Origin: an uncultured Hyphomicrobiales bacterium
GTDB lineage: Bacteria > Pseudomonadota > Alphaproteobacteria > Rhizobiales > Hyphomicrobiaceae
Direction of reading: 5' to 3'
DNA: 34,840 nucleotides
Assembly (NCBI GenBank): GCA_902826715.1
Contig: CADEFX010000012.1
Span: forward strand, 1 to 34,840
The position numbers were made by a program, and so were the translations under genes. Below the pieces are notes generated by a model. It searched no databases. It saw only the letters and a program-made list of their open reading frames with translations, and was not told the DNA's origin. This document shows, piece after piece, positions 1 through 34,840 of this stretch (positions are counted from its first letter, which is position 1; each line of letters starts with the position of its first letter).

Positions 1-77
<77 letters not shown>

Positions 78-91
78 AGAGGGAATGGATC

Positions 92-118
92 AGGGTGCCC
101 CGAGAAAATGGGCGCCTT
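92..118 (+). promoter_or_regulatory. Hairpin in the tuf-rpsJ spacer
   Basis: Bases 92-100 and 110-118 can form a 9-bp stem (including two G-U pairs) with a 9-base loop. No T-run follows, so it is not a textbook intrinsic terminator. It could weaken read-through from tuf into rpsJ or protect a processed 3' end. Function is inferred only from the structure and position. Confidence 0.35.
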
Positions 119-137
119 GCCATTTGAGAGTTGACCC

Positions 138-446
138 ATGAACGGCCAGAACATCCGCATCCGGCTCAAGGCGTTCGATCATCGCATCCTCGATGCATCG
201 ACGCGCGAGATCGTGAACACGGCGAAACGCACTGGTGCGGAGGTGCGCGGACCCATTCCGCTGCCCACACGCATCGAGCGCTTCACGGTGAACCGGTCTC
301 CGCACATCGACAAGAAGAGCCGCGAGCAGTTCGAGATGCGCACGCACAAGCGTCTGCTGGATATCGTGGATCCCACGCCGCAGACGGTTGATGCGCTGAT
401 GAAGCTCGACCTGGCCGCAGGCGTGGACGTCGAGATCAAGCTCTAG
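138..446 (+). CDS. rpsJ: 30S ribosomal protein S10
   Basis: S10 sits in the head of the 30S subunit and, as NusE, also takes part in transcription antitermination. The 102-residue product matches the usual length. It shows the family core: an [10 protein letters not shown] start, a GPIPLPT turn and the THKRLLDI segment. The ATG follows a weak GAGAG about 9 bases upstream. It is the first gene of the S10 operon; rplC follows after a 57-base spacer. No truncation or odd residues are seen. Confidence 0.98.
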
Positions 447-503
447 GTTTCTCGAGGGAAGCGTCGCCGCAGCGGCGTCACCTCATAGCAGGGGAATGCA
501 AGC

Positions 504-1211
504 ATGCGTTCCGGAGTAATTGCACAGAAGGTCGGCATGACCCGGGTCTTCACCGAGGCGGGGGAGCACATCCCCGTGACGGTTCTGAAGCTCGAAAACG
601 TGCAGGTCCTGGCCCACCTCACCAACGAGAAGAACGGCTACACAGCCGTTCAGCTCGGCGCTGGCACGCGCAAGCCGAACCGGCTGACGAAAGCTGCGCG
701 CGAAAGCTTCGCGCGGGTCCAGATGGAGCCCAAGCGTAAGGTGGCCGAGTTTCGCGTGACGACCGAGAACCTGATTGAGGTCGGCGCCACGATCACGGCC
801 GATCATTTCGTGAAGGGACAGCTCGTCGACATCACCGGCGCGAGCAAGGGCAAGGGGTTCCAGGGCGCCATGAAGCGCTGGAATTTCGGCGGCCTGCGCG
901 CCACGCACGGCGTGTCCGTGACACACCGCGCCCACGGGTCCACCGGCCAGCGCCAGGATCCAGGCAAGGTGTTCAAGGGCAAGAAGATGGCCGGCCATCT
1001 TGGCGACGAGCGCGTCACGACGCTGAATCTTGAGGTCGTGCAGATCGATCCGGACCGCGGTCTGGTGCTGGTGCGCGGTGCCGTGCCGGGCGCCAAGGGC
1101 GGCTGGGTGCTGGTGCGCGATGCCGTGAAAAGAGCGCTCCCGAAAGATGCGCCGAAGCCAGGTGCGTTCCGCGCCAGGGCCGCAGCCGAGACGCAGAAGG
1201 AGCAGGCGTGA
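504..1211 (+). CDS. rplC: 50S ribosomal protein L3
   Basis: L3 binds 23S rRNA early in 50S assembly and reaches toward the peptidyl transferase centre. The 235-residue product starts with [16 protein letters not shown] and carries the conserved central loop [21 protein letters not shown]149 lies in the GQ position that PrmB methylates in E. coli L3. A C-terminal Ala/Lys/Glu-rich tail of about 20 residues makes it longer than E. coli L3 (about 209 residues), as is common in alphaproteobacteria. Its TGA stop overlaps the rplD ATG, indicating translational coupling. Confidence 0.98.
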
Positions 1212-1831
1212 TGCAGAGTCAGGTCACGACGCTCGACGCGGCCTCCGCAGGCACGGTCGAGCTCAGCGATGCCATCTTCAACCTGGAGCCGCGCGCGGAT
1301 CTGCTGCAGCGCATGGTTCGCTGGCAGACACTGAAGCGCATGGCCGGCACGCATCACGCACAGGATCGGTCCGAAGTCGCGGTTACCGGCAAGAAGATGT
1401 ACAAGCAGAAGGGCACCGGCGGCGCCCGCCACGGCGACAAGTCGGCGCCGCAGTTTCGCGGCGGCGGCAAGGCTTTTGGGCCAAAGCCGCGCAGCCACGA
1501 GATCGGCATGCCGAAGAAGGTGCGTGCGCTGGCGCTGCGTCACGCGTTATCGGCCAAGGCCAAGGCTGGCGAACTGGTGGTGCTCGATAAGGCAGAGTCG
1601 ACCGACGGCAAGACCAAGGCGCTGCGCCAGAAGTTCGAGAAGCTCGGTCTGACCAACGCCCTGTTCATCGATGGTGCGGAGCTTGAGCCGAGCTTCACGA
1701 TGGCGGCGCGCAACATCCCCAACATCGACGTGCTGCCGGTGCAGGGCATCAACGTCTACGACATCTTGCGGCGCAGGAAGCTCGTGCTGACGAAGGCCGC
1801 CGTCGAGGCGCTGGAGGCGCGATTCAAATGA
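1211..1831 (+). CDS. rplD: 50S ribosomal protein L4
   Basis: L4 lines the peptide exit tunnel. The 206-residue product has the basic tunnel loop rich in Gly and Lys ([15 protein letters not shown], then the [13 protein letters not shown] segment), which is diagnostic. An in-frame GTG lies at 1208, but I prefer the ATG at 1211: AAGGAG at 1197-1202 gives it an 8-base spacing, and it makes a TGATG junction with the rplC stop. In E. coli L4 also represses its own operon; nothing here shows whether that applies. The stop overlaps the rplW start. Confidence 0.97.
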
Positions 1832-2118
1832 AGATGAGTGCGTACGACGTCATCAAATCGCCGGTCATCACCGAGAAGGCCACCATGGCATCGGAGGCCA
1901 ATCAGGTGATTTTCAAGGTCGCCAACAAGGCGTCAAAGACCGAGATCAAGACGGCGGTCGAGAAGCTTTTCAACGTCAAGGTGCGGGCCGTGAACACGCT
2001 CGTGCGCAAAGGTAAGAAGAAGGCATTTCGCGGCATTCAGTCGATGCAGCGCGATACCAAGAGGGCCATCGTTACGCTCGAGGAAGGCCATTCCATCGAC
2101 GTGACGACGGGGCTCTAG
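1828..2118 (+). CDS. rplW: 50S ribosomal protein L23
   Basis: L23 sits at the tunnel exit and is the docking point for trigger factor and the signal recognition particle. The 96-residue product shows the [14 protein letters not shown] opening and the [11 protein letters not shown] loop typical of the family. The start is an ATGA overlap with rplD; a second in-frame ATG at 1834 is possible but lies further from the overlap. The spacer to rplB is 10 bases. Confidence 0.97.
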
Positions 2119-2128
2119 GAGTCGAACG

Positions 2129-2950
2129 ATGGCACTGAAAACATTCCGTCCGACATCGCCCGGCCTGCGCCAGCTCGTGCTGGTGGACAAGAGCCACTTG
2201 TGGAAGGGCGCGCCGGTCAAGATGCTGGTCGAGGGCAAGACGCGCTCGGGCGGCCGCAATCATCACGGCCGCATCACGATGCGTCACATCGGCGGTGGCC
2301 ACAAACAGTCCTACAGGCTGGTGGATTTCCGCCGGCGCAAGTTCGATATGCCGGGTCGCGTCGAGCGGCTCGAGTACGATCCGAACCGGACGGCGTTCAT
2401 CGCGCTGATCCGGTACGACGACGCTACGTTTGCCTACATCCTGGCGCCGCAGCGTCTGGCGGTTGGCGATCAGGTCGTGTCCGGTGAGAAGGTCGACGTG
2501 AAGCCCGGCAATGCGATGCCCCTGGCGTCGATGCCGATCGGCACGATCGTGCACAACGTCGAGCTGAAACAAGGTCGCGGCGGGCAGATCGCGCGCTCGG
2601 CGGGCGCCTATGTGCAACTCGTCGGCCGTGACGGTGGCTGGGCAGTGCTTAAACTCAACTCCGGCGAGACGCGTCGCGTCCGCCAGGAGTGCATGGCGAC
2701 GGTCGGTGCGGTGTCGAACCCCGATCACGCGAACACGTCGACCGGCAAAGCCGGCCGCACGCGCTGGCAGGGCACGCGCCCGACGGTGCGCTCGGTCATG
2801 ATGAACCCGGTCGATCATCCCAACGGCGGACGCACCAAGGGCGGCAAGCACTGGGCGACGCCATGGGGCAAGCCGACCAAGGGCTACAAGACGCGCAAGA
2901 ACAAGGCGACGGACAAGTACATCGTCCGCCCGCGTCAGGCAAAGAAGTAG
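2129..2950 (+). CDS. rplB: 50S ribosomal protein L2
   Basis: L2 is a primary 23S rRNA binder needed for subunit joining and peptidyl transferase activity. The 273-residue product has the usual length. It carries the RNA-binding core ([20 protein letters not shown]) and the C-terminal [18 protein letters not shown] segment, whose histidine aligns with the conserved H229 of E. coli L2. AGGAG at 2117-2121 lies 7 bases before the ATG. The next gene, rpsS, starts 22 bases after its stop. Confidence 0.98.
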
Positions 2951-2972
2951 CGAGCGGATAGGAGCACGCGCA

Positions 2973-3251
2973 GTGGCACGTTCGGTTTGGAAAGGTCCGT
3001 TCGTCGATGGCTACCTTCTCAAGAAGGCGGAGAAGGTGCGGGCATCGGGTCGTAACGAGGTGATCAAGATCTGGTCGCGACGCTCGACGATTCTGCCCCA
3101 GTTCGTCGGGCTGACGTTCGGCGTCCACAACGGTCAGAAGCATATTCCAGTGTCTGTCAACGAGGACATGGTCGGCCACAAGTTCGGCGAATTCTCGCCG
3201 ACGCGGACGTTCCATGGTCACAGCGGTGACCGCAAAGCGGTGAGGAAGTAA
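2973..3251 (+). CDS. rpsS: 30S ribosomal protein S19
   Basis: S19 lies in the 30S head near the A site and forms a pair with S13. The 92-residue product matches the family: [18 protein letters not shown] start, [14 protein letters not shown], and [11 protein letters not shown] near the end. The start is GTG with AGGAG nine bases upstream. Its stop is one base from the rplV ATG, so the rplV ribosome-binding site (GAGGAA) lies inside the last codons of rpsS. Confidence 0.97.
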
Positions 3252-3252
3252 A

Positions 3253-3660
3253 ATGGGCAAGCCAAAGCGAGAGCGCAGTCTCGCCGACAGCGAGGCCAAG
3301 GCGGTGGCGAGGAACCTGCGGATCTCTCCGCAGAAGCTAAACCTTGTGGCCGCCATGATCCGCGGCAAGAAGATCGACAAGGCGATCGCCGAGCTCGAGT
3401 TCTCGCGCAAGCGTATTGCCGGCGATGTGCGCAAATGCGTCATGAGCGCGGTTGCGAATGCGGAGAATAACCACGGGCTTGACGTCAACGATCTGGTTGT
3501 TGCCGAGGCCTGGGTCGGCAAGAACCTCATCATGAAGCGGTTTCATGCGCGCGGCCGCGGTCGCTCCGGCTCAATTGTGAAACCGTTCTCGCAGATCACT
3601 GTTGTCGTGCGTGAGCAGGCCGCTAAGGCCGAGCCGGCGTCTGCAAAGGAGCAAGGGTGA
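3253..3660 (+). CDS. rplV: 50S ribosomal protein L22
   Basis: L22 binds all domains of 23S rRNA and its extended beta-hairpin lines the exit tunnel. The 135-residue product shows the [18 protein letters not shown] segment, the [12 protein letters not shown] segment and the hairpin region [14 protein letters not shown]. Both ends are extended: about 18 charged residues at the N-terminus and an Ala/Glu/Lys tail. E. coli L22 has 110 residues. The TGA stop overlaps the start of rpsC. Confidence 0.97.
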
Positions 3661-4394
3661 TGGGTCACAAAGTCAACCCTGTCGGCCTGCGCGTCGGCAT
3701 CAATCGAACATGGAACAGCCGCTGGTTCGCTGGACGAGGCGAGTACGGCAGGCTGCTGCATGAGGACATGGCGATCCGCGACCACATCCTCGAGATGCAG
3801 CGTCAGGCTGGCATTTCCAAGGTCGTGATCGAGCGTCCGCACAAGAAGTGTCGCGTGACGGTCCACAGCGCGCGTCCGGGCATTCTGATCGGCAAGAAGG
3901 GCGCAGACATCGAGAAGCTGCGCGGACAGCTCGCCCGGCTGACGTCTTCGGAGGTGCATCTCAATATTGTCGAGGTGCGCAAGCCCGAGATCGATGCAGT
4001 CCTGGTGGCCGAGACGATCGCGCAGCAGCTCGAGCGTCGCGTCGCCTTCCGCCGCGCGATGAAACGCTCTGTGCAGTCGGCGCTGCGGCTCGGCGCACTC
4101 GGCATCCGCATCAACGTGTCGGGCCGCCTCGGCGGCGCTGAAATCGCGCGCATGGAGTGGTATCGCGAGGGCCGCGTACCGTTGCACACGCTGCGCGCCG
4201 ATATCGACTTCGGCTACGGCGTCGCGCGCACGGCGTACGGCATCATCGGCGTCAAGGTTTGGATCTTCAAGGGCGAGATCCTCGAGCACGATCCGATGGC
4301 GGCCGAGCGTCGCGCGGCTGAAGCGCAAGAGGGTGGTGGTGGCGGCGGCCGCCGGCGCGATAGCGACCGCAGTGATCGCGGCGACCGCGCCTAA
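3660..4394 (+). CDS. rpsC: 30S ribosomal protein S3
   Basis: S3 sits at the mRNA entry of the 30S subunit and contributes to helicase activity on incoming mRNA. The 244-residue product has the [13 protein letters not shown] start and a type II KH domain with the [14 protein letters not shown] motif around residues 75-90. The ATG at 3660 is preferred over the in-frame GTG at 3657: AAGGAG at 3646-3651 gives 8-base spacing and it makes a TGATG junction with rplV. The last 25 residues form a Gly-run plus Arg/Asp-rich tail, probably disordered. Confidence 0.98.
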
Positions 4395-4412
4395 GGATTT
4401 GAGGACGAGACC

Positions 4413-4823
4413 ATGTTGCAACCCAAGCGCAGCAAATTCCGCAAGGCCTTCAAGGGCCGCATCCACGGCCAAGCCAAGGGCGGCACCACCCTGAACTTTG
4501 GCTCGTACGGCCTGAAGGCGGTGGCGCCGGAGCGGCTGACCGCGCGGCAGATCGAAGCGGCGCGCCGAGCCATCACCCGGCACATGAAGCGTGCCGGTCG
4601 TGTGTGGATCCGGATTTTCCCGGACCTGCCGATCACCAAGAAGCCGGCCGAGGTTCGCATGGGCTCGGGTAAAGGTAGCCCGGAACTCTGGGCCGCGCGC
4701 GTGAAGCCCGGTCGCATCATGTTCGAGATCGATGGCGTCAACGATCAGGTTGCACGCGAAGCGCTCATGCTCGGGGCCGCCAAGCTCCCGATCAAGACGC
4801 GCATTGTGACGCGCCTGCTGTAG
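4413..4823 (+). CDS. rplP: 50S ribosomal protein L16
   Basis: L16 helps position tRNA in the A and P sites of the 50S subunit. The 136-residue product matches the family length. It opens with [16 protein letters not shown] and holds the [19 protein letters not shown] loop that inserts toward the tRNA. A GAGGA lies 8 bases before the ATG. The spacer to rpmC is 26 bases. Confidence 0.98.
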
Positions 4824-4849
4824 ACGCCGGGAAAGGTAAGAGGGCGACG

Positions 4850-5059
4850 ATGGCAGCCGAGAAATTCACGGATATGACGCCGGACCAGCTCGACGACGAG
4901 TTGGTGAAGCTGAAGAAGGAGCAGTTCAACCTGCGCTTCCAGGCGGCGTCGGGGCAGCTCGAGAATACCGCGCGCGTGCGCGTGGTCCGGCGCGACATTG
5001 CGCGTGTCATGACAGTCGCCCGCCAGAAGCGGGGCAGCGCGGCCACGACGGGCCGCTGA
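4850..5059 (+). CDS. rpmC: 50S ribosomal protein L29
   Basis: L29 is a small helical-hairpin protein near the tunnel exit, next to L23. The 69-residue product shows the family pattern: a first helix with the [18 protein letters not shown] segment, then the [17 protein letters not shown] helix. AAGAGG precedes the ATG by six bases. The gene stands between rplP and rpsQ as in nearly all bacteria. Confidence 0.96.
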
Positions 5060-5078
5060 AGGCGAGAGGGTAGTTCAA

Positions 5079-5315
5079 ATGCCGAAGCGCGTTTTGCAAG
5101 GCGTGGTGGTGTCCGACAAGAACGACAAGACCATTGTGGTCGAGGTCGAGCGCCGGTTCACGCATCCGCTGTTCAAGAAGACGGTGCGCCGCTCGAAGAA
5201 GTACCACGCCCACGATGAGGCCAACGCCCACAAGGTGGGCGACAAGGTCCGGATCGAGGAGTGCCGGCCGATCTCTAAGAACAAGCGCTGGTCGGTCTTG
5301 AAGAATACGGCTTAG
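5079..5315 (+). CDS. rpsQ: 30S ribosomal protein S17
   Basis: S17 is an OB-fold protein that binds 16S rRNA early in assembly. The 78-residue product begins [21 protein letters not shown] and includes the [19 protein letters not shown] segment typical of the family. The ATG follows GAGAGGG. The next gene, rplN, comes after a 72-base spacer, the longest within this part of the operon; no clear terminator is seen there. Confidence 0.97.
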
Positions 5316-5387
5316 CCGCTGCGGCGGGTGGTGCTGAACAGGACGTAGCGGGCGCAGGCCTGAAGACATGGAACAAGGGATCGCGAC

Positions 5388-5756
5388 ATGATCCAGATGG
5401 AATCGAACCTCGACGTCGCCGACAACTCCGGTGCTCGTCGTGTCCAGTGCATCAAGGTTCTGGGTGGCTCCAAGCGCAAGTATGCCACCATCGGCGACAC
5501 CATAGTGGTCGCCGTGCAGGAGGCGATCCCGCGTGGCCGCGTGAAGAAGGGCCAAGTGATGAAGGCCGTCGTCGTGCGCACCGCCAAGGGTGTGCGCCGC
5601 GCGGACGGTTCGCTCATCCGCTTCGACCGCAATGCGGCGGTGCTCATCAATCCCCAGGGCGAGCCCGTGGGCACGCGCATTTTCGGACCGGTGACGCGCG
5701 AACTCCGCGCCAGGAACCATATGAAGATCGTCAGCCTCGCGCCGGAGGTGTTGTAA
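5388..5756 (+). CDS. rplN: 50S ribosomal protein L14
   Basis: L14 forms part of the 30S-50S interface and is the binding site for the silencing factor RsfS. The 122-residue product matches the family exactly in length. It starts [19 protein letters not shown] and contains [18 protein letters not shown]. Its last codons contain a strong GGAGG that serves rplX, and its TAA stop shares one base with the rplX ATG. Confidence 0.98.
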
Positions 5757-6082
5757 TGCCGTCGTTCAAGATCAAGAAGGGCGATCAGGTCATCGTCCTC
5801 ACCGGCCGCGACAAGGGCAAGCGCGGCGAAGTCGTCCGCGTGATGCCGAAGGACAGTCGCGCACTGGTGCGCGGCGTCAACATGGTGCGGCGGCATCAGA
5901 AGCAGACGGCGAGCCAGGAGGCCGGCATCGTGTCGAAGGAAGCCGGCATAAATCTCTCCAATCTCGCGCTTGAAGACCCCAAGGATGGCAAGCCGACGCG
6001 CGTCGGCTTCAAGTTGCTGGCGGATGGCAAAAAGGTGCGTTTTGCAAAGCGCTCCGGTGAAGTCATCCCGGATAGGAAGTAA
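5756..6082 (+). CDS. rplX: 50S ribosomal protein L24
   Basis: L24 starts 50S assembly by binding the 5' end of 23S rRNA. The 108-residue product has a KOW motif near the N-terminus ([19 protein letters not shown]) and the [17 protein letters not shown] segment. The frame is open much further upstream, but the true start is the ATG at 5756. It overlaps the rplN stop by one base and has GGAGG seven bases before it. rplE follows after two bases. Confidence 0.97.
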
Positions 6083-6084
6083 CC

Positions 6085-6780
6085 ATGGCCGACGACGACA
6101 AGAAGAAGGGCGGCAAGGCGGCGGGCAAGCCTGCGCAGGGCGGCGGCAAGCCGGCTCAGCAGGCAAGGGGCAAAGGTAAGGCCGACGGGAAGCCGACCGA
6201 GAAGGCGGCTGCCGCGCCGCGTGCGCCGCGCCCGAAGGACTACACGCCGCGTATGAAAGCGCAGTACGCGACGGTGAAGTCCGAGCTGACCGAGAAGTTC
6301 GGATACAAGAATCCGATGCAGGTTCCGCGCATCGAGAAGATTGTGCTCAATATGGGCATCGGCGAGGCCGTGAATGACCGCAAGAAGGTCGATAATGCTG
6401 CGGCGGATCTGGCCATGATTGCCGGCCAGCGGCCTGTGATCACCCGCGCGCGCAAGTCCATAGCGACCTACAAGGTGCGCGAGAACATGGCCATTGGCGC
6501 CAAGGTGACGCTGCGTGGCGATCGCATGTACGAGTTTTTGGATCGCCTGGTGACGATTGCGCTGCCGCGCGTGAAGGACTTCCGGGGGCTCAATCCGAAA
6601 AGCTTCGACGGCCGCGGCAACTATGCGCTGGGGCTCAAGGAGCACATCGTGTTCCCCGAGATAGACTACGACAAGGTCGATCAGATCTGGGGCATGGACG
6701 TGATCGTGTGCACGACTGCAGGCAACGACGACGAGGCGCGCGAGCTTCTGCGCGGCTTTAATTTTCCTTTCCGCAGCTAG
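6085..6780 (+). CDS. rplE: 50S ribosomal protein L5 with N-terminal extension
   Basis: L5 binds 5S rRNA and touches P-site tRNA. Residues from about 52 onward are a normal L5: a [21 protein letters not shown] region, [15 protein letters not shown], and the C-terminal [20 protein letters not shown]. The first 51 or so residues are an extra Lys/Gly/Ala/Pro-rich, low-complexity stretch, making 231 residues against about 180 in most bacteria. The ATG has AGGAAG upstream. I see no better internal start with a Shine-Dalgarno; the first internal Met (residue 57) would cut into the domain edge. Confidence 0.96.
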
Positions 6781-6827
6781 GACCTAACCTCGGCAACACC
6801 CGATAAGTGGGTCTTGGGAGATGAGAG

Positions 6828-7133
6828 ATGGCAAAGACAAGTTCAGTCGAGAAGAATAATCGGCGCAGGAAACTGGTGGCGCAGTACGCTGCCAAGCGCA
6901 AGGCGCTAAAGGAGCTCGCCAAGGATCAGATGAAACGGCCGGAGGAACGCTTCGCCGCACGTTTGAAACTGGCGGAGCTGCCGCGCAATTCCTCGGCAAC
7001 GCGCATCCGCAATCGCTGCGAGCTGACCGGCCGCTCGCGCGGCTACTACCGCAAGCTCAAGCTGTGCCGCAACCAGCTCCGTGAACTCGCCAGCCAGGGA
7101 TTGATCCCGGGCATGGTGAAGTCGAGCTGGTAG
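6828..7133 (+). CDS. rpsN: 30S ribosomal protein S14 (zinc-free long form)
   Basis: S14 belongs to the 30S head. The 101-residue product is the long form without the zinc-binding CxxC pairs. It ends in the conserved [34 protein letters not shown] region (quoted in parts: [11 protein letters not shown], then [12 protein letters not shown]). The long form does not depend on zinc, unlike the short form found in some bacteria. GGGAG precedes the ATG by 8 bases. Confidence 0.97.
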
Positions 7134-7144
7134 GAGGACCGTCG

Positions 7145-7543
7145 ATGTCAATGAACGATCCGTTGGGCGATATGCTGACGCGCATTCGCAACGCGCAAAT
7201 GCGGCGCCGGCCGAAGGTGGTGACGCCGGCGTCAAACCTGCGTGCGCATGTGCTCGACGTGTTGGCCGAGGAAGGCTATATCCGCGGCTATGCGCGCGTC
7301 GATCACAAGAACGGCCTGAGCCAGCTTGAGATCGAGCTCAAGTACTCGAACGGTCAGCCAGCCATTCGCCAGATCAAGCGGGTTTCAAAGCCGGGCCGGC
7401 GGGTCTACTCGCAACTGAAGGATCTGCCGACGGTGGCCAACGGCCTCGGCGTGGCGATCCTGTCGACGCCGAAGGGCGTGATGTCGGATACACGCGCGCG
7501 GGAAGAGAAGGTCGGCGGCGAGATCCTATGCGACGTATTCTAG
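7145..7543 (+). CDS. rpsH: 30S ribosomal protein S8
   Basis: S8 binds the central domain of 16S rRNA and in E. coli represses the spc operon. The 132-residue product starts [18 protein letters not shown] and ends with the family motif [19 protein letters not shown] followed by [10 protein letters not shown] strong AGGAGG stands 8 bases before the ATG. Length and motifs are normal. Confidence 0.98.
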
Positions 7544-7591
7544 GTCGAAGCCTCAAGGGCTTCCGACCCATTGTGAAGAGGAACTAGCGCC

Positions 7592-8131
7592 ATGTCGCGC
7601 ATTGGAAAACGACCAGTCCCGGTCCCGGCCAACGTTCAGGCCGCAGTGGAAGGGCAATTGGTCAAGATCAAGGGGCCGAAGGGCGAGCTGTCCTTGGCGC
7701 TGCCGGAAGAGATCAAGGTGTCTAAAGGCGCTAACGGGATCTCGGTGGAGCCGCGGGATGAAACCAAGAAGGCGCGCAGCATGTGGGGCATGTCCCGCAC
7801 CCTGATTGACAACCAGATCAAGGGCGTCGTTGACGGCTATGCCAAGACGCTGGAAATTCACGGCGTCGGTTTTCGTGCCCAGCTCAAGGGCAAGGACCTG
7901 ACTCTGCAGCTCGGTTTCAGTCATGAGATCAACTACAAGGTGCCGGCGGACATCGAGGTCAAGCTTGCCGGTCAGCGTCAGGACCAGATCCTGATCTCAG
8001 GAATAGACAAGCAAAAGGTTGGTCAGGTGGCCGCGGAATTGCGCGGCTATAGGCCGCCGGAGCCCTATCAGGGCAAGGGTGTGCGCTATCAGGGCGAATA
8101 CATCCTGCGCAAGGAAGGCAAGAAGAAGTAG
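7592..8131 (+). CDS. rplF: 50S ribosomal protein L6
   Basis: L6 lies at the base of the L7/L12 stalk near the sarcin-ricin loop. The 179-residue product has two tandem L6 folds. The C-terminal signature [16 protein letters not shown] is clear, as is the [12 protein letters not shown] start. The ATG follows AGAGGAA. The stop is 10 bases before rplR. Confidence 0.98.
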
Positions 8132-8141
8132 TGAGGCAGCT

Positions 8142-8498
8142 ATGAGCGCGCACGACAAGCAATTCCAGCGCCGCCGCGTCCGCGTACGCCGCACGCTTCG
8201 TAAGAACTCGGCCGGCCGGCCGAGACTCTCGGTGCACCGGTCATCGAAGCATATCTATGCACAGGTGATCGATGATGCGGCAGGCCGGACCGTGGTCGCT
8301 GCGTCGAGCCTCGAGAAGGACTTGAAGGCGAAGTCTGGCGCCGACAAGGCCGCCGCGGCCAGTGTCGGCAAGCTGCTCGCCGAACGGGCGGTCAAGGCCG
8401 GTATTAAAGAGGTCGTGTTTGACCGTGGTGGCTACATGTTTCACGGGCGCATCAAGGCGCTCGCGGATGCGGCCCGCGAGGGCGGGTTGAGCTTCTAG
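8142..8498 (+). CDS. rplR: 50S ribosomal protein L18
   Basis: L18 binds 5S rRNA together with L5. The 118-residue product shows [30 protein letters not shown] and the C-terminal [23 protein letters not shown] segment (in two parts). The frame is open upstream into rplF, but the ATG at 8142 has GAGG six bases before it and gives the standard family start. Confidence 0.97.
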
Positions 8499-8512
8499 AA
8501 AGGACGTTCCAG

Positions 8513-9103
8513 GTGGCACGTAATCCCCAGAGAGACCGGGACCGCGGCGGCGACGACCGCAAGGGCGAGTTCGCCGACAAGCTCGTGCACATCAACCGCG
8601 TCGCCAAGGTGGTGAAGGGCGGCAAGCGCTTCGGTTTCGCGGCGCTGGTGGTGGTCGGCGATCAGCAGGGTCAAGTCGGCTTCGGCCACGGCAAGGCCCG
8701 CGAGGTGCCGGAAGCCATCCGCAAGGCAACGGAGGCAGCGCGGCGTGGCCTGGTGCGCGTGCCCATGCGCGACAAGCGCACGTTGCATCACGACAGCGAG
8801 GGACGGCACGGTGCGGGCAAGGTCGTGCTGCGTTCGGCGCCTCCGGGAACGGGCATCATCGCCGGCGGCCCGATGCGCGCGGTGTTCGAGATGCTGGGCG
8901 TGCGCGACGTCGTGGCCAAGTCGCTCGGCAGCACCAACCCCTACAACATGGTGCGGGCGACATTTGACGCCTTGAAGGTGCAGGAGAATCCGCGTGGGGT
9001 CGCCGCGCGCCGTGGCAAGAAGGTGAGCGAGATTGTGTCGCGCCGTCGCGATGGGGCGAGCGACGTGTCCGAGGGTGCCGAGGCGGCTCAGGAATCGGCG
9101 TGA
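8513..9103 (+). CDS. rpsE: 30S ribosomal protein S5
   Basis: S5 contributes to decoding accuracy and to mRNA entry. The 196-residue product has the N-terminal double-stranded RNA-binding fold with [20 protein letters not shown], a segment where spectinomycin resistance changes occur in other bacteria; it looks wild-type here. It also shows [17 protein letters not shown] and [14 protein letters not shown]. The start is GTG at 8513 with AAGGA upstream. An acidic, Ala-rich tail ends the protein. Confidence 0.98.
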
Positions 9104-9147
9104 TTTTGGCTGCCGCCGTGGGCGGCGGCAATTCGAGGTGATGTGAT

Positions 9148-9351
9148 ATGGCGGACAAGAAGTCGGGTGGCACGATCACGGTGCAGCAAATTGCGAGCCC
9201 CTCGCGCAAGCCCGACAGCCAGCAGCGCACTCTGATCGGGCTCGGGCTGAACAAGCTCAATCGCCAGCGCACGCTCAAAGATACGCCGGAGGTGCGCGGG
9301 ATGATCGCCTCGATTGCGCATCTCGTGCGTGTCGTCGAAGACAAAGCCTGA
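9148..9351 (+). CDS. rpmD: 50S ribosomal protein L30
   Basis: L30 is a small 23S rRNA-binding protein. The 67-residue product shows the family core [20 protein letters not shown] followed by the [17 protein letters not shown] helix. A GAGGTGAT, fully complementary to the 16S 3' end, lies five bases before the ATG. Just upstream, bases 9111-9117 can pair with 9124-9130 in the rpsE-rpmD spacer, a small hairpin of unknown role without a T-run. Confidence 0.96.
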
Positions 9352-9374
9352 CAGTTCGACGGAGATAACGGTCC

Positions 9375-9923
9375 ATGCGACTGAATGACATCAAGGATGT
9401 GCCGGGTGCCCGCAAGGTCCGCGTCCGAATTGGCCGGGGCATCGGCTCGGGCATGGGCAAGATGGGCGGCCGTGGCGGCAAGGGCCAGACGGCGCGCGCG
9501 GGCGTGGCCATCGGCGGCTTTGAAGGCGGCCAGATGCCTCTGCATCGGCGTCTGCCCAAGCGCGGTTTCAGGTCACGCGACCGCCGCAAGTTCAACGAGG
9601 TGAGCGTCGAGACGCTGCAAGCGGCGATCGATACGGGGCGCCTCGATGGCAGCAAGCCGGTGGACGTGGCGGTGCTGCGGACGGCCGGTCTTGTGCGGCG
9701 CCATTTGGACGGTGTTCGCATTCTCGGGGGCGGTGAGCTCAAAGCCAAGCTCGCGCTTACCGTCGATCATGCTACGGCCTCGGCCAAGGCGGCGATTGAG
9801 AAGGCCGGCGGCTCGATCAGGTTGATCGAGAAGAAGATCCTGCCGGCTGATGAAGCCAAGCGGGCGAAGACTGCTGCCAAAAAGGCCAAGGCGGCGCCCA
9901 GGAAGGCTGCTGCGGAAGAGTGA
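9375..9923 (+). CDS. rplO: 50S ribosomal protein L15
   Basis: L15 is a late assembly protein of the 50S subunit. The 182-residue product has the Gly/Arg-rich N-terminal half ([19 protein letters not shown], then [18 protein letters not shown]) that threads into rRNA. The C-terminus carries an extra Lys/Ala-rich tail of about 25 residues beyond the usual family end (about 145-165 residues). A 185-base spacer with no recognisable gene follows before secY. Confidence 0.97.
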
Positions 9924-10108
9924 TGCGGCGCGGACGGCTGCGGGTCGTCAAGCCAGCCGCCTTGCCGCGTTACGGGGCCGCAATCAGAATATCGAGGATG
10001 CAGTTGCATCGGGCCGCTCGACCCGCCATGTTCTAGAAGAATTTGATGCCGGGCCCATTGCGGCGATAGCTGCCGGGCGAGGTCCGGATCTCCGGGAGCC
10101 TCGACCCA

Positions 10109-11461
10109 ATGGTCTCAGCCGCCGAACAACTTGCGTCCAATCTCAACTTTGGGGCCTTCGCGAAAGCGGAGGATCTGAAGAAACGGCTATGGTTCACGCT
10201 CATAGCCCTGCTGGTCTACCGCTTCGGCACCTTCATCCCGATCCCGGGCATCAATCCCGTGGCGTTCGCCGAGACGTTCAAGCAGAACTCCGGCGGCATC
10301 CTCGGCATGGTGAACCTGTTCGCGGGCGGTGCCATCGAGCGCATGGCGATCTTCGCGCTCAACATCATGCCATATATCTCGGCGTCGATTATCATGCAGC
10401 TAATGTCGTCGGTGTCTCCCACGCTCGAGGCGCTGAAGAAAGAGGGCGAGCAAGGCCGCAAGCAGATCAACCAATACACGCGCTACCTGACCGTGGCGCT
10501 CGCGACGTTCCAGGCATACGGCATCGCCATAGGGCTTGAGGGCTCACGCGCCTCGATAGGCAGTGTTGTCATCGACCCCGGATGGTTCTTTCGTATCTCG
10601 ACGGTGATTACGTTGGTTGGCGGCACCATGTTCCTGATGTGGCTCGGCGAGCAGATCACCGCGCGCGGCGTTGGCAACGGCATATCGCTGATCATCTTCG
10701 CCGGCATCGTTGCCGGGCTGCCGAGCGCGATCGTCGGCTTGTTCGAATTGACGCGCACCGGAGCGATGAGCTCCGTCCTGCTGCTGGCGCTCCTGGCTCT
10801 GATGCTCGCCGTCGTCGCCGCGATCGTGTTCATGGAGCGGGCGCAGCGAAGGTTGCTCATTCAGTATCCGAAACGACAGGTCGGCAACCGGATGTTCCAG
10901 GGCGAGGCCTCGCATCTGCCGTTGAAGCTGAACTCGTCGGGCGTCATCCCGCCGATCTTCGCGTCGTCGCTGCTGCTGCTGCCGATCACGGCCGCGCAGT
11001 TCATGCAAGGGCAGGGGCCCGAGTGGCTGAACTCCATCGTCGCGTCGCTCGGGCGCGGGCAGCCGCTGCACATCCTGATCTACGTGGCACTGATCGTATT
11101 CTTCGCGTTCTTTTATACGGCGGTCGTGTTCAACGCGACGGACACGGCGGACAACCTGCGCAAATTCGGCGGCTTCCTGCCGGGCATCCGCCCCGGCGCC
11201 AAGACGGCGGAATACATCGACTACGTGCTGACGCGCATCACCGTCGTGGGCGCCATTTATCTGGCGGTCGTTTGTGTCTTGCCGGAGGTGCTGATCTCAT
11301 ATGCGGCGGTGCCCTTCTACTTCGGCGGCACGTCGCTGCTGATCGCCGTCAGCGTGACCATGGATACCGTAGCGCAGGTGCAGAGCCATCTGCTGGCGCA
11401 CCAGTATGAAGGCCTGATCAAGAAGGCGAAACTCAGGGGGGCCACGCGGGGCCGGCGATGA
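10109..11461 (+). CDS. secY: Preprotein translocase subunit SecY
   Basis: SecY is the pore-forming subunit of the SecYEG channel in the inner membrane. The 450-residue product has the expected ten hydrophobic segments, a cytoplasmic N-terminus (AEDLKKRLWFTLIALLVYRFG) and the FIPIPGINP motif after the first segment. It also has GIRPGAKTAEYIDYVLTRIT and the cytosolic loop region ending QYEGLIKKA. The ATG at 10109 has only a weak GGGAG about 12 bases upstream. The 185-base leader after rplO lacks a clear promoter or terminator. The TGA overlaps adk by 4 bases (ATGA). Confidence 0.98.
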   Translation: MVSAAEQLASNLNFGAFAKAEDLKKRLWFTLIALLVYRFGTFIPIPGINPVAFAETFKQNSGGILGMVNLFAGGAIERMAIFALNIMPYISASIIMQLMSSVSPTLEALKKEGEQGRKQINQYTRYLTVALATFQAYGIAIGLEGSRASIGSVVIDPGWFFRISTVITLVGGTMFLMWLGEQITARGVGNGISLIIFAGIVAGLPSAIVGLFELTRTGAMSSVLLLALLALMLAVVAAIVFMERAQRRLLIQYPKRQVGNRMFQGEASHLPLKLNSSGVIPPIFASSLLLLPITAAQFMQGQGPEWLNSIVASLGRGQPLHILIYVALIVFFAFFYTAVVFNATDTADNLRKFGGFLPGIRPGAKTAEYIDYVLTRITVVGAIYLAVVCVLPEVLISYAAVPFYFGGTSLLIAVSVTMDTVAQVQSHLLAHQYEGLIKKAKLRGATRGRR

Positions 11462-12111
11462 AACTGATCCTGTTGGGGCCGCCGGGGGCGGGGAAGGGTA
11501 CGCAGGCCAAGGAGATCGAAAGCAAGCGGGGTCTGGTGCAGCTCTCGACCGGGGATATGCTGCGCGCCGCCGTTAAGTCCGGTAGTCCTATCGGATCCGA
11601 GCTCAAGGCCGTGATGGACCGCGGGGAGCTCGTGTCGGACGAGATCGTCATCAAGATCATTGCCAACCGCATCGAGCAACCGGATTGCGCGAAAGGCTTC
11701 ATTCTGGACGGCTTCCCGCGCTCCCTCGCGCAGGCGTCCGCTCTCGACAAGATGCTGGCCGACAAGGGGACCAAGATGGACCTCGTTGTCGAGCTGAAGG
11801 TCGACTACAACCGCCTCGTCGAGCGTATCGTCGGCCGTTACACGTGCGCCAATTGCGGCGAGGGCTATCACGACCGTTTCAAGCGGCCGAGCGTTCGCGG
11901 CGTCTGCGACGTATGCGGCAACCAGGAATTTACGCGCCGGGCCGATGACAATGCCGAGACTGTCACGACACGGATGATGGCGTACTACCGAGATACGGCT
12001 CCGCTCGTCGGCTACTACTACTGCAAGGGCAATCTGCGCGCCGTCGACGGCATGGCGCCGATTGCCGACGTGGCCAAGGCCATCGATGCGCTGATCGAAG
12101 CCGCCGGGTGA
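11458..12111 (+). CDS. adk: Adenylate kinase (zinc-binding LID type)
   Basis: Adk interconverts ATP + AMP and two ADP in the cytoplasm. The 217-residue product has the P-loop GPPGAGKGTQ at residues 7-16, the STGDMLR AMP-binding segment and LDGFPRS. Its long-form LID holds two CxxC pairs (CANC and CDVC, about 20 residues apart), the four-cysteine zinc site seen in many non-enteric bacteria. The start overlaps secY by four bases. It is the last gene of the ribosomal block here; rpsM does not follow. Confidence 0.97.
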   Translation: MKLILLGPPGAGKGTQAKEIESKRGLVQLSTGDMLRAAVKSGSPIGSELKAVMDRGELVSDEIVIKIIANRIEQPDCAKGFILDGFPRSLAQASALDKMLADKGTKMDLVVELKVDYNRLVERIVGRYTCANCGEGYHDRFKRPSVRGVCDVCGNQEFTRRADDNAETVTTRMMAYYRDTAPLVGYYYCKGNLRAVDGMAPIADVAKAIDALIEAAG

Positions 12112-12134
12112 TACGCGCTGACTGGAAATCGATC

Positions 12135-12164
12135 TTGGCAGGCGCTGCTGCGGCCATCTACCAT
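12135..12164 (+). promoter_or_regulatory. Possible sigma70-type promoter for the tct operon
   Basis: TTGGCA at 12135-12140 and TACCAT at 12159-12164 are separated by 18 bases, each a partial match to the -35 and -10 consensus. It lies 85 bases before the tctC start, where a new transcription unit must begin if the module is independent of adk. The call rests on sequence similarity only. Confidence 0.35.
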
Positions 12165-12196
12165 GCCGCTAAAAGACAGTGGCGCCGGATGTAAAA

Positions 12197-12209
12197 CACG
12201 CGTCGCGTG
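12197..12209 (+). promoter_or_regulatory. Perfect palindrome in the tctC leader, possible operator
   Basis: CACGCG-T-CGCGTG is an exact 13-base dyad located between the possible promoter and the tctC ribosome-binding site. Such a site could bind a dimeric regulator of the operon, or fold as a short hairpin in the leader. No regulator gene is nearby. Short GC-rich dyads also arise by chance in this sequence. Confidence 0.25.
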
Positions 12210-12248
12210 CGCCTTAAGACAACAAGAGCCCTCAGGAGGAAATGCAAT

Positions 12249-13244
12249 ATGACGACATGGACCCGCAGACAGACCCTGGCTGCCGGAGGCGCTGCCGGCG
12301 CTGCGGCCACGCTCGGGCTCAAGACCGCTGCGGCGCAAGGCGCATACCCTAATCGCCCTGTCACGATCATCTGCCCCTGGGGCGCAGGTGGCGGCACGGA
12401 CGCGACCGCCCGCATCATCGCCGCGGTGATGGAGAAGGAGCTGAAGCAGCCCTTCAACGTCGTCAACCGCACGGGCGGCTCGGGCGTTGTCGGCCACTCG
12501 GCCATCGCCACGGCCGCGCCCGACGGCTACACGCTGGGCCTGATGACCGTCGAGATCTCGATGATGCACTGGCAGGGCCTGACGGAGCTGAAGCCCGACA
12601 GCTATACCCCGCTCGCCCTCATGAACGAGGATCCGCCGGGCGTGCAGGTGAAAGGCGATAGCCCCTACAAGACCGTGAAGGAATTGGCGGACGCCATCAA
12701 GGCCACGCCGCACGGCAAGCTGAAGGCGTCCGGCACCGGCCAGGGCGGCATCTGGCACCTCGCGCTCGTCGGCTGGCTGACAGCCATGGGACTGAAGCCC
12801 GATCACGTCGCCTGGGTGCCGTCGAACGGTGCAGCGCCGGCCATGCAGGACCTCGCGGCAGGCGGCCTCGACATCGTCACGTGCTCGGTGCCGGAAGCGC
12901 GCGCCATCATTGAAGCCGGCAAGGCGCGCAGCCTCGCCGTGATGGCAGCGGAACGCAACCCGGTGTTCAAGGATGTGCCGACGCTGAAAGAGGCGATGGG
13001 CATCGACTACACGACGGGTGCCTGGCGCGGCATGTCCGGACCCAAGGGGCTGCCGAAGGAGATCGCCAGCCAGTTGACCGCCGCTTTCAAGAAGGTCAAC
13101 GAGTCCGCTGAATTCCGCGAGTTCATGGCGAACCGTGGCTTCGGCGTGAAATGGGCCGACGCGGACGGCTTCGCCAAGTTCATGGATGAGGGCAACAAGG
13201 CCATGGGTGTCGCGATGAAGGCGGCGGGCCTGGCCAAGGGTTGA
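12249..13244 (+). CDS. tctC: Tripartite tricarboxylate transporter substrate-binding protein (TctC/Bug family)
   Basis: This periplasmic receptor would capture a carboxylate or related solute for the TctAB membrane complex. The 331-residue product has a Tat-like signal (RRQTLAAGG, hydrophobic Ala/Gly stretch, cleavage near AAAQG) and the Bug-family PNRPVTIICPWGAGGGTDATAR start of the mature protein, where the first lobe binds the ligand carboxylate. The frame is open to 12207, but AGGAGG at 12234-12239 sits nine bases before the ATG at 12249, which fixes the start. Bug proteins vary widely in ligand, so the substrate is unknown. tctB and tctA follow on the same strand. Confidence 0.93.
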   Translation: MTTWTRRQTLAAGGAAGAAATLGLKTAAAQGAYPNRPVTIICPWGAGGGTDATARIIAAVMEKELKQPFNVVNRTGGSGVVGHSAIATAAPDGYTLGLMTVEISMMHWQGLTELKPDSYTPLALMNEDPPGVQVKGDSPYKTVKELADAIKATPHGKLKASGTGQGGIWHLALVGWLTAMGLKPDHVAWVPSNGAAPAMQDLAAGGLDIVTCSVPEARAIIEAGKARSLAVMAAERNPVFKDVPTLKEAMGIDYTTGAWRGMSGPKGLPKEIASQLTAAFKKVNESAEFREFMANRGFGVKWADADGFAKFMDEGNKAMGVAMKAAGLAKG

Positions 13245-13303
13245 CGACAGATAAGGCCGAGCCGCGGTTGGGCTCGGCCTCTCCCGAAGGAAACCGGGCA
13301 TCG

Positions 13304-13798
13304 ATGCAACTCTCCGATCGCGTTACCGGCTTGTTAGTCGTCGGCCTCGGTGCGGCTGCAGCCTATGCCGGGTCGAAGCTGCCGCCGGTACCGGGCCAGC
13401 AGGTAGGGCCCAACGTTTTCCCCATGGTCGTCGGCATCGGCATGGTGCTGTGCGGTGCGCTGATCGCGCTTGGTGTCGGCCGGCATTTCGAGGAGGAGGC
13501 GCAGGCCGACCTCGCGGCGCACTCGGACGAGGAGGCGCCGCCGCCGGTTCCGTGGTGGATTGCGGGCGCACGCCTTCTGGTGCCGCCGGGACTGCTCGTG
13601 TTCTACGCGGTGGCCTCGGACTTTCTTGGATTTCTCATCACCGCCGCGATCATGGTCGCAGTCGCAGCCCGGGCTCTCGGGGCAAGCTGGCTGATCACCG
13701 TCGGCATGGCCGTGGCGGCGCCGATTTTTGTGTCTCTGGCTTTCGGCAAGCTCCTGCGCGTGCCGCTGCCGCCGGGCCTGCTGCCCACGCCCTGGTGA
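13304..13798 (+). CDS. tctB: Tripartite tricarboxylate transporter small membrane subunit (TctB)
   Basis: TctB is the small, poorly conserved inner-membrane subunit of TTT transporters. The 164-residue product has four hydrophobic segments (about residues 8-22, 36-52, 82-106 and 114-140) with an acidic linker between the second and third, the usual TctB layout. A TTG at 13241 would add 21 residues without hydrophobic character. The ATG at 13304 has AAGGA upstream and gives a standard start. Identification depends partly on its place between tctC and tctA. tctA begins seven bases after the stop. Confidence 0.88.
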   Translation: MQLSDRVTGLLVVGLGAAAAYAGSKLPPVPGQQVGPNVFPMVVGIGMVLCGALIALGVGRHFEEEAQADLAAHSDEEAPPPVPWWIAGARLLVPPGLLVFYAVASDFLGFLITAAIMVAVAARALGASWLITVGMAVAAPIFVSLAFGKLLRVPLPPGLLPTPW

Positions 13799-13805
13799 TG
13801 CTCGC

Positions 13806-15308
13806 ATGAACGTCTACGTCGAAGCCTTCGCGCTCGTCATGCAGAAGGATGTGCTGCTGGCCATACTACTGTCGGCGATCTACGGCCTTGTCGTCGGCTC
13901 GCTGCCGGGCCTGTCCGCAACCATGGCGACGGCGCTGCTGGTGCCGGTCACGTTTTACCTGTCTCCCATCGCCGCGGTCGCAACCATCATCACCGCGTCG
14001 GCGATGGCAATCTTCTCGGGCGACATCCCGGGCGCTCTGCTGCGCATTCCGGGCACGCCGGCGTCGGCGGCCTATACCGACGAAGCCTACGCCATGACGC
14101 GCAAGGGTCAGCCGGAGCTTGCGCTCGGTATCGGCCTCTGGTTCAGCGCACTGGGCGGCATCGCCGGCACCTTGTCCCTCATGCTGCTGGCGCCGCCGCT
14201 GGCCGAGATCGCGCTCAGCTTCTCGACCTACGAATATTTCTGGCTCGCCTTCCTTGGCCTCATGTGCGCGACGCTGGTGGCGCGATCCTCGCCCGTCAAA
14301 GCCATCGTCAGCATGCTCCTGGGCCTGCTGGTCGCCTGCGTCGGCATCGAGAACCCGGCGGGCACGCCGCGCTTCACGTTCGGCTCGACGGACCTGCTCG
14401 GCGGCATCGAGCCTATCCCGGCACTCGTCGGCGTGTTCGCCGTATCCGAGGTCATGCGCGCCATGATGACGGCCGAGCCGCCCAAGCTGCCGCATCGCCG
14501 CTTCGGCAGCATCCTCAGGGGCCAACTCGAGCTGACGAAGAAGTACGTGGCGCCGCAGGTGCGCGGCAACATCGTCGGCATCATTATTGGGGTGTTGCCA
14601 GGTGCGGGCGCCGACATGGCGGCCTGGGTCAGCTACTCGATGTCCAAGCGCTTCTCCAAGACGCCGGAGAAGTTCGGCACCGGCCATCCGGAAGGTTTGA
14701 TCGAGGCCGGCGCCAGCAACAACGCGAGCCTCGCGTCGGGCTGGGTGCCGTCCCTGCTGTTCGGCATTCCCGGCGACACCATCACGGCGATTGCCATTGG
14801 CGTGCTTTACATGAAAGGCCTCAATCCGGGGCCGACCCTCTTCACCGAGCGCGCCTCCAGCATGTACGCGCTCTACATCATCTTCATCCTGGCCAACATC
14901 ATCATGATCCCGCTCGGCATCATCATGATCCGCATCGCCAGCAAGGTGCTGCGGGCGCCGCGCTCGGCGATCATGCCCGTGATCGTCCTGCTGTGCGCGG
15001 TGGGTTCGTTCGCCATCGGCAATAACCTGTTCGCGGTGCTGACGGTGGCGGCCTTCGGCGTGTTCGGCTTCGTCATGGAGCGGAACGGCTATCCCGTGGC
15101 CGCCATGGTGCTCGGCATCGTCATGGGGACGATGGTCGAGCAGAGCTTCGTGACCTCGCTCATCAAATCCGACGGCAGCATCTGGCCGTTCTTCAGCCGG
15201 CCGATCGCGTCGATCCTCGCTGCCATGACGATCGCCGCGCTGCTATGGCCGGTCTTCGCGTCCTTGCTGGGCTGGTGGCGCCGGTCGCAGGCGCAAGCCA
15301 GCGGCTAA
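13806..15308 (+). CDS. tctA: Tripartite tricarboxylate transporter large permease (TctA)
   Basis: TctA is the large membrane subunit that moves solute across the inner membrane, driven by an ion gradient. The 500-residue product is of typical length with about 11-12 hydrophobic segments. It has the two family motifs: GSLPGLSATMATALLVP near residue 30 and IPGALLRIPGTPASAAYT near residue 75, plus the related GVLPGAGADMAAWVSY and FGIPGDTITA in the second half, showing the internal repeat. The frame extends upstream to 13728, but the ATG at 13806 just after the tctB stop is the fitting start. Confidence 0.95.
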   Translation: MNVYVEAFALVMQKDVLLAILLSAIYGLVVGSLPGLSATMATALLVPVTFYLSPIAAVATIITASAMAIFSGDIPGALLRIPGTPASAAYTDEAYAMTRKGQPELALGIGLWFSALGGIAGTLSLMLLAPPLAEIALSFSTYEYFWLAFLGLMCATLVARSSPVKAIVSMLLGLLVACVGIENPAGTPRFTFGSTDLLGGIEPIPALVGVFAVSEVMRAMMTAEPPKLPHRRFGSILRGQLELTKKYVAPQVRGNIVGIIIGVLPGAGADMAAWVSYSMSKRFSKTPEKFGTGHPEGLIEAGASNNASLASGWVPSLLFGIPGDTITAIAIGVLYMKGLNPGPTLFTERASSMYALYIIFILANIIMIPLGIIMIRIASKVLRAPRSAIMPVIVLLCAVGSFAIGNNLFAVLTVAAFGVFGFVMERNGYPVAAMVLGIVMGTMVEQSFVTSLIKSDGSIWPFFSRPIASILAAMTIAALLWPVFASLLGWWRRSQAQASG

Positions 15309-15383
15309 CGATCGCGACGTGACAGGCGTCGCGGGGTCAAGGCAAACTGCTATTGAGTGAGCCTCTTGCACGCGGAGACTGAA

Positions 15384-16082
15384 ATGTCGCTTTCCCCCAA
15401 GGTTATCGAGACGCTGTCGGCGGTCTCCACGGCCACCGTGACCACGATCCTGCTCAAGAAGGGCCTGCGCAACGTGTGGATGCGCGGCACGCGTCCGCTG
15501 GCGCCGGGTCAGCCGAGGCTGGTCGGGCGGGCTTTCACGCTGCGGTTCGTGCCGGCGCGGGAAGATCTGGCGACGCCGGAGTCATGGTCCTCGCCAACGT
15601 CCACGCGTGCTGCCATCGAAGCTATGCCCGCCGGGTGCATCGCTGTGGTGGATGCCATGGGCGTGACGGACGCGGGCATCTTCGGCGACATCCTGTGCGC
15701 GCGCATGGAGCAGCGCGGCGTGGCGGGTCTTGTCACGGATGGCGTCGTGCGCGATGTGGCCGGTGTGCTCGGCACGAAGTTGCCGGTGTGGTGTCAGGGT
15801 GGTGCGGCGCCGCCATCGGTGGCGGGCCTGACGTTCGTCGCCTGGCAGCAGCCGATCGCGTGCGGTGGTGTCGCGGTGTTTCCGGATGACGTTGTGGTGG
15901 TGGACGACGATGGCGCCGTGCTGATCCCGGCGGCGCTCGTCGATATGATGGTCGAGCAGGGCCCGGAGCAGGAGCGCATGGAGGCCTGGATCATGCGCGA
16001 GGTGGACAAGGGCGCGTCGCTGCCCGGCCTTTATCCGATGAACGCCGAGACCAAGGCACGGTATGAGAAGGACAAGGGCTGA
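15384..16082 (+). CDS. RraA-like / 4-hydroxy-4-methyl-2-oxoglutarate aldolase family protein
   Basis: The family contains RNase E regulators (RraA) and metal-dependent class II aldolases that split 4-hydroxy-2-oxo acids to pyruvate. The 232-residue product has an exact D-X20-R-D pattern (D102, R123, D124) described for the aldolases, which favours an enzyme over an RNase E regulator. The ATG at 15384 has GGAG six bases upstream; the frame is open to a GTG at 15357. The gene lies 75 bases after tctA on the same strand, so its substrate may be derived from what the transporter imports. The exact reaction cannot be read from sequence. Confidence 0.85.
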   Translation: MSLSPKVIETLSAVSTATVTTILLKKGLRNVWMRGTRPLAPGQPRLVGRAFTLRFVPAREDLATPESWSSPTSTRAAIEAMPAGCIAVVDAMGVTDAGIFGDILCARMEQRGVAGLVTDGVVRDVAGVLGTKLPVWCQGGAAPPSVAGLTFVAWQQPIACGGVAVFPDDVVVVDDDGAVLIPAALVDMMVEQGPEQERMEAWIMREVDKGASLPGLYPMNAETKARYEKDKG

Positions 16083-16105
16083 GCTCGGGACGCCTCTCAG
16101 CTTTT
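16078..16105 (+). terminator. Possible terminator of the tct-rraA unit, overlapping both convergent stop codons
   Basis: GCTGAG (16078-16083) pairs with CTCAGC (16096-16101), with a 12-base loop and TTTT directly after. The left arm contains the stop codon of the + strand RraA-like gene, and the right arm contains the stop codon of the convergent enolase. The stem is short (6 bp), so efficiency is uncertain. Confidence 0.45.
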
Positions 16106-17305
16106 CTTGCCGTAGTTCAGCAATCCCGGCGGCGCCTTCGGCGGATGCGCGCGGATGGCGTCCTCGTTAGGATCGCAACCCCAGCCCGGTGCGTCGGTCA
16201 TGACGAGGTGACCGTCCTCGATCTTGGGCAGCGTGTTGAATAGCTCATGATCCCAGGGCAGGCGGTCGATGTCGATCTCCATGATGCGCAGGTTGGGGAC
16301 TGCGGCGGCGAAGTGCGCATTCTGCATCGTGCACAGGTGGCCGTAGAAGTTGTGCGGTGCGACGTTGACCTCGTGGGCCTCGGCCGCGGCGGCGATCTTC
16401 ATGGACTGCCATACGCCGTTCCAGGGCGTGTCGACGATGGCGACGTCCATGGCCTGCTCGCGGAAGTAGGGCAGGAACTCGCGCAGGCCGAGCAGCGTCT
16501 CGCATGAGGAGATTGGGTGCGGGCTTTGGCGGCGGATGTAGCCGAGCGCTTCTGGGGAGTAGGTGTCGATCTCGATCCAGAACATCTCGATGTCGTTGAT
16601 CTCGCGCAGGATCTTGAGATAGCCCTCGGTCTTGGCGTTGAAGTTGAGGTCGAGCAGGAGGTCGACATCGGGGCCGGCTCCGTCGCGAATGGCCTCCAGG
16701 TGCATGCGCAGATTGCGCAGCACGGCCTTGTCCACGTTCAGCTCGGGATAGAACGGGGCGCCGAAGCCGGGCCGCCAGCCGCGCGGGTTCTTCTGGCCGT
16801 CCTCGTAGATGAAGATGTTGGTCTTGAGCGCGGAGAAGCCTTTCTCGCGCACCTCGCGGCCCATGGCCTTCACGCCCTCGAGATCGGTAATGGCCGGCTT
16901 GTAGTAGGTTGGATGGTTGATGCGCCAGGTGGCGCAGTGCGACCAATAGAGCCGGATGCGGTCGCGCACCTTGCCGCCGAGCAGCTCGTAGCAGGGCACG
17001 CCGAGCGATTTGGCCTTGGCGTCGAGCAGCGCGTTCTCGATGGCGCCCATGGCCTCCGCCACGATGCCACCGGCGGCGGGACGCGTGGCGCAATAGAGCT
17101 CGGCATAGATGCGCTCGTGCCCGTTCGGGGACTGGCCAATGACGCGTGGGGCGAGCCGTTCGATGACGGTGCCGACGCCGGGAGAGCCGAAGCCTTCATC
17201 GAACTCGCTCCAGCCGGTGATGCCACTGTCCGTGGTCAGCTTGACGAAGTGGTAGTTGCGCCATCCGGCATCGCAGTGCAGCGTCTCGATGCGCTCGACC
17301 TTCAT
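16097..17305 (-). CDS. Mandelate racemase/muconate lactonizing enzyme (enolase superfamily), likely sugar-acid dehydratase
   Basis: Enolase-superfamily enzymes abstract a proton next to a carboxylate, stabilised by Mg2+. The 402-residue product has an N-terminal capping domain and a barrel with metal ligands D219, E245 and E269. K161 (ALKTN) and H318 (APHNFYG), with D292, fit the acid/base groups of the mandelate-racemase subgroup. Length and motifs suggest an acid-sugar dehydratase, but substrate is not predictable with confidence. GGAGGA precedes the ATG by seven bases. The gene is convergent with the TTT/RraA module, so both may serve one pathway. Confidence 0.9.
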   Translation of the reverse strand: MKVERIETLHCDAGWRNYHFVKLTTDSGITGWSEFDEGFGSPGVGTVIERLAPRVIGQSPNGHERIYAELYCATRPAAGGIVAEAMGAIENALLDAKAKSLGVPCYELLGGKVRDRIRLYWSHCATWRINHPTYYKPAITDLEGVKAMGREVREKGFSALKTNIFIYEDGQKNPRGWRPGFGAPFYPELNVDKAVLRNLRMHLEAIRDGAGPDVDLLLDLNFNAKTEGYLKILREINDIEMFWIEIDTYSPEALGYIRRQSPHPISSCETLLGLREFLPYFREQAMDVAIVDTPWNGVWQSMKIAAAAEAHEVNVAPHNFYGHLCTMQNAHFAAAVPNLRIMEIDIDRLPWDHELFNTLPKIEDGHLVMTDAPGWGCDPNEDAIRAHPPKAPPGLLNYGKKS

Positions 17306-17417
17306 CGCCGTGTCCTCCAGATCTGTTGGTTTTTATGGTGTGAGTGTAGCTGTGGTCAGTGCCCCGGCGCCATTGCCATGACCGTCGTGTGGTGCGCCGG
17401 CGATCGCGCATTCTCAG

Positions 17418-17509
17418 CGTCACCCAGGCGAAGGCCGGGGCCCAGATGCCTATCCATTCTCTCTGAGATTGCAGTGAGGCTTCTGGTACCGGCCTTCGCC
17501 GGTATGACG
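17418..17509. repeat. Imperfect inverted repeat, REP/BIME-like dispersed element
   Basis: The left arm 17418-17450 and the right arm 17478-17509 are imperfect inverted copies. Both contain the shared core GGCGAAGGCCGG (or its complement) flanked by CGTCA at the outer ends and CCAGA-type bases inward. Such units are common in alphaproteobacterial intergenic DNA. It fills much of the 283-base gap between the enolase start and the end of the oppF-like gene; the rest of this gap holds no recognisable gene. An RNA from either strand could fold into a long hairpin. Confidence 0.6.
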
Positions 17510-17588
17510 TTGTGGAAAGGTCGACGCTCCACACCTGGCCCGGTATTTGCGGTGATGTGGCCGTCTCGTGTGGAGACTATGCCGCCGT

Positions 17589-18563
17589 TCAAATCTCGTC
17601 CTTGCGCCAGCAGGCTACGGTGTGGCCCGGCGAGGTTTCCTCGAGCCGTGGCACCTCGCGCTTGCAGATGTCCGTCGCGTGGGGGCAGCGCGTGTGGAAG
17701 ACACATCCGGAGGGCGGATTGGCGGGGCTCGGCAGCTCGCCCGACAGTACGATGCGCGCCCGCTTGGCATCCGGATCGGGCACCGGCGTCGCCGAGAGCA
17801 GGGCGCGCGTGTAGGGATGCCGCGGCCGGGCGTACAGCTCGCGCGCGGGCGCCAGCTCGACGATGCGCCCGAGATACAGCACGATGACGCGGTCGCTCAG
17901 GTATTCGACGATCGACAGGTCGTGCGAGACGAACAGCATCGTCAGGCCGTGCCGCCGCCGCAGATCCGCCAGAAGGTTGACGATTTGCGCCTGCACGGAC
18001 ACATCGAGCGCCGACACGGGCTCGTCGGCGACGATGAAATCGGGATTCGACGCCAGCGCCCGGGCGATGCTGATGCGCTGCCGCTGTCCGCCGGAGAACT
18101 GGTGCGGGAAGCGGTTCAAGTGGTCGGGACCGAGGCCGACTTCAGACAACAGCTCCACGACACGGGGGCGCCGCTGCGGGCCAGATGCCAGGCCGTGTAT
18201 GTCGAGGATGTCGCCGATGATGTCCTCGACGCGCTTGCGCGGATCGAGGCTGGCATAGGGATCCTGGAACACGATCTGCATGTGCCGGCGCAATTTGCGC
18301 AACGCGCCGGCCGGGACCGTGCCGATGTCGTCGCCGCGGAACCGCACCGTGCCGCGCGTCGGCTCGACGAGGCGCAGCAGCGTGCGGCCTATCGTGCTCT
18401 TGCCGGAGCCCGACTCGCCGACGAGGCCCATGACCTCGCCCGGCGCGATGCTGAAGCTCACATCCTCGACGGCGCGGATGGGCGGAGCAGCCCAGGTGAA
18501 CAGCCCGCGCTTGGCGGCGAAATGGCGGGTCAGGTTTTCGACCTCGACGAGGGGCGCGGTCAC
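17589..18563 (-). CDS. Oligopeptide/dipeptide ABC transporter ATP-binding protein (OppF-like)
   Basis: This is one of two ATPase units that power the peptide-type importer encoded upstream. It has Walker [10 protein letters not shown] (about residue 50), Q-loop [11 protein letters not shown], signature FSGGQRQR, Walker B FIVADEP, the switch histidine in FVSHDLS, and the C-terminal oligopeptide domain with three cysteines ([15 protein letters not shown]). I chose GTG at 18563: it forms a GTGA overlap with the upstream gene's stop and has GGAG six bases before it. An in-frame ATG at 18575, with a weak ribosome site, would add four residues. Last gene of the module. Confidence 0.94.
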
Positions 18564-20470
18564 AGCTCGCTCCATCGCAAACAGCGGGAGCGACGGCCGT
18601 CACCCGCGTCGGCCAGGGCCGGGACTTCGACGCGGCACGCAGGTTGTGCCATGTCGCAGCGCGGCTCGAAGGGACAGCCCGGCGGCAGATTGAGCGGGCT
18701 CGGCACCTGCCCGCTGATGGCGCGCAACGGCGGCCGGTCCTGGCTGTCGAGAGCGGACACGCCGCTCTCGGGCATCGAGGCCAGCAGCCCCCGGGTATAG
18801 GGATGGCGCGGCCGCCGGAAGATGGCGCGCACGTCGCCTTCCTCCATGATGCGGCCGGCATAGAGCACGATCACGCGATCGGCCAGCTCGGCGACGATGC
18901 CGAGGTTGTGCGTGATGAACATCATGCTGAGCGGCCGCTGCGGATCCTTGCCGAGGGCGCGCAGCAGGTCGAGGATCTGCGCCTGGATGGTGACGTCGAG
19001 GGCGGTGGTTGGCTCGTCGGCAATGAGCAGCACAGGGTCGCAGGCCAGCGCCATGGCGATCATGGCGCGCTGGCGCATGCCGCCGGAGAGCTGGTGCGGG
19101 AAGTCGTCGACGCGGCGCCCGGCATCGGGGATGCCCACCTGCTCGAGCAGGCGCACCGCCTCGGCACGGACCTTGTTGCTGGGCAGGGCGCGGTGGCGGC
19201 GGATGGCCTCGCCGATCTGCTCGCCGACCGAGTAGACCGGATTGAGGCTCGTCATCGGCTCCTGAAAGATCATGGCGATCTCGTTGCCGCGCACGCCCTG
19301 CATCCCGTAATCGTCGAGCTGCACGAGGTCGCGACGCGTGCCGTCGCGGCCGGTGAACAGGATCGAGCCGGCGGTGATGCGGCCTGCGGGCTTTGGGACA
19401 AGGCCGAGGATCGACAGCCCGGTCATCGATTTGCCGGAGCCCGACTCGCCGACGACCGCAACCGTTTCGCCGTGCCTGATCGCAAACGACACGCCGGCCA
19501 CCGCTGTGAACGGTCCGTCGACCGTGTCAAAGCACGTCTCCAGCTCGCGCACGTCGATGAGCGGCGTGGCATCGGTTGCGGGCGGCACCGTTGCTGTGCC
19601 GCGCGGACGGATCAGCGCACCGATGAGCGTGGTATGTGGGGCGAGCGCCGTGAGGCGTGGATCGAAGGCGTCGCGCAGGGCGTCGCAGAGGCGGTTTACG
19701 GCCAGGATAGTCAGCACGAGCGCAGCGCACGGCCAGAGCAGCAGCAGCCAGTTCTGCTCCATGGTGGCGCGGGCGCCGCGGATCATGAGGCCCCACGACG
19801 GTGTGGGCGGCACGACGCCGAGGCCCAGAAAGCTCAGACCGGACTCGATGACGATGGCTGCGCCGACCGTCAGCGAGAACTGCACCAGGATCGGCGGGAA
19901 GACGTTGGGCAGGATCGTGCGGCTGAGGACGCGCAACGGCGTGGCGCCGGAGGCGCGCGCCGCCTCCACGTATTCGAGGTGGCGCGCCGACAGCACCTCG
20001 CCGAAGGTCACGCGCGCATAGCCCGGCGCATAGAGAATCGAGAGTGCGAAGATGAGCGTCCCGGCTCCGGGGCCGGCGAGGGTGACGATGAGAAGCGCCA
20101 GCAGAATGGGCGGGAAGGAGAGGATGACATCGGTGAGACGCACGGTGAGCAACTCTGCGATGCCGCCGAAGTAGCCGCCGATCAGGCCGATCGAAACGCC
20201 GATGAGGCCGCCGATCAGCGCCGACATCAGGGCTACGGCCAGCGACGCGCGTGCACCCCACAGCAGACGCGAGAGCACGTCACGCCCGAACTCGTCCTGG
20301 CCGAGCCAATGCTGTGCGGAAGGCGCCGTGAGACGAGCGCCGACGTCCATGCGCACAGGGTCATAGGGAGCGATGAGGGGCGCCAGCAGTGCCAGTAGGA
20401 TCAGGAGAGCAACGAACGCCAGCGGCCAGCCGATCCGGCGCCAGGGAAGTTGGGCGAGGCTTCCCAGCAT
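18560..20470 (-). CDS. Fused peptide ABC transporter permease and ATP-binding protein (OppC-OppD fusion)
   Basis: One 636-residue chain joins two subunits that are usually separate. Residues 1-270 are an OppC-type permease with about six membrane segments, the [18 protein letters not shown] start and an EAA loop ([16 protein letters not shown]). After a linker of about 35 residues, residues 305-636 form an OppD-type ATPase: Walker A GESGSGKS at 341-348, signature LSGGMRQR at 461-468, Walker B LLIADEP at 481-487, switch H521, and a C-terminal cysteine-bearing oligopeptide domain. The frame is continuous, with no internal stop. The start lies four bases after the oppB-like stop. Such fusions occur in other rhizobia-type bacteria. 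Confidence 0.94.
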
Positions 20471-20474
20471 CCGG

Positions 20475-21425
20475 TCACCCGTGCCGCACGCGCGGATCGA
20501 GCACCGCGTAGAGAAGATCGACGGCGAGGTTCAGCAGCACGAAGAGGGCACAGATCACGAGCACGATGCCTTGGACTTCCGGATAGTCGCGCTGTTCCAC
20601 GGCGCGCACGAGGAAGCCAGACAGACCGGGCCAGTTGAAGACGTACTCCACGAGCACGGTGCCGCCAAGCAGCGTGCCCATATGCAACCCGACGACGGTG
20701 AGGACCGGGCCCAACGCATTGCGCACAACGTGTTTGCGGATGACCTGGTTCTCGGGGAGGCCTTTGGCGCGTGCGGTGCGCACCCAATCGCGGCTCTGCA
20801 TCTCGAGCGTCGTCGTGCGCACCATGCGGAACACGACGGCCGACAAGCCCAAGGCAATGGTGATCGCCGGCATCAGCAGAATCTTGAGATGCGTGAACGG
20901 GTCCGTGGTGAAGGGAGTGAAGCCGCCCGCCGGCACCCATCTCAGCTTCTGCGCGAACACCAGCACCAGCAGCGTGCCGATCACGAACACCGGCACCGAC
21001 ATGAGGAAGCTCGACAGCGTGGACAGTGCCCGGTCGAGGGGGCGGCCGCGGCGGAGTGCGGCAGCGACCCCCAAGGGCAGACCGATCAGGATCGAAAGGA
21101 TCGTTGCCGCGATTACCAGCTCCAGCGTGCGCGGCAGACGGCGCACGATCTCCTCCATCACCGGCCGGTCGTCCTGCATGGAATTGCCGAGATCGAAGCG
21201 CGCGAGGCCGCGCAGGAAGGCGCCGTACTGCTCCAGCATCGGCTTTTCGAGGCCCAGGCGTTCACGCAGCTCTGCCACCGCTGCCGGATCGGGTGCGACA
21301 CCGCCGCTCGACAATAGCATCTCGGCTGGATCGCCAGGGATGAGGCGCAGCACGGCGAAGATGAGGGTCGCCACCAGCCAGATGAGGACGAGCGATACAC
21401 CAAGGCGGCGGAGCAGGTAGGCCAT
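20475..21425 (-). CDS. Peptide ABC transporter permease (OppB/DppB-like)
   Basis: This is the first membrane subunit of the peptide-type importer. The 316-residue product begins MAYLLRRLGVSLVLIWLVAT and has six predicted membrane segments, the family extracytoplasmic loop containing RLIPGDPAEML and LGNSM, and an EAA loop (RTARAKGLPENQVIRKHVVR). The frame is open upstream to 21491, but those 22 residues are polar and come from the repeat region, so the ATG at 21425 is preferred. No strong Shine-Dalgarno is visible. The fused OppC-OppD gene follows directly. Confidence 0.93.
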   Translation of the reverse strand: MAYLLRRLGVSLVLIWLVATLIFAVLRLIPGDPAEMLLSSGGVAPDPAAVAELRERLGLEKPMLEQYGAFLRGLARFDLGNSMQDDRPVMEEIVRRLPRTLELVIAATILSILIGLPLGVAAALRRGRPLDRALSTLSSFLMSVPVFVIGTLLVLVFAQKLRWVPAGGFTPFTTDPFTHLKILLMPAITIALGLSAVVFRMVRTTTLEMQSRDWVRTARAKGLPENQVIRKHVVRNALGPVLTVVGLHMGTLLGGTVLVEYVFNWPGLSGFLVRAVEQRDYPEVQGIVLVICALFVLLNLAVDLLYAVLDPRVRHG

Positions 21426-21462
21426 GCAGGTACCGGGGTTGCTCGTTAGGAAAACAGAGCGT

Positions 21463-21604
21463 CCTCTCTCCCCATGCCCACTATCCGGCATGGGGAGAGG
21501 GTTAGGGTTAGGGGCAGGTTCTTGTTCTGAGTATGGTGCGGCCCCTCACCGCACGCTGGCGGCATGTCTGCGACATGACCCTCTCCCCGCTTGCGGGGAG
21601 AGGG
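21463..21604. repeat. Dispersed palindromic repeat cluster between the binding-protein and permease genes
   Basis: Two strong hairpins share the CTCTCCCC/GGGGAGAG arm. The first pairs 21466-21478 with 21487-21499. The second pairs 21579-21590 with 21593-21604 perfectly (12 bp) and lies five bases after the stop of the minus-strand binding-protein gene. Bases 21492-21515 and the interrupted complement at 21541-21588 form a larger inverted pair. Unit sequence and position match BIME/REP-type repeats widespread in GC-rich proteobacteria. It probably stabilises the binding-protein mRNA and reduces read-through to the permeases. Confidence 0.7.
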
Positions 21605-21609
21605 AGAAG

Positions 21610-23172
21610 TCACCCAAATGCCAGATCCTCAAGCGTGATGCCGGAGAAGAAGGTCAAGGCGCCCGGCAGGTTCTTGAAGCCTTTGCCGGACTTCTTGAGG
21701 CCGTAGCCCTGCGAGCGCCAGGCGAGGCCGACAAAGGCCGCGTCGGCGAGCGCAACGGTTTCGAGCTCGCGATAGATGGCCTTGCGCTTCTCCACGTCGA
21801 ATTCGGCGCGGCCTTTGTCCAGCAGCTCGTCCACCTTGGGATTGGAATAGCCGAACGAGCGCGCATACGAGGCCGTCTGCCCGCCGGCGAGCTGCGATGT
21901 CAACGCATCCGGATCGTTGAAGTCACCGGCCGTGCCATTGACGGAAAACTCGTACTGGCCGCGATTGCCGAGGTTCACGCGCGAGGCCCAATCGGGCACG
22001 GCGAGCGTCACCTCGATGCCGATGGGTTTGAGGCTTTGCTGAACGACCTCGGCTGCGTCCTTGTGCATGCCGTAGGTGCTGGTCGCAAGCAGCGTGGTCT
22101 TGAACCCGTTCGGCTGTCCGCCTTCGGTGAGCGCCTTCCTGGCCTTCTCCAGATTCATGCTCCAGTGATTGGCGCCGGACTCGTTCCAGTAGGGCGTGCC
22201 CTTGGCAAACGGAAGGCCGGCGAGCGGTGAGCCGCGGCCGAAGAACGCGGCCTTGACGATGTCGTCGCGGTTGATGGCGTAGGCGGCGGCCTCGCGCAGC
22301 TTGGCGTTGATGAAGGGCCCCTGCTGCATGTTGAAGACGAGATAGAGGAACGGGCCATCGAGCGTGTCGAGCGTGAGGTTGGGGTTTTTCTCTATCGCCG
22401 ACATATTCTGCCACGGGATGTATTCCGAAATGTCGACATCGCCGGATTCGAGCGCGGCCACCCGCAAGCTCTCATCCTGATAGGCGATGAAGCGCAGCTT
22501 CTTGGTTGCCGGCTTGCCCTTGCGATAGTAGCCGTCGAAGGCCTCGAGATCGATGCGCGTGCCGCGCTCCATGTCGGTGATGCGGTAGGGTCCGGCGCCG
22601 GCCGGATTGGCCTCCGTGGACTTGGGCGAGATGATCGGCATGTGCGGGCTGGCGAGAAGGTATGGCCATGTCGCCGACGGTTGCTTCATGACGAAGCGAA
22701 CGGTACGCGCGTCCGGGGTCTCGATTCTGTCGAGGAGGGCGTTGACGCGCGCGCGGAAATAGGCGGAAGACTTTTCATCCGCCATCATCGCGAAGCTTTT
22801 CTGGACGGCCTCGGCGTTGACCGGCTCGCCATCGTGAAATTTCGCGCCCTCGCGCAACGTGGCAACCCATGCCGTGGTGCCATCCTGCTTCCAAGATTCG
22901 GCGAGTTCGCCGCGCAACTCGCCCTTGGCATCGTAGCCCAAGAGCCCGCGCATCGTCTGCAGCTTGACTGTCACCGCCGCCGTGCCTGTGTTAGCCCAGG
23001 GCCGGAGCGAAGGCGGATAGCTCGACAGCGCGAAGACGATAGTGTCTTTCGCCTGCGCACGTGCCGGGCTCATCAACATGGGCCCTGCAAGCGCTGTGGC
23101 CGCCGCGCCCTGCATCAGCCGGCGGCGCGACACGAGATGGCGAGAAACTGTGTCGTTGGTGATGCGAGACAT
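21610..23172 (-). CDS. Peptide-type ABC transporter substrate-binding protein (SBP family 5)
   Basis: This periplasmic receptor would deliver the substrate to the OppB/OppCD/OppF importer. The 520-residue product has a Tat-type signal (SRRRLMQGAAATALAG, ending at SPARA), which suggests export in a folded state. The mature part shows the family 5 pattern: LAESWKQDG, LREGAKFHDGEPVNAEAV, AGAGPYRIT and KLREAAAYAINRDDIV. AAAGGA lies seven bases before the ATG. It stands 18 bases after hyuB, linking import with the hydantoinase-like enzymes. Family 5 proteins bind peptides, nickel, opines, glutathione and others, so ligand is open. Confidence 0.94.
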   Translation of the reverse strand: MSRITNDTVSRHLVSRRRLMQGAAATALAGPMLMSPARAQAKDTIVFALSSYPPSLRPWANTGTAAVTVKLQTMRGLLGYDAKGELRGELAESWKQDGTTAWVATLREGAKFHDGEPVNAEAVQKSFAMMADEKSSAYFRARVNALLDRIETPDARTVRFVMKQPSATWPYLLASPHMPIISPKSTEANPAGAGPYRITDMERGTRIDLEAFDGYYRKGKPATKKLRFIAYQDESLRVAALESGDVDISEYIPWQNMSAIEKNPNLTLDTLDGPFLYLVFNMQQGPFINAKLREAAAYAINRDDIVKAAFFGRGSPLAGLPFAKGTPYWNESGANHWSMNLEKARKALTEGGQPNGFKTTLLATSTYGMHKDAAEVVQQSLKPIGIEVTLAVPDWASRVNLGNRGQYEFSVNGTAGDFNDPDALTSQLAGGQTASYARSFGYSNPKVDELLDKGRAEFDVEKRKAIYRELETVALADAAFVGLAWRSQGYGLKKSGKGFKNLPGALTFFSGITLEDLAFG

Positions 23173-23190
23173 GACGGATCCTTTTGTTGT

Positions 23191-24858
23191 TCAGTCTGCG
23201 AGTTTGTATACGCTGCGTGCGGTGTCGATGGAGATGCGACTCTCGCGCAAGTCCTGGCGCACGGCATCGCGATCGCGCTTGGCGGGATCGCCGTAACCGC
23301 CGGCGCCGGGCGTGGTGATGTAGACGCGCTGGCCTGAGTGCAGCACGGCGCGTGCCTTGGCGGGAAACTGCACGCCGTCGTCGAAGTCGAAGCGGGCGCC
23401 GCCGCCGTCGTGTCCGCCGAATAATCCCCACGGTCCGGTCTTGAAGCGGGAGCCATGGATGTAGGTGCGGCACTCGTGGTCCTCGATGCGCACCTGGCGG
23501 AACAGGCCCATGCCGCCGCGATGCTTTCCGGCTCCGCCCGAGCCGTCGACCAGCTCGTAGCGCTCCAGCACGAGCGGATATTCGGTTTCCAGTGCCTCGA
23601 CCGGCAGGTTCGAGGTGTTGGTCAGATGCACGTGCACGCCGTCGAGGCCGTCCTTGGCCGCGCGCGCGCCGAAGCCGCCGCCGATGGTCTCGAGATAGAC
23701 GTAGAACTCACCCGTGCGCGGATTGACGCCGGTAAAGGTGGAATTGGTACAGGCGCCGTTGCAGGCCGCCACGATGCGATCGGGTAGCGCGGGGGCCAGG
23801 GCCCCGAATATGAGATCGACGACGCGCTGGCCCGTGTGCAGGCGCGAGTTCACGGCGGCCGGCGGGGCCGCATTGAGGATGGTGCCCTTCTCGGCGGTGA
23901 CGTGAATGGGCCGGAACAGGCCGGCGTTGGGCGGGATCTCGGGCCCGATCAATGTCTTGATGGCATAGTAGACGGTCGCCAGCAGGCCGGTTTCGACGAG
24001 ATTGATGCCGGCACGCACCTGCGGCGGAGCCTCGAAAACGAGGTGGATCTCGTCGTCCCTGACCTCGATGCGGGTCTTGAACGTAAGCGAGCCGTCGAGC
24101 TCGTTGCTCTCGTAGACGTCCTCGAACGTATAGACGCCGGAGGGAATGGTGCGGATGCCCGCGCGAGTGAGACGTTCCGCGTAGTCGAGAAGCGCATCGC
24201 CGGCCGCCAGCAGCAGATCCTTGCCGTAGCGCTCGCAGAGGTGCTTGAAACGCTCGACGCCCTGACGGTTGGCTGCCATCTGTGCGCGCAAATCATTCAG
24301 GCGCTCGCGCGGCACCTGCAAGTTGAGCAATACGAGATCGAGGATGTCCTGTACCAGCTTGCCTTCGCGGTAGAGCCGCACCGGCGGAATGCGAATGCCT
24401 TCCTGGAAGATGTGCGCATGGCTGCGGTCGACGAAATCGGCGTGATGGGCGGTGTTGGTGGCCCAGGCCACAAGCTCACCCTTGTAGAAGATGGGCTCTG
24501 CAAGAACGATATCGGGCAGATGTGTGCCACCACCGGTATACGCGTCGTTCCCCATGAAGACGTCGCCTTCGCGGATCTCCCTCATGTCGAAGCGCTTGGC
24601 GATCTCGTCGACCACGCCGATCAGCGAGCCCAGATGGATTGGGATGTGCGACGCCTGGCACAGCGTCCGGCCCTTGGCGTCGAACAGGCACGTCGAGCTG
24701 TCGCGCCGCTCCTTGATGTTGGTCGAGTAGGAGGCGCGCACCAGCGTCTCGCCCATCTCCTCGACGATGGAGGCAAGCGCGTTGCCGATGACCTCGACGG
24801 TGATGGGATCGATCGGTCCGGAGAAGGCCGTCTTGGGAGCAGAAACAACCGCGCTCAT
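23191..24858 (-). CDS. hyuB: Hydantoinase B/oxoprolinase family protein
   Basis: HyuB-type subunits work with HyuA in ATP-dependent opening of hydantoin or 5-oxoproline rings, and related pairs carboxylate ketones. The 555-residue product is of normal length. It carries the N-terminal DPITVEVIGNALASIVEEMGE (in parts) and STNIKERRDSSTCLFD. Then come the histidine-containing segments HLPDIVL and TAHHADFVDRS, the GGGFGARAAKDGLDGVHVH region, and the terminal TPGAGGYGDP motif. It begins six bases after the hyuA stop with a GAGGG ribosome site inside the end of hyuA. Substrate cannot be told from sequence. Confidence 0.93.
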   Translation of the reverse strand: MSAVVSAPKTAFSGPIDPITVEVIGNALASIVEEMGETLVRASYSTNIKERRDSSTCLFDAKGRTLCQASHIPIHLGSLIGVVDEIAKRFDMREIREGDVFMGNDAYTGGGTHLPDIVLAEPIFYKGELVAWATNTAHHADFVDRSHAHIFQEGIRIPPVRLYREGKLVQDILDLVLLNLQVPRERLNDLRAQMAANRQGVERFKHLCERYGKDLLLAAGDALLDYAERLTRAGIRTIPSGVYTFEDVYESNELDGSLTFKTRIEVRDDEIHLVFEAPPQVRAGINLVETGLLATVYYAIKTLIGPEIPPNAGLFRPIHVTAEKGTILNAAPPAAVNSRLHTGQRVVDLIFGALAPALPDRIVAACNGACTNSTFTGVNPRTGEFYVYLETIGGGFGARAAKDGLDGVHVHLTNTSNLPVEALETEYPLVLERYELVDGSGGAGKHRGGMGLFRQVRIEDHECRTYIHGSRFKTGPWGLFGGHDGGGARFDFDDGVQFPAKARAVLHSGQRVYITTPGAGGYGDPAKRDRDAVRQDLRESRISIDTARSVYKLAD

Positions 24859-24864
24859 CGCTGT

Positions 24865-26919
24865 CTAGCCCTCGACGATGATGTTCAGGTAGGGATCGAC
24901 GGCTGCCGTCTGCCCCGGAAGAACCACGGTGGTGGCGTCCATCTGCTCGACGATGGCAGGGCCGGTAATGCGATGTCCCGGGCCCAGCTTCTCGCGATCG
25001 TAAACCGGGCAGGAAACGAAGCTGGACGCCTCGGCCAGCCACACATCGCGCCTGGCCATGAGGGCCGTGTCCAGCGGCGTGGTCGCAGCAGGCTGGTCCC
25101 GAAGCTCGGCCTGACGCACCGCGCCCGTCGCTTCGATGCGGAAGGTCACCGCCTGCATCGGCTCCTCCGGCGCGATGTAGCCATACATTTGCTTGTGGGC
25201 CTGCTCGAAGCTTTCGCGCAGAGCACCGAGCAGAGCTTCGCCATCCAGGTTGTCCGGCATCGCGATTGGCAGCTCGTAGTTCTGTCCGGCGTAGCGCATG
25301 TCGATGGTGCGGCTCATGCGACGGTCATTGGCGGGGATGTTTTCTGCCGTGAACCAAGCTTGCGCCCGCCTGTCGAGATCTGAGAACACCTCCGCCATGG
25401 CGCCAAGCGTATCCGGTGTCACCGGCATCAGGCGTGTCTGCGCATAGTTGGTCTGCAGGTCCGTCATCAGCAGGCCGAGGGCGCACAGGATGCCTGGATT
25501 GCGCGGCACCAGCACGCGTGGAATTTCCAGCTCGCGTGCGAGGCGTGCGGAGTGCAGTGGACCAGCGCCGCCGAACGCGACGAGCGTGTACTCGCGCGGG
25601 TCGTGCCCGCGCTGCACCGACACGAGGCGGATCGCCTTTGCCATGTTGGCCGTGACGACGCTGAGGATGCCCTGTGCCGTCGCCATGACGTCGAGCCCCA
25701 GGCGCCCGGCCAGCTCGCTGACGGCGGCCTTTGCTTTCGCCTGATCGATCTTCATGCGGCCGCCGAGCAGATACTGCGGATTGAGCGTCTGCAGCACCAC
25801 GTTGGCGTCGGTGACCGTAGGCTCGATGTTGCCGAGGCCATAGCACACGGGTCCAGGCGCACCGCCAGCGCTGCGGGGGCCGACCTTCAGGTGCCCACCA
25901 GCATCGAGATAGGCGATGGAGCCGCCGCCGGCACCCACCGTATGGATGTCGAGCATCGGCGTCTTCAGCGGATAGCCGTGCACCTCCATCTCGCCGGCGA
26001 GTTTCGGCCGGCCGTTCTCGATGAGGGCAACGTCCGTTGACGTGCCGCCCATGTCGAAGGTGATAATGTTGGGAAAGCCCGACAGTGCGCCGACCTTCAT
26101 GGCGCCAACGACACCTGTGGCAGGACCCGACAGCACCGTCCGCACGGCGTGATCGCGGGCGGTGGCAAACGACATGACGCCGCCGTTCGATTGCGTGATG
26201 TGTCTTGGCCCTTTGAGGCCGGCTTCGTCGAGGCGCGGCCCGAGGCGCTCGATGTATTTGGCCATAACGGGGCCGAGGTAGGCATTGACGACAGCGGTGG
26301 ACAGCCGCTCGAACTCGCGGAACTCCGGCGCGACCTCATGCGAGCAGGTGACGAAGGCGTCGGGAAATTCCTCGGCCAGAATCTCGCGCACGCGCGCCTC
26401 GTGACGCGCATCGATGTACGAGTAGAGGAACGTCACGGCGACTGATTGCACGCCTGCTGCCTTCAAGTCGCGCGCGGCCGCCCGCACCGCGTCTTCATCG
26501 AGCGGCTTCTCGACACGGCCGTCGTGGCGCAGGCGCTCAGGCACTTCCTTCCTGAGATCGCGGGTGACGAGGACGGCCGGCTTATCGCATTGCAGATCGT
26601 AAAGATGGGGCCGCCGCTGCCGGCCGATCTCCAGCAGATCACGAAAGCCGTCCGTCGTAATGAGGCCGGTCTTAACACCGCGATGCTGGATCAGCGCGTT
26701 GGTCGCGACGGTCGTGCCGTGGCCAAAGGAGATCACATCCTTGGCGGTCGCGCCGGCGGACTTCTCCAAGCCTTCCGTCACGCCGCCGGCGATGGCGCGG
26801 GACGGATCATCCGGCGTGCTTGGAACCTTCCACACGCGAATGGCTCCGCCGTCGGCCTCAACGAGGCAGATGTCAGTGAATGTGCCGCCTGAATCGACGC
26901 CGACGCGCCACCCTGTCAT
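24865..26919 (-). CDS. hyuA: Hydantoinase A/oxoprolinase family protein
   Basis: HyuA is the ATP-binding subunit of the hydantoinase/oxoprolinase/acetone-carboxylase group, with an acetate-kinase-like fold. The 684-residue product shows the phosphate motif DSGGTFTD at residues 9-16, the HGTTVATNAL segment near 68, the second phosphate motif FDMGGTSTDVAL near 290, VGAGGGSIA, and FGGAGPLH. An AGGAG lies ten bases before the ATG. It is the first gene of the minus-strand module and a consensus-like -35 element lies upstream. Oxoproline, hydantoins or another lactam/ketone are all possible substrates. Confidence 0.94.
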   Translation of the reverse strand: MTGWRVGVDSGGTFTDICLVEADGGAIRVWKVPSTPDDPSRAIAGGVTEGLEKSAGATAKDVISFGHGTTVATNALIQHRGVKTGLITTDGFRDLLEIGRQRRPHLYDLQCDKPAVLVTRDLRKEVPERLRHDGRVEKPLDEDAVRAAARDLKAAGVQSVAVTFLYSYIDARHEARVREILAEEFPDAFVTCSHEVAPEFREFERLSTAVVNAYLGPVMAKYIERLGPRLDEAGLKGPRHITQSNGGVMSFATARDHAVRTVLSGPATGVVGAMKVGALSGFPNIITFDMGGTSTDVALIENGRPKLAGEMEVHGYPLKTPMLDIHTVGAGGGSIAYLDAGGHLKVGPRSAGGAPGPVCYGLGNIEPTVTDANVVLQTLNPQYLLGGRMKIDQAKAKAAVSELAGRLGLDVMATAQGILSVVTANMAKAIRLVSVQRGHDPREYTLVAFGGAGPLHSARLARELEIPRVLVPRNPGILCALGLLMTDLQTNYAQTRLMPVTPDTLGAMAEVFSDLDRRAQAWFTAENIPANDRRMSRTIDMRYAGQNYELPIAMPDNLDGEALLGALRESFEQAHKQMYGYIAPEEPMQAVTFRIEATGAVRQAELRDQPAATTPLDTALMARRDVWLAEASSFVSCPVYDREKLGPGHRITGPAIVEQMDATTVVLPGQTAAVDPYLNIIVEG

Positions 26920-26983
26920 GCCGTCATGTCTCCTAGCGCGTCCGTGCGGTTATGTATCACTTTCGATCGAGGTTAGCGCAGGT

Positions 26984-27012
26984 ATCCAAAGGCCCCGGCT
27001 GTGGCCTGTCAA
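26984..27012 (-). promoter_or_regulatory. hyuA: Possible promoter of the hyuAB-opp operon
   Basis: Reading the minus strand, a perfect TTGACA (27012-27007) is followed after 17 bases by TTGGAT (26989-26984), a weak -10 match. The hyuA start is 65 bases further on. It is the best candidate in the 234-base gap between the UPF0114 gene and hyuA, which holds no recognisable gene. Confidence 0.4.
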
Positions 27013-27153
27013 CACAGTATGGGGCGCCGGTGCGTGAGGAACGCCCTTGGCGACCGATTCCATGGTTTGACGATGGCAATTGCGCCCAATCCGCGGGCAC
27101 ACTGCCGTAAAGGGCGCAGGATGCCGCCTACAGTTCGGGCGGGCGTCGTGGGA

Positions 27154-27741
27154 TCAATCGTGCAGTGCGGCCGGGTGCGCCTGGGCCTTGTGGCTCACGC
27201 CCGTGTTGCCGCCGGATAGCCGGTCCACATAGGCGATGCCGACCGCCGACAGGATGAACGTCACGTGGATGATCGTCTGCCACATGATGCCTGCCTCGGT
27301 GTAGGTCGATGTCGGTTTGCCGAGATTGCCCGCTTCGATGAAGGTCCGCAGGAGGTGGATCGACGAGATGCCGATGATGGCCATGGCGAGCTTGATCTTC
27401 AGCACGCTGGCGTTGACGTGATCGAGCCATTCGGGCTGGTCGGGGTGCCCCTGCAGGCGCAGTCTTGACACGAACGTCTCGTAGCCGCCGACGATAACCA
27501 TCACGAGCAGGTTGGAGATCATGACGACGTCGATGAGGCCCAGGACGATCAGCATGATCTGCTGCTCCGAGACCGTCGCGGCGTGCGAGATCAGGTGCCA
27601 AAGCTCTTTCAGGAACAGGACAACATAAACGCCCTGGGCGACAATGAGGCCCAAATAGAGAGGAAGCTGCAACCATCGGGAGCCGAAAATGAGCTGAGGG
27701 ATGGGACGCAGCGGGCGCAGGGACGTGGATGTCTGTGTCAT
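27154..27741 (-). CDS. UPF0114 (YqhA/TIGR00645 family) membrane protein
   Basis: The family is an inner-membrane protein of uncertain function. The 195-residue product has four hydrophobic segments (about residues 25-45, 63-86, 114-132 and 150-170). It has the family features [16 protein letters not shown] near the N-terminus, [25 protein letters not shown] in the middle and [17 protein letters not shown] before the last segments (longer segments given in part). The ribosome-binding site is weak, and a TTGAAG/TATCTG pair just upstream could give a nearly leaderless mRNA. It stands alone between two operons, and context gives no functional hint. Confidence 0.88.
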
Positions 27742-27882
27742 GGTCCGGTCAGATACGGAGGGGGAGCCCGCACTTCAAGGCGTGGAGCCGCGACTTCTAG
27801 GGAAAGGACCCGAATGAGTCCAGCGGCGGGTGCTGCATGCGGCGCCACGTCAGCCTCGTATTGATACGGACCAATCTTCCCA

Positions 27883-27902
27883 GGCGTTCCCAGTAGGAAA
27901 CG
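27883..27902 (-). terminator. Hairpin downstream of the ThDP enzyme gene
   Basis: Bases 27883-27890 and 27895-27902 form an 8-bp stem (one G-U pair) with a four-base loop, 18 bases after the stop of the minus-strand gene. There is no T-run on the minus strand, so it may mark an RNA 3' end or processing site rather than a classical terminator. Confidence 0.35.
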
Positions 27903-27920
27903 CTGACATGGAGGCTGCCT

Positions 27921-29552
27921 TTAGCGATAGGCAGGGGCGGCGATGCTCTCGGTCATGACGTTGATGCACGCCGGCTTGCCGCTGGCGATGGCGCGTTCGA
28001 TGGCGCCGGGCAGGTTCTCGGTCTTGTCGACCATCTCCCCGTAGCCTCCAAGCGCAGTCACGACCTGATCATAGCGCGTGGGCAGCAGCGCGCAGCCGTG
28101 CATGCGATCGCGGCCATAGTCGCGGAGCTGGATCTGGCTCTCGGCGTTCCACGACGAGTCCGTGCCTACGATCGCCACGAACGGCAGGTTGTGCCGCACG
28201 GCCGTGTCGAACTCCGACATATGGAAGCCGAACGTGCCGTCGCCCAGCACGGCGATGACGGGTGCCTTCTTCTCGTAGCTGCGCGCGGCAATAGCAAACG
28301 GCAGTGCGGAGCCAATGGCGCCGGCGATGCCGTTGATGAGGCGCCGCTCGGCCTTGAGCATCGCCTGGCCCCATTGCGAGAACTCGCCGCCATCACAAAT
28401 GAGCACCGTGTCGGGATCGCGGTCCGCGATGGGACGGAGCGCGCGGAACACCTCCGCCGGATGCAGTTTGCCGGGCGTCTGCGATTTGAGCTCGGCCCAC
28501 GCTTTCGGCCGCCCATCGATGGCGGTATGCACCTCGGTGTGCCAGCCGCGGTCGCGCGGCGTTCGCTTTGCCGACCGCTGGATCAGCGCATCGATGGCCG
28601 GCACCGCATCGGCAACACACGCGAGTGCGATCGAGCCACCCTTCTCCTTCACCGCGCGCTCGACGAGCAGGCCCTCCGGATCGACGACGATGAGTTTGCA
28701 GGAGGGATCGAGTGCCGTTTCCGCGCCCCAGTGCAACGTAAAATCGAGCGGCTTGCCCAGCAGCACGATAAGATCCGCGCGCTTCAGAATGCTGGCGTAC
28801 GTGCCGAGCGTCGCATCGCGCAATCCGCGCACACTCTCCATGATGACGACTGGGGCGCCGGTCGCCGCCTCCAGCTTGGCGACGAGGGCGCGGCCACCGG
28901 TGTGGGCCAGTTGCGGGCCGGCCAGCAGCAATGGCCGCTTTGCCGCAGCAACAGCATCGAGGATGGCATCGGCCGCCGCATCGGCGAGCGCGACCACGCG
29001 CGGCGCGTATTTCTTGTCGGGCCACGCGATGGCGTTGGCCTCGACGTTTTCATCGAGGAGGTCGGACGGCAAGCTGACATGCACCGGTCCGGGGCGCCCG
29101 GTCGTCGCGATGCGGACGGCCTCCGCCATGTCGCGTCCGAGGTTGGCGGCGGACGTGGACGTCCAAGACGCCTTGGTCACGGGCGCGGCCATGTCGGCCT
29201 GGCGGATTTCCTGGAAGCCGCCGCGTCCGAGCTCGCTCGTCATGGCGTGGCCGGAGAGCAGGACCATGGGCGACTCCGCCGCGAGCGCCGTATACAGGGC
29301 CCCCACCGCATTGGCGTGCCCCGGCCCGCCCGTCACCATGGCGATGCCGGCCTCGCCGGTGAGCCGGCCCCAGGCGTCGGCCATGTGCACGGTGGCCGCC
29401 TCATGGCGGACGTGGATGAGCTCGAGCTTGGTCTCCAACGCCGCATCGAAGATCGACATGATGTGGTTGCCGGACAGCGTAAAGACCTTGGTCGTTCCCA
29501 GTTGCTCCAGAGAGCGCGCAACAATGTCGGCCCCTCTCAGGGTTTTGCTCAT
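27921..29552 (-). CDS. Thiamine-diphosphate-dependent enzyme (acetolactate synthase-like)
   Basis: The 543-residue product has the three-domain layout of the acetolactate synthase/oxalyl-CoA decarboxylase/benzaldehyde lyase group. It has an N-terminal pyrimidine-binding domain with the catalytic Glu in VRHEAATVHMADAW (E51), a central domain, and a C-terminal diphosphate-binding domain with GDGTFGFHMSEFDTAV. The second half of the cofactor motif reads GTDSSWNAES instead of the usual NN pair; relatives with a ND-x-x-WNAE pattern exist, so cofactor binding is plausible. No FAD-specific or CoA-specific motif was recognised. AAGGAA precedes the ATG. It is monocistronic; reaction unknown. Confidence 0.88.
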   Translation of the reverse strand: MSKTLRGADIVARSLEQLGTTKVFTLSGNHIMSIFDAALETKLELIHVRHEAATVHMADAWGRLTGEAGIAMVTGGPGHANAVGALYTALAAESPMVLLSGHAMTSELGRGGFQEIRQADMAAPVTKASWTSTSAANLGRDMAEAVRIATTGRPGPVHVSLPSDLLDENVEANAIAWPDKKYAPRVVALADAAADAILDAVAAAKRPLLLAGPQLAHTGGRALVAKLEAATGAPVVIMESVRGLRDATLGTYASILKRADLIVLLGKPLDFTLHWGAETALDPSCKLIVVDPEGLLVERAVKEKGGSIALACVADAVPAIDALIQRSAKRTPRDRGWHTEVHTAIDGRPKAWAELKSQTPGKLHPAEVFRALRPIADRDPDTVLICDGGEFSQWGQAMLKAERRLINGIAGAIGSALPFAIAARSYEKKAPVIAVLGDGTFGFHMSEFDTAVRHNLPFVAIVGTDSSWNAESQIQLRDYGRDRMHGCALLPTRYDQVVTALGGYGEMVDKTENLPGAIERAIASGKPACINVMTESIAAPAYR

Positions 29553-30124
29553 AGTGCGTTTCCTTCCAGGGGTGGCGCCAATGCGGCCGCGCTGCAGACA
29601 AGGCGAGCATCTTGCGAGTATCGTGACGCCCTGCTGACGCTGTCAAGGTATGGGCCATCCGCGTGAATCAGGGTCGGCGTGCGTTCTAGGCCACGGTGCG
29701 GGTATCGGCAGAGTGCCGGGGCGATAGACCAATCATGAACGCTTTGAAGAACACTGCACCGGCGATACGGCGACCTTCCAGAAATTTCGCCGACGATGGA
29801 GGCGGCGGCATAGATGGACGCACACCGGGCGAGTGATGGCCGACAAGCGGCTGCAACCCGAGCTTGCTCAGGACGGGAGCGTCGCCTGAGGCCGTCAAAG
29901 GGCAGGAGGCCGTTGTGCGGAACAGCCGCCTCAGGGAGTTTCACAACCATGGGCACGGCGACTGTGTATGTCGCGGGACCGCATGTGCGGAGACAGTGGC
30001 ATCGCATGGCCGGGTCATCTAAAATCTTTGAAGCCGGTGGCTGAAAGTGGCACAGGCTCCTGAGCCAAGTGTTGCTCTATCATGACGACGTACCGGTACA
30101 TCAAGCCGTTGAAAGGCTGCTGTC
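29553..30124. other. 572-base intergenic region without a recognisable gene
   Basis: The region separates the divergent ThDP enzyme gene (minus) and the HtrA-like gene (plus). It contains the ThDP promoter candidate at 29617-29646 and a perfect 10-base palindrome GTACCGGTAC at 30090-30099, close to the plus-strand gene. Open frames on both strands here (for example minus-strand 29549-30007 and 29686-29898) show no family features and no good ribosome-binding sites. It could hold a decayed gene or a regulatory RNA, but nothing supports either directly. Confidence 0.5.
29617..29646 (-). promoter_or_regulatory. Probable sigma70-type promoter of the ThDP enzyme gene
   Basis: On the minus strand, a perfect TTGACA (29646-29641) and GATACT (29622-29617, four of six consensus bases) are separated by 18 bases. 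The predicted start of transcription is about 55-60 bases before the ATG, leaving room for the AAGGAA ribosome site. Confidence 0.5.
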
Positions 30125-31066
30125 ATGCATCCCAATCCGGAAGACTACGCCTACGACCTCGAGGAGACTCTCGGTGCCGTCGTGGGTGTCAGAACGCTTA
30201 TTCCGCCTGACGCCTTCACGGCCGATACGCTCGGCACGGAGCGGCTGGGCAATGGTGTGCTGATCCGCAAGAACGGCGTCGTGCTGACGATCGGTTATCT
30301 CGTGACGGAGGCGGAGACCGTGTGGCTAAGCTTCGGCGATCGCGTCGTGCCGGGGCACGTGCTGGGCTTCGATCAAGTGACGGGCTTCGGGCTCGTGCAA
30401 GCGCTCGCGCGCCTGGATGTGTCTTGCTTGCCTTTGGGCGACTCCGACACGGTAAAGGTCGGTGAGGATGTGGTTGTTGCCGGTGGCGGGGGAAGGCAGG
30501 CAGCCATTGCCGCGCGCATCGTCGCCAAGCAGGAGTTTGCCGGTTACTGGGAGTATCTGCTCGACGAGGCTCTTTTTACCGCGCCGGGTCACCCGCATTG
30601 GGGCGGGACGGCGCTGATCGGGCCTGCTGGCGACCTCTTGGGCATCGGATCGCTGCAGGTGCAGCATCAGGTGCGCGAGTCGGCACAACCGGCAAACCTC
30701 AACATGATCGTGCCCATCAATCTGTTAAAACCTATCCTTGAGGACATCATGACTCAGGGCAGGGCCAAGCGTCCGCCGCGTCCATGGCTTGGGTTCTATG
30801 CCAGCGAGATCGGCAACCGCATCGTCATAACCGGCCTTGCGAGCCGCGGCCCGGCGCAGGAGGCTGACCTGAGGCCGGGCGATATCGTGATGTCGATCAA
30901 GGGGAGCAAGGTGACGACACTGTCGAGCTTGTTCCGGACGATCTGGTCGGTGGGGCCGGCTGGCGCCGACATCCCCATGAAGATCTTTCGCGATGGCAGC
31001 ACCTTCGAACTGGGTGTAACGTCAGCCGACCGCAACAGCTTTTTGAAAGGTCCGGTGCTGCATTGA
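30125..31066 (+). CDS. HtrA/DegP-like (S1C) protein with PDZ domain, catalytic triad apparently lost
   Basis: Residues about 15-205 follow the HtrA trypsin fold: GNGVLIRKNGVVLT, VLGFDQVT and GDLLGIGSL match the GSGVVI, DPxTD and GEVIGINT regions of DegP. Residues 220-300 form a PDZ domain (PWLGFYASEI, LRPGDIVMSIKG). At the catalytic positions the alignment gives Tyr58 for His (LTIGYLV for LTNNHVV), Gly87 for Asp (TGFG for TDIA) and Trp159 for Ser (HWGG for NSGG). The 313-residue product starts MHPNPEDYAYDLEE, without a signal peptide, so it is probably cytoplasmic. AAAGG precedes the ATG. It may act as a binding or scaffold protein. Confidence 0.85.
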   Translation: MHPNPEDYAYDLEETLGAVVGVRTLIPPDAFTADTLGTERLGNGVLIRKNGVVLTIGYLVTEAETVWLSFGDRVVPGHVLGFDQVTGFGLVQALARLDVSCLPLGDSDTVKVGEDVVVAGGGGRQAAIAARIVAKQEFAGYWEYLLDEALFTAPGHPHWGGTALIGPAGDLLGIGSLQVQHQVRESAQPANLNMIVPINLLKPILEDIMTQGRAKRPPRPWLGFYASEIGNRIVITGLASRGPAQEADLRPGDIVMSIKGSKVTTLSSLFRTIWSVGPAGADIPMKIFRDGSTFELGVTSADRNSFLKGPVLH

Positions 31067-31142
31067 AACAGGCCTTGATGGAGTTTGGCTGCTGGCGAAG
31101 CGCGCTCGGCACGCGCGGGTGGCCAACGGCGGGGAGGAAACG

Positions 31143-31931
31143 ATGAGCACCGTGTCTGTTCTCAAGGTGAAGCCGGTCCGCCAATCCGTTTCGGCGACCG
31201 AGTGGGAGGCCCGCGTTAATCTGGCGGCCTGCTATCGCCTCTGCGATCACTACGACATGTCGGACATGATCTACACGCACATCAGCGCGCGCGTGCCAGA
31301 CGAGAGCAATCGCTTCCTGCTCAATCCGCACGGGATGCTGTTCGATGAGATGACGGCATCGTGCTTCCTCAAGGTCGATCTTGACGGCAACGTCGTCTAC
31401 AAGCCGGAGCTTGAGCAGGGATATGGTTTGCACCCGGCCGGCTTTGTCATTCACAGCGCCATCTATAAGGCCCGCGCCGATGTGATGGCGGTGATGCACA
31501 CCCATACCATCCCCGGCATGGCGGTATCCTCCCTGAAGTGTGGGCTTCTGCCATTGACGCAGACGTCACATCGCTTCTATTCGCGTGTTGCCTATCATGA
31601 TTTCAACGGCCCTGAGCGCGATCTGGGTGAGCGTGAGAAGCTGGCGCAGCACCTCGGCAGCTACGACGTAATGATCCTGCGTAATCATGGCCTGCTCACC
31701 GTGGGCCCTAGCGTGCAGGAAACGTTCAACCGCATGTATGGCCTGGAGCGCTCGTGCCGGGCGCAACTCGCGGCCATGGCCTGCAACACCGAGCTCAACG
31801 TTCTCACCGACGAGATCGTCGACAAGTCCGTGGCCATGTACCAACCGGGTGTCGTGCGCCCATACGGTCTGCTGGAATGGCACGGCCTGCTGCGCATGCT
31901 CGATCGCAAAGACGCGTCCTATCGCGAATAG
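31143..31931 (+). CDS. Class II aldolase/adducin family protein
   Basis: Members are zinc-dependent aldolases, epimerases, or related enzymes of sugar-phosphate and sugar-acid catabolism. The 262-residue product shows the metal site H119 and H121 (VMHTHTIPGMAVSS) and H182 (LRNHGLLTVG). The region that carries the catalytic Glu in fuculose aldolase reads GYGLHPAGFVIHSAIY, as in the adducin-like branch, so aldol cleavage is not assured. An in-frame GTG at 31119 exists, but GGAGG six bases before the ATG at 31143 fixes the start. First gene of a three-gene plus-strand operon. Confidence 0.9.
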   Translation: MSTVSVLKVKPVRQSVSATEWEARVNLAACYRLCDHYDMSDMIYTHISARVPDESNRFLLNPHGMLFDEMTASCFLKVDLDGNVVYKPELEQGYGLHPAGFVIHSAIYKARADVMAVMHTHTIPGMAVSSLKCGLLPLTQTSHRFYSRVAYHDFNGPERDLGEREKLAQHLGSYDVMILRNHGLLTVGPSVQETFNRMYGLERSCRAQLAAMACNTELNVLTDEIVDKSVAMYQPGVVRPYGLLEWHGLLRMLDRKDASYRE

Positions 31932-31982
31932 GACGGCACGATTTTCGCCCTTCGACTTAACCCGAGCAGAGAGACATCCGAC

Positions 31983-32312
31983 ATGGCAAAAACGACGCCT
32001 CCCAACCCCGCCCGCGAAACGGTCCGCAAGGTTGCGCCGAAGCTCATCGATCTCACCGAGAAGGTGCTGTTCGGCGACGTGTGGGAGCGCTCCGAGTTGT
32101 CAAAGCGCGACCGCAGCCTGATCACGGTGGCGACGCTGGTGGCGCTCAATCGGACGGAGCAGCTTACCGGGCATCTTGGCCGGGCGCTTGATAACGGCGT
32201 GACCAAAGAGGAGATCGGCGAGCTGATCACGCATCTGGGCTTTTATGCCGGCTGGCCGTGCTCCATGTCGGCAGCGCTGGTCGCCACTGACGTGTTCGCG
32301 AAGCGGGACTAG
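31983..32312 (+). CDS. Carboxymuconolactone decarboxylase family protein
   Basis: The 109-residue product is a single CMD-type helical domain. It shows SKRDRSLITVATLVALNRTEQL followed by GHLGRALDNGVTKEEIGELITHLGFYAGWP (given as continuous family segments only in part here), the typical pattern of this fold. The CxxC redox pair of AhpD is absent; a lone Cys follows the GWP turn, so peroxidase-like redox chemistry is unlikely. It lies 51 bases after the aldolase-like gene and 12 before the dehydrogenase, suggesting a role in the same pathway. True gamma-carboxymuconolactone decarboxylase activity is possible but not supported by any protocatechuate genes nearby. Confidence 0.9.
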   Translation: MAKTTPPNPARETVRKVAPKLIDLTEKVLFGDVWERSELSKRDRSLITVATLVALNRTEQLTGHLGRALDNGVTKEEIGELITHLGFYAGWPCSMSAALVATDVFAKRD

Positions 32313-32324
32313 GCGGAGACCCCG

Positions 32325-33266
32325 ATGCAACTCGGATTCATCGGCCTGGGCATGATGGGCGCCAGCATGGCGGCCAATCTGCAGAAGGCTGGACACAAGC
32401 TCGTCGTAAACGACGTCCGTCGTGAGGCGGCGGACATTCATATTGCTAACAGCGCCAAATGGGCGGCGAGCCCGGCGGAGCTGGCCACACAGTGCGATGT
32501 GATCTTCCTGTCGTTGCCCGGACCGCCGGAGGTGGAAGCCGTGGCGTTGGGGGAGAGCGGACTTCTGGGCGGATTGAAACGCGGAGCGGCCGTGTTCGAT
32601 CTGTCCACCAACTCGCCGACGCTGGTGCGCAAGATTCACGCCGTCTACGCTGAGAAGGGCGTGCAGATGATGGATGCACCGGTCAGTGGCGGTCCGCATG
32701 GGGCGCGGTCGGGGCGGATGGCCATCTGGGTCGGCGGCGACAAGGCGACCTTCGACAAGTACAAGCCACTGCTCGATGCTATGGGCGATCAGGCCCGTTA
32801 CATCGGTGAGATCGGTGCCGGGGCGGTGGCCAAGCTCGTGCACAATTGCGCAGGCTATTGCATCCAGACGGCGTTGTCGGAGGTCTTCACCATGGGTGTC
32901 AAAGCGGGCGTTCCGCCGCTGGCGCTGTGGGAGGCGGTGCGCGGCGGAGCCCAGGGACGGCGCCGGACATTCGACGGGCTGATCGACCAGTTCCTTGTCA
33001 ATAAGTACGAGCCGGCGGCGTTCGCGCTCAAGCTCGCGCATAAGGACATGACGCTGGCGACGCAGCTCGGGCGCGAGATCGGCGTACCCATGCGGGTCGC
33101 CAATACCGCCATGGCGGAGATGACGGAAGCGCTCAATCGCGGCTGGGACAAGCAGGACTCGCGCTCCCCCATGAAGCTGCAGATCGAGCGCGCCGGCGTG
33201 AAGATCGAGGTTGATCGGCAAAAGATCGCCGAGGTTTTCGACCGCGATCCGCCGTTCAAGGGTTGA
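32325..33266 (+). CDS. NAD(P)-dependent beta-hydroxyacid dehydrogenase (3-hydroxyisobutyrate dehydrogenase family)
   Basis: Such enzymes oxidise beta-hydroxy acids such as 3-hydroxyisobutyrate, tartronate or L-threonate. The 313-residue product has the nucleotide-binding GFIGLGMMGASMAANL at the N-terminus, the substrate motif DAPVSGG at 117-123, and the catalytic K170 with N174 in GAVAKLVHN. Residues from about 175 form the helical C-terminal domain. GGAG is six bases before the ATG. It ends the plus-strand operon. Together with a class II aldolase-like gene it resembles clusters for four-carbon sugar acids, though this is only suggestive. Confidence 0.92.
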   Translation: MQLGFIGLGMMGASMAANLQKAGHKLVVNDVRREAADIHIANSAKWAASPAELATQCDVIFLSLPGPPEVEAVALGESGLLGGLKRGAAVFDLSTNSPTLVRKIHAVYAEKGVQMMDAPVSGGPHGARSGRMAIWVGGDKATFDKYKPLLDAMGDQARYIGEIGAGAVAKLVHNCAGYCIQTALSEVFTMGVKAGVPPLALWEAVRGGAQGRRRTFDGLIDQFLVNKYEPAAFALKLAHKDMTLATQLGREIGVPMRVANTAMAEMTEALNRGWDKQDSRSPMKLQIERAGVKIEVDRQKIAEVFDRDPPFKG

Positions 33267-33290
33267 TGGAACACGCGTCTATGTTGAACG

Positions 33291-33314
33291 AATGGGCCGC
33301 ATGAGCGGCCCATT
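33291..33314. terminator. Bidirectional intrinsic terminator between convergent genes
   Basis: AATGGGCCGC (33291-33300) and GCGGCCCATT (33305-33314) form a perfect 10-bp stem with an ATGA loop, 24 bases after the dehydrogenase stop and three bases before the stop of the convergent Gfo/Idh gene. Short A/T-rich ends on both sides suit termination in both directions, though the T-runs are short. Confidence 0.7.
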
Positions 33315-33317
33315 TGC

Positions 33318-34343
33318 TTATCCGATCACGCGCACCGGCTTGCCCGTCGCAGATGTTGCAATGAGCGCATCGATCAGGCGATGCACCTTCAAGGCTTCAG
33401 TACCGGTGACGCGCGGGGCGCGGCGCGTCGCGATGGCGTCAAGGAAATCAATCCAGACGCTGCGATGGTAGTCGTGCGGGAAGGCCATGGGATCGGCTCC
33501 GGTGCCGCCGGCCGAACCGTCGGCGACGTGCTCCTCTCGCGTGCCGTCCTGCCATTGCACGACAAGCGATGTGCCGGCGAGAGACGCCGTGCCCTTCTCG
33601 CCGACGAGATCGATGCGTTCGGCGAAGCCCGGATAGGCCGTCGTCGTCGCGTCGATGACGCCGATGGCACCATTGCCATAGCGCACGGCGGCCGCTGCCG
33701 TGTCCTCCGTCTCCATGTGATGCACGGGCGAGGTGATCGCGTAGCCGCTCACTTCCGCGATGGGGCCGGCCAGCGACATCATCAGGTCGAGCGTGTGAAT
33801 GCCCTGCGTGATCAGCACGCCGCCGCCGTCACGCGCACGCGCGCCGCGTCCGGGTTCGTCATAGTAGCTCTGCGGGCGCCACAGGCGGATCGACGTGGAG
33901 CAGTTCACGAGTGCGCCGAGGCGGCCGTCATCGATGATCGTCTTCAGTCGCTCGGCGGCAGGGCGGAAGCGATGCTGCAGCACCACGCCCAGCGTAACGC
34001 TGGCCTGCGCGGCGCAATCAACCAGTACCTGCGCCCGGCTCGTGGTGATTTCCAGCGGCTTTTCGAGCAGGATGTGCTTGCCCGCGGCCGCCGCTTTCTG
34101 CACCAGATCGAGGTGCGTATTGGGGGGCGACAAGATCGCGACGGCATTGATTGCGCGATCGGCGAGCAGAGCATCGAGGCCATCGGCGAATGCGAAAGGA
34201 TAGGCTTTGCCGAAGGCCTCGCGCCGCTGCGTACTGGGGCTCCAGGCCACGACATCGACTCGATCCCTGAGATCGAGCAGGCTCTTGGCATGGGGAGCGA
34301 CCGCCATGCCAAGGCCGATGAGGGCCACACGCTGCTTTGCCAT
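33318..34343 (-). CDS. Gfo/Idh/MocA family oxidoreductase
   Basis: The family holds NAD(P)-dependent sugar, inositol and glucose-fructose oxidoreductases. The 341-residue product has an N-terminal Rossmann domain (VALIGLGMAVAPH, residues 7-18), the EKP motif at 94-96 whose Lys is catalytic in relatives, and the GGVLITQGIHTLDL segment with H183. The C-terminal half is the usual open beta-sheet domain. The ATG at 34343 is preferred to a TTG two codons upstream. It follows the aldo/keto reductase gene by 25 bases on the same strand, likely one transcript. Confidence 0.92.
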   Translation of the reverse strand: MAKQRVALIGLGMAVAPHAKSLLDLRDRVDVVAWSPSTQRREAFGKAYPFAFADGLDALLADRAINAVAILSPPNTHLDLVQKAAAAGKHILLEKPLEITTSRAQVLVDCAAQASVTLGVVLQHRFRPAAERLKTIIDDGRLGALVNCSTSIRLWRPQSYYDEPGRGARARDGGGVLITQGIHTLDLMMSLAGPIAEVSGYAITSPVHHMETEDTAAAAVRYGNGAIGVIDATTTAYPGFAERIDLVGEKGTASLAGTSLVVQWQDGTREEHVADGSAGGTGADPMAFPHDYHRSVWIDFLDAIATRRAPRVTGTEALKVHRLIDALIATSATGKPVRVIG

Positions 34344-34368
34344 CTGCAAGAGCCCCAGCCCGCACCGC

Positions 34369-34840
34369 CTACTTCTTCGCGATCTTGTCGATCTCGGCGA
34401 TCTCCTCCGCCGTCAGCGCCCAATCGACCGCCTTGATGTTGGCGTCGATCTGCTCCGGCCTGGTTGCGCCGGCGATGACACTTGCTACCGCGGGGCGCGC
34501 CGCAAGCCAGCTGAAAGCCAGCTCCAGCAGCGTGTGGCCGCGCTGATCGGCAAACGTCTGCAGCTTCTCGATGATCGGCCAATTTGCATCCGTGACGTAG
34601 CGATCGGCGAGACGCTGCGTGTTGGTGAGGCGCGCACCTTGCGGCATGGGCGCGTTGCGCTTGTACTTGCCGGTCAGCATGCCGGAGGCCAGCGGGAAGA
34701 ACGGCAGGAGGCTCATGCCGTAGTGCTTCATAGCCGCATCGAGCTGCCCTTCGACGACGTTGCGCACAAGCAGACTGTACTCGTCCTGGCACGAGATGAA
34801 GGAATTGAGATTGAGGCGGGCGGACGTTTCCTGCGAGAGC
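34369..34840 (-). CDS. Aldo/keto reductase, C-terminal part (partial)
   Basis: The gene runs off the right edge; its first part, with the catalytic Tyr and Lys, lies outside. The visible 157 residues read in one frame from the edge to the stop at 34369. They contain the family segments QDEYSLLVRN, MSLLPFFPLASGMLTGKY and PAVASVIAGATRPEQIDANI, the last being the NADP-binding loop region of aldo/keto reductases. The GTG at 34767 is internal and not the start. Substrate cannot be judged. Confidence 0.9.
   Translation of the reverse strand, partial: LSQETSARLNLNSFISCQDEYSLLVRNVVEGQLDAAMKHYGMSLLPFFPLASGMLTGKYKRNAPMPQGARLTNTQRLADRYVTDANWPIIEKLQTFADQRGHTLLELAFSWLAARPAVASVIAGATRPEQIDANIKAVDWALTAEEIAEIDKIAKK

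Follow-up and report, generated by a model that had tools for sequence, protein, structure and literature searches.

An alphaproteobacterial family of HtrA-like proteins with a replaced catalytic triad includes a signal-less, likely cytosolic branch

Introduction

HtrA-fold pseudoproteases are hardly known in bacteria. A 2008 survey counted 2 inactive proteins among 247 trypsin-like homologues (PMC2605481), and the only studied bacterial example that we found in the open-access literature is MamO, a magnetosome pseudoprotease that is derived from HtrA, has a degenerate triad and is retained for a non-proteolytic role (PMC4794232). Here we ask what has become of an HtrA-like protein that appears to have neither a catalytic triad nor an export signal. 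It is encoded in a 34,840-nt stretch of DNA from an uncultured Hyphomicrobiales bacterium (contig CADEFX010000012.1 of assembly GCA_902826715.1), hereafter referred to as the window. A preliminary description of the window had read it as a cytoplasmic pseudoprotease that may bind protein C-termini. The question is whether the protein is a protease whose active site was misread, an enzyme of another kind, a decaying gene product, or a protein kept for binding. We found no description of a corresponding pseudoprotease family in the open-access literature.

Results

The coding sequence occupies positions 30125-31066 of the forward strand, on which all features given below also lie, and encodes 313 aa that we aligned over the full length in a set of 81 ortholog sequences. 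Its start position matches that of orthologs beginning with M-Q-P-K-P-E-D-Y. The frame is intact, an in-frame TGA (30110-30112) lies upstream of the ATG at 30125 with 4 sense codons between them, and direct reading places a putative Shine-Dalgarno-like AAAGG at 30112-30116, 8 nt before the ATG. Some relatives start approximately 12 codons further upstream and carry a segment of the form [D/E]-W-x-[V/I]-P, which is absent from the window copy and its Hyphomicrobium relatives.

Read directly, the N-terminus (MHPNPEDYAYDLEETLG...) contains no signal peptide, and a crude hydropathy scan found no clear one in window-type relatives, in agreement with the preliminary description. We ruled out an upstream start with a hidden signal peptide on the basis of the in-frame stop codon and a clade without a clear signal.

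Two domains are recognizable above Pfam cutoffs: a trypsin-like domain (Trypsin_2, PF13365; residues 42-174, positions 30248-30646; 44.8 bits against a cutoff of 27.6, E 2.7e-11) and a PDZ domain (PDZ_2, PF13180; residues 222-298, positions 30788-31018; 35.7 bits against a cutoff of 27, E 1.1e-8). The sequence P-W-L-G of the carboxylate loop at residues 220-223 is nearly fixed among 171 family members (Pro220 and Gly223 in 171, Trp221 in 170, Leu222 in 161). An AlphaFold2 model of the window protein, built with 40 family rows as input, has a pLDDT of 93.9 and a pTM of 0.90. It supports the trypsin-like assignment, and its best PDB matches in Foldseek are DegQ and DegS, with E from 1.8e-22 to about 1e-18 and TM-scores of 0.5-0.6 when both domains are taken together. 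An HtrA fold is thus confidently predicted, in which a trypsin-like domain is followed by a PDZ domain as in DegP, DegQ and DegS, with the closest predicted likeness to DegS and DegQ.

The catalytic residues were located by alignment to solved DegP, DegQ and DegS and to the window genome's own DegP-like proteins. The preliminary description had equated the catalytic His and Asp with Tyr58 and Gly87, and this alignment agrees: Tyr58 (codon at 30296-30298) replaces His57 in chymotrypsin numbering and Gly87 (30383-30385) replaces Asp102. Its placement of the catalytic Ser at Trp159 was off by one. The DegP sequence N-x-G-N-S-G-G aligns with H-P-H-W-G-G in the rebuilt L1 loop (residues 156-161, positions 30590-30607), so that Ser195 corresponds to Gly160, the oxyanion-hole Gly193 corresponds to His158, and Trp159 replaces the Asn that precedes the serine.

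These replacements extend to the family. Among the 171 members, Tyr58 is found in 170, Gly87 in 171, Gly161 in 171 and Trp159 in 165, and residue 158 is mostly Asn, His or Ser and non-glycine in nearly all. Residue 160 is Gly in 142 members, Ser in 19 and Ala in 6, with Thr also occurring; on the tree, Ser and non-Ser states interchange at least 10 times, so the residue is not kept for catalysis. We also looked for an intact triad elsewhere in the protein, which would contradict the preliminary description. No invariant His was found among the 171 members, and hence no alternative His-based triad is held.

A few members depart from this pattern. In L173, the sole compared member with His at the Tyr58 position, the serine site nevertheless reads Pro-Gly, and in two family members from another class of the phylum (L189 and L190) Trp159 is replaced by His (D-H-A-G and D-H-S-G) and the motif reads W-E-Y-H.

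Judged from these positions, protease activity has almost certainly been lost. Public plasmid records name the window-type protein "S1C family serine protease" or "signal protein PDZ", and the corresponding reading, an ordinary active S1C protease as annotated in RefSeq, is highly improbable. Substitutions affect every triad position as well as the oxyanion glycine, the family offers no constant His, and the window protein lies far below every NCBIfam cutoff for the Do, DegS and DegP families (best 75.7 bits versus 416.2). No dedicated NCBIfam family was found, the 40 members tested matching HtrA-type models alone. Members are annotated as active proteases, and at the least a family entry of their own is needed in annotation pipelines.

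A contig scan returned at least 572 confirmed relatives, and the 80 of them that we kept are 56-68% identical over essentially the whole length. In whole-genome searches, matches to the protein family occur in 16 of the 60 genomes from the taxonomic family of the window and in 73 of the 289 from its class. Nearly all matches in a phylum-wide sample fall in this same class, the exceptions being a pair of exported-type proteins that come from one family in a different class of the phylum. The window protein is one of a widespread family and not an oddity of its genome. Near-fixation of Tyr58 and Gly87 rules out chance or local error, and the retention of the same replacements in relatives across Alphaproteobacteria marks the protein as a long-established, non-cutting relative of the HtrA proteases.

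Purifying selection on the family is evident. The median dN/dS is 0.157, with a range of 0.032-0.321 (Nei-Gojobori, 503 pairs at 80-99.5% identity and dS 0.1-1.2); these pairs are non-independent, and even the nearest relatives of the window copy are too distant to allow a direct estimate for it. Synonymous codons alternate at the replaced sites, with TAT (117) and TAC (66) at Tyr58 and all four GGN codons at Gly87. Low dN/dS combined with this alternation shows that the replaced residues are conserved and not drifting. The loss of catalytic residues alone might suggest a decaying pseudogene. Frames are intact throughout, the family has an invariant motif of its own, and the end branch of the window copy is of ordinary length (0.3 against a median of 0.25), which together with the dN/dS values make decay exceedingly improbable, as the preliminary description had also judged from the intact frame and the motifs retained outside the active site.

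The family-specific motif is K-Q-E-F-A-G-Y-W-E-Y (residues 135-144, positions 30527-30556), which aligns with the region of DegP residues 184-195. Its core, F-x-G-x-W-E-Y (138-144), occupies by alignment the former L3 sensor-loop region, named and numbered as in DegP. Trp142, Glu143 and Tyr144 are each present in 171 of 171 members and, with R40, E62, P154 and L177, make up the family-specific invariants.

Conservation of this kind could also mean that the protein is still an enzyme, its active site rebuilt and its chemistry passing through Tyr58, Glu62, Glu143, His156 and Ser176. Strict conservation does cluster in the former active-site loops, where Glu62 and Glu143 are invariant, Ser176 is found in 170 of the 171 members and His156 in 158. 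However, approximately 10 of the 23 proteins in the exported set lack His156 but retain the remaining motif, so that no His is invariant; Ser160 comes and goes, and nearly all members have lost the oxyanion glycine. We regard a rebuilt enzyme as improbable.

The nearest described parallel is MamO. Both have a degenerate triad, a non-glycine residue at 193 (His or Asn158 in the window family) and a Trp in loop L1; in MamO the latter two obstruct both the oxyanion hole and the path of the substrate (PMC4794232). In the strain studied, MamO is a magnetosome-associated protein that retains the His and Asp of the triad and carries a TauE-type transporter domain as well as a di-His metal site (PMC4794232). 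These features separate it from the window family, and a MamO-like metal-binding role for the window protein is very improbable. The metal ligand His148 of MamO adjoins the catalytic Asp149, whereas the equivalent residue 86 is Thr or Ser in 81 of 81 orthologs; the L1 Trp stands at 194 (Trp159) rather than 192; and the window protein ends after the PDZ domain, with no TauE domain. A family profile gives MamO 5-10 bits versus 65-88 bits for ordinary DegP/HtrA proteins, which places MamO further in sequence from the family than ordinary DegP. MamO stands apart in its origin, its domains and its metal site, and we take the likeness to be convergent.

The window genome encodes a second family member on contig C52 (L002:1369-2406), 41% identical to the window protein. 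The two share the Tyr and Gly substitutions and the W-E-Y and P-W-L-G motifs, but the C52 paralogue has a typical Sec-type signal peptide, Trp-Ser at 159-160 and the C-terminus N-S-T-F. Most C52-type relatives likewise have hydrophobic, signal-like N-termini in the crude hydropathy scan. In a tree of 118 rows, whose resolution is poor among the deep exported branches, a branch with an SH-aLRT of 98 sets the signal-less rows apart from the others, and the export label switches a single time. Given this single change, the most likely course is that the signal peptide was lost in one of the two branches, whose proteins thereby came to reside in the cytosol; loss is the simplest direction because the active HtrA used as the outgroup is exported. 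A cytosolic location of the window protein is very likely.

The two groups also differ at their C-termini. In the signal-less branch, the free tail is P-x-[L/V/M]-H (P-V-L-H in the window protein, residues 310-313, positions 31052-31063), with His last in 138 of 159 members and Pro at -4 in 147 of 159, and the exported group ends mostly in x-[S/T]-[Y/F].

On contig C143 (L006:1381-2328), the same genome encodes a further trypsin-like and PDZ protein without an obvious signal peptide, which, unlike the window protein, keeps His, Asp and GNSGG and belongs to a separate, rarer family. HtrA trimers form through the protease domain, as is established for DegP and DegS, and a pseudoprotease could in principle enter hetero-trimers with active HtrA proteases as a regulatory subunit that tunes them. 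The co-occurrence of the window protein with the intact-triad C143 protein would fit such an arrangement. Signal-less active HtrA proteins of the C143 type, however, occur in 9 of 289 class genomes (E < 1e-70) versus 73 with the pseudoprotease family, and only five genomes have both. Given this rarity, most carriers of the pseudoprotease lack such a cytosolic partner, and we rejected a cytosolic active HtrA as the general partner; a role in hetero-trimers as a whole is unlikely.

Discussion

The cytoplasmic pseudoprotease reading of the preliminary description is strongly supported by family-wide replacement of the catalytic elements, purifying selection, a single change in export and a predicted HtrA fold. 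As to function, we consider it reasonably probable that the window protein is a cytosolic HtrA-fold pseudoprotease that acts as an adaptor binding peptides or C-termini; for an adaptor or scaffold role as such, our confidence is about as high, at slightly better than an even chance.

In this scheme, an exported HtrA ancestor would have lost the His-Asp-Ser machinery and the oxyanion hole while keeping the trypsin-like barrel and the PDZ domain, and would have acquired an aromatic motif, now fixed, in place of the former active-site and L3 sensor loops. One branch would then have dropped its signal peptide and entered the cytosol. There it most likely works by binding, with a protein C-terminus held by the PDZ domain and the same partner segment or a second one held by what was the active-site cleft, now rebuilt and putatively lined by Tyr58, Trp142 and Trp159. 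The protein could thereby work as an adaptor, scaffold or regulator, with its own conserved P-x-L-H tail possibly taking part in recognition.

A broader version of this proposal is speculative, and we think it doubtful. It would make the family an ancient alphaproteobacterial set of cytosolic pseudo-HtrA receptors for C-termini or internal peptides, in which the P-x-L-H tail, either of the same protein or of a neighbouring subunit, serves as a ligand and gates the PDZ domain. The separate exported sister group would do likewise in the periplasm, using a tail of its own.

All of the catalytic machinery has been lost in this family, whose members occur in 73 of the 289 alphaproteobacterial genomes sampled. 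If the window protein is a cytosolic C-terminus-binding adaptor, bacteria would have in it a module for protein recognition that derives from a periplasmic protease.

We also considered the gene neighbourhood. In the window, the gene is flanked on one side by a divergent gene for a TPP-dependent enzyme; on the other side, 50-80 nt downstream, follows a gene for a class II aldolase in the same orientation. The surroundings (24865-34349) look mostly catabolic, comprising hydantoinase A, a UPF0114 protein, the TPP-dependent enzyme, the class II aldolase, a carboxymuconolactone decarboxylase family protein, a 3-hydroxyisobutyrate dehydrogenase-like protein and a GFO/IDH/MocA oxidoreductase. A conserved operon partner was looked for, and gene neighbours differ between genera, so that the neighbourhood points to no particular partner.

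Two further candidate links were rejected. An EcfG-type motif indicative of a stress-sigma promoter is present in 1 of 80 upstream regions against 0.65 expected, and a phage or defence connection is represented by one unannotated PHROG match, with no PADLOC matches.

In Bradyrhizobium and close relatives only, a predicted carboxylesterase (Abhydrolase_2) gene lies within approximately 70 nt after the pseudoprotease gene, at 16 loci; no real homologue of it was found in the window genome. At L063:6961-8040 and the 15 further, mostly Bradyrhizobium, loci, this carboxylesterase has an N-terminal region outside the Pfam match.
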